Program-made: the position numbers and the translations under genes
From: Aquabacterium sp.
GTDB taxonomy: Bacteria; Pseudomonadota; Gammaproteobacteria; Burkholderiales; Burkholderiaceae_C
DNA: 46,242 nt
Reading direction: 5' to 3'
Assembly (NCBI RefSeq): GCF_021768455.1
Contig: NZ_JAIZVX010000013.1
Location: 1-46,242 of the forward strand
Shown: piece after piece, positions 1 to 46,242 of the stretch
How positions within the stretch are numbered: position 1 is the stretch's first letter
Layout of the letters: each line of letters starts with the position of its first letter
Notes under the pieces: model-generated
Told to the model about the DNA's origin: nothing
The model's input: the letters and a program-made list of their open reading frames with translations, nothing else
Databases searched by the model: none

Positions 1-2
1 GG

Positions 3-1478
3 CTGGCGCCGGCCAACAGCGTCATGCTCTACCTCCTGGCGGTTGTCACCGTGGCTGCGAAGCTGGGCCGGGGGCCGGCGGTGCTGGCCTCGTTCGTGAG
101 CGTCGGCCTGTTCGACTTTTTTCTGGTGCCGCCACAGTGGTCGTTCGCGGTCAGCGATGTGCAGTACCTCCTGACGTTCGCCGTGATGCTGGGCGTCGCC
201 TTGCTGATCAGCCACCTCACCACCGGTCTGCAGCAACGCGCCGACGCCGCACGGCAAACCGCCCAGCGAGCCAACGCCCTCGCCGCCCTGGCGCGCAACC
301 TGGCCTCGGCCTTGACCGCCCCAGACATCCAGTTGGCTGTGGCTGGCTTCCTTCAGAAGGAGCTCCAGGTCACAGCCCTGCTGCTCGTGCCGGACGATGC
401 TGAAAACCTCCAGCCCATGGGGCCTTCAGCGATCCGCCTCACGCCCACCTTGTTGATGGCCTCGCGGGCCGCGTGCGGCAGCCAGCACAGCCTTCAGGCC
501 GACCAACTCGCAGATCATGACGAGGCCCTGGCCCTCTTCCCCCTGCGAGGCGCCACACGCACACGTGGCGTCATGGTGGTGTCCGACCCGACCGGCCACC
601 GCTCGCACCTGCAGGTCCAAACGCCATTGCTCGATGCCGTCGCCCTGTTGGTTGCCACGTCGTTGGAGCGCATCCACTTTGTCGATGTTGCCCATCGCAC
701 CCAGCTCGACATGGCCTCGGAACGCCTGCGCAGCGCCATCCTTCAAGCCCTGTCCCACGACATCCGTACCCCCCTCACGGCCTTGTGCGGCCTGGCCGAC
801 AGCCTGTCACTCACCTCGCCAGCAACGCAAAGCGAAATCGTGGACGCCATCCGCGATCAGGCCTTGCGCCTGCACGACATGGTCAGCAAGCTGCTTGACA
901 TGGCGCGTCTGCAAAGCGGGCAGCACCTGGGGCACGTCACCTTGCGCCGAGAATGGCAGCCCATCGAGGAAGTCATTGGCGCCAGCATCCAGACCCTGGG
1001 CCAGGCGCTCAAGGCCCACCCCGTGCGCGTGCACCTGCCTCCCGATACGCCCCTGGTCCACATCGATGCCGTGCTGATGGAACGCGTGTTCGGCAACCTG
1101 CTCGACAACGCCAGCCGCTACGCCCCGCCTGGGACCGACATCCACGTTCACGCCACCCCAGAAGGCGGCTGGCTGCAACTGCGCGTCTGCAGTGCTGGCG
1201 CGGGCTTTCCGCCAGACCGTCTCGAAACCGTCTTCGGCCTCTTTGAGCGCGGCCAGCCCGAATCGAGCGTGCCAGGCATCGGCCTGGGTCTGGCGATCTG
1301 CAAAGCGATCGTGCAAGCCCATGGCGGCGAAATCTCGGCCCACAACCCCGCACAAGGCGGCGCCGAGGTGCGCTTCAGTCTGCCCCTGGGCCAGCCACCA
1401 GAGATCGACGTCGACGATGGCATGGCCACCGACCCGACAGCCGCCCTCCCATCGCCCCCAGACAGGATCACCCCATGA
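3..1478 (+). CDS. kdpD: Sensor histidine kinase KdpD, 3' part (5' end outside window)
   Basis: This is the C-terminal part of the KdpD sensor of the potassium-responsive KdpDE system. The frame is open to the left edge. Residue numbers here count from the ATG at 24. Hydrophobic segments of the DUF4118 four-helix membrane domain lie at about 1-70 (FDFFLVPPQ, then a second hydrophobic stretch). A GAF-like region follows at about 85-215. The H-box ALSHDIRTP carries the phospho-accepting H245, the N-box is GNLLDNASRYAPPG (N362), and the G2 box is GIGLGLAI at about 418-425. The D/G1 box is abnormal: SAGAG (S390) stands where KdpD proteins have D-N-G-P-G. The stop overlaps the kdpE start by four bases (ATGA), so the two are translationally coupled. 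The N-terminal KdpD and UspA domains and kdpFABC would lie upstream, outside the window. The family call is secure; kinase competence is open. Confidence 0.95.
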   Translation: MAPANSVMLYLLAVVTVAAKLGRGPAVLASFVSVGLFDFFLVPPQWSFAVSDVQYLLTFAVMLGVALLISHLTTGLQQRADAARQTAQRANALAALARNLASALTAPDIQLAVAGFLQKELQVTALLLVPDDAENLQPMGPSAIRLTPTLLMASRAACGSQHSLQADQLADHDEALALFPLRGATRTRGVMVVSDPTGHRSHLQVQTPLLDAVALLVATSLERIHFVDVAHRTQLDMASERLRSAILQALSHDIRTPLTALCGLADSLSLTSPATQSEIVDAIRDQALRLHDMVSKLLDMARLQSGQHLGHVTLRREWQPIEEVIGASIQTLGQALKAHPVRVHLPPDTPLVHIDAVLMERVFGNLLDNASRYAPPGTDIHVHATPEGGWLQLRVCSAGAGFPPDRLETVFGLFERGQPESSVPGIGLGLAICKAIVQAHGGEISAHNPAQGGAEVRFSLPLGQPPEIDVDDGMATDPTAALPSPPDRITP

Positions 1479-2167
1479 GCCTCGCCAACGTCCTCCTGGT
1501 GGAAGACGACCCCCACATCCGGCGCTTCGTCAAGGCCGCCCTGGAAGCCGAGGGCTGCCAGGTGGCCGAAGCTGGCACCCTGGCCCAGGGCCTGATCGAT
1601 GCCGGCACCCGCCACCCCGACCTCGCCATCCTTGACCTGGGTCTGCCCGATGGCGATGGCCGACAGTTTGTGAAGGACCTGCGCACCTGGTCGACCATGC
1701 CTGTGCTGGTGCTCTCGGCCCGCACCAACGAGGTCGACAAGATCGAGGTGCTGGACGCCGGTGCCGACGACTACCTGACCAAGCCCTTCTCCGTGGGCGA
1801 GTTGCTGGCGCGTGTGCGGGCCATGCTGCGCCGGGCACGCCAGGGCACCGAGGCCGAACAACCTGTGCAGCGCTTCGGCCGCATCGAGATCGACCTGGTT
1901 CACCGCCACGTACGCCGAGACGGCGCCCCCCTGCACCTCACCCCCATCGAATACCGCCTGCTCGGCGTGTTGCTGGCCCATGCAGGCAAGGTCATGACGC
2001 ACCGACAGTTGCTGCGCGAGGTCTGGGGCCCCACAGCCGTCGAGAGCAACCACTACCTGCGAGTCTACGTCGGCCACCTGCGGCACAAGCTCGAAGACGA
2101 TCCCGCGCAACCTCGCCACCTGCTCACCGAAATCGGCGTGGGTTACCGCTTCAATCTGGGAACCTGA
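1475..2167 (+). CDS. kdpE: Response regulator KdpE
   Basis: This 230-residue OmpR/PhoB-type response regulator is the partner of KdpD. The receiver domain covers about 5-115, with the acidic pair D11/D12, phospho-acceptor D54 (AILDLGLPDG), the switch residue S81 and K103 (LTKPF). A winged-helix DNA-binding domain follows at about 130-228, with LTPIEYRLLGVLL and a recognition-helix region ending in the VGYRF wing typical of the family. Length matches E. coli KdpE (225). The start overlaps the kdpD stop (ATGA), and kup begins only six bases after its stop. The three genes therefore look like one transcript, which suggests that KdpE may control kup as well as kdpFABC. That regulatory link is inference. 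Confidence 0.95.
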   Translation: MSLANVLLVEDDPHIRRFVKAALEAEGCQVAEAGTLAQGLIDAGTRHPDLAILDLGLPDGDGRQFVKDLRTWSTMPVLVLSARTNEVDKIEVLDAGADDYLTKPFSVGELLARVRAMLRRARQGTEAEQPVQRFGRIEIDLVHRHVRRDGAPLHLTPIEYRLLGVLLAHAGKVMTHRQLLREVWGPTAVESNHYLRVYVGHLRHKLEDDPAQPRHLLTEIGVGYRFNLGT

Positions 2168-2173
2168 ACCACC

Positions 2174-4084
2174 ATGTCCTCCCCTGCTCTCCCGAATCCG
2201 GCCGGCCCTGAACACACAGCCATCCATGACCGGTCCGGCCTGGTCGCCCTGACGCTCGCAGCCCTGGGCATCGTGTTTGGCGACATTGGCACCAGCCCGC
2301 TGTACGCCTTCAAGGAAGCCTTCAACGGCCCCCACGCATTGCCCTTGTCCCCTGAAAGCGTGTTGGCCACCCTGTCCGCCCTGCTGTGGGCCGTGTTGCT
2401 GATCGTGTCCGTCAAGTACGTGTGGATCGTGCTCAAGTACGACAACGAGGGCGAAGGCGGTGTGCTGGCACTCACAGCCCTGGCTCACCGTCTCACCCAC
2501 GATGCGCCCAGACGCTCGCTGCTGGTTGTCAGCGCCGGGGTGTTCGCCGCCGCCCTGTTTTATGGCGACGCGATCATCACACCGGCCATTTCTGTGCTTT
2601 CGGCGGTCGAAGGCATCAGCGTGGCCACACCCAGGTTCGAGCACTTCATCGAGCCCATCACCATCGGCATCCTGATCGGCCTCTTCCTGATCCAGAAAAA
2701 GGGCACTGGCAGCGTGGGTCGGCTCTTTGGTCCCATCACCGTGCTCTGGTTCGTCTGCCTGGCCGCGATGGGTGCCCACAGCATCATCCAGACCCCCGAG
2801 GTGCTTCAGGCTGTCAACCCCATGCACGCGCTGCGCTTTGCGGTGGACCGCCCCGGCAGTGCCTTCGTACTGCTCTCCGCGGTCTTCCTCGCGCTGACCG
2901 GGGGCGAAGCCCTGTACGCAGACATGGGCCACTTTGGCCGCAAGGCCGTGCGCATCGCCTGGTATGGCCTGGTTTTTCCATGCCTGATGGTGAACTACTT
3001 CGGGCAAGGCGCACTGGTGCTGCGCGATGCATCTGCGGTGTCCAACCCCTTCTTCTTGATGGCGCCCCAAGGCTGGTTGATCCCTCTGGTCATGCTGGCC
3101 ACTGCGGCCACCGTCATCGCCTCCCAGGCCACCATTTCCGGCGCCTATTCCATGACGCTGCAGGCCAGCCGCCTGGGCTACCTGCCGCGCGTGCGCATCC
3201 TGCACACATCAGACAGCGAACAAGGGCAGATCTACGTGCCCACCATCAACTGGCTCATGCTGCTGGCCGTGATCGCGCTGGTGCTCGCCTTCAAATCTTC
3301 GGGGGCACTGGCGGCTGCGTATGGGATTGCGGTGTCCGGCACCATGATCATCACCACCTTGCTCACGCTCTTTGTGACACGCGTCAGCGCGCGCACCTTG
3401 CGTCGCCCCACGCTGATCGCCTTGGGCGCCTTCACCGTGCTGGAGCTGGGCTTTTTTGCCTCCAACCTCAGCAAGTTGAGTGAAGGCGGCTGGTTCCCGC
3501 TGACCCTCGGCGCACTGATCTTCCTTGCGCTGACCACGTGGAAGGAGGGTTCCATGCTGGTGGCCGACCAGCGCAGGCGAATCGACATCCCCATGGACGA
3601 CTTCATCCATGGCCCGCGCCCTGACGTGCCCCATGTGACCGGCACCGCCGTCTACCTCACATCCGACCCCAGCATCGTGCCCAGCGCACTGTTTCACAAC
3701 CTCAAGCACTACAAGGTGATGCACGCGCACACGGTGTTTCTGCACGTGGTGAACGACAACATCCCCTATGTGAGCGATGCGGAGCGGCTGGAGGTGGCCC
3801 AACTGGACGCCAGTGCCTGGCGCGTGACCGTGCGCTTCGGCTTCCGGGAAGAACCTGACATCCCGCGAGCACTGGCCTTGCTGAAGCACGCCACGCTCGA
3901 CCTCGCCCCCATGAGCACCACCTATTTCGTGGCCCGAGCCACCATCGTCGACGGACCGGGTGCACTGCCCGCCTGGCGTTGCGCCCTGTTTTCCTGGATG
4001 ACACGCCAGGCCGAAGGGGCCGCCACCTACTATCGCTTACCGGCCAACCAGGTGGTCGAACTGGGAACGCAGGTCATGCTGTGA
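2174..4084 (+). CDS. kup: Kup-family low-affinity potassium transporter
   Basis: This is an inner-membrane K+ uptake protein of the KUP/HAK/KT family (K+/H+ symport). At 636 residues it fits the family (E. coli Kup is 622). The family signature GIVFGDIGTSPLYAFKE is at 32-48. About twelve hydrophobic helices fill residues 25-455, including ALFYGDAIITPAISVLSAVE and LTGGEALYADMGHFG, both characteristic KUP segments. A hydrophilic C-terminal cytoplasmic domain occupies about 460-636. It starts six bases after the kdpE stop. Having a constitutive-type K+ carrier as the third gene after kdpDE is less usual than kdpFABC-DE alone. Confidence 0.96.
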   Translation: MSSPALPNPAGPEHTAIHDRSGLVALTLAALGIVFGDIGTSPLYAFKEAFNGPHALPLSPESVLATLSALLWAVLLIVSVKYVWIVLKYDNEGEGGVLALTALAHRLTHDAPRRSLLVVSAGVFAAALFYGDAIITPAISVLSAVEGISVATPRFEHFIEPITIGILIGLFLIQKKGTGSVGRLFGPITVLWFVCLAAMGAHSIIQTPEVLQAVNPMHALRFAVDRPGSAFVLLSAVFLALTGGEALYADMGHFGRKAVRIAWYGLVFPCLMVNYFGQGALVLRDASAVSNPFFLMAPQGWLIPLVMLATAATVIASQATISGAYSMTLQASRLGYLPRVRILHTSDSEQGQIYVPTINWLMLLAVIALVLAFKSSGALAAAYGIAVSGTMIITTLLTLFVTRVSARTLRRPTLIALGAFTVLELGFFASNLSKLSEGGWFPLTLGALIFLALTTWKEGSMLVADQRRRIDIPMDDFIHGPRPDVPHVTGTAVYLTSDPSIVPSALFHNLKHYKVMHAHTVFLHVVNDNIPYVSDAERLEVAQLDASAWRVTVRFGFREEPDIPRALALLKHATLDLAPMSTTYFVARATIVDGPGALPAWRCALFSWMTRQAEGAATYYRLPANQVVELGTQVML

Positions 4085-4135
4085 GACGAGTGGCGTGCCC
4101 CGGCACTGAAGAAGGCCCCATGCAGGAGCCTGGAC

Positions 4136-4993
4136 TCAGTCCTTGAACTGCGGCACCTGCCTGGCCATCGAGGCCATCATGGCCGCCATCAGGTCGCCTG
4201 ACATCAGCATCGCCGCATTCCAGGTGGCCACATGGTTGAGCCCATCGGCCACGCTGTGGTCGCGGGCGTAGTTCAGCATCTCCTTGGTGCCCCGGATGCT
4301 CAGGGGCGACTTGGCCGCGATGCTGGCCGCCACCTCGCGCACCCCGGCCCGCAGGGCCTCGCGGTCGCCGAACACCCGGTTGACCAGGCCGATCTCGCGC
4401 GCCTCGGCCGCGTCCACCCGGCGCCCCGTGTAGGCCAGCTCGCGCACCATGCCCTGGCCGCCCAGCAGCTTGGGCAGCCGCTGCAGCGTGCCCACGTCGG
4501 CCACCATGCCGATGTCGATCTCCTTGATCGAGAAACTGGCATCGGCCGAGGCATAGCGCATGTCGGTGCAGGCAATCAGGTCGATGCCCCCGCCCACGCA
4601 CGCACCGTGGATGGCCGCCAGCACCGGCTTGCGGCACCGTTCGATGCTGCTGAGCGTGTCCTGCAGGTCCAGGATCAGACGCCGCAGCTTCTCGCGCATG
4701 CGGCCATCGCACTCGTCCTTGATCTGCGCCTGCAGGCCCATCATCAAGCTGAGGTCGATGCCCGAGGTGAAGTGCTTGCCCACCCCTTCGATGATGGCCA
4801 CGCGTGCCTGCGGCGTGGCATCCACCCACACCATGGCCGTGCGGATCTCCTGCCACATCGGGCCGTTCATGGCATTGGCTTTGTCCGGTCGGTTCAGCGT
4901 GACGGTGGCGATGCCATCGGCCAGGGTCAGGCGCAAGGTCTCCAGCGCAGGCGGCACCGGGCTCTCGGCAAGGTCGTGGGTGGGGTGGCTCAT
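4136..4993 (-). CDS. Crotonase-family protein, probable delta(3,5)-delta(2,4)-dienoyl-CoA isomerase
   Basis: This 285-residue enoyl-CoA hydratase/isomerase superfamily protein has the oxyanion-hole segments KANAMNG (38-44) and FTSGIDLS (75-82), and GGGIDL at 134-139. The acidic residues D138, E158 (KEID) and D166 (VADVGTLQRLPK) have the spacing 20 and 8 of the catalytic Asp176/Glu196/Asp204 of rat ECH1, and the surrounding segment closely resembles that enzyme. Such enzymes convert 3,5-dienoyl-CoA, formed when fatty acids with odd-position double bonds are oxidised, to 2,4-dienoyl-CoA. That product is the substrate of FadH, which is encoded 32 bases upstream on the same strand. The residue match and the neighbour support each other. 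A plain enoyl-CoA hydratase is less likely because of the residue pattern. Confidence 0.85.
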   Translation of the reverse strand: MSHPTHDLAESPVPPALETLRLTLADGIATVTLNRPDKANAMNGPMWQEIRTAMVWVDATPQARVAIIEGVGKHFTSGIDLSLMMGLQAQIKDECDGRMREKLRRLILDLQDTLSSIERCRKPVLAAIHGACVGGGIDLIACTDMRYASADASFSIKEIDIGMVADVGTLQRLPKLLGGQGMVRELAYTGRRVDAAEAREIGLVNRVFGDREALRAGVREVAASIAAKSPLSIRGTKEMLNYARDHSVADGLNHVATWNAAMLMSGDLMAAMMASMARQVPQFKD

Positions 4994-5025
4994 GGTGTGA
5001 TCCTCATCGTGCGAAGACAGGCGGC

Positions 5026-7722
<2,697 letters not shown>

Positions 7723-7728
7723 GCGCGC

Positions 7729-8541
7729 TCACCACCAGGGCCGTGCGGCATCGGGGTCTGCCCAGCGCCAGCCCAGCGATCGCAGGGGCAAGCCCAGGTC
7801 CAGCTGGGTGATCAGCAGGTCCACCGGCTGCACAGGCCCCAGCAGGGCAAAGTTCACCTGCTGCACCAGTTGGGCGCTCACCTCTGCGCGCACCCTGGGC
7901 CGCACCACCATCTGCGCCTTCAGGGGCACAGGCAGGTGATCCGGCCACTGGCCGCTGACCACCATGTCCAGCGCCACGGGCACCTGGGTCTTCACCGGCA
8001 CGGCCATATCGATCGGCAGGCTCATGGCCACCGGCACCTTCACCGTGAACGCTGGCAACCAGGACAGCAAGCCGTCAAAACGAAACGGCAGGCTCACCTC
8101 GGTCTGCACCGGCACCACCTGCCGCACCGCCACCACCGTGTCCACCGGCAGGCTGGCCTGCAGCTGGACACGCGCCGTGAGGCTGTCCTGCAGCCGCACG
8201 TCCAGCACCTGGTCCACGGTCACGGGGATGCGGGGGCGGATGTCGATCGGCGTGCGCAAGGGCGCCACCACCTCGGCACGAGCCAGCAGGCCTTCAGGCA
8301 GGGTCAGCGAGAGCGGCTGATGGCGCAACAGCAGGCGGGTCTCCCAGTGCTGCCAGAACGCCCAGCCCCCGGCAACCATGGCCAGCAGCCACAGCCCTAG
8401 CACCACCAGGCTCACCCCCAGCAACTGCGCCCGGCTGATGGGGCGGTGCCAGCCTTTGAGCGGGGTTGACGTCCAGGACGAGGCCTCGGGTGACGACACC
8501 GCTGACAGCGCAGTCACCGCGCCCCTCACAGCGCCGTTCAC
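7729..8541 (-). CDS. Membrane-anchored beta-repeat protein, second of a coupled pair (unknown function)
   Basis: I do not recognise a family. From the GTG at 8541 the protein has 270 residues: a short cytoplasmic N-terminus, one membrane helix (LLGVSLVVLGLWLLAMVAGG, about residues 35-55), then about 200 residues of short alternating hydrophobic/polar stretches rich in Val and Pro (VPVxxxxPV, IPVTVDQVLDVRL, LPVDTVVAV, VPVQTEVSLP, VPVALDMVV). This predicts beta strands with a period of about 18-20 residues. The GTG overlaps the stop of the upstream gene as GTGA, which suggests coupling. A second GTG at 8517 has GAGGGG four bases before it and is an alternative start. The design matches the upstream gene product, so the pair probably arose by duplication. 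Confidence 0.75.
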   Translation of the reverse strand: MNGAVRGAVTALSAVSSPEASSWTSTPLKGWHRPISRAQLLGVSLVVLGLWLLAMVAGGWAFWQHWETRLLLRHQPLSLTLPEGLLARAEVVAPLRTPIDIRPRIPVTVDQVLDVRLQDSLTARVQLQASLPVDTVVAVRQVVPVQTEVSLPFRFDGLLSWLPAFTVKVPVAMSLPIDMAVPVKTQVPVALDMVVSGQWPDHLPVPLKAQMVVRPRVRAEVSAQLVQQVNFALLGPVQPVDLLITQLDLGLPLRSLGWRWADPDAARPWW

Positions 8542-9341
8542 CGCGACCCCGCCGATGCGGGCCCCGCCACCGCCTGCGACACGCTCAACGCCCGGAACGG
8601 CAGGGTCACGTCCATGCGTGCCAGCCCCGCCCTCACCTGCTGCTGCGGGAAGGTCAAGGTCGCAGCGACCGGGGCGGTCACCGGCAGCGACAGCTGTGCC
8701 CGGATGGGCACCTCGGTGTCGATCACCGTGTCGATCTGCGCACGCAGTGGCTCGCTCAGGCGCACCGTGGCAGGCGTGTTCAACACCACCGGCAGCCGGT
8801 GACGAATGGGAATGACCACGTCCAGCGGCACGTCTGCCCTGATCGGCACCTGGCCGCGCACCGGCAGGTTCAGCGCAATACCCAGCACCCTGGTCTGCAC
8901 CGTGGTGTCCAGGCTCACTGTCTGGTCGACGTGAAGGGTGTGTTTCACCGGCACGTCCAGGTTCACCGGCACCGTGGTGTCGATGCTCACCTGAAGCGGA
9001 ATGGCCTCGCTCAACGGGATGCTCAGCGTCTGCTGAATGGGCACGCGCACCGGCAGGCGCTGGTCCACCTTGACTTGCACGTTCTGCGTCACGGCCGCGC
9101 GCACCGCCATGGTCGGCGGCAGCAGCACATCGACCGCCTGGGCCTTGATCTGGGCATGCGCCGCCAGGTGCGTCCAGGCCCACCAGGCCACCGCGGCGGC
9201 CGAGGCACTCATCAGCCCCAACAAGACCAGCGAGGTCAGCACCAGGGCACGCCAGGTCACGGGCCGTCCCGGCGCCGCCATCACCGTGGCAGACCAGCGC
9301 TGCGGGGGGGCGGGCACGACAGGGGGCGGCTTGGGCGACAT
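8538..9341 (-). CDS. Membrane-anchored beta-repeat protein, first of a coupled pair (unknown function)
   Basis: No family is recognised. The protein has 267 residues from the ATG at 9341; a GTG directly before it is a possible alternative. A Pro-rich cytoplasmic N-terminus (1-30) is followed by one membrane helix (ALVLTSLVLLGLMSASAAAVAWWAW). About 190 residues with repeats of about 18 residues follow, each with alternating Val/Ile/Leu and a Pro, such as LPVRVPIQQTL, IPLQVSIDTTV and VPVKHTLHVDQTV. The topology suggests a periplasmic beta-rich, possibly solenoid or groove-like, domain tethered to the inner membrane. Its stop overlaps the GTG of the downstream paralogue. Nothing in the flanks (a PadR gene and the small Cys-rich gene) reveals the role. 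Confidence 0.8.
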   Translation of the reverse strand: MSPKPPPVVPAPPQRWSATVMAAPGRPVTWRALVLTSLVLLGLMSASAAAVAWWAWTHLAAHAQIKAQAVDVLLPPTMAVRAAVTQNVQVKVDQRLPVRVPIQQTLSIPLSEAIPLQVSIDTTVPVNLDVPVKHTLHVDQTVSLDTTVQTRVLGIALNLPVRGQVPIRADVPLDVVIPIRHRLPVVLNTPATVRLSEPLRAQIDTVIDTEVPIRAQLSLPVTAPVAATLTFPQQQVRAGLARMDVTLPFRALSVSQAVAGPASAGSR

Positions 9342-9495
9342 CACCGAACGACTATGCCACGCCGCTTCGTTATCATCCGCCCCTGAACACCCTCGCGCCG
9401 CGCGATGTTCCCTGAGTCCCTGAGGGGTTTCAACTGACTCAGGGCATCAGGGCGCGGCACACCCTGCCCCGCCCTCACTGCCCCGCGCTGCCCCG

Positions 9496-9705
9496 ATGGA
9501 CCTGCAACTCTCCGACCGCGAATCCGCCCTCGCCATGTTCGCGCACTTCCAACGCCAGGCGGCCCAACGCGGGCTTGAATTGCGCGACCCGCCGCCCGAG
9601 CCCACCACCTGCTGCGGCCGGGGCTGCAATGGTTGCGTCTGGGAAGGCTTCTACACCGCCGCCAACGACTGGTGCCAGGAAGCCATGCTGGTGCTGAGCG
9701 ACTGA
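9496..9705 (+). CDS. Small oxidoreductase-like (Oxidored-like domain) protein
   Basis: This 69-residue protein has the compact Cys motif of the Oxidored-like domain: a Pro-rich lead (PPPEPTTCC) then CCGRGCNGCVWEGFY, with four cysteines at about 43-51. A Trp and acidic residues follow (NDWCQEAM). The family is widespread in proteobacteria and mitochondria as a short stand-alone or N-terminal domain; its biochemical role is not established to my knowledge. The start ATG is the only one in a reasonable position. It is convergent with clpV, and a long stem-loop begins right after its stop. Confidence 0.85.
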   Translation: MDLQLSDRESALAMFAHFQRQAAQRGLELRDPPPEPTTCCGRGCNGCVWEGFYTAANDWCQEAMLVLSD

Positions 9706-9743
9706 GCCCAAAGCCGACGGGGCGCCGTCCTGGCGGCTTGGGC
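9706..9743. terminator. Stem-loop between convergent genes, no U-tract
   Basis: GCCCAAAGCCG (9706-9716) pairs with CGGCTTGGGC (9734-9743) with one bulged base, and an inner ACGG/CCGT can extend the hairpin. It starts directly after the stop of the small gene at 9496-9705 and precedes the end of clpV on the other strand. With no run of T on either side, it may act as an RNA-end stabiliser or Rho-associated end rather than an intrinsic terminator. Confidence 0.45.
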
Positions 9744-9760
9744 CATCACCCGGGCAAGCC

Positions 9761-12526
9761 TCAGGACACCTTGAACTTGAACTTGCCGTCCTTGCCCGCA
9801 CTGACCTTGATCTTCTGAATCGGCTGACCTTCGGCCATGCGCGCCAGCACGCTGTCGGCCACCTCGGGCAGCAGGCTGCCATTGAGGATGTGGTCCACGG
9901 CGCGGGCACCGGTGTCCACCTCGGTACAGCGCGCCAGCACGGTCTCGACCAGCGCCTCGTCGTAGTCCAGCACCGCCTTGTGGTTGGCCAGTACGCGCGC
10001 CGCGATGCGGTCGAGCTTGAGCTTGATCACGCTGACCAGCACGTCGTCGCTCAGCGGGTAGTACGGCACCACCTTGGTCCGGCCGATGAACGCCGGCTTG
10101 AAGGCCTTGTAGAGCGCAGGGCGCAGGGCCTCGGCCAGTTCATCGGCCTCGGGCAACTCGGCGGGCGACTTCATCACCGACCCACCGGCCTCTTGGTCGT
10201 GGCGGAAGCAGGCCTGCATGATCTGCTGTGACGCCACGTTCGAGGTCAGGATGATCACCGTGTTGCGGAAGTCGATCTCACGGCCTTCGGCATCGTCCAT
10301 CAGGCCCTTGTCGAAGACCTGGAAGAACATCTCCAGCACATCGGGGTGCGCCTTTTCCACCTCGTCGAGCAGCACCACGCTGTAGGGCTTGCGGCGCACG
10401 GCCTCCGTGAGCACGCCGCCTTCGCCATACCCCACATAGCCCGGGGGCGAGCCCTTGAGGCCGCTCACGCTGTGCGCCTCCTGGTACTCGCTCATGTTGA
10501 TGGTGATCAGGTTGCGCTCACCGCCATAGAGGATGTCGGCCAGGGCCAGCGCGGTTTCGGTCTTGCCCACGCCACTGGGGCCGGCGAACAGGAAGACACC
10601 CTTGGGCTTGTTCGGGTCTTCCAGGCCTGCACGCGCCGTGCGCACACGCTGGGCAATCGCCGCCAGAGCGTGGTCCTGCCCGATCACGCGCTCCTGCAGC
10701 GTGGCCTGCAGGTTGCGCACCGTCTTGATCTCGTCCTTGACCATCTTGCCGAGGGGGATGCCCGTCCAGGAGGACACGATCTCGGCCACCACCAGGCCAT
10801 CGACCTGCATGGGCACCAACGGCGCTTCGCCCTGTAGTGCCGCCAACTCGGCCTGTTTGCCAGCCAACAGCTCGTGCTCCGGGCTGGCGTGTGTGACCAT
10901 CCCCTTCTTCTTGCCCTTGGACACAGGCTTGGTGCCGCCTTCACCTGAGCTGACCTCGGCCGTCGACAGCCCCCCGGCTTGCTGCTCCAGCTTCTCACGC
11001 AACGCCTTGATGTCCAGCACCAGTTGCTGCTCGAAGGTCCAGCGGGCTTCATCGGCCTTGAGCACCGCTTCAACCTTGTCGCGCAGCACCTTCAGCTCAT
11101 CCAGGCGCTCACCATGGCGCGCCCCCGCGGCCGCTTCGCGCTGCAGCGCAGCAGCCTCGGCATCCAGGCGTTCCAGGCGCTTGCGGGCCTCTTCAATGCG
11201 GGCGGGTGTCGCGCTCTGGCCCAAGGCCACCTTGGCACAGGCGGTGTCCAGCACGCTGATGGCCTTGTCCGGCAACTGGCGACCACTGATGTAGCGCGCA
11301 GACAGGCGCACGGCCTCCGAGATCGCCTCGTCATACAGGCGCACGCCAAAGTGCTTCTCCATCAGGGGCGCCATGCCACGCAGCATCGCACAAGCCAGCT
11401 CCTCGCTGGGCTCCTCCACCTTGATGACCTGGAAGCGGCGGGCCAGGGCCGCGTCCTTCTCGAAATACTTTTTGTACTCACCCCAGGTGGTGGCGGCGAT
11501 GGTGCGCAACTCACCGCGGGCCAAGGCCGGCTTGAGCAGGTTGGCCGCATCGTTCTGACCAGCCTGCCCGCCCGCGCCGATCATGGTGTGCGCCTCGTCG
11601 ATGAACAGGATGATCGGGTGCGGGCTCTTCTTCACCTCGTCGATGACGTTTTTCAGGCGGTTCTCGAACTCGCCCTTCACCGAGGCGCCGGCCTGCAGCA
11701 GGCCCATGTCCAGCACATGGATGGCCACACCCTGCAGCGGCGCAGGCACATCGCCCTGTGCCACGCGCAGCGCCAGCCCTTCCACCACCGCCGTCTTGCC
11801 CACACCGGCCTCGCCGGTCAGGATGGGGTTGTTCTGGCGGCGGCGCATCAGGATGTCGATGGCCTGGCGGATCTCCGCATCACGCCCGATCACCGGGTCC
11901 ACCTTGCCATCCAGCGCGCGCTGCGTGAGGTTGGTCGTGAACTGGTCGAGCGCCGGCGTCTGGCCGCTCAGTGTCTGGGCCGCATCGCCGCCCTCGGCTT
12001 CACCCTCGTCAGCCTCGGCGGGCGCATCCGCATCGCGCACCGACTGCACAGCCTCGACCGAACCCTTGGTCAGCTCCGGCAGCTTGTGCTTGAGCTCATC
12101 CAGACGGAAGCGGGCAAACACCTTGGACGAACGATGGGCCAGCTGACTCAGCGTCGGCTCTGTCAGCAGCGCCAGCAGCACGTGGGCGCTGCGGATGCGC
12201 GCAGTGTGCGAACCCAGGGAAGCGATCAGCCAGGCATGCTCCAGCAGCACCGGCAGGTGCTCGGAAAACACCGGCGTGCGGGCGTTGCCCGTCTTGAAGC
12301 GGCTCAGCTCGGTCTCCAGGTCGCGCTGCAATTCGGTGAGCGACACCCCAAAGCGCTGCGCCAGCACCGCCATGTCGCTCTGCGGCTGCTCCAGCAGCGC
12401 CAGCATGAAGTGCTCGAGATCCACCTCGTAATGGCCACGGCCCATGCACAGGCTGGCCGCACGCTCGGCGGCCTTGCGGGTCAGGTCATTGAGTTTGGAG
12501 ATCAAGGTTTTGAGGTTTTGGCTCAT
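9761..12526 (-). CDS. tssH: T6SS AAA+ ATPase ClpV (TssH)
   Basis: ClpV disassembles the contracted TssB/TssC sheath so that its subunits can be reused. The 921 residues fit the family. The Clp N-terminal repeat domain is at about 10-150 and is followed by an acidic linker (165-185). The first AAA+ module has Walker A GEAGVGKT (238-245) and the Walker B-like FIDEAHT (308-314). A helical middle domain runs about 440-570, and the second AAA+ module has GPSGVGKT (649-656) and a later LLDEVEKAH. The middle segment holds a lysine-rich stretch SKGKKKG (536-542). It is the last gene of the minus-strand T6SS set, 110 bases after tssG. Confidence 0.97.
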
Positions 12527-12636
12527 GGTGATGACAGCGTGACGGGTTGGTCGGTCTTGTTGTTTTGAAAATCAAGGGGGGCCGAGGTGTGGCAACCTCA
12601 AAGGAAGGCATACAAGGCTCGGTCTGTGCGGACACG

Positions 12637-13719
12637 CTAGGCTGCGGCGTGGATGTCGTAACGCACATCGGCGCGGTCGTCGTTCGCTGGCAGGGTTTGC
12701 AAGAAGGTGTCCCACCCAAGGCGGCCCGTGGCGGGCAAACGCTCGGATGCCAGTTCGCAGCCCCGCACATCAGACTGCGTCAACTTGAGCTGGACCTCGT
12801 ACTCCAGGCTCACACCGCCCATGACGGTCAACAGTTCCTTCAAGGCCAAGGCACCTTTGCCGCCGGGCAGAAACCGCTGAAAACGTTGGTGATTCAAGGG
12901 CCCCAACACCACGCGCATGCGCAGATCACGTTGCCAGACGCGATCACCCAGCATGGCGGAGCGGCCCAGGACGGCATGGGTGCCGCCACGGTCATCACGC
13001 ACACCCAGATGGGCTTTGCCGGACTCGGGCAACTGGTACCAGCGCCCCACAAACTGGTCGATCTGAACCGGCACGTTCAAATACCCCTGCAGCACCTGCT
13101 GCAGTTGCCTGGCTGACATGGTGCGTTGCTGAAGGGCGCCCGCAAAAAAGGCCAACGCTTCATCGGGCACACCTCCTTGGTCACCACTCAAGCGGTTTCT
13201 CAACGCCTTGTGCCCAAGCCCGCCCAGAGCCAGAACCATCGGCAAAAATTGGTTTTCTCGGTCTGCCTCGTACTGCATCGGCAAGCGGTGCTTGCGCCAT
13301 GCCTGATAGAACAAAGAAACCGAGCGACTGCTGAACACGTCCATGAAGGCGCGTGCCGCATAGTCCTTCTGGTACAACTCCCCCTGCACCAGGGACTCGG
13401 TGTAAAACAAGGGCAGGGTCCCATTTGCCCCCAGGAAGCCCATGAAAGAAGGCGTGACGTCAACCTTGTCCACGGCAGCCGCCTGACGCGCGCCAGGCAG
13501 GTCACGCCAATGCACGGTCAAAGATTCCACCTCGCTTGGCGGGAAGGACAGCGCCATCGAATTGCGGAAATGAATGCGTGACAGGGCATGGGGTGCCCCG
13601 TCAGCCGAGGCCATCCACCGATCCAGGAGTCGAACCGCCTGAAAGAACCCGAACTGCTGCGGATCCTGCAGCAGCCTGTCGATCACAGGAGTGGCAAATC
13701 GCCGTTGCGCGGTGGGCAT
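12637..13719 (-). CDS. tssG: T6SS baseplate protein TssG
   Basis: TssG is a baseplate wedge subunit that works with TssE, TssF and TssK. The protein has 360 residues from the ATG at 13719, which is preceded by a strong GAGGAGG. The longer open frame to 14079 lies inside tssF and is not used. Family features are VIDRLLQDPQQFGFFQAVRLLDR near the N-terminus, the FRNSMALSFPPSEV segment, and the FMGFLGANGTLPLFYTE core. It overlaps the end of tssF by 37 bases, so translation is probably coupled. Confidence 0.95.
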   Translation of the reverse strand: MPTAQRRFATPVIDRLLQDPQQFGFFQAVRLLDRWMASADGAPHALSRIHFRNSMALSFPPSEVESLTVHWRDLPGARQAAAVDKVDVTPSFMGFLGANGTLPLFYTESLVQGELYQKDYAARAFMDVFSSRSVSLFYQAWRKHRLPMQYEADRENQFLPMVLALGGLGHKALRNRLSGDQGGVPDEALAFFAGALQQRTMSARQLQQVLQGYLNVPVQIDQFVGRWYQLPESGKAHLGVRDDRGGTHAVLGRSAMLGDRVWQRDLRMRVVLGPLNHQRFQRFLPGGKGALALKELLTVMGGVSLEYEVQLKLTQSDVRGCELASERLPATGRLGWDTFLQTLPANDDRADVRYDIHAAA

Positions 13720-15632
13720 CTCAGCACCTCCTCTTGGGTTTGGGCCGAAACGATGGTCAGTTTGCTGAAGCTGTTGGCCTGCACATACAGCCCAAAAAAG
13801 TGGTCCATGACCGTCGCGAACACGCCCAGACCTGCGCCGACAAAGCCCGTCTCGTCCACCGTCAGACGCACCTCGGTGCCACGCACAAACGAAGCAAATG
13901 GCTCCCCAGCCAGCCAGGCCGTGGCGGGCCTGAATTCGACGGCCACCAGACCGTCGATTTGCCGTCGATTGCTGGCACTGCGGGGCAGGTCGTACAGCCG
14001 CAACATCTCCTTCAGCGCATCGATGCCCCCCGCAGACAGCGACAAATGGTTGAGCGACAGGTGAGAAATCAGCCGCCACAAAGTGCCGCCGCCTTCTTCA
14101 AAGCGACGCGTCAACGTCGGCTTTTTCAACAACCGAATCTCTTTCGCCGCACCCCCGCCATCCATGAACAGATCTCCTCCAGGCACACCAAATGGCAGCA
14201 AAGAGGGCAGATCTCGGTTCGTGGCGCGGACCCTGAGCGACAGGGTGTCGACATTTGGAGCCGTCGGGTCAAAGTTGATGTCAACGATGGACAGCTCCAC
14301 CTCGTACCCGGGGCTGGCTGCGGCCACATCCTCGTCGCGTCTCGCCGACCAATAGCGTCCCGCCATGCGCGCTTGGCCCGCGGCATCTCTGGCACCGAGG
14401 TGCGCGATTTCCGCATCGCCCGCCTCACCATCGAGCGCATCCACCAACCCGTCATCGTGACGCAAGGAGAAAAAGGGCCGGAACTCCTGAACCGACTCTC
14501 CTTGTGGCCCCTGCTGGACCCGGAAAACACGGTCAATCGCGTAAACCTCGTAGGCGTAGGCGCGGCGTGCGTCCACCAATACCGGGTAAGCCGAAACCGT
14601 GTGACTGACACGAATCGGCTCCGCCGCTTGCTCAAACAGGTTGGCCACCGGCGTACAACCCAGCAGAAAATTTCGCTCGTTCACCGCCTCGAGGAGGTGG
14701 GACTCGGTGGAATCCGCTCTCACGCCACGGATCAACACATGAACCGTCAGACGCCTCAACCCTCCAAGCTTTGCCCCTTCCTTGACCACGGCGGACGAGG
14801 GCAGACGACAAGGCAGATCGACAAAGTTGAATTTGTCAGGGAAGGCGAAGTACTCCAACAAAAGCCGGTAAGCCTCATGCGAACGAGCGTCATGCTCCAA
14901 CAACGCTTCTGAAGGGGCAAACCCGACCGGCTCTGGCATGGCCCACCCCGCATCCGATTCGACGGGCAGCCAGACCCCATGCGCATCGGTCTGGACCATC
15001 ACGCCCGCGGCCCGGTGACACAGGACTTCCCTCAAGACACTGGATTGCGACGGCTCTCCATCAAGATAGAAACGAAGAGGCCTTTCCAGCAGGGCGCTCC
15101 AATCGGTCTTGCTGGACTGGGATTCGATGACCAGGGACAAAACCGATGTCACACCCTGGGGCAGCCGTGTGCCATCGGGCGCTGTCACCGCCGAACGGTA
15201 GGCGGCAGAAACCACCGTCAGGGGCAACAGTTGAACGTCCTGACTGGTGCTGAATCGGCACGGGACATTTTTCACCGGCCGTGAAGCCAACACCGTGCCA
15301 CGCGGGACCTCCGCCCCCCGGCCCATCTGGGCCGTCGTCCCCAGATGAAACTGGGCGATGGAACAAGATGGAAACGGCCTCAGGTAATGAGGGTACAGAA
15401 CCTCCAGCATCCCCCCGGTAAACAAGGAAAAGTCGTCATCAAGACGCTTGTGAACACGGGCAGACAGGAGCGCACAAGACTCGATCAAGCGCTCGACGTG
15501 GGGATCGGACGACATGTCCCCCCCAAGCGCCAGCCGCGAGGCGATCTTGGGGAACTCTTTGGCAAAGCGCCCCCCCTGCTCACGCAACTGGGTCAGCTCT
15601 CGCTCAAAATAGGGCAACAAACTCTGGGCCAT
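13683..15632 (-). CDS. tssF: T6SS baseplate protein TssF
   Basis: This is the largest wedge component of the T6SS baseplate. From the ATG at 15632 it has 649 residues and begins SLLPYFERELTQLREQGGRF, the conserved TssF start, followed by FAKEFPKIASRLALGG and DPHVERLIES. A TTG at 15644 that overlaps the tssE stop is an alternative, adding four residues. The central and C-terminal parts carry family segments such as FNFVDLPCRLP and SANRRQIDGLVAVEFRPA. The gene lies eight bases after tssE and overlaps tssG. Confidence 0.95.
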   Translation of the reverse strand: MAQSLLPYFERELTQLREQGGRFAKEFPKIASRLALGGDMSSDPHVERLIESCALLSARVHKRLDDDFSLFTGGMLEVLYPHYLRPFPSCSIAQFHLGTTAQMGRGAEVPRGTVLASRPVKNVPCRFSTSQDVQLLPLTVVSAAYRSAVTAPDGTRLPQGVTSVLSLVIESQSSKTDWSALLERPLRFYLDGEPSQSSVLREVLCHRAAGVMVQTDAHGVWLPVESDAGWAMPEPVGFAPSEALLEHDARSHEAYRLLLEYFAFPDKFNFVDLPCRLPSSAVVKEGAKLGGLRRLTVHVLIRGVRADSTESHLLEAVNERNFLLGCTPVANLFEQAAEPIRVSHTVSAYPVLVDARRAYAYEVYAIDRVFRVQQGPQGESVQEFRPFFSLRHDDGLVDALDGEAGDAEIAHLGARDAAGQARMAGRYWSARRDEDVAAASPGYEVELSIVDINFDPTAPNVDTLSLRVRATNRDLPSLLPFGVPGGDLFMDGGGAAKEIRLLKKPTLTRRFEEGGGTLWRLISHLSLNHLSLSAGGIDALKEMLRLYDLPRSASNRRQIDGLVAVEFRPATAWLAGEPFASFVRGTEVRLTVDETGFVGAGLGVFATVMDHFFGLYVQANSFSKLTIVSAQTQEEVLRCPPRNGDLPLL

Positions 15633-15640
15633 GAATGGAT

Positions 15641-16078
15641 TCAACGCTCAATGTGGTACTGCTGCCGCACGGTGGTCAGGGTGGTGTTGAACGACACGGG
15701 CTCCAGCGAGTCCGGCATGACGAGCACAGCCTGAATCGCAAAATTGACGCGCTTGCCAGCGTCACCGAAACCCAGCAAGCGAACCGACACGTCTTTCAGC
15801 CGAGGCTCGTGGCGGGCAATCGCCTGGGTGATCGAAGCGATCAGGGCATCGCAATCCTTTTGGGCCGTGAGGTTCAACCCAATCACATCCTTGATGCCAA
15901 ATGACCCCAGGCGCCCCAAGCCAGCCTCTTCAGGTGCCGACTTCGAATTGAGCACATGCTCAAGGTCACGGGCAACGGACGCCACGAAGAAGGATCTGCT
16001 GCATCGCCCCTGGGGCACATCCCGGTCTGATCCGATCAACCGGTCCCAGATGGATGGCGTGAACTGCAATTCGGACAT
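15641..16078 (-). CDS. tssE: T6SS baseplate gp25-like protein TssE
   Basis: TssE resembles phage T4 gp25 and nucleates the sheath at the baseplate. It has 145 residues from the ATG at 16078. Visible family features are SIWDRLIG near the N-terminus, VARDLEHVLNSK (gp25 proteins carry an EPR-like segment near here), GIKDVIGLNL, and a C-terminal gp25 fold ending in FNTTLTTVRQQYHIE. The start codon comes directly after the T-run of a hairpin terminator that follows hcp, and I see no clear Shine-Dalgarno. Its expression therefore probably depends on readthrough. Confidence 0.92.
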   Translation of the reverse strand: MSELQFTPSIWDRLIGSDRDVPQGRCSRSFFVASVARDLEHVLNSKSAPEEAGLGRLGSFGIKDVIGLNLTAQKDCDALIASITQAIARHEPRLKDVSVRLLGFGDAGKRVNFAIQAVLVMPDSLEPVSFNTTLTTVRQQYHIER

Positions 16079-16079
16079 G

Positions 16080-16104
16080 AAAAAAGGCGGCCAGAGGCCG
16101 CCTG
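16080..16104 (-). terminator. Rho-independent terminator after hcp
   Basis: On the minus strand an eight-base stem AGGCGGCC/GGCCGCCT with a three-base loop (arms at 16086-16093 and 16097-16104) is followed by seven T. It lies 10 bases after the hcp stop and one base before the tssE start codon. It would separate abundant hcp message from the low-abundance baseplate genes. Confidence 0.85.
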
Positions 16105-16113
16105 GTACTTGCT

Positions 16114-16659
16114 TTAGAAACTGGTGTCGTTTTTCTTGAGGTTCCAGGAACCCACGGCACCCGTGGCCGTCGTGCCATCCACCTTGGCCGTGGTGTAAGT
16201 CCACTTCACGGCGCTGTACTTGAGCCCAAACGTCTCAGTGGGCAATTCACCCTCGCCCACATTGGTCGTCACCGACGAAACCACGACGTCTTTCAACTCG
16301 ATCTTCAGGTAGTTGACCCGAGTCTTGCTGGTGCCCGTGTTGTTGCTCGTGGAGGTTGTGTTCACACCACCCAATGAGCGGTAGAAATAGATCACCACGG
16401 TGTTGTAGTAGGTGCCAGCCGACGAGGCCTGCCACAGCTTGGGCGACGCGTTGTCGATGTCCTTGGTGAAAATCATTTCACCGTGTTCGGTGCGCTCTGC
16501 GGTATGACCGCCAGCAGAAGACGCCGTGGAAGACTTCGGCTGGTAAATCTTGTGCGCCCAGGTCGACACCTCGATCGCCTTTTCAGTGGCGTGCTTCGAA
16601 TCGGTGGTGTCGCCTTTGATGTCCGCGCTGGTCGGAAAAACGACGTAAATATCCTTCAT
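16114..16659 (-). CDS. hcp: T6SS tube protein Hcp (TssD)
   Basis: Hcp forms the inner tube that is fired from the cell and can carry effectors. At 181 residues it is somewhat longer than the usual 155-172. Family features are MKDIYVVFP, the GEMIFTKDIDNASPKLWQA segment and LKIELKDVVVSSV. An unusual Ser/Thr/Asn-rich stretch NTTSTSNNTGTSKT lies at 100-113 between two strands, and a second Ser-rich patch SSTASSAGG at about 43-51. A good GGAGAGG ribosome site precedes the ATG. The gene sits between tssC and a terminator. A dedicated effector fused to Hcp is not seen. Confidence 0.95.
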   Translation of the reverse strand: MKDIYVVFPTSADIKGDTTDSKHATEKAIEVSTWAHKIYQPKSSTASSAGGHTAERTEHGEMIFTKDIDNASPKLWQASSAGTYYNTVVIYFYRSLGGVNTTSTSNNTGTSKTRVNYLKIELKDVVVSSVTTNVGEGELPTETFGLKYSAVKWTYTTAKVDGTTATGAVGSWNLKKNDTSF

Positions 16660-16680
16660 GAACCTCTCCAGATTGAATGA

Positions 16681-18162
16681 TTAACCCTTGCCACCCGATG
16701 GCAACTCGGCCACTAGACGCAGGGACACAGAAAGCTCGTCCAGCTGGAAATGCGGCCGGACAAAAGCCACTGCACGGTACACGCCAGGCTTACCAGGAAC
16801 CTCCTGCACTTCGACACTCGCGTCACGCAAGGGGTACTCGGCCTTGGTCGCTTGTGACGCACTTTCATCGGTGGTCACATATTGGGAGATCCATCGATTC
16901 AAGAAATTCTGAATGTCGATGGCGGAGGTGAACGAACCCACCTTGTCTCGCATCATCGCCTTCAGGTAATGCGAAATACGGCAAACCGCAAACATGTACT
17001 GCAGCTGCGCGGACAAGATCGCATTGGCATTGGCCGCATCCGAATCGTATTTCTTCGGCTTTTGCACAGATTGCGCGCCAAAGAAGGCTGCGTAATCCGT
17101 GTTCTTGCAATGAACCAAGGGGATGAAGCCCAAATCACTGAGCTCCTTTTCACGGCGATCGGTGATGGAGATCTCCGTTGGACACTTCAGCGCGATTTCA
17201 CCGTCATCGGTCTTGAACGTGTGCGCGGGCAGATCCTCGACGAGCCCTCCACCCTCCACGCCACGAATGGCTGCGCACCAGCCATAGCGCTCGAACGCCT
17301 CGGTCAACCGCGCACCCAATGCATAAGCCGTGTTGACCCAGAGGTAACGGGAGTGGTCTGTGCCGTCGGTCTGCTCGACAAACGCAAAGCCGTCTGTTGT
17401 CAAACCATCTTTCGGATTGAAGGGCAAGCGCCCGAGGAAGCGCGGCACGGTGAGCGCGACATAACGCGAGTCCTCTGACTCCCGGAAGGATTTCCACTTC
17501 GCATACTCCACCGTATCGAACACCTTGGCCAGGTCTCGCGGCTTGCCCAGATCGGAAAAGCCTTCGAGGCCAAACAGATCGGGGGACGCAGCGGTGAGGA
17601 ACGGCGCATGCGCAGCCGCCGAAATGTGCGACATCTGCTCGATGAAGTACATGTCCTCCGCACCACGACCAATGTCGAAGTCCCCGACGATCGCACCAAA
17701 GGGTGCGCCACCGAAGGTCCCGAACTCTTCCTCGTAGACCTTCTTGAAGATGGCGGACTGGTCAAAGTCGATCGCCGTCTTGAAGTCTCGGACGACTTCC
17801 TTCTTGGTGACGTTCAGAACCTTGATCTTCAGCCGTTCGCCGGTTGAGGTGTGCTTGGCCAGGTAGTGAAGGCCCGTCCAGGACGACTCCAGTTTCTGGA
17901 ACTCTGGCGCGTGCATCACTTCACTGAGTTGCGTCGAGATCAGTGCATCGATCTCGGCGATCCGAGCGTCGATCGTCGCGGCCAGGTTGTCGGACAGCAC
18001 CACCGTGCCTTCCAAAACTTCCTTGACCAACTCACTGATCAAGTCTTTGGCGCGCGTGTGCTCAACGTGTGTTTTGGCGACCTTGCTTTTGGCAACGATG
18101 TCATCCAGCAAAGACACCGACTCGGTCAAGGTGCCAGGGGTGGGCTGCAGTTGTGCGCTCAT
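16681..18162 (-). CDS. tssC: T6SS sheath large subunit TssC (VipB)
   Basis: TssC makes up most of the contractile sheath together with TssB. The 493 residues match the family. Recognisable segments are the N-terminal helix, LESSWTGLHYLAKHT, FGAIVGDFDIGRGAEDM, PRFLGRLPF, GFAFVEQTDGTDHSRYLWVNTAYALGARL and the conserved C-terminal YMFAVCRISHYLKAMMRDK with FLNRWISQYV. It starts three bases after tssB and is followed 21 bases later by hcp, so the order tssB-tssC-hcp is the standard one. Confidence 0.97.
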   Translation of the reverse strand: MSAQLQPTPGTLTESVSLLDDIVAKSKVAKTHVEHTRAKDLISELVKEVLEGTVVLSDNLAATIDARIAEIDALISTQLSEVMHAPEFQKLESSWTGLHYLAKHTSTGERLKIKVLNVTKKEVVRDFKTAIDFDQSAIFKKVYEEEFGTFGGAPFGAIVGDFDIGRGAEDMYFIEQMSHISAAAHAPFLTAASPDLFGLEGFSDLGKPRDLAKVFDTVEYAKWKSFRESEDSRYVALTVPRFLGRLPFNPKDGLTTDGFAFVEQTDGTDHSRYLWVNTAYALGARLTEAFERYGWCAAIRGVEGGGLVEDLPAHTFKTDDGEIALKCPTEISITDRREKELSDLGFIPLVHCKNTDYAAFFGAQSVQKPKKYDSDAANANAILSAQLQYMFAVCRISHYLKAMMRDKVGSFTSAIDIQNFLNRWISQYVTTDESASQATKAEYPLRDASVEVQEVPGKPGVYRAVAFVRPHFQLDELSVSLRLVAELPSGGKG

Positions 18163-18165
18163 GAT

Positions 18166-18684
18166 TCACTCCTTGTCGCCCTGGGCGGCTTCTTCGCCCA
18201 GCTGCTTCAACTTCTCGGTGTTTCCGAGCACCTCGGCCAGGACGTCTTCCAGCTTCTCGCTGCCGGCCAGCTTGTTCCGAAGGTCCGACAGCTTGGTGCG
18301 GGCCTCCAGCAGCTTCCGCAATGGCTCGACCTGCTCGACCACGGCTTCTGGGCGGAAGTCGTCCATCTTGTTGAAATTCAGGTTGACCGCAAACTCGCCG
18401 CCATCCGCACTCAGCTTGTTGGCCACGCGGTAAGAAGCGCGCGGTGCGACCCCTTCCATCACGTCATCGAAATTGTCGAGATCGATGTTGACGAACTTGC
18501 GGTCCTTGAGTCGGGACTGAGGCTTGTCAGGATCAGGCTGCCCCGTGAAATCACCCATGACGCCCACGACAAAAGGCAGTTCCTTTTGTTCCACGCCATC
18601 ACCGATTTCCACGTCGTATGTCAGCTGGACACGGGGTGCACGCACACGCCCCAGACGCTGTTGAACGCTTTCATTTTTTGCCAT
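18166..18684 (-). CDS. tssB: T6SS sheath small subunit TssB (VipA)
   Basis: This 172-residue sheath protein forms the protomer with TssC. It has the family start SVQQRLGRVRAPRVQLTYDVE, then ELPFVVGVMGDFTGQPD, DRKFVNIDLDNFDDVM, a beta-rich middle, and the C-terminal helix region LRNKLAGSEKLEDVLAEVL used in ClpV-mediated remodelling. The gene lies between a lipoprotein gene (24 bases upstream) and tssC (3 bases downstream). Confidence 0.97.
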   Translation of the reverse strand: MAKNESVQQRLGRVRAPRVQLTYDVEIGDGVEQKELPFVVGVMGDFTGQPDPDKPQSRLKDRKFVNIDLDNFDDVMEGVAPRASYRVANKLSADGGEFAVNLNFNKMDDFRPEAVVEQVEPLRKLLEARTKLSDLRNKLAGSEKLEDVLAEVLGNTEKLKQLGEEAAQGDKE

Positions 18685-18708
18685 GACCGGGTTCCTTCCT
18701 TGAACTGT

Positions 18709-19395
18709 TTACTGCAAAGCACCAAAGGGGTTGTTGCGCCCACTGGTGGCCGGGGCGACATTGCCGCTGGCCGGAGTGGACTTGGCGACGGGCATGGCGG
18801 CTGGTGGGACCGTCGTACCGGGATTGGGGCGAACCATGGGGCGCGGGGCAACGCGGGCGATCGGTGCCTTGGGCTTGCCGCCCCCTTCGCCAGCGGCCGT
18901 GGCAGGAATGATGATCGGCTCGCCCAGGGCCTCTCGGATGATGCGGGCCACGCTCTCGGCTTCGCTGCGGGTCGAGCCCGTCACCTCATTGGCCTTGCGC
19001 AGTTGCTCGAGGGCATCGGCACTCACACGCAGACCGCTCACGGCCAGGATGCTCTTGGCCGTCAGGTCGTTGACATCGCGCTGCAGAACCTCTTGCGACG
19101 AGGTGATCGCCTGACCGTAATGGCGTGCATCGAAGTGGATCTGGGCCTTGCGCAGCCAGGGCTCCTTGCTTGCCGGATCAGCCTGGATGGCCTTGTCGAG
19201 CTGCAGGATGGCCTTCTCGGGCTGACCTTGCTTCTGAGCCAGTTCGGCCGCGGCCAGGCTCTCGTTGAGTTGCTGCTGAGCCGCCAACCTGGCCGCTGCA
19301 TCGTCCTTCTTGGGCGCTGAAGAACAAGCCGCCAGCGCAGCCAACACACCCACCATCACCGCGCAAGACATGCCGCGGCGCACGCTTTCCAGCAT
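18709..19395 (-). CDS. TPR lipoprotein associated with the T6SS
   Basis: From the ATG at 19395 (GGGAG lies upstream) this is a 228-residue lipoprotein. A signal peptide with a lipobox LAAC puts the lipidated Cys at about residue 23. A tetratricopeptide-like helical region follows (NESLAAAELAQKQGQPEKAILQ, ASKEPWLRKAQIHFDARHYGQAI), then a Pro/Ala-rich, low-complexity C-terminal tail of about 55 residues. Lipoproteins of this type sit next to tssB in several betaproteobacterial T6SS clusters; I do not know a proven function. It is the first gene of the minus-strand T6SS set, divergent from tssJ. Confidence 0.8.
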   Translation of the reverse strand: MLESVRRGMSCAVMVGVLAALAACSSAPKKDDAAARLAAQQQLNESLAAAELAQKQGQPEKAILQLDKAIQADPASKEPWLRKAQIHFDARHYGQAITSSQEVLQRDVNDLTAKSILAVSGLRVSADALEQLRKANEVTGSTRSEAESVARIIREALGEPIIIPATAAGEGGGKPKAPIARVAPRPMVRPNPGTTVPPAAMPVAKSTPASGNVAPATSGRNNPFGALQ

Positions 19396-19639
19396 CACGC
19401 TTCACTCCCTGATTGACTTTGTGTTCAGGTCAGACCCGCATCGAGGCGGGCCGACAACTGGGCGGATTAGAGCCGAATTCATTTGCAGCATCTGCCCTCT
19501 TTCGGGGGTGGTTTACAGACTCTTGCATTCGGTTTCAACTGCACCCCACCCAGGGGAGGGATCACCCGTCAGCAGGGGCTCAAACCGTTCTTACACTACG
19601 CGCCGGCGATGGGCGTTGGTCGCTCCGCCCATGACAAGA

Positions 19640-20371
19640 ATGAACTCAGGGATGAAGTCGGCAGCATGGTGTCTGGCGGGCGCATGGGCGCTGGTCACCC
19701 TCATGGGCTGCAGCAGTTCTGCCCCCGCCTTGCCCAAGGCTCCGGAGCTGCCGACGCTGCCCACCGTGCCGGAAATCCCGACCGTGCCAGAGCTGCCCAG
19801 CATCCCCAGCACGGAAGGCGGCTTCCTCGAAGCGCTGGGATCCATGAAGGACAAGGCGCTCGAGACCATCGGCCTCAAAAAGCCCGAACTGCCCAAGTTG
19901 CCCGAAGTGCCAGACAGCGCCATGCCCGACTGGCGGCTGCAGTGGAAGGTCTACGCCAGCGGCTCGTTGAACGTCGACGAACGCGGCCAGCCCCTGGCCC
20001 TGCTCACACGCATCTACAAACTCAAGAGCCCTGACGCCTTCCTCAGCGCCCCCATCGACACCTTTGGCGATGCGGCCAAGGAAAAGGAAGTGCTGGGCGA
20101 AGACCTGGTGTCCGTGCGCGAGCTGCAGCTCATCCCGGGGCAGAAGCACGAATCGCTCGACAAGGTCACACGCAGTGCGCGCTACATCGGCATCGTCGCC
20201 CTGTTTCGCAAACCCTCTCCCCAGCACTGGCGTTATGCGTTCAGCACGCCTGTCGCCTCGCAAACCGGGCTGACCATCGGTGCGCACGCCTGCGCCATGA
20301 GCGTGCAGGTGGGCGAACCCATCGGCTTGCCACTGAGTGCCGTGCGCTCCGTGGCCATCGCCTGCCCTTGA
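19640..20371 (+). CDS. tssJ: T6SS outer-membrane lipoprotein TssJ
   Basis: TssJ anchors the membrane complex in the outer membrane and binds TssM. The signal peptide ends in the lipobox LMGC. A Pro-rich linker of short repeats (PELPTLPTVPEIPTVPELP) follows, then the TssJ beta-sandwich with WKVYASGSLNVDERGQPLA, LLTRIYKLKSPDAF and GIVALFRKPS. From the ATG at 19640 it has 243 residues, longer than most TssJ because of the linker and an added helix. ATGs at 19631 and 19652 are other possible starts; 19652 gives the most typical lipoprotein signal peptide. tssK starts 34 bases after its stop. Confidence 0.9.
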   Translation: MNSGMKSAAWCLAGAWALVTLMGCSSSAPALPKAPELPTLPTVPEIPTVPELPSIPSTEGGFLEALGSMKDKALETIGLKKPELPKLPEVPDSAMPDWRLQWKVYASGSLNVDERGQPLALLTRIYKLKSPDAFLSAPIDTFGDAAKEKEVLGEDLVSVRELQLIPGQKHESLDKVTRSARYIGIVALFRKPSPQHWRYAFSTPVASQTGLTIGAHACAMSVQVGEPIGLPLSAVRSVAIACP

Positions 20372-20405
20372 GTCCGCACCGACACCGCAGTACGAAGGAC
20401 ACCTC

Positions 20406-21767
20406 TTGATCCAGTCTCCCAAAATCCTCTGGGGCGAAGGCCTCTTCCTGCGCCCCCAGCACTTCCAGCAGCAGGACGCCTATCACGAGTGGCGACTGGC
20501 CCAGATGGCCCGCCTGCTGCACCCCTATGCCTGGGGCGTGCGCCACGTGAAGGTCGACCCCGATGCCTTGCAGACTGGCCTCCTGCGCCTGCTGGAGTTG
20601 CAGGTGGTGATGCCCGATGGCGAACTCTTCAATGCCCCTGCCGACGACGAACTGCCGCCGCCCGTGGCCCTGGCGTCGCTGTCTGACTCGGCAGACCAGC
20701 TCACGGGCGAATGGACCTTTCATGTGGCCATGGCGCCGCTGCGCGCAAACGGCACCAACATGGCTGCGACGCGCGAAGAGGCCGACACCGCGGTGCGTTA
20801 CTACCGCAAGGCCCAGCAGGCGGGCGACGCCTACACCGATGCCGTGAGCGCCGAGGTGGTGGTGCTGCGCAAGTCAGCCAAGCTGTTGCCTGATTCAGCG
20901 CCACGGGCTCACCTGGTGAGCCTGCCACTGCTGAGGCTGAAAAAGACCTCCACCGGCGGCTTCGAACAGGATGGGCGCTTCATCCCTCCCTGCGCCAACA
21001 TCCAGGCCTCGCCCACGCTGTTCCTGCACTTGCGCCGGCTGCTTGATGTGCTGCAAGCCAAGGTCGATGCGCTCTATGGCCTGCACCGCGAACCCAGCAA
21101 GAACATCATCGAGTTCAGATCAGGCGATGTGGCGTCGTTCTGGCTGCTGCACACCGCCAGCTCGGCCTTTGCAGGCCTGTCGCACCTGGCGCGGCACCCG
21201 GCCCTGCACCCCGAGCGCCTGTTCGAAAAGTTGCTGGAGCTGGCAGGCTCGCTGATGACCTTCTCGAAAAGCTTCACCCTGGCCGACCTCCCCGCCTACG
21301 ACCACCTCAACCCGGGTCCGGGCTTCAACCGCCTGGACCAGATCGTGCGTGAACTGCTGGAGACGGTGATTTCCACACGCTACTTCTCGATCGTGCTTCA
21401 GGAGAACGTGCCCTCCTTCCATCAGGGACGACTGGACTCGGAACAGATCAACGCCAAGACCCAGTTCTTCCTGGGCGTGTCGGCCGCGATGGCGCCAGCC
21501 GAACTGGTCGAGGTGGTGCCCCAGCGCTTCAAGGTCGGCGCCCCGGACGACGTGGACAAGCTGGTGCTGTCGGCCATGCCGGGGGTGAGGCTGGTGCACG
21601 CACCCCAGGTGCCTGCCGCGGTGCCTGTGCGCCCGGGCAGTTATTACTTCACGCTGGAGCCCCGTGGCATGTTGTACGAACGCATGATGCAGGCCCAGGC
21701 CCTGACCCTGTATGCGCCATCGGGCTTCCAGGACCTGCGCCTGGAACTCGTGGCCGTCAACGCCTGA
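20406..21767 (+). CDS. tssK: T6SS baseplate adaptor TssK
   Basis: TssK joins the baseplate to the TssL/TssM membrane complex. I start it at TTG 20406: AAGGA lies six bases before it, and the family N-terminus SPKILWGEGLFLRPQHFQQQD follows at once. The longer frame to 20337 overlaps tssJ. This gives 453 residues, the usual size. Other family segments are HPYAWGVRHVKVD, SLPLLRLKK and the C-terminal YYFTLEPRGMLYERM. It is followed 13 bases later by tssL. Confidence 0.93.
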   Translation: MIQSPKILWGEGLFLRPQHFQQQDAYHEWRLAQMARLLHPYAWGVRHVKVDPDALQTGLLRLLELQVVMPDGELFNAPADDELPPPVALASLSDSADQLTGEWTFHVAMAPLRANGTNMAATREEADTAVRYYRKAQQAGDAYTDAVSAEVVVLRKSAKLLPDSAPRAHLVSLPLLRLKKTSTGGFEQDGRFIPPCANIQASPTLFLHLRRLLDVLQAKVDALYGLHREPSKNIIEFRSGDVASFWLLHTASSAFAGLSHLARHPALHPERLFEKLLELAGSLMTFSKSFTLADLPAYDHLNPGPGFNRLDQIVRELLETVISTRYFSIVLQENVPSFHQGRLDSEQINAKTQFFLGVSAAMAPAELVEVVPQRFKVGAPDDVDKLVLSAMPGVRLVHAPQVPAAVPVRPGSYYFTLEPRGMLYERMMQAQALTLYAPSGFQDLRLELVAVNA

Positions 21768-21780
21768 GGATCACCGCACC

Positions 21781-22575
21781 ATGGCTTCTTCATCGCTTGC
21801 CCCCAAGCTCTTTGCCGACACCGACCCAGGCCTGCCACCCAGCCGCCAGACCACCGTCGCAGCACCACGCGAGGCCAGCAGCCTGCTCGACCTGATGTAC
21901 GACGGCTTCTACCTGCTCTTCCTGCTCAAGGCCAAACACGCGCCGCTGGATGCCGAACTCTTCCGTGAGCGCATCAAGCAGTTCCTCACCGCCTTCGAGC
22001 GTGGTGCCACCAAGCTGCACGCCTCGGCGGAAGACGTCTACGCCTGCAAATACGCTTTCTGCGCCACGGTGGACGAAGCCGTGCTGATGTCGGGCTTCAA
22101 GGCCCGGGAATCCTGGCAGCGGCTGCCGCTGCAGGTGCAGTTCTTTGGCGAGCAGCTGGCGGGCGAGCAGTTCTTCGAGAAGCTGGAAGAAATGCGACGT
22201 CATGGCCTGCCCAGGGTGCAGGCGCTGGAGGTCTTCCACATGTGCCTGCTGCTGGGTTTCCAGGGCAAGTACCTGATTGAAGGCAGCGAGAAGCTCAACT
22301 ACCTCACCGCCCGCCTGGGCGACGAGATCGCGCGACTCAAAGGCAAGGGCGCGGGCTTTGCACCGCACTGGGCCGCGCCCGACAAGGTTCAGCACCAGCT
22401 GAAAAACGAGGTGCCGCTCTGGGTCGTGGGCTCCGTATTCGGACTCCTGGCGCTGGCCGGCTTCCTGGGCCTTCGATGGCAACTGACCGAGCACAGCAAA
22501 CGCTCACTGGGCGAGCTGCACCACATCGTTCAGATGCCCCCCCAGGTGGCGAACATCACGATCACCCTGCCCTGA
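21781..22575 (+). CDS. tssL: T6SS inner-membrane protein TssL (DotU type)
   Basis: TssL is the cytoplasmic-facing inner-membrane part of the T6SS membrane complex. The 264 residues comprise a DotU domain (about 30-195; LLDLMYDGFYLLFLLK, DVYACKYAFCATVDEAVL, FFEKLEEM) and a single C-terminal membrane helix at about 212-232. It is the short form without the peptidoglycan-binding OmpA domain, so cell-wall anchoring must come from another protein. No tssM follows: the stop codon abuts the stop of rarA on the other strand (TGATCA). Confidence 0.95.
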   Translation: MASSSLAPKLFADTDPGLPPSRQTTVAAPREASSLLDLMYDGFYLLFLLKAKHAPLDAELFRERIKQFLTAFERGATKLHASAEDVYACKYAFCATVDEAVLMSGFKARESWQRLPLQVQFFGEQLAGEQFFEKLEEMRRHGLPRVQALEVFHMCLLLGFQGKYLIEGSEKLNYLTARLGDEIARLKGKGAGFAPHWAAPDKVQHQLKNEVPLWVVGSVFGLLALAGFLGLRWQLTEHSKRSLGELHHIVQMPPQVANITITLP

Positions 22576-23880
22576 TCAGCCCTTGCCGGCCTCGTCGTCG
22601 AGCTTGCGAAGAAAGGCGAGCTTCTCGCCGATCTTGACTTCCAGCCCCCGCGGAACCGGCTGATACCAGCCCGGCTCCGCCATGCCCTCAGGCAGGTAGG
22701 TTTCGCCCGCTGCATAGGCGTGAGGCTCATCGTGAGCGTAGCGGTAGGCGTGCCCATATCCCAGCTCCTTCATGAGCTTGGTGGGGGCATTGCGCAGGTG
22801 CACCGGCACTTCGCGGCTGCGGTCCTGCTTGACGAAGGCGCGGGCGGCGTTGTAGGCGTTGTAACCCGCGTTGCTCTTGGGCGCGATGGCCAGGTAGATC
22901 ACGGCCTGGCCCAGGGCCAGTTCGCCTTCGGGGCTGCCCAGTCGCTCGAATGTGAGGGCGGCATCGTTGGCGATCTGCATGGCCCGCGGGTCGGCCAGGC
23001 CAATGTCCTCCCAGGCCATGCGCACGATGCGGCGGGAGAGGTAACGCGCATCGGCACCACCGTCGAGCATGCGGCTGAGCCAGTACAGCGCGCCATCGGG
23101 GTTGGAGCCCCGCACCGATTTGTGCAGTGCCGAGATCTGGTCGTAGAAGTTGTCACCACCCTTGTCGAAGCGGCGGGCGTTCAGGCTCAACGCGTTGGTG
23201 ATGAAGTCGGCCGTGATCTGGGTGATGCCGGCGGCACCGGCTGCCGTCTGACATTGCTCGAGCAGGTTCAGGAAGCGGCGGGCATCGCCATCGGCATAGC
23301 CGACCAGGGTGTCGACCGCGGCATCGTCAAACTGCAAGTGCCCCAGCGCCTTCGCCTGCGCACGCCGCAGCAGCAACTTGAGTTCGTCTTCCGTGAGCGA
23401 CTGGAGCACGTACACCTGGGCACGCGACAGCAGGGCAGAGTTGACCTCGAACGACGGGTTCTCGGTGGTGGCGCCAATGAAGGTGAAGAGACCCGACTCC
23501 ACATGCGGCAGGAGTGCATCCTGTTGCGACTTGTTGAAGCGGTGGATTTCGTCCACGAAGAGGATGGTGTGCTGCCCCTGGCTGAGGTATTGCTGCGCCT
23601 GCTCCATCGCCGCACGGATGTCCTTGACCCCGGAGAAGACCGCCGAAAGCGCAATGAATTCGCAATCGAAAGCATGGGCCGTGAGGCGCGCAAGGGTCGT
23701 CTTGCCCACGCCCGGCGGCCCCCAGAAGATCATGGAATGCGGCTTGCCGGACTTGAACGCCAACCTCAGGGGCTTGCCCTCGCCCAGGAGGTGAGACTGG
23801 CCCACCACCTCGTCCAGCGTCTTCGGGCGGAGGGCTTCGGCGAGGGGGGCGACAGGGGCTTGCGCGAACAGGTCAGACAT
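22576..23880 (-). CDS. rarA: Replication-associated recombination protein RarA (MgsA)
   Basis: RarA is an AAA+ ATPase related to clamp loaders that acts at stalled replication forks. It has 434 residues from the ATG at 23880 (start SDLFAQAPVAPLAEALRPK). The conserved LDEVVGQ and GPPGVGKT (54-61), DEIHRF (110-115), the sensor GATTENP and the C-terminal tetramerisation domain (SNAGYNAYNAA, AYRYAHDEP) are all present. It is convergent with tssL with no base between the stop codons, so neither gene has room for its own terminator outside the other's coding sequence. Confidence 0.96.
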   Translation of the reverse strand: MSDLFAQAPVAPLAEALRPKTLDEVVGQSHLLGEGKPLRLAFKSGKPHSMIFWGPPGVGKTTLARLTAHAFDCEFIALSAVFSGVKDIRAAMEQAQQYLSQGQHTILFVDEIHRFNKSQQDALLPHVESGLFTFIGATTENPSFEVNSALLSRAQVYVLQSLTEDELKLLLRRAQAKALGHLQFDDAAVDTLVGYADGDARRFLNLLEQCQTAAGAAGITQITADFITNALSLNARRFDKGGDNFYDQISALHKSVRGSNPDGALYWLSRMLDGGADARYLSRRIVRMAWEDIGLADPRAMQIANDAALTFERLGSPEGELALGQAVIYLAIAPKSNAGYNAYNAARAFVKQDRSREVPVHLRNAPTKLMKELGYGHAYRYAHDEPHAYAAGETYLPEGMAEPGWYQPVPRGLEVKIGEKLAFLRKLDDEAGKG

Positions 23881-24304
23881 GGCTTGATTGTGGCAGCAGG
23901 TGGCGTCCAAAGCGGGGCTTCGCAGACGCCGCTGGACAAACGCCCAAGGCTATGGGAGAATCCCTCTATTCGCTGGTCAGCGTTCGCCCTTGATTTGTCC
24001 GGGGTGGTTGGTCAACGAATCAAAGTTCATCCCCTCTGACCTTTTCAAGCCGGGCTGCATCGTCGGATGCCAGCCAAGAGCGTGTCTTGAGTTCCGGTTG
24101 GCGGCGATGCCGTCGCTTTCAAACCGACTCACCGTGACGACCCAGGTTTGCCTCTCCGGCACCTGTCACGAGGTACGGACACGAATCCACAGCGACCCCA
24201 CCCAGACTGGGTGACTTGACCGTGTTGGTCAGGCTCCGGTCATGGCGTTTGTTACTTGCCTCGCCGAGGCAGGCGGCAGCGCTTTGCATTGCTTGAAAGA
24301 AATC
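23881..24304 (+). other. 424-base leader/intergenic region before the helicase gene
   Basis: No gene is evident. A possible sigma-70 promoter is TGGACA (23933-23938), 17 bases, GAGAAT (23956-23961), which would give a 5' leader of about 340 bases. The leader holds short dyads: CACCCAG/CTGGGTG at 24199-24213, TGACC/GGTCA at 24217-24231 and TGCCTC/GAGGCA at 24257-24271, the last about 35 bases before the start codon. Long structured leaders are known for cold-responsive RNA helicase genes; a regulatory role here is inference. A GTG-started frame at 23888-24214 looks non-coding. Confidence 0.45.
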
Positions 24305-26266
24305 ATGTCTCACGACAACCCGAATACGCAAAACGACCAGAACGAAGCCGCTCTGGACGAGTCCCGCGTGGACGCCCACAGCGCTTCGCAGATCGACGCG
24401 CTGGCCCGCCGCCTGGAAGCCGAAGCCCAGGGCGATGCGTTCGCCGACGAAGCCGGCGCCGAAGCCGAAGGTGAGCAAGCCGAGGCCTACACCGGCCCCG
24501 ACTTCGCCTCCCTGGGCCTGAGCCCGATGCTGTGCCGCGCCCTGGCCGACTCCGGCTACACGCAGCCGACCACCGTGCAGCAACAGGCCATCCCGGCCGC
24601 GCTGGAAGGCGCCGACCTGCGCGTGGCCTCGAGCACCGGCAGTGGCAAGACCGCCGCCTTCATGCTGCCCTCGCTGGAGCGCATCATTGCCGCCCGTGGC
24701 GACGCCGCCAAACGCCGCGAAAAGGGCAAGACTTACGGCCCTCGCGTGCTGGTGCTGGCACCGACCCGCGAACTGGCCATGCAGGTGGCCAAGGCCGCTG
24801 ACACCTACGGCCGCCACATGCAGGGCCTGCGTGTCGCCACCGTGGTGGGCGGCGTGCCCTACCCCGCCCAGCTCAAGGCCCTGCGTGGCCCGCTGGACGT
24901 GCTGATCGCGACCCCTGGCCGCCTGATCGACCACCTGAACACCGGCGCCTGCGTGCTGGAAAACCTCGAAGTCCTGATCCTGGACGAAGCCGACCGCATG
25001 CTGGACATGGGCTTCATCGAAGACATCGAGCACATCGCCGAGCAAACGCCTGAAGGCCGCCAGACCCTGATGTTCTCGGCAACCTTCGCCGGTCACGTCG
25101 GTCAGCTGGCCCAGCGCCTGACGCACGACGCCCGCCAGATCGAAGTGGCTTCGCACACCGAAGGCCACGCCAACATCGAGCAGCGTCTGCACCTGGCCGA
25201 TTCGCTGATCCACAAGAACGAACTGCTGGACCACCTGCTGGCCAGCAAGGACGTGGACCAGGCCGTGATCTTCACCAGCACCCAGCGCGACGCCGACATC
25301 CTAGCCGACCGACTGGCCGACATGGGCCATGCCGTGGCCGCCCTGCACGGTGGCATGCCGCAAGGCCGCCGCAACCGCGTGCTGCAAGGCCTGCGCATGC
25401 GCCAGCTGCGCGTGCTGGTCGCCACCGACGTGGCCGCCCGCGGCATCGACGTGCCCACGATCACCCACGTGATCAACTACGGCATGCCCATGAAGCCGGA
25501 AGATTACGTTCACCGCATTGGCCGTACCGGTCGTGCTGGCCGCTCCGGCCTGGCTGTCACGCTGTGCGAGCGTCGTGACGTGGGCATGGTGCGCCGCATC
25601 GAGCGCTTCACCACCAACCGCATCCCCGAGTCGGTGATCGCTGGCCTCGAGCCCAAGATGAAGATGGGCGCCGGTGAAAGCCGTGGTCCGCGCTTCAACA
25701 AGCCGATGCCTGGCCACCGCAACCGCGAAGACCGTGGCGCCCCGCGCTTTGGCGCCAACCGTGAAGGCGGCTTCGGCGGCGATCGCGGTGGCTTTGGTGG
25801 TGACCGTGGCTTCAACGAACGCAAATCGTTCGGTGACCGCCCTTCGTTTGGCGACCGCCCGGCCTTCAATGACCGTCCGGCCTTCCACAACGAGCGTCCT
25901 GCTTTCGGTGACCGCCCCCGCGGTGACCGCCCGTTCGGCGACCGCCCGGCCTTCAACGACCGTCCGCGCGGCGACCGCCCTTACGGCGATCGTCCGGCGT
26001 TCAACAACGACCGCCCCGCCTTCGGTGACCGCCCCCGTGGCGATCGCCCCTTCGGCGACCGTCCGGCCTTTGGCGACCGCCAGGACCGCCCTGCTTTCGG
26101 CGATCGCCCGCACGGCAAGTCGTTCGGTGACAAGCCTTTTGGTGACCGCACCCAGGGCAAGTCGTTTGGCGACAAGCCTTTCGGCAGCAAGCCCGGCTTC
26201 AAGTCCGGCGGCCCCAAGCCTGGCTTCGGCGGCAAGCGCCCGGGTTTCGGCAAGCGTGAAGGCTGA
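24305..26266 (+). CDS. DEAD-box RNA helicase with long FGDRP-repeat tail (RhlE-like)
   Basis: This ATP-dependent RNA helicase probably acts in RNA decay, ribosome assembly or cold adaptation. It has 653 residues from the ATG at 24305. An acidic N-terminal extension (about 1-65) precedes the core: the Q motif around F67 to Q94, STGSGKT (110-116), PTREL (153-157), TPGR, DEAD (227-230), SAT (258-260), VATDVAARGID and HRIGRTGRAGR from 403. After about 450 comes a basic, Gly/Arg/Asp-rich tail of some 200 residues with about twenty copies of FGDRP-like units (FGDRP, FNDRP, RGDRP, FGDKP). Such tails bind RNA or promote condensate formation in other helicases. The gene is monocistronic. Confidence 0.93.
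   Translation: MSHDNPNTQNDQNEAALDESRVDAHSASQIDALARRLEAEAQGDAFADEAGAEAEGEQAEAYTGPDFASLGLSPMLCRALADSGYTQPTTVQQQAIPAALEGADLRVASSTGSGKTAAFMLPSLERIIAARGDAAKRREKGKTYGPRVLVLAPTRELAMQVAKAADTYGRHMQGLRVATVVGGVPYPAQLKALRGPLDVLIATPGRLIDHLNTGACVLENLEVLILDEADRMLDMGFIEDIEHIAEQTPEGRQTLMFSATFAGHVGQLAQRLTHDARQIEVASHTEGHANIEQRLHLADSLIHKNELLDHLLASKDVDQAVIFTSTQRDADILADRLADMGHAVAALHGGMPQGRRNRVLQGLRMRQLRVLVATDVAARGIDVPTITHVINYGMPMKPEDYVHRIGRTGRAGRSGLAVTLCERRDVGMVRRIERFTTNRIPESVIAGLEPKMKMGAGESRGPRFNKPMPGHRNREDRGAPRFGANREGGFGGDRGGFGGDRGFNERKSFGDRPSFGDRPAFNDRPAFHNERPAFGDRPRGDRPFGDRPAFNDRPRGDRPYGDRPAFNNDRPAFGDRPRGDRPFGDRPAFGDRQDRPAFGDRPHGKSFGDKPFGDRTQGKSFGDKPFGSKPGFKSGGPKPGFGGKRPGFGKREG
25826..26190 (+). repeat. Tandem degenerate repeats encoding FGDRP units
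   Basis: This coding repeat region in the helicase tail consists of 12-15-base units around TTCGGTGACCGC with synonymous variation (ttcggcgaccgc, tttggcgaccgc). The peptide unit is conserved while codons differ, so the repeat is kept by selection on the protein as well as by slippage. Length is likely to vary between strains. Confidence 0.8.
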
Positions 26267-26292
26267 TCCCCTCGGGTGACAGCACGGGCACC

Positions 26293-26454
26293 GCACGCCC
26301 TCGAAGGCGTGCGTGTCCAAAGGATCGGCCGAACCCAGGTGGGCCAGGTCGGTTCAACGACAACAAGATTCAGGAGCAGCGCGCCGTACCCCGCGAGGAC
26401 AGCGCGTCAAGCAGCCACCACCCCCTGCACAACACAGGGGCCGATTGGGTGGTG
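26293..26454. other. Hairpins in the convergent gap between helicase gene and lolA
   Basis: The 247-base gap (26267-26513) has no gene. It contains a perfect seven-base dyad GCACGCC/GGCGTGC (26293-26299, 26306-26312) and a two-part stem: CACCACC with CCCCTG (26416-26427) against CAGGGG (26435-26440) and GGTGGTG (26448-26454). No T-run follows either, so these are at most weak or factor-assisted transcription ends. Confidence 0.4.
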
Positions 26455-26513
26455 CGATCGTTCGGTCAACAGGCCGCAGCCCTCCCGGGCCCCCGCCTGC
26501 TCACCGACCCATT

Positions 26514-27215
26514 TCAAGGCTGGTTCAGCACGTCCGCCCCGGGTGGCGGGCTGAACTGGAACCGGGTGGCCGGCAAGGCCACCTTCGATTCGAATTGCGC
26601 GAACTCCAGGCGTGAGCGTTGCCCAAAGCTGTCCAGGATCTCCAGGACGGCCAGTTGCCCGCTCTTGAAGCCGACGCGCACGGACTGGAATTGCCCCTCT
26701 TTGTGACGCGGCAAGGCCTCCACCCATTCGATCACTGTCGCTGCCTGTTGAGGCACCGAGACCGCGGTCACCGCACTCGATGACGAGGCAGGCAGTGCTT
26801 TGAGGGTGAAGTCCTTGTCCAGCGTTCCCCCTGACAGCAGCGCCGCAGGCGTGGCCCCCAGGGCCTGGCTCATCGGACGCACCGTGACCTGGTTGAGGTC
26901 GGTGTCGTAAAGCCAGACCTGCTTGCCGTCGCCCACGATGAGCTGCTCGGTGGGTGTGCTGTAGGCAAAACGGAAGCGGTTGGGCCGCTGGAATTCGAGC
27001 GTGCCGCGGGACTGCCGGGACTTCTTGCCATCGGGCGAGGTCACGGTCTGCACAAAGGCGCCTCGGCCGCTCTGCACCTCCTTCACGAAACTGCGAAGGG
27101 TGTCGACGGCATCGGCCTGGGCCAGGGCGCTGAAGCCCCCCAGAGCACAGGCCAGCGCGAACGACATGGCACGTCGCGACACGGAGAATCGGTTCAAGGC
27201 AACAAGGTTCGTCAT
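26514..27215 (-). CDS. lolA: Outer-membrane lipoprotein carrier protein LolA
   Basis: LolA is the periplasmic chaperone that carries lipoproteins from LolCDE to LolB. It has 233 residues from the ATG at 27215. A signal peptide (NRFSVSRRAMSFALACALGG, cleavage near AQA-DA) precedes the domain: LRSFVKEVQSGRGAFVQTV, the conserved RPNRFRFAYSTP with the Arg used in the hydrophobic gate, LIVGDGKQVWLYDTDLNQVTVRP, and IEWVEALP. It lies downstream of ftsK on the same strand, the common order in proteobacteria, with a 125-base gap containing short tandem repeats. Confidence 0.94.
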   Translation of the reverse strand: MTNLVALNRFSVSRRAMSFALACALGGFSALAQADAVDTLRSFVKEVQSGRGAFVQTVTSPDGKKSRQSRGTLEFQRPNRFRFAYSTPTEQLIVGDGKQVWLYDTDLNQVTVRPMSQALGATPAALLSGGTLDKDFTLKALPASSSSAVTAVSVPQQAATVIEWVEALPRHKEGQFQSVRVGFKSGQLAVLEILDSFGQRSRLEFAQFESKVALPATRFQFSPPPGADVLNQP

Positions 27216-27309
27216 GGCGGAGCCGGCACACAAGCCCGGCAAAGTGGGTCGGATCGGGCCTGCACGTCTGGCAGGCCCTGGCTCTTCAATGCGCCAGCGC
27301 GCGCCTGGG

Positions 27310-27328
27310 TTGACCTGGATTGACCTGG
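27310..27328. repeat. Tandem 10-base repeat between ftsK and lolA
   Basis: TTGACCTGG occurs at 27310-27318 and again at 27320-27328, and a partial third unit (GCTGAGG) follows. It lies in the short ftsK-lolA gap. It may be a protein-binding array or plain slippage; nothing decides. Confidence 0.5.
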
Positions 27329-27340
27329 GCTGAGGCAGCG

Positions 27341-29818
27341 TCAGGCGTCCCAGGGCGCGGCCGTGACACCGCCTTCCCCGCCGCGCTGGGGCACGATGAT
27401 GTCGCGGTTGCCGTTGGTCGACAGGCTGGACACGAGCCCCGACTTTTCCATCTGTTCGAGCAGGCGCGCAGCGCGGTTGTAGCCGATGCGCAGGTGGCGC
27501 TGCACCAGCGAAATCGACGCCTTCTTGTGCTGCAGCACGACCGACACGGCGTTGTCGTAGAGAGGGTCCTGCTCGCCATCGCCGGCGCCACCGGCAGGGC
27601 TGCCATCGAGGTTGCTGCCCTCGTCGCTGAGCGTGCCGCCCTCGAGGATGCCTTCGATGTAGTTGGGCTCGCCTTGTGTCTTGAGGTACTCGACCACGCG
27701 GTGCACCTCTTCGTCGCTCACGAACGCGCCGTGAACCCGGATGGGCAGGCCCGTGCCGGAGGGCAGGTAGAGCATGTCGCCCTGCCCCAACAGCGCCTCG
27801 GCGCCCATCTGGTCAAGGATGGTGCGGCTGTCGATCTTGCTGCTGACCTGGAAGGAGATGCGCGTCGGGATGTTGGCCTTGATCAGGCCCGTGATCACGT
27901 CGACCGACGGACGCTGCGTGGCAAGGATGAGGTGCACCCCGGCAGCACGGGCCTTCTGGGCCAGGCGGGCGATCAACTCTTCGATCTTCTTGCCCACCAC
28001 CATCATCAGGTCGGCGAGTTCGTCGATCACGATGACGACGTGCGGCAGGCGGTCCAGTGGCTCGGGTTCGTCCGGCGTCAGGCTGAAGGGGTTGGGGATG
28101 AGCTCGCCACGCGCCTTGGCGTCGTCCATCTTCTTGTTGTAGCCGGCCAGGTTGCGCACGCCCATCTTGGACATGAGCTTGTAGCGCCGCTCCATCTCGC
28201 CCACAGCCCAGTTCAAGGCGTTGCTGGCGAGCTTCATGTCGGTCACGACCGGGCACAGCAGGTGCGGGATGCCCTCGTAGACGCTCATTTCCAGCATCTT
28301 GGGGTCGATCAGAATGAGGCGCACATCGCGGGCCTCGGCCTTGTACAGCAGGCTCAGGATGGTGGCGTTGATGCCCACCGATTTGCCCGAACCGGTGGTG
28401 CCGGCCACCAGGCAGTGCGGCATCTTGGCCAGGTCGGCCACCACGGGGGCACCGACGATGTCCTTGCCCAGGCCAATGGTCAGCAGGGACTGGGCCTCGT
28501 GGTAGACCTGCGAGCCGAGGATTTCGGTCAGGCGGATCATCTGGCGCTTGGCGTTGGGCAACTCCAGCGCCATCAGGTTCTTGCCGGGAATGGTCTCGAC
28601 CACGCGGATGCTGACCAGGCTGAGCGAGCGGGCCAGGTCCTTGGCCAGGTTCACGATCTGCGAACCCTTCACGCCGGTGGCGGGCTCGATCTCGTAGCGG
28701 GTGATGACCGGCCCCGGCGAGGCCGCCACCACGCGCACCTCGACACCAAAGTCCTTGAGCTTCTTCTCGATCATGCGAGAGGTCATCTCCAGGGTCTCTG
28801 GGGTGACGGTCTCGATGCGGCCCACATTGGGGTCGAGCAGGTCGATCTGGGGCAGTTTGTTGTCGCCCATCTCGGCAAAGAGGGGCTTCTGCTTTTCCTT
28901 GACCACGCGATCGGACTTGGGCACCTCGACCACCGGTTGCTCGATGATGATGGGGATGGGCTCGGAGGGCAGTTCGTGGCGCACTTCCTCGACCACGCGT
29001 TCGCGCTCGATGGCCGCCTTTTCGCCAATGCGGATGTCCTGCTCGACCTCGCGCTGGGCCTCGCGCTTCTGGCGCAGACCATCGGCCAGCACGCCGATGC
29101 GTTCGGCCAGCGCCAGCCAGGAGAACCGCAGCGCCATGGAGGTGCCGGCCACCAGCATGGCGATCCAGAGCACGCCTGAACCGTTGAAGCCCAGCCACTG
29201 GTTGCCCAGGCTACCGAGGCTCATGCCCAGGATGCCCCCCGCGTGCTCACCTGCCAGAGAGCCCTCGTTGCGGTAAAGCCGCGACCACTCGAGGGCACAA
29301 CTGGCCGCCATCAGCACCACCACCCCCACCCAGAAGCGCCAGGCCGAGAAACCCGCCGCCTGTGGCTGCCCCGCAGCCACAGCGCCAGAGGGCAGGCCCA
29401 CGGCTGCGTCGCGGCGCAGCCAGCGCGCCAAAGCCCCCAGCCAGACCCGCCCACCGATGAGCATCAGCCACCAGGCCGAGTGCCCGAACAGGAACTGCAT
29501 CAGGTCGGAAGCGTAGGCGCCGCCCTTGCCTGCCCAGTTGGCCACCTCGAGGTTCTGGCCAGACGTGGTGAAGGCCGGGTCGAGCCGGGTGTGGCTGACC
29601 AGCGCCAGGAGCAGCAAGAGCCACAACACGCCGCCGAACAGCAGGGCCGCCTGGAAGCGCAGGGTGTGCTCGATGGGCGCCTGTGGCTCAGGCGTGGGCA
29701 CATGAGGCACACGGTGGAGGCGGCCACCCATGCGGCTGGCGGCGGCGTCACCCCGACGCTCGGGCGCACGCGCGCCAGACGAGCCATCGGCTTGGAGGGA
29801 TCCCAGAGGAAATGTCAT
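27341..29818 (-). CDS. ftsK: DNA translocase FtsK
   Basis: FtsK links chromosome segregation to cell division at the septum. I take the ATG at 29818 (825 residues); upstream starts at 29842 or 29884 would run into the terminator hairpin of the next gene. Four membrane helices lie at about 55-75, 105-130, 160-178 and 205-232. A short charged linker (240-325), the alpha/beta motor domain with Walker [10 protein letters not shown] (472-480), [10 protein letters not shown] (594-603) and [16 protein letters not shown] follow. The winged-helix gamma domain (about 755-815; [20 protein letters not shown]) reads KOPS-type sites. The short linker is typical of betaproteobacterial FtsK. Confidence 0.95.
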
Positions 29819-29868
29819 CCCCGCATTGTGGCGGCTTTTCGCCATCCGGCCGGCACGCGCAGCCATGC

Positions 29869-29892
29869 AAAACGCCCCTCGCAAGGGGCGTT
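29869..29892 (-). terminator. Terminator of the CRP-like regulator gene
   Basis: On the minus strand a nine-base stem AACGCCCCT/AGGGGCGTT with a four-base loop is followed by TTTT. It lies 35 bases after the regulator stop and before ftsK, so ftsK needs its own promoter or readthrough. Confidence 0.75.
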
Positions 29893-29926
29893 GTCAGGCG
29901 ATCGTCGGCCAGACGGGCTGGCGGGA

Positions 29927-30598
29927 TCAGGCCGTGGCGACCAGGCGCTCCTTGAGCACCACGCTGCCGGTTTCCTGCGTCTCGATGAGACCGCGCTCTT
30001 CCAGGTCCTTCATGACGCGGCTGACCATTTCGCGAGAGGCGCCCACATGCTTGGCGAGGTCCTGTCGCGACACCTTGCCGCGGATGACCTTTTCACCAGC
30101 GTCCTCGTCGGCCATGTCGAGCAGGGCCCGGGCCACGCGCCCGTAGACGTCCAGCAGGGCCAGGGACTCGATCTGGCGGTCGGCACTGCGCAGGCGCTGC
30201 ACCAGGCCGCGCAGGATGGCGTAGCTCAGCGACGAGTTCTCGGGCAGGCAGCGGGCGAATTCGGCGCGGCCCAGCACCAGCACATCGGTCTGCACCTCGG
30301 CGCGAACGGTGGCGGAATGGGGTTCGTTGTCGATCAGGCTCATCTCACCCAGGTAGTCGCCCGCCTCGAGCACGGCCAGGATGACTTCGCGGCCACGCTC
30401 GTCGGACGCCACCACACGGGCACGGCCAGTGAGCAGGATGAAGAGCGAGTTGGTCTTGCGTCCCCGCTCGACGATGAGCTCGCCACGGCGGTAGCGGCGC
30501 TTGACGACACCCTCGGCGATGGACTCGGCCTGAGCCGGGGTCAGCATCGAGAACAAAGGCACGCGGCGGATCAAATCGAGATTGGACAGCATGGCCAT
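29927..30598 (-). CDS. CRP/FNR-family transcriptional regulator
   Basis: This 223-residue regulator has an N-terminal cyclic-nucleotide-binding-like domain (10-130), a dimerisation helix, and a C-terminal winged helix with VSRQDLAKHVGASREMVSRVMKDLE (about 176-200). The pocket segment reads GEMSLIDNEPHS: the Gly-Glu pair (84-85) and Ser (95) of the cAMP site are kept, but the Arg that holds the phosphate in E. coli CRP is His94. There are no FNR-type N-terminal cysteines. Its ligand is therefore uncertain. GAGGAG precedes the ATG at 30598, and an ATG at 30592 is an alternative. It is divergent from trxB and has its own terminator. Confidence 0.88.
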   Translation of the reverse strand: MAMLSNLDLIRRVPLFSMLTPAQAESIAEGVVKRRYRRGELIVERGRKTNSLFILLTGRARVVASDERGREVILAVLEAGDYLGEMSLIDNEPHSATVRAEVQTDVLVLGRAEFARCLPENSSLSYAILRGLVQRLRSADRQIESLALLDVYGRVARALLDMADEDAGEKVIRGKVSRQDLAKHVGASREMVSRVMKDLEERGLIETQETGSVVLKERLVATA

Positions 30599-30629
30599 GG
30601 GGGGCTCCTCTTGCGTTCGGTCGGTGTAG

Positions 30630-31775
<1,146 letters not shown>

Positions 31776-31823
31776 GCCACACGGCTTGCCCCTTCGAAAC
31801 AGGCCTCAGGCGAAGTCGATGGG

Positions 31824-31860
31824 GCCAGATTTTGCCAAGCGCGCAGAATCTGGCTATAAT
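31824..31860 (+). promoter_or_regulatory. Strong promoter of rpmB-rpmG with flanking inverted repeat
   Basis: A -35 TTGCCA (31832-31837) and a consensus -10 TATAAT (31855-31860) are 17 bases apart, as expected for ribosomal protein genes. A perfect eight-base inverted repeat GCCAGATT (31824-31831) / AATCTGGC (31847-31854) brackets the -35 and most of the spacer. The transcription start would be near 31867, giving a leader of about 196 bases. Confidence 0.85.
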
Positions 31861-32020
31861 CTCGCTTTTGCCAAAAATCGTCCCGTGCGGATGACCCAAA
31901 GTCAGGCGCGCTGCACCGCAGCGCTGTTGCTTGGGCCAAAAACCACGGAAGGGTGCTTCATCAAGGGCCGCCTCGGCAACGAGGGTCGAGTTCATGCTCT
32001 GGGCACCAGTACCGCAACAC

Positions 32021-32043
32021 AAGCGCGATCAAAAGCGCGATCA
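32021..32043 (+). repeat. Direct repeat in the rpmB leader
   Basis: AAGCGCGATCA occurs at 32021-32031 and 32033-32043, a 12-base period, ending 19 bases before the rpmB start codon. It may be chance or part of leader structure. Confidence 0.6.
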
Positions 32044-32062
32044 CAGCGAACGGAGAAGCGTC

Positions 32063-32296
32063 ATGGCACGCGTCTGTCAAGTCACGGGTAAGGGCCCGAT
32101 GGTCGGGAACAATGTGTCCCACGCCAATAACAAAACCAAGCGTCGTTTCCTGCCTAACCTGCAGTACCGTCGTTTCTGGGTCGAGAGCGAAAACCGCTGG
32201 GTGCGTCTGCGCATCAGCACGGCCGCTCTGCGCCTGATTGACAAAGTGGGCATCGATCAGGTCCTGGTGGACCTGCGCGCCCGTGGCGAACTGTGA
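32063..32296 (+). CDS. rpmB: 50S ribosomal protein L28
   Basis: This 77-residue large-subunit protein starts at the ATG at 32063, preceded by GGAG at a good distance. It begins [20 protein letters not shown], the family start, followed by [11 protein letters not shown] and the basic core ending LRARGEL. It has only a single Cys (CQVTG), so it is the zinc-independent form. rpmG follows 14 bases later, the conserved pair. Confidence 0.98.
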
Positions 32297-32310
32297 TCGG
32301 AGACTGAACC

Positions 32311-32481
32311 ATGGCTGCTAAAGGCGGACGCGAAAAGATCAAGCTGGAATCCACTGCGGGTACCGGCCACTTCTACACCACCAGCAAGAACAAGAAGACC
32401 ACGCCCGAAAAGCTGGAATTCATGAAGTTCGACCCCAAGGCACGCAAGCACGTTGCCTACAAGGAAGTGAAGCTGAAGTAA
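32311..32481 (+). CDS. rpmG: 50S ribosomal protein L33
   Basis: This 56-residue protein runs from ATG 32311 to TAA 32481. It begins [19 protein letters not shown] and continues [20 protein letters not shown] and [16 protein letters not shown], clearly L33. It lacks the CxxC pairs of zinc-binding L33. GGAG lies upstream (GATCGGAGACTG). An intrinsic terminator follows. Confidence 0.98.
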
Positions 32482-32496
32482 TTCGGCTCATCCTCG

Positions 32497-32531
32497 AAAA
32501 ACCCGCCCAGCGCAAGCCCGGCGGGTTTTTT
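32497..32531 (+). terminator. Terminator of rpmB-rpmG
   Basis: The eight-base stem AACCCGCC (32500-32507) / GGCGGGTT (32520-32527) with a 12-base loop is followed by a run of six T starting within the stem (32526-32531), 16 bases after the rpmG stop. Confidence 0.9.
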
Positions 32532-32648
32532 CATGCCCCACACGGCAAACCACAGGCAAACATCAGTCAAGCGATCCAGTGGGTTGATGCGGTGGTGTCG
32601 CATCCAGGGGTCAGGATCGGACATTCCCGCGCCAACCCAATCACCACC

Positions 32649-33437
32649 ATGCACCACCAGATCCCCCCGCCCCCTCTCATGCTGGCGGGCAAGAAAGCGC
32701 TGATCGTGGGCGTGGCGAACGAATCGTCGATCGCCTACGGCTGCGCCAAGGCCTTCACCGACATGGGCGCCGAGGTGGCCCTCACCTATCAGAACGAGAA
32801 AGCCAGGCCCTTTGTCCAGCCTGTGGCGACCGAACTGGACGCAGCCCTCTTCCTGCCGCTGGACGTGACCCAGCCAGACCAGCTGGACGCCGTGTTCGCT
32901 GCGATCGAGGCGAAGTGGGGCCAGCTGGACCTGCTGGTGCACTCCATCGCCTTCGCGCCCAAGGCCGACTTGCAAGGCGGCCTGCTGCAGAGCTCGGCGG
33001 AGGGCTTTGCCATGGCCATGGACATCTCCTGCCACTCCTTCCTGCGCCTCGCCCGCCGGGCTGTGCCCCTGATGCGAGATGGCGGCAGCCTGTTTGCCAT
33101 GAGCTACCACGGCGCAGAGAAGGTGGTGCCTCACTACAACCTGATGGGCCCGGTGAAGGCGGCACTGGAATCGAGCTGCCGCTACCTGGCTTATGAGCTG
33201 GGGCCCAAGGGCATCCGCGTGCATGCGATCTCGCCTGGGCCGATCGCCACCCGGGCCGCCTCCGGGCTCAAGGAGTTCGACGTGATGCTGGCCCATGCGG
33301 TCAGCGAGGCCCCGCTGGGTGAAGGGGTCGACGTGATCGACGTGGGCCGGACCTGCGCCTACCTGGCCAGCCCATGCGCGCGCCACATGACGGGATCGAC
33401 GGTCTACGTGGATGGCGGACTGAACATCATGGCCTGA
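32649..33437 (+). CDS. fabI: Enoyl-[acyl-carrier-protein] reductase (NADH), FabI
   Basis: FabI carries out the last reduction of each fatty acid elongation cycle. From the ATG at 32649 it has 262 residues, including a short His/Pro-rich lead (HHQIPPPP) ahead of LAGKKALIVGVANESSIAYG. An ATG at 32679 would remove that lead; neither has a good ribosome site. The FabI active site is complete: Y153, Y163 and K170 in SYHGAEKVVPHYNLMGPVK, followed by ISPGPIATRAASG and a C-terminal GSTVYVDGG. It is a single gene between rpmG and a convergent desaturase. Confidence 0.92.
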   Translation: MHHQIPPPPLMLAGKKALIVGVANESSIAYGCAKAFTDMGAEVALTYQNEKARPFVQPVATELDAALFLPLDVTQPDQLDAVFAAIEAKWGQLDLLVHSIAFAPKADLQGGLLQSSAEGFAMAMDISCHSFLRLARRAVPLMRDGGSLFAMSYHGAEKVVPHYNLMGPVKAALESSCRYLAYELGPKGIRVHAISPGPIATRAASGLKEFDVMLAHAVSEAPLGEGVDVIDVGRTCAYLASPCARHMTGSTVYVDGGLNIMA

Positions 33438-33483
33438 GTGGCGGCCTGCGCCTGAGCCCCCTCCGCCAGGTGCAATGCAGGCG

Positions 33484-33510
33484 AAAAAAAGGCCGTCGTG
33501 TGACGGCCTT
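33484..33510 (-). terminator. Terminator of the desaturase gene
   Basis: On the minus strand a nine-base stem AAGGCCGTC/GACGGCCTT with a four-base loop is followed by seven T (33490-33484), 35 bases after the desaturase stop. On the plus strand it lacks a T-run, so it serves fabI at most weakly. Confidence 0.9.
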
Positions 33511-33545
33511 GGCAGGGTGGTGGGGCAAGCCCCGGCGCCCAGAAC

Positions 33546-34772
33546 TCAGGCGTGGGCCGAGCGCAGCTTGCGCGAGAAGTCTTGCAGGGCTGCGATGCCA
33601 CTGTTTTCAGCCTGCTGGCACCAGGCCTGCAGATCTGCCACAAGCTGTTCGGCCGAGACATTGGTGCGCGTCCAGATGGCGCGGAGTTCTTCGCGCATGG
33701 CGATCAGCTTGTCGAGCTTGGGGTGGGCGGCTCGGGCGGCGTCCACCTCTTCCTGCATGCCTGCGGGCATCTGCTCGGTGTCGCGGTGCATCCAGTGGCG
33801 CACGCGCTGCAACTGGGAGGCAGAGGCCGTCTGGCCGGATGCCTTGAGGCGGGCCAGTTCGCTGGCGCACGCTGCGCGCACTTCGCGGGCGTAGCCGGCC
33901 ATCAGTTCGTAGCGGTGGGCCACGATGGCTTCGAGCGTCTGGGCATCGGCCACGGGCTTGACCGAACCCAGGGTCAGGCGCGGCGGGGTCTTGCGGACCT
34001 TGGCCAGGCCCACGATTTCGAGGGCACGGATGTAACCCCAGCCGATGTCGAATTCATAGGGCTTGACCGAGAGCTTGGCCGAGGTCGGGTAGGTGTGATG
34101 GTTGTTGTGCAGTTCTTCGCCACCGATGATGATCCCCCAGGGGGAGATGTTCGTGGACGCGTCAGCGGCCTCGAAGTTGCGGTAGCCCCACCAGTGCCCC
34201 AGGCCGTTGATGATGCCGGCAGCGGTGATCGGGATCCAGATCATCTGGACGGCCCAGACGGTGATGCCGATGGCGCCAAACAGGGCCAGGTCAATGGCCA
34301 GCATCAGGAAGACGCCGGCCGTGGCATGGGGGGTGTAGAGGTGGTGCTCCAGCCAGTCGTTCGGGGTGTTGTGGCCGTACTTCTTGAGCGTCTCGGCCTT
34401 GGCGGCTTCGGCGGCATAGAGTTCGCGGCCTTCCAGCAGCACGGTCTTGATGCCGTGGGCCACCGGGCTGTGGGGGTCTTCAGCGGTTTCGCACTTGGCG
34501 TGGTGCTTGCGGTGCACGGCCACCCATTGCTTGGTGACGGTGGCGGTGGTCAGCCAGAGCCAGAAGCGGAAGAAGTGCGAGGGGATCGCATGGAGCTCCA
34601 GGGAGCGATGCGCCTGGGCCCGGTGAAGGAAGATGGTGACCGAAGCGATGGTGACATGGGTCACCAGGAGGGTGTAGGCCACGACCTGCCACCAGCTGGC
34701 ATCGGCCAGGCCTTGCACGGCCCACTGCACGAGGCTGTCGTGCAGGCTGCCGAGGAACACGGAATCAAACAT
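33546..34772 (-). CDS. Membrane fatty acid desaturase (delta-9 acyl-CoA/acyl-lipid type) with helical C-terminal extension
   Basis: This di-iron membrane desaturase of 408 residues has three histidine boxes: HRAQAH (50-55), HRKHH (87-91) and HNNHH (222-226). Hydrophobic helices lie around 30-50, 65-80, 152-172 and 173-192. EEL before the third box and FEAADASTNISPWG match bacterial delta-9 enzymes. After about 275 the protein has an additional, mostly helical, charged region of about 130 residues (ELARLKASGQ, EEVDAARAAHPKLDKLIAMREELRAIW) not found in the catalytic core. AAAGG lies ahead of the start. With FabI beside it, the region bears on membrane lipid saturation. Confidence 0.92.
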   Translation of the reverse strand: MFDSVFLGSLHDSLVQWAVQGLADASWWQVVAYTLLVTHVTIASVTIFLHRAQAHRSLELHAIPSHFFRFWLWLTTATVTKQWVAVHRKHHAKCETAEDPHSPVAHGIKTVLLEGRELYAAEAAKAETLKKYGHNTPNDWLEHHLYTPHATAGVFLMLAIDLALFGAIGITVWAVQMIWIPITAAGIINGLGHWWGYRNFEAADASTNISPWGIIIGGEELHNNHHTYPTSAKLSVKPYEFDIGWGYIRALEIVGLAKVRKTPPRLTLGSVKPVADAQTLEAIVAHRYELMAGYAREVRAACASELARLKASGQTASASQLQRVRHWMHRDTEQMPAGMQEEVDAARAAHPKLDKLIAMREELRAIWTRTNVSAEQLVADLQAWCQQAENSGIAALQDFSRKLRSAHA

Positions 34773-34837
34773 CAGGGACCTTTCAACGGGACGCGAGATT
34801 GTAGGGGCCCCAATGTGACGTGGCTTGCCATATCACA

Positions 34838-34875
34838 AGAAAGGGTGTCGCGCTGGAGGCTGGCGTGACACCCTT
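34838..34875 (-). terminator. Probable terminator of the porin/binding-protein operon
   Basis: The stem AAGGGTGTC (34841-34849) / GACACCCTT (34867-34875) with a 17-base loop is followed on the minus strand by TTTCTTGTG, a weak U-tract. It lies 16 bases after the stop of the small binding protein. Confidence 0.65.
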
Positions 34876-34891
34876 GTCGCGATGTTGTCGC

Positions 34892-35326
34892 TCAATCGAC
34901 CGTTAGCACGACCTTGACGCTGCCGTCGACCGCCGATTTCTCGATGTAGCCGATGGCGTCCGGGTTGCTGGCGACGAACTTCTTGACGTCGGCTGCGCTG
35001 CCGAGCTCCTTGGGTGGCGTGGCCTTGCCGGAGAAGGTCAGGCGGGCCCAGGTGGCCTTGACCTGAGCGGAAGTCTTGCCCGCGGCCTTGCTGTAGAACT
35101 GCTCGCGGGTCGCGCTGGACTCGGGCAGGTCGGCCGGTGCCGCAGTGGCCCCAGACGGCAAGGTGGCGCTCTTGCCCAGGAAGATGGCGGCCACCTGGTC
35201 GGCGGAGAGCGAGGCCAGGCTGCTCTTGGGGTTGACGATCACGGCCACTTCGGCCTGGGCGGCCAGGGAAGCCAGGGTCAGGGCGGCCAGCAGGACGGTG
35301 TGCTTCAGCTTGGTGGTGTACATCAT
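34892..35326 (-). CDS. Small periplasmic phosphate-binding-like protein (PstS-like single lobe)
   Basis: This 144-residue secreted protein has a cleavable signal peptide (LLAALTLASLAAQA) and a mature part of about 118 residues that starts EVAVIVNPKSSLASLSADQVAAIFLGK. This is the PBP-like fold seen in PstS-related proteins, continuing with REQFYSKAAGKTSAQVKATW and ending SNPDAIGYIEKSAVDGSVKVVL. It is less than half the length of a full PstS, so it cannot form the normal two-lobed clamp alone. It lies 17 bases after the porin gene on the same strand, so the two are probably co-expressed. Ligand unknown; phosphate or another oxyanion is a guess from the family. Confidence 0.8.
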   Translation of the reverse strand: MMYTTKLKHTVLLAALTLASLAAQAEVAVIVNPKSSLASLSADQVAAIFLGKSATLPSGATAAPADLPESSATREQFYSKAAGKTSAQVKATWARLTFSGKATPPKELGSAADVKKFVASNPDAIGYIEKSAVDGSVKVVLTVD

Positions 35327-35343
35327 GTGGTGCTCCCTTCGGC

Positions 35344-36696
35344 TCAGAACACAAAGTCGACCGAGAGGGTCAGGACGCTGATGGTTTTCTTGGCTGCCGC
35401 ATAGGCGGCGGCCGAGGCCTGGGTCGGGTCGGCCACGAGCAGCAGACCGTTGGAGTCGGCAGGCTTGGCGATGCGGTCGTACTGGAACTTCAGCGCGGTG
35501 CTGGGGCTGGCGTCCCAGCGCACACCCAGGGTGCTGGTGCGCTGCGCGAGTTTCTGGGTGCCAAGCAGGATGTTGGTGCCCGCGGCGATGGTGTTGACGC
35601 TGGTGTTCAGGCTCGAGGACGCGGTCGCGATCGCGCTCACGGGGTTGGACGTCGAACGGTCCACCTTGAGTTGCGAGGCGCCGACGTAGGGCGTGAAACT
35701 GCCCACGCGGTAGCCCACAAAACCGTACCAGCCCGTGGTGTCGGGGATGTAGCTCTTCGTCTTGCGCTTGGTGTACTCGAGACCGGCCACCCAGTTGTCC
35801 TGGTCATAGCCCAGGCCGATGCCGGTGAAGGAGGCGTCAACCCCGTTCGGATTGAGCAGATCGACCACGGCGGCGAGTTGCCCGCCGGCCGCGGCTGCAC
35901 CCGCCGCACCCGGGTTGCTGGTGGCGCCGTAACCGGCCAGACCGGCCAGCAGCGTTGCGTTGGTGGCGCCAGCCGTGAGCTGCTCACCCAGTTGCGAGGT
36001 GACACTCAGCTTGCCCTGGCTGCGCCCCAGGCGCAGCGAAAGGCCATTGCTGAGCTCGGTCAGGACGTTGAGGCCCACCTGGCGCTTGAGCTTGACCGTG
36101 CTGGGGTCGCGGGTGAGCGAGGAGGCGAAATCGGCCTCAGAGTTGCCGGTCCACAGGGTGGTCGTGACCGAGGCGGAGCCCAGGTGAAGCTGGTAGGAGG
36201 CATCGGCACCTTCGAACTGGCTCACGGGCACCTGACCATAGACGTCCAGCGGCGGGCGCACGGTGGTGTTGGCATAGCCCACATCGCGGAAGTCGGAAAT
36301 CATGAAGAACGGGGCGCCAATGCGGCCAGCGCGGACGCTCAAAGTGGGCGTGGCCTGCCACTTGGCAAAGGCCCACTCCATGCTGGGCACGTACTGGCCG
36401 GCAGCGTCGTACTTGGTCATCAGCTGGGCCGTGGCCGACACGGTCGGCGTGAACTTGTAGCTGCCCTGCATGGCGAACTTGCTGTCAGGATCGAAGCTGC
36501 CGCTGCGGGTGGAGCCGCCCCCCTGGCCTGGGTAGTTGAAGAGGGCGTCGTCGGAGGTGCTGCGTGAGTAGCCAAGTGTGCCGAAGCCCGACAGGCGGAA
36601 GTTGCCGTCGGGCGAGGTGTAGTCGGCGCGGGCGCCGGCACAGGCCGCCAGGGCTGCCAGAAGGATGGGCAGGCGGGCAAGCTTGGTTGGGGTCAT
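35344..36696 (-). CDS. Outer-membrane porin (beta-barrel)
   Basis: This 450-residue secreted protein has a signal peptide (LPILLAALAACAGARA) and a barrel that starts DYTSPDGNFRLSGFGTLGYS. It shows many alternating hydrophobic strands, glycine-rich turns, and a final strand ISVLTLSVDFVF ending in the Phe used for barrel insertion. A low-complexity Ala/Gly loop (NPGAAGAAAAGGQLAAV) is at about 255-275. It is a porin-superfamily protein, not one of the classic 16-strand trimeric porins I can name. It is followed by a small phosphate-binding-like protein gene. GAGGAG precedes the ATG. Confidence 0.85.
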   Translation of the reverse strand: MTPTKLARLPILLAALAACAGARADYTSPDGNFRLSGFGTLGYSRSTSDDALFNYPGQGGGSTRSGSFDPDSKFAMQGSYKFTPTVSATAQLMTKYDAAGQYVPSMEWAFAKWQATPTLSVRAGRIGAPFFMISDFRDVGYANTTVRPPLDVYGQVPVSQFEGADASYQLHLGSASVTTTLWTGNSEADFASSLTRDPSTVKLKRQVGLNVLTELSNGLSLRLGRSQGKLSVTSQLGEQLTAGATNATLLAGLAGYGATSNPGAAGAAAAGGQLAAVVDLLNPNGVDASFTGIGLGYDQDNWVAGLEYTKRKTKSYIPDTTGWYGFVGYRVGSFTPYVGASQLKVDRSTSNPVSAIATASSSLNTSVNTIAAGTNILLGTQKLAQRTSTLGVRWDASPSTALKFQYDRIAKPADSNGLLLVADPTQASAAAYAAAKKTISVLTLSVDFVF

Positions 36697-36866
36697 GGAG
36701 GCTCCTCAAAGCGGGGTTGATGTCTTGGCGCGACCCGCTTCCTACAAGCCGGGTGACAGGGCGGCCACATTGGCCCCCTTGCGCTCATGTCACATCGCCA
36801 CTTTGACAAGAAACTTCATGGGCAATGTCCTGAATTGCCTGTGACGGATTTGGCTTTTCGCCAGAT

Positions 36867-36890
36867 AAAAAGCCGCTTCACAGCGGCCTT
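36867..36890 (-). terminator. Terminator of the pyrimidine/plsC operon
   Basis: On the minus strand the stem AGGCCGCT/AGCGGCTT (with one G-U pair) and loop GTGA is followed by TTTTT (36872-36868). It lies 30 bases after the stop of the acyltransferase gene and ends the operon that begins at 41582. The rest of the gap 36697-36919 holds the upstream region of the porin gene; I see no convincing promoter there. Confidence 0.85.
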
Positions 36891-36919
36891 GGGTTCGGGC
36901 TCAGGGTTGTCCTGCTGAC

Positions 36920-37750
36920 TCAGGAAGAGCCGTTCGCCGCCTTGACGCCATCGGCCAGACAGGCCTCGATCTGCGCGTGCAGTTGGGTGGTGAGGGCGCG
37001 TCGGTCGGCATGCGTGACCTGCTGGGCCGGCAGGATGTGCACGTGCACGCAGAGGTCTTTCGCGGTCACCACACGCCACAGGGACTGCAGCAGGGTGGTG
37101 TCGCCGATGTAGGCCGTGTCGCTGCTGACGGGCACGCCGGGGTTGCTGTAACGCAGCACGACCGGCTGCACCGGGACATCGGCATCGATGGCCGCCTGGA
37201 CCAGGTTGGGGTGAAAGTGCAGCACGCCATGGCCATCGCCGGTGGTGCCCTCCGGGAAGACGGCGACGGTGGCCCCGTCACGCAGGGCCTGGGCCATGAG
37301 GCCGAGCACGCGGGCGGCGTCTCGGCGGCGTTCACGCACCAGGTAGAGCGTGCCGGCCGCATCGACCAGCTTGCCCACCACCGGCCACTGCCCCACTTCG
37401 GCCTTGGAGACGAAGCGCGAAGGCTCGACCGAGTTGAGGGTGACGATGTCGAGCCAGGAGATGTGGTTGGCAACGATGAGCTTGGCCCCCGCATGGGCCT
37501 GGCCGCTCACCGTGAGCTTCACGCCCAGCAGGTCGATCATGCGGGCCGACCAGCGGATGGTCTCGGCCCGCTTGCGGGCGGCATCAAAGGCATCCCAGCG
37601 GGTGAAGACGATGCCGACACCCGAGAGGATGTGGCCCACCACGCGCAGCAGGCGCCAGGCCCCCAGGGGCGCGCGGCCCCAGTGGCCCGTGAGCGGTGCG
37701 GCCTTGACGGTCGCCGGGGTGTCCGCGCCCTGCCCTGCGACCGTGCTCAT
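36920..37750 (-). CDS. 1-acyl-sn-glycerol-3-phosphate acyltransferase family protein (PlsC-like)
   Basis: This 276-residue acyltransferase has the HX4D catalytic motif HISWLD (H96, D101), SRFVSKAEVGQWPVVG, the FPEGTT substrate-binding motif (165-170), and one N-terminal hydrophobic segment (about 33-50). It probably acylates lysophosphatidic acid or a related lysolipid at the inner membrane. It overlaps the end of pyrC' by four bases (ATGA), so it is the last gene of the pyrimidine operon. The substrate is not decided by sequence; an ornithine-lipid acyltransferase of the OlsA type is an alternative. Confidence 0.85.
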   Translation of the reverse strand: MSTVAGQGADTPATVKAAPLTGHWGRAPLGAWRLLRVVGHILSGVGIVFTRWDAFDAARKRAETIRWSARMIDLLGVKLTVSGQAHAGAKLIVANHISWLDIVTLNSVEPSRFVSKAEVGQWPVVGKLVDAAGTLYLVRERRRDAARVLGLMAQALRDGATVAVFPEGTTGDGHGVLHFHPNLVQAAIDADVPVQPVVLRYSNPGVPVSSDTAYIGDTTLLQSLWRVVTAKDLCVHVHILPAQQVTHADRRALTTQLHAQIEACLADGVKAANGSS

Positions 37751-39075
37751 GCGGCGGCTTCGTGGGCGACCTGGCCTGCAACCAGGGTCAGGCGCACGCG
37801 ACCGGCCAGCTCGAAGCCGGTCGACTCGAAGGCGAAGGGGGTGTGCTTGCCCTGGCTCACGAGGGCCTCGGGCTGCACGGCCCAGCGCACGGCCGGGTCG
37901 AAGACGACGATGTCGGCCACGCCACCATGCACCAGGCGACCGGCACTGCTGGACAGCGAGCCCAACGCCTCACCCAGCACCTTGACGGGACCTTGGGTGA
38001 CCACGCTCAGGGCGCGGCGGAGCTTGGCCGGGTCGGGCGCGTCGGTCTGGTCGGCACCGGACCACTTCAGCGCCAGGCTGAGCAGGAGTTCCAGACCGGT
38101 GGCGCCGGGTTCGGCCTCGCCGAAGGGCAGCGTTTTCTCGTCTTCGCTCACGGGGGTGTGGTCCGAGACCAGGGCGTCGAGCGTGCCGTCGAGCAGGGCG
38201 GCCTGCAGGGCATCGCGGTCACGGCCCTGGCGCAGCGGCGGGTTCACACGCATGGCGGGGTTGAAGTAGCCGATGTCGACATCGGTCAGCAGCAGGGAGT
38301 TGATGCTGACGTCGGCCGTGATGGGCAGGCCCTGGGCCTTGGCCGCACGGACCAGTTCGACGCCGGCCGCACTGGAGAGGCGGCACAGGTGCACGCGGGC
38401 ACCGGTGGCGCGCACCAGTTCCACGATGGTGTGGATGGCGATGGTCTCGGCGCTCACCGGCACGCCGGAGAGGCCCAGGCGGGTGGCGACGGCGCCGCTG
38501 GCAGCCACGCCCTTGCCCAGCCAGGCGTCTTGCGGACGCAGCCAGACGGTGTAGCCAAAGGTGGCGGCGTACTGCAGGGCGCGCTGCAGCACCTGGGTGT
38601 TCTGCACGGGCACCTCGGCCTGCGAGAAGCCGATGCAGCCGGCCTCGACCAGTTCGGCCATCTCGGTGAGGTTCTCGCCCTTGAGGCCCCGCGTGAGCGC
38701 ACCCAGCGGGAACAGGCGGCAACGGCTGAGCTTGCGGGCGCGCAGCTTGAGCATCTCGACCAGGCCGGGCTCGTCCAGTGCCGGGTCGGTGTCGGGCAGG
38801 CAGACCACGCTGGTCACGCCACCGGCGGCCGCGGCGGCCAGTTCGCTCTCGAGCATGCCTTCGTGTTCGTAGCCGGGCTCACGCAGGCGGGCGGCCAGGT
38901 CGACCAGGCCCGGGGCCACGATGAGGCCGCTGGCGTCGATGGTGCGGTCGGGGGCGAAGTCGGCGCTGACGCTGCCGATGGCGCTGATGCGGCCCGAGGT
39001 GATGGCCAGGTCACCGACCTGGTCCAGGCCGGATGCGGGGTCGACCAATCGGCCGTTTTGGATGAGGATCTTCAT
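37747..39075 (-). CDS. pyrC': Dihydroorotase-like protein PyrC', catalytically inactive
   Basis: This 442-residue amidohydrolase-fold protein lacks the zinc ligands of active dihydroorotase. The HxH motif after the first strand is replaced ([12 protein letters not shown]61 and R63 in place of His), the later VHLCRLS has Arg for His, [10 protein letters not shown] replaces the PHH segment, and [11 protein letters not shown] loses the last His. Proteins of this type (PyrC', PyrX) assemble with aspartate carbamoyltransferase and support its activity, as shown in Pseudomonas. It overlaps pyrB by four bases. An active dihydroorotase must be encoded elsewhere. The structural role is by analogy. Confidence 0.9.
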
Positions 39076-40046
39076 GCCATGTTTCCAGCAATGATGGACA
39101 TCGCGGCCATGCGCACGGCGATGCCGAAGGTGACTTGCGGCAGGATGACGCTTTGCTTGCCGTCGGCCACGGCGGAGTCGATCTCCACGCCGCGGTTGAT
39201 CGGGCCCGGGTGCATCACGATGGCATCGGGCTTGGCCAGGGCCAGCTTGGCTTCGGTCAGGCCGAATTCCTTGAAGAACTCGCCCGCGCTGGGCAGCATG
39301 CCGCCGTTCATGCGCTCGTTCTGCAGGCGCAGCATGATGACGACGTCGGCATCCTTGATGCCCTCTTCCATGCTGTGGCAGACGCGCACGCCCATCTCGC
39401 GCAGGTCACCGGGCACCAGGGTGCGCGGGCCGACCACGCGCACCTCGGGCACGCCCAGGGTCGTCAGGGCGTGGATGTTGGAGCGGGCCACGCGCGAGTG
39501 CACGATGTCGCCCACGATGGCCACGGTGAGGTTGCTGAAGTCCTTCTTGTAGTGCCGGATGGTGTACATGTCCAGCAGGGCCTGCGTGGGGTGCGCATGC
39601 CGCCCATCACCGGCGTTGACCACGTGCACATGCGGCGCCACGTGCTGGGCGATCAGGTAGGGCGCGCCCGACTCCGAGTGGCGCACGATGAACATGTCGG
39701 CGCTCATCGCGCTCAGGTTGGCGATGGTGTCGAGCAGGCTCTCGCCCTTGGAGGCCGAGGACTTGGCGATGTCGAGGTTGATGACGTCGGCGCTCAGGCG
39801 CTTGGCGGCGATCTCGAAGGTGGTGCGGGTGCGCGTGCTGTTCTCGAAGAACAGGTTGAACACGCTCTTGCCGCGCAGCAGGGGCAGCTTCTTGACCTCG
39901 CGGTCATTGACGCTGAGGAAGGTTTCTGCCGTGTCCAGGATCTGGTGGATGATGGGCTTGGGCAGCCCTTCGGTGGACAGCAGGTGGATCAGCTCGCCGT
40001 GGCTGTTGAGCTGCGGGTTGCGCTGTGGCTTGCGGATGGAGGTCAT
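39072..40046 (-). CDS. pyrB: Aspartate carbamoyltransferase catalytic subunit
   Basis: PyrB joins carbamoyl phosphate and aspartate, the first committed pyrimidine step. It has 324 residues from the ATG at 40046, with GAGAGGG ahead; that ATG shares one base with the pyrR stop (TGATG). The carbamoyl-phosphate loop is STRTRTTF (70-77), SxxKGES is at about 97-103, HPTQALLD is at 152-159, and the C-terminal [11 protein letters not shown] is present. No pyrI is nearby; the pyrC' product next to it is the probable partner. Confidence 0.97.
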
Positions 40047-40558
40047 CAAACCCTCTCGAATTGGAATTGGAAACGACCGTCGTCGGCGCGGACCAGGGCC
40101 ACGCGCTCCTGGGCGGGCAGCGTGATCCGGGCGGCCGACAAGGCGGGCTCGAAGGGCAGCTCACGGCCACCACGGTCGACCAGCACGGCCAGGGTCACGC
40201 TGGCGGGGCGGCCAAAGTCGAACAGCTCGTTGATCACGGCGCGCGTGGTGCGGCCGGTGTAGACCACGTCGTCGATCAGCAGGATGTGGCGGCCATCGAC
40301 CTCGAAGGGCAGGTTCGTGGCGTCCTTGCCCGTGGCCATGCCGCGCGAACCGAAGTCGTCGCGGTGCAGGGCCGAGGAGATCACACCGCAGGGCGTGCTC
40401 AGACCAAGATCGGCGTGCAGGCGCTCGGCCAGCCAGGCGCCACCCGACCACACGCCCACGAGGGTGGTCTCGGGGGTGACGATGCGGCGCACGGCAGCCA
40501 GCAGGTTGCCGTAAAGCGCCTCGGCATCGAGGTGCAGGGAGGATGTGGTGGCGCTCAC
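40046..40558 (-). CDS. pyrR: Bifunctional pyr operon regulator / uracil phosphoribosyltransferase PyrR
   Basis: This 170-residue type I phosphoribosyltransferase has the PRPP-binding loop [13 protein letters not shown] (92-104) and LHRDDFG at 64-70. In Gram-positive bacteria PyrR binds pyr mRNA and causes attenuation. Here I see no attenuator within the overlapping gene chain, so it may regulate otherwise or act as the uracil salvage enzyme. Overlaps: ATGA with ruvX upstream, TGATG with pyrB downstream. Confidence 0.93.
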
Positions 40559-40998
40559 GCGGGCCTCTCTTCTTCGTTGGGGGATGCGGCGGGCGGCGGC
40601 GCCCGGTCGGCATCATCGTTGAAATACTGTTGCAGGAGGATGGCAGCCGAGGCGGCGTCCAGGTCGCGCGCACCGCCGGCCTTGGCCTCGGTGGTGGAGT
40701 AGCGCTCATCGACCTCGTGCACCGGCAGGTGGAAGCGGCCATTGAGCTGGCGACCGAACTGGCGGGCCTTGAGCGTGTTCTCGTGCTCGGCACCATCGGG
40801 GTGATAGGGCACCCCCACCACCAGGGCATCGGGACGCCATTCGGCGATCAGCTTGCCAATGGCCTCGAAACGGGCCTTGCCTTCAGCGGCGATGGTGCGC
40901 AGGGGTTGCGCCTGGCGCGTGAGGCTGTTGCCCGTGGCCAGGCCGACGCGCTTGAGGCCGTAATCGAACGCCAGATAGGTGCGGATCGGCCCGCTCAT
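40555..40998 (-). CDS. ruvX: Putative pre-16S rRNA nuclease / Holliday junction resolvase family YqgF (RuvX)
   Basis: This 147-residue RNase H-fold protein has the N-terminal catalytic [13 protein letters not shown] (D12), [13 protein letters not shown] and [13 protein letters not shown], with a late Asp ([12 protein letters not shown]). The C-terminus has a short Pro/Glu-rich tail. The family member YqgF processes 16S rRNA 5' ends. It overlaps both neighbours by four bases. Confidence 0.94.
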
Positions 40999-41582
40999 GC
41001 GTGCCCGGCCTCGCCCATCAGGAAGTTGCGGTCCACCCCAAGCAGAGACAAAGCCTTGTCATAACGCTGCTCGATCGGGGTCTCGAAGATGATTTCCGGG
41101 CTGGCATCGACCGTGAGCCAGCCGTTGCGGGCCAGTTCCTCTTCCAGCTGGCCGGCGCTCCAGCCCGAGTAGCCCAGGGTGATGAAGACCTTGCGCGGGC
41201 CGGCGCCGTTGGACAGCGCTTCCAGGACGTCGCGCGAGGTGGTCATCTCCAGGCCTCCGGGGATCTTCATCGTGGAGCTGTAGTGGCCGCCGTCGTCGCC
41301 CAGGCTCTCGTGCAGCACGAAGCCACGCTCGGTCTGCACCGGGCCACCAAAATAGACGGGGCGGGTGGCCAGGTCGTCGCGCTCCAGGCTGAGGTCGACC
41401 TTCTCGAACAGGTTCTGCAAGTTGATGTCGGTCGGGCGATTGATCACCAGGCCGAGCGCACCTTTGTCGTTGTGCTCGCACATGTAGACGACGGTGCCTG
41501 CAAAATGCCCATCACCCATGCCGGGCATGGCAATGAGAAACTGGTTGGTCAGGTTGATGGGGGTGGAGGCGGTGGCTGGCAT
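40995..41582 (-). CDS. YqgE/AlgH family protein (DUF179)
   Basis: This 195-residue protein begins [28 protein letters not shown] and has [25 protein letters not shown] and the conserved [21 protein letters not shown]. The family is widespread, lies next to ruvX in many proteobacteria, and its molecular function is not settled. It is the first gene of the operon; the 83-base gap to the divergent photolyase gene should hold the operon promoter, though I see no clear hexamers. Confidence 0.93.
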
Positions 41583-41665
41583 GCCCCGATTTTAGTCGCC
41601 CTGCGCCGCCCTGACCGCCGCTCCGCCAATTGCCCGCACATCCATTGCAAAGCACACACAAAGCC

Positions 41666-43135
41666 ATGCCCGACACGCTCGCCTCTGCCCTGGTCTGGTT
41701 CCGCCGCGATCTGCGCGACCACGACCACGCCGCGCTCTTTCATGCCCTGAAAGGCGCGCGCAAGGTCTGGTGCGCCTTCGTGTTCGACAGCGACATCCTC
41801 GACGCCCTGCCCCGCACCGACCGCCGTGTGGCCTTCATCCGCGAGAGCCTGGTCGAGCTGGACGCGGGCCTGGCCCGCCTGGCGACCGACGCCGGGCTGA
41901 TCGTGCGCCACGGCCGTGCCGAGGTCGAAGTCCCGAAGCTGGCGGCCGAGCTGGGCGTGCAGGCCGTCTACGCCAACCACGACGACGAACCGGCCGCCCT
42001 TCAGCGCGACGCCACCGTGCGTGGCCACCTGAGCAACCTGGGCGTGGCGCTCTACACCTCGAAGGACCACGTGATCTTCGAGCGCAACGAGGTGCTGACC
42101 GGCAACGACTCGCCCTACGGCGTGTTCACGCCCTACAAGAACGCCTGGCTGAAGAAGCTCGACCCGTTTTACGTCAAGCCCTACCCTGTGGCGCCCTACG
42201 CCGCCCGCCTGGCCGCCCTCCCTGCAAAGGTGGCTGCCGTGGGCGCCCCACACGTGCCCAGCCTGGGCGAGATCGGCTTTGAAGACCCCGGCCCGCTCAA
42301 GGTTTCCCCGGGCATGAGCGGCGCGGCCGCCCTGCTCGACGACTTCCTCGACCGCATCGACCGCTACGACGAAACCCGCGACTTCCCCAGCGTCAAGGGC
42401 CCCAGCTACCTCTCCACCCACCTGCGCTTTGGCACGGTGTCGATCCGGCAATTGGCCGGCCTGGCCTGGGAGCGGGCCCAGGCGGGCTCGGCCGGGGCCC
42501 AGGTGTGGCTCTCGGAGCTGATCTGGCGCGACTTCTACCACCAGATCCTCTTCCACCACCCTCACGTGGTCGGGCACGCCTACAAGCGCGACTACGACAA
42601 GATCAAGTGGGCCAAGGGCAAGGAGGCCGATGCCCACTTCGAGGCCTGGTGCGGTGGGCGCACCGGCTACCCCCTGGTGGACGCGGCCATGCGCCAGCTC
42701 AACCAGACGGGCTACATGCACAACCGCCTGCGCATGGTGGTGGCCAGCTTCCTCATCAAGGACCTGGGGATCGACTGGCGCCGAGGCGAGGCCTACTTCG
42801 CCGAAAAGCTGCTCGACTTCGACCTGGCCGCCAACAACGGCGGCTGGCAGTGGGCCGCATCCAGCGGCTGCGACGCCCAGCCCTACTTCCGCATCTTCAA
42901 CCCCATCAACCAGAGCGAGAAGTTCGACGCCACGGGCAAGTTCATCCGCCGTTACGTGCCAGAGATCGCTTCGCTGCCCGACAAGGCCATCCACGCGCCC
43001 TGGCAGGCCCGCCCAGCCGACCTGGCCGCGGCCGACGACGTGGTGATCGGCCGCGACTACCCCCAGCCCATCGTGCAGCACGACGTGGCCCGGGCGGAAA
43101 CCCTGGCGCGGTATGCAGTGGTGAAAACGGGCTGA
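41666..43135 (+). CDS. phrB: Deoxyribodipyrimidine photolyase (class I CPD photolyase)
   Basis: This flavoenzyme repairs cyclobutane pyrimidine dimers using light. It has 489 residues from the ATG at 41666. The N-terminal photolyase domain begins ALVWFRRDLRDHDHAAL (antenna binding). The FAD domain contains YLSTHLRFGTVSIRQ, WLSELIWRDFYHQILFHHP, GRTGYPLVDAAMRQLNQTGYMHNRLRM and WQWAASSGCDAQPYFRIFNP. These residues fit class I CPD photolyase rather than cryptochrome-DASH. It is a single gene, divergent from yqgE. Confidence 0.95.
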   Translation: MPDTLASALVWFRRDLRDHDHAALFHALKGARKVWCAFVFDSDILDALPRTDRRVAFIRESLVELDAGLARLATDAGLIVRHGRAEVEVPKLAAELGVQAVYANHDDEPAALQRDATVRGHLSNLGVALYTSKDHVIFERNEVLTGNDSPYGVFTPYKNAWLKKLDPFYVKPYPVAPYAARLAALPAKVAAVGAPHVPSLGEIGFEDPGPLKVSPGMSGAAALLDDFLDRIDRYDETRDFPSVKGPSYLSTHLRFGTVSIRQLAGLAWERAQAGSAGAQVWLSELIWRDFYHQILFHHPHVVGHAYKRDYDKIKWAKGKEADAHFEAWCGGRTGYPLVDAAMRQLNQTGYMHNRLRMVVASFLIKDLGIDWRRGEAYFAEKLLDFDLAANNGGWQWAASSGCDAQPYFRIFNPINQSEKFDATGKFIRRYVPEIASLPDKAIHAPWQARPADLAAADDVVIGRDYPQPIVQHDVARAETLARYAVVKTG

Positions 43136-43144
43136 GCGCCGGGC

Positions 43145-44257
43145 TCAGAACAGTTCCACGTCGCCGATGTGGCTCTGCTCGGACTGCATGGCGCCGCTGC
43201 GCACCTCGGCCTCGTAGCAAATCACCTGGTTGCGCCCCTGGTGCTTGGCCTGGTAGACGGCCTGGTCAGCGCGGGAAAAAGCCCCATTGGGTGTTTCATG
43301 GTGCTGCACCGCCGAGACCCCGATGCTGACCGTGACGTGCTGCACCTGCGGGAAGGGATAACCCATCACATGCAGGCGGAAGCGCTCGAAGGCGCCCATG
43401 GCGTCCTCTTCCGAGCCCGCGCGCAGCAGGACCACGAACTCCTCGCCGCCGAAGCGGTAGAGCCGGTCGTAGTGGCGAAAGGACTGCCGCATGATGCGCG
43501 CCAGCAGCACCAGCACCTCGTCGCCGATGAGGTGGCCGAAGCCATCGTTGACGCGCTTGAAGTGGTCGATGTCCACCACGCCCAGCCAGTAGCCGGTGAC
43601 CGGCGCCGTGCGACGCTCGCTGCCCCCCCGTTCGGCGGCGCCCTCCTCCACGATGGGCATGGTGGCCTTCATGAAGGTCGCGTCGAAGGATTGGCGGTTG
43701 AGCAGGCCGGTAAGGGAGTCCCGCTGGCTGGACTCCAGCAGGTTCTGAAAGTTGGCAAAAACCTTCAGGAGGGTCTGGATGGGCCGCAGCGCCCCGGGAG
43801 GCAAGGGCTTGTCGGTGTGAACCTCGAGGACACCGGGCGAGCCCAGCTCCACCATCAACGGCAACACGGCCACAAAGCGGTGGGACGCGTCTTCCACCGT
43901 GGTGCAAGGCAGCTCGCTCTGCGTCAGAGCCCGCGAGTTCAGCACCTGCTGGCGCGCCGGATGGTCGGCCTCGCGCGAGAGGGTGTCGACGTCGGCCCAG
44001 GGCGAATCGCTGATGGTCAGCTGGCCAGGTCGGGCCAGGCCGCCGCACATCCAGTGCCGCGCCTCACCCTCCTGCCCCAGCAGGCGGTAGACACCCACGC
44101 TGTTGGCGCCGAGCAGTTCCATCACCCCCTGGGCCAGGGAGACGTCCAGCATTTCGCGGTCCCGCTGCGCCGTGAGCGCGGCGAGCTGGTCGATGGCATG
44201 GTCCGCACGCGGAGCGTGGCCGTCAGGGAGCGAGGTTGAGTGGGGCAAGGCCTGCAT
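43145..44257 (-). CDS. Diguanylate cyclase with N-terminal GAF-like sensor
   Basis: This 370-residue protein (ATG at 44257; a GTG directly before is possible) makes cyclic di-GMP. Residues about 20-170 form a GAF-like sensory domain with no membrane helix. The GGDEF domain follows: DSLTGLLNR (180-188), DIDHFKRVND, and the active site GGEEF (270-274). The inhibitory I-site RHYD (261-264) has the canonical five-residue spacing to GGEEF, so product inhibition is expected. It lies 17 bases after the end of the ChpA-like kinase gene on the same strand, which suggests joint control of surface behaviour. Confidence 0.93.
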   Translation of the reverse strand: MQALPHSTSLPDGHAPRADHAIDQLAALTAQRDREMLDVSLAQGVMELLGANSVGVYRLLGQEGEARHWMCGGLARPGQLTISDSPWADVDTLSREADHPARQQVLNSRALTQSELPCTTVEDASHRFVAVLPLMVELGSPGVLEVHTDKPLPPGALRPIQTLLKVFANFQNLLESSQRDSLTGLLNRQSFDATFMKATMPIVEEGAAERGGSERRTAPVTGYWLGVVDIDHFKRVNDGFGHLIGDEVLVLLARIMRQSFRHYDRLYRFGGEEFVVLLRAGSEEDAMGAFERFRLHVMGYPFPQVQHVTVSIGVSAVQHHETPNGAFSRADQAVYQAKHQGRNQVICYEAEVRSGAMQSEQSHIGDVELF

Positions 44258-44274
44258 CACGGCAAAGGTGGGGC

Positions 44275-46242
44275 TCAGAGGGCACCGACCTGAGACGAAG
44301 CATAACGGGCCACGAGGGCCAGTAGTTCTTCTTCGCCATAGGGCTTGCCAAGATAATGGTTGACGCCGAGTTCGGCGGCGTAATCGCGGTGCTTCTGGGC
44401 GATGCGCGAGGTGATCATGATGATGGGCAGATCGGCCAGCTTCTGGTCGGCGCGGATGTTGCGCACGAGGTCGAAGCCGTCCATGCGGGGCATCTCGATG
44501 TCGGAGAGGACCACCGTCGGGCGCTCCTGGGCCAGACGCTCCAGTGCCTCCAGGCCATCTTTGGCGAGCACCACGCGGTAGCCTTCGCGCGAGAGCAGGC
44601 GTTGCGTGACCTTGCGCACCGTGAGCGAATCGTCAACCACCAGCACCATGGGCGCCTGGGATTCGGCGGCGGTCTCGGCCGGGCGTGCGAGGTGGGCCTC
44701 GGCGCTGTGAGAGAGCCAGCCGGCGGGCTGATCGCCCAGGGTGGCCAGGGCCTCGGCGGTCAGGGCCAGGGCCCGGTCACCGTACACCGTGGCCAGGGCC
44801 ACCGGGTTGTAGATGAGCGAGACGGCACCGGAGGCCAGCAGCGTCATGCCGGCCAGACCGGGCAGGCGCGAAAGCTGTGGGCCCAGGTTCTTGACCACCA
44901 CTTCCTGGTTGCCCAGGACTTCGTCGACGTGCAGGGCGATGCGCTGCTGGGCCGAACGCACGATCACCACCGGCAGGCTGCGCCCACCCTCGGTGCCACG
45001 CGGGCTGGCGTCGAGCAAGGCACCGAGCCAGTAAAACGGCAGCACGGCCTCGCCAAAGGCGAAGCTGCCCTGGCGGTAGGCCTGCTCCACCTCTTGCGGC
45101 CTGGCACGGCGCACGATCTCGATCAGGTGGGTGGGCACGGCCACGTTCAGGCCGCCGCAACGCAGCATCACCACCTTGGTGACGGCCGTGGTCAGCGGCA
45201 GCACCAGGCGGAAGCTGGTGCCCTGGCCGAAGGTGGTGCCGGTTTCGATGCGGCCGCCCATGGCGTTGACCTCGGAGCGGACCACGTCCATGCCGATGCC
45301 ACGCCCTGCCAGCTCGGTCACCACCTCGGCGGTGGAAAAGCCGGGGGTGAAGATCAGCTGGGCCAGGTCGGCGTCGCTCGCCTCGGCGTCCCAGGCCAGC
45401 AGGCCCTGGGCCTTGGCCTTGTCGCGGATGCGCAGCAGGTCGAGGCCCGCGCCATCGTCGCGGAACTCGATGCTGACCTCGTTGCCCTCCTGGCGCAGCG
45501 ACACGGTGATCAGGCCGTTGGCGTCCTTGCCGGCAGCCAGGCGTTTTTCGGGCGTTTCGATGCCGTGGGTGATGCCGTTGCGCAGCAGGTGTTCGAAGGC
45601 GCCGGTCATGCGCTCCAGCACACCCCGGTCGATCTCGGTGGCACCGCCGACGATGTCGAGGCGCACCTGCTTGCCGGTTTCCTTGGCGGCCTGTCGCACG
45701 ACGCGGTAAAGGCGGTCAGAGAGGCCCTCGAACTCCACCATGCGGGTGCGCAGCAGATCGTCCTGCAGGTCACGGGTCAGCCGGGCCTGGGCGGCCAGCT
45801 GGTCTTCCGCGGTTTCGAGGTTGCGCTGCAGGGTGCGCTGCACGGTGGCCACGTCGTTCACCGACTCGGCCATCATCCGGGTCAGTTCCTGGAAGCGGGT
45901 GTAGCGGTCGAACTCCAGCGGATCAAAGTTCTGGCTGGCCGCGCGGGCGGCTTCCATGCGGGTGTTGACCTGGGTTTCGGCCTGCAGCTCGATGTCGCGC
46001 AGCTGCTGGCGCAGGCGGTCGAGGTTGTCGGTCAGGTCGGTGAGCGAGCCACGGATCTGCCCCACCTGCGATTGCAGGCGGGTGCGGGTGATGGAGACCT
46101 CGCCCGCGTGGTTGACCAGGCGGTCCAGCAGCTGGGGGCGCACGCGCACGGCAGCCTGGGCCGGCCCACTGGCCTCGCGCTCGGTGCGCAGGGTGGGTTG
46201 CTGACCGGCCTGGGGCAGATTTTCGTGGTCGCCAGCCCCGTG
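44275..46242 (-). CDS. ChpA/PilL-type hybrid chemotaxis histidine kinase, C-terminal part (5' end outside window)
   Basis: This is the C-terminal part of a large CheA-like kinase; the frame is open past the right edge. Numbering from the in-frame GTG at 46149: a dimerisation region (1-130), the ATPase domain with N-box HLLRNGITHGIE (187-198), DDGAGLD (231-237) and GRGIGMDVV (282-290), a CheW-like domain (about 310-445), then a receiver domain with VVDDS and the phospho-Asp in LSDIEMP, ending at 624. The order HATPase-CheW-receiver is that of ChpA/PilL kinases that control type IV pili. The Hpt domains would lie upstream. Confidence 0.93.
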   Translation of the reverse strand, partial: HGAGDHENLPQAGQQPTLRTEREASGPAQAAVRVRPQLLDRLVNHAGEVSITRTRLQSQVGQIRGSLTDLTDNLDRLRQQLRDIELQAETQVNTRMEAARAASQNFDPLEFDRYTRFQELTRMMAESVNDVATVQRTLQRNLETAEDQLAAQARLTRDLQDDLLRTRMVEFEGLSDRLYRVVRQAAKETGKQVRLDIVGGATEIDRGVLERMTGAFEHLLRNGITHGIETPEKRLAAGKDANGLITVSLRQEGNEVSIEFRDDGAGLDLLRIRDKAKAQGLLAWDAEASDADLAQLIFTPGFSTAEVVTELAGRGIGMDVVRSEVNAMGGRIETGTTFGQGTSFRLVLPLTTAVTKVVMLRCGGLNVAVPTHLIEIVRRARPQEVEQAYRQGSFAFGEAVLPFYWLGALLDASPRGTEGGRSLPVVIVRSAQQRIALHVDEVLGNQEVVVKNLGPQLSRLPGLAGMTLLASGAVSLIYNPVALATVYGDRALALTAEALATLGDQPAGWLSHSAEAHLARPAETAAESQAPMVLVVDDSLTVRKVTQRLLSREGYRVVLAKDGLEALERLAQERPTVVLSDIEMPRMDGFDLVRNIRADQKLADLPIIMITSRIAQKHRDYAAELGVNHYLGKPYGEEELLALVARYASSQVGAL

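Follow-up and report, generated by a model that had tools for sequence, protein, structure and literature searches.

It has long been asked how molecules that do not dissolve in water get across the periplasm. The AsmA-like bridge proteins YhdP, TamB and YdbH have a single inner-membrane anchor followed by a long amphipathic beta structure, a presumed carrier of phospholipids to the outer membrane. Their grooves are built from many antiparallel strands, and the proteins are large. In Marinobacter, the FadL-like outer-membrane protein AupA co-precipitates with its inner-membrane partner AupB, and according to the authors' proposal AupB passes alkanes from the outer-membrane channel across the periplasm to the inner membrane (PMC5989066). 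P. putida depends on its DUF1302 and DUF1329 proteins on Tween 20, and the two have been modelled as partners in substrate transport (PMC10866462); a Castellaniella DUF1302/DUF1329 set goes with monoterpene use (PMC6394551). The transenvelope MlaD of Veillonella is described as an inner-membrane anchored bridge with a hydrophobic interior and is proposed to move lipids (PMC10665443).

Here, we analysed a pair of overlapping genes, A and B, in a 46,242-nt stretch of Aquabacterium sp. DNA (contig NZ_JAIZVX010000013.1; hereafter the window). A and B share with the AsmA-like proteins the single anchor and the long amphipathic beta structure; however, those proteins are much larger, and the A/B covariation shows one hairpin. 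No AsmA-type profile was found among the Pfam hits for A and B (E up to 10) or for 33 A members (E up to 1). AupB is a precedent for the periplasmic hand-over of hydrophobic molecules that we propose for A and B, but it is much larger; the part of its gene that was exchanged comes to 1,920 bp (PMC5989066). Profiles of A and B gave no match in a Marinobacter plasmid stretch (L129) that stood in for AupB itself; this stretch carries a FadL-type gene with a large partner gene beside it, which may be an AupA/AupB-like operon. DUF1302-DUF1329 (and RND) systems resemble the neighbours of A/B in some lineages, with DUF1302 and LolA-like partners serving hydrophobic substrates, Tween 20 and monoterpenes, whereas a single-helix beta-hairpin pair is not named in the available parts of the papers (PMC10866462; PMC6394551). 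MlaD resembles the proposed A/B arrangement as an anchored bridge but differs in its MCE domain, alpha-helical span, C-terminal barrel and homohexamer model (PMC10665443). Neither Pfam nor NCBIfam gave an MCE hit for A or B. No description of the A/B family turned up among the open-licence PMC papers listed for its partner families or for long periplasmic beta-hairpins.

The gene pair and searches for known families

Gene A occupies positions 8538-9344 and gene B positions 7729-8541, both on the minus strand. For A, a GTG start at 9344 gives 268 amino acids, and an ATG at 9341 gives the 267 amino acids counted in the first-pass annotation; B starts with GTG and has 270 amino acids. The start of B overlaps the stop of A in a GTGA at 8541-8538. 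BLASTP aligned the two proteins with 28% identity over 247 amino acids (E 7e-18); judged from their sequences, A and B are paralogues. When A was used as the query, relatives were found in 33 of the 61 related genomes, namely in 33 of the 37 same-genus genomes (its own included) and in none of the 24 others. A was 50-63% identical in the other same-genus genomes carrying it, and a second match was present in 32 of the 33; thus, both genes look real. Each protein has an N-terminal tail, one predicted transmembrane helix and an amphipathic domain. A single hydrophobicity maximum marked the helix, at residues 34-52 of A (9189-9245, minus strand) and residues 40-58 of B (8368-8424, minus strand). 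The coupled paralogous genes and the single helix per protein reported in the first-pass annotation were therefore both borne out.

That annotation had also recognized no named family, and no Pfam or NCBIfam match reached its cut-off. Pfam gave one hit for A at E 0.23 and none for B (E up to 10), NCBIfam gave no match for either protein, and profiles of A and B matched no PDB sequence at E up to 1. A search of viral contigs with A returned no relative. The commonest Pfam result over the 33 A members was LEA_2 (PF03168), a weak local resemblance in 5 of the 33 (alignment A3) with a best E of 0.001. Membership in LEA_2 was rejected, as the best score (19.9 bits) lay under the curated gathering score of 25.4. 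We judged LEA_2, Bactofilin, a C2 model and like sub-threshold hits to be composition-driven and set them aside.

Alternation and covariation in the beta domain

After the helix, both A and B showed approximately 190 residues of strict hydrophobic/polar alternation. The mean 180-degree moment was 2.05 in A (z 10.6) and 1.79 in B (z 8.1), compared with shuffle means of 0.93 (sd 0.11), and the family-averaged z over shuffles was 11.7 for A and 13.3 for B. An amphipathic beta domain on a single anchor, as first proposed, thus stood well above shuffled sequences (z 8-13). By our reading of the alternation output, the conserved prolines of A and B fall in the polar parity; in A, some of them are six residues apart (161, 167, 173, 179 and 185). 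The alternation of A keeps one phase to about residue 150 and the opposite phase after about residue 157, around a conserved RVLG motif. The autocorrelation of the alternation fell off gradually in A and was almost undiminished in B (family mean +0.49 even at lag 44). Ordinary sheets, with loops of random length, would not be expected to keep phase in this way. The family means also peaked at lag 18 (A 0.51, B 0.56), so the 'units of 18-20 residues' noted earlier have a counterpart in the data. Because this peak rides on an alternation that decays slowly or hardly, the units are not the main feature, which is the phase coherence together with a single hairpin; the repeat reading should be replaced by one giant hairpin.

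The hairpin was identified by covariation. Relatives of A and B from the collected loci gave 282 unique rows, of which the 269 with fewer than 30% gaps (Meff 124.5) were analysed by mean-field DCA; alignment column k corresponds to residue k+33 of A. One antidiagonal, i+j=243, dominated with z 12.0 over 93 pairs. The adjacent sums 241, 245 and 247 scored 5.3, 5.2 and 5.0, and the best sum beyond these scored 3.8, at 235. Of the 10 strongest pairs, 7 fell in a band within 2 of line 243, which comprises 2.5% of pairs; of the top 20, 8 did. Within-arm diagonals reached at most 3.1 and within-arm antidiagonals at most 3.0, compared with 12.3 for the main antidiagonal; the repeated multi-strand groove modules typical of AsmA-like proteins were thus absent from the A/B covariation. 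The fold axis of A lies between L154 and G155 (8880-8885, minus strand), where G155 is invariant in 33 rows and the alternation parity flips nearby. The outgoing arm of A spans residues 74-154 (8883-9125, minus strand), with covariation-supported pairs at 74-148 (columns 41-115), and the returning arm spans residues 155-235 (8640-8882, minus strand), supported at 161-235 and with alternation running on to about residue 249. Placed via the family alignment, the arms of B cover approximately residues 80-157 (8071-8304, minus strand) and 158-251 (7789-8070, minus strand). The hairpin comprises at least 75 residue pairs by covariation and perhaps approximately 95 residues per arm. Columns 26-40, the first 15 after the helix, gave no covariation signal on the hairpin line.

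A row-permutation null proved imperfect: the signal at 243 disappeared (-6.9 to -8.4), but peaks of 8.1-8.9 arose at sums 344-346, within the C arm. We therefore relied on the other sums and on clade replicates as controls. The antidiagonal ranked first in four of six clade-by-paralogue subsets. In shallow Aquabacterium-only alignments, sum 243 ranked 68 of 327 for A (Meff 20) and 12 for B (Meff 24); when A and B were pooled, it scored 2.0, fourth of the list. A hydrophobicity-mirror test split odd from even sums without singling out 243 (best sum 237), with same-side pairs in 57 of 75 cases at sum 243 and 67 of 75 at sum 245. Taken with high confidence, these results indicated that the A/B domain is one antiparallel beta-hairpin folding about L154-G155; the pairing register, the tip and the presence of the hairpin in both paralogues were established computationally. 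The original observation is real and understated. If true, the domain is an extreme case of beta-hairpin folding.

Arm lengths were measured in 13 of 14 proteins; a Herpetosiphon protein (L180) was left out, as its tip motif was not found. The N and C arms differed by at most 15 residues in 9 of the 13. The other four differed by more: Acinetobacter A and Psm L126 by 18 residues, L072, which is truncated ahead of a masked run, by 35, and Herpetosiphon L181 by 47. Four distant single-gene relatives (L125-L128) are longer or differently shaped. Each arm of L127 and L128 has reached approximately 118-133 residues, and the alternation breaks are mirrored about tips placed by eye, a hint of what compensated hairpin lengthening would look like.

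Covariation reports which residues pair, not whether the ribbon is straight. Winding of the hairpin into a compact double-stranded beta-helix (a jelly-roll-like tube) or a beta-solenoid near the inner membrane would give the same primary antidiagonal, which is the hairpin pairing of a double-stranded beta-helix or jelly roll, and the 18-residue autocorrelation with prolines at multiples of 6 could mark corners. A wound tube would, however, also give a second contact set, and none was seen: at sums more than 8 and up to 70 columns away from 243, scores reached no more than 2.1, at the limited depth of this alignment. At offset 18, the mean coupling was 0.06, with no one-coil contacts. On these two grounds, the covariation does not support an 18-residue beta-solenoid, suggested by the autocorrelation, nor the solenoid of 18-20-residue units that the first-pass annotation had named as support for a carrier. 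Because of the missing second contact set, we moderately favour an extended ribbon and consider a wound one improbable. A beta-strand rises approximately 3.3 Å per residue, and the periplasm is 20-25 nm wide. With these values, 75 pairs would measure approximately 245 Å if straight, close to the periplasm width.

For coupling between A and B, 126 paired rows (Meff 55.7) were used. Coupling along diagonals was highest at offsets -2 and 0 (4.9 and 4.8), and the strongest single A-B pairs were scattered, off offset 0. When partners were permuted within three clades, the mean near offset 0, originally 2.96, dropped to 0.86-2.05 in every one of 25 trials. These results suggested that A and B form a parallel, in-register pair; fine phylogeny may contribute to the coupling.

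Gene neighbourhoods and the proposed role of the pair

Twenty regions around family genes were taken, of which 16 (L109-L124) carry a pair or triplet; the 16 came from 13 of the 26 positive genomes of the Sinimarinibacterium order and 3 of the 9 positives of the Acinetobacter-containing order. Neighbours were called by similarity to proteins of L113 and L114, with Pfam names from a scan of ten proteins. DUF445 and Abi_alpha were present in all 16 loci, DUF1302 in 14, and DUF4282 and LolA_like in 11 each. DUF1302, which looks like an outer-membrane barrel, was on the strand of the pair in 14 of 14. Counted by eye, DUF445 and Abi_alpha were on the pair's strand in 11 of the 16 and divergent in 5; some of the loci thus have an operon, others a cluster. 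In the Sinimarinibacterium locus L061, DUF1302 lies directly upstream of the pair. Queries with the five partners gave no match in L060, L072, five Acinetobacter loci and 26 Aquabacterium-type loci, and DUF445 of this type was found in 0 of 37 genomes of the window's genus (E up to 1e-10). This gene cluster suggests an envelope system in certain lineages; elsewhere, the pair persists with none of those genes around it. In the genus Acinetobacter, the pair was present in 32 of 36 genomes with a close DUF445 orthologue versus 37 of 83 without one (Fisher 5e-6, uncorrected for phylogeny); the two were not adjacent in the Acinetobacter loci seen. In the Marinobacter plasmid pHP-187 (L129, 9418-11192), Abi_alpha stands beside a DUF445 match that extends over two annotated frames, and nothing in that stretch matched the pair.

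We propose that A and B would be sister inner-membrane proteins, each with a short tail taken as cytosolic, one helix and a remainder taken as periplasmic. The periplasmic part would be a single very long hairpin, hydrophobic on one face and polar and proline-studded on the other. The ribbon may stay extended, reaching toward the outer membrane, and A and B may stand side by side, in register, with their hydrophobic faces together. The greasy face between them would pass hydrophobic molecules (lipids, fatty acids, hydrocarbon-like nutrients) between the membranes, and in some relatives the ribbon might work with the DUF1302 barrel and the LolA-like protein. We propose such a hydrophobic slide from the DUF1302 papers, which tie that family to hydrophobic substrates, and from AupB, a precedent for the carrying job though, by our limited comparison, no relative of A and B. 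A membrane-to-membrane ribbon for hydrophobic molecules is our best explanation of the whole, and we give it an even chance. More tentatively, the family may represent an undescribed trans-envelope machine, in which paired or tripled hairpins of 80-130 residues per arm, greasy faces together, form a slide to the DUF1302 barrel, with arm length set to envelope thickness. The likeness 'in design only' to bridge-like or groove-forming carriers, drawn in the first-pass annotation, fits the long hairpin and the outer-membrane barrel and LolA-like neighbours in related orders; its transport component stays conjectural. If true, a hairpin instead of a folded groove would make a much simpler bridge than the AsmA-like, Lpt or MCE machines, and DUF445, DUF1302, Abi_alpha and DUF4282 would gain a concrete role in some relatives. 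The lineages with the A/B family include many hydrocarbon users.

The main rival is a structural strut: the same hairpin would link the two membranes or hold them at a distance, or would keep the outer-membrane barrel in position, and carry nothing. The hairpin and anchor as found would serve it, burial between A and B would be enough to explain the hydrophobic faces, and arm length varies among lineages as in a ruler. The Aquabacterium-type and Acinetobacter loci also keep the pair without partner genes beside it. A strut hardly accounts, however, for the LolA-like protein and DUF1302 in 11 and 14 of the 16 loci, nor for the tie of DUF1302 to hydrophobic substrates in the available text of PMC10866462 and PMC6394551, and we consider it rather unlikely. 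That DUF1302 so often shares the strand of the pair, beside it or close by, would also suit a factor that assembles or stabilizes the barrel, much as TamB works with TamA. This seems very unlikely, since the Acinetobacter and Aquabacterium-type loci have the pair with no DUF1302-query match in the stretch searched and since no AsmA/TamB-type family was among the Pfam hits.

Upstream of the pair, the window holds a type VI secretion cluster (9761-19401, minus strand), whose genes we take to be ClpV, TssG, TssF, TssE, Hcp, TssC and TssB. With clpV upstream in 22 of the 26 Aquabacterium-type loci (16 of the 18 with full flanks), A and B might be an accessory part or effector of that system. Two full-flank loci, L055 and L057, nevertheless retain the pair with no ClpV, TssG or TssC match nearby, and at E up to 1e-25 none of these matched in the 25 other loci (three Acinetobacter loci, L060, L061 and L109-L128), which leaves a secretion role barely plausible. 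Downstream, at 4136-7203 (minus strand), lie two putative fatty-acid-metabolism genes, presumably a FadH-like FMN oxidoreductase and an enoyl-CoA hydratase. A FadH-type gene accompanies the pair in 13 of the 26 Aquabacterium-type loci and lies near a family gene in L127 (by Pfam) and L117; this fatty-acid link was not counted as evidence.

Distribution of the family

In a named collection, 35 loci were confirmed to carry the A/B family: 18 from Aquabacterium, 7 from Burkholderiales and, of the same type, 1 each named Leptothrix and Proteobacteria, together with 5 from Acinetobacter, 1 from an Oceanospirillaceae MAG, 1 from Sinimarinibacterium and a weak Herpetosiphon hit. Locus L052, with the pair, belongs to Aquabacterium commune DSM 11901. 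Profile searches covered two orders. In that of an Acinetobacter genome, 9 of 293 genomes were positive (5 strongly, 4 weakly); in that of the Sinimarinibacterium genome, 26 of 85 were, and 22 of these 26 had at least two matches. In a sample of the genus Acinetobacter, 69 of 119 genomes were positive. Across the phylum, the profile found 2 of 398 genomes, the window's own genome included; profile A5 found 15 of 398, mostly partial weak hits, among which we trusted only G000 and G445. The distribution is therefore patchy, with the pair mostly kept together. Three genomes of the Sinimarinibacterium order (G1035, G1037 and G1045) had three adjacent matches, and loci L119, L120 and L121 carry three family genes in tandem, not two.

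The Herpetosiphon hits (L068, L180 and L181) were not called homologues, being too short and too weak for that. L180 and L181 each contain a short protein with a hydrophobic helix and a proline-hexad alternation about a GFG or GVG turn; these are perhaps short hairpins or convergence. Gene B of the Sinimarinibacterium locus L061 (10684-11889, plus strand) has an extra C-terminal part, in which a cysteine-rich stretch weakly resembles DUF6455 (E 0.0053, below the cut-off). The L072 locus, which has a masked run, encodes a single distant member (7621-8589, plus strand) convergent to two genes that presumably encode LptG/LptF permeases.
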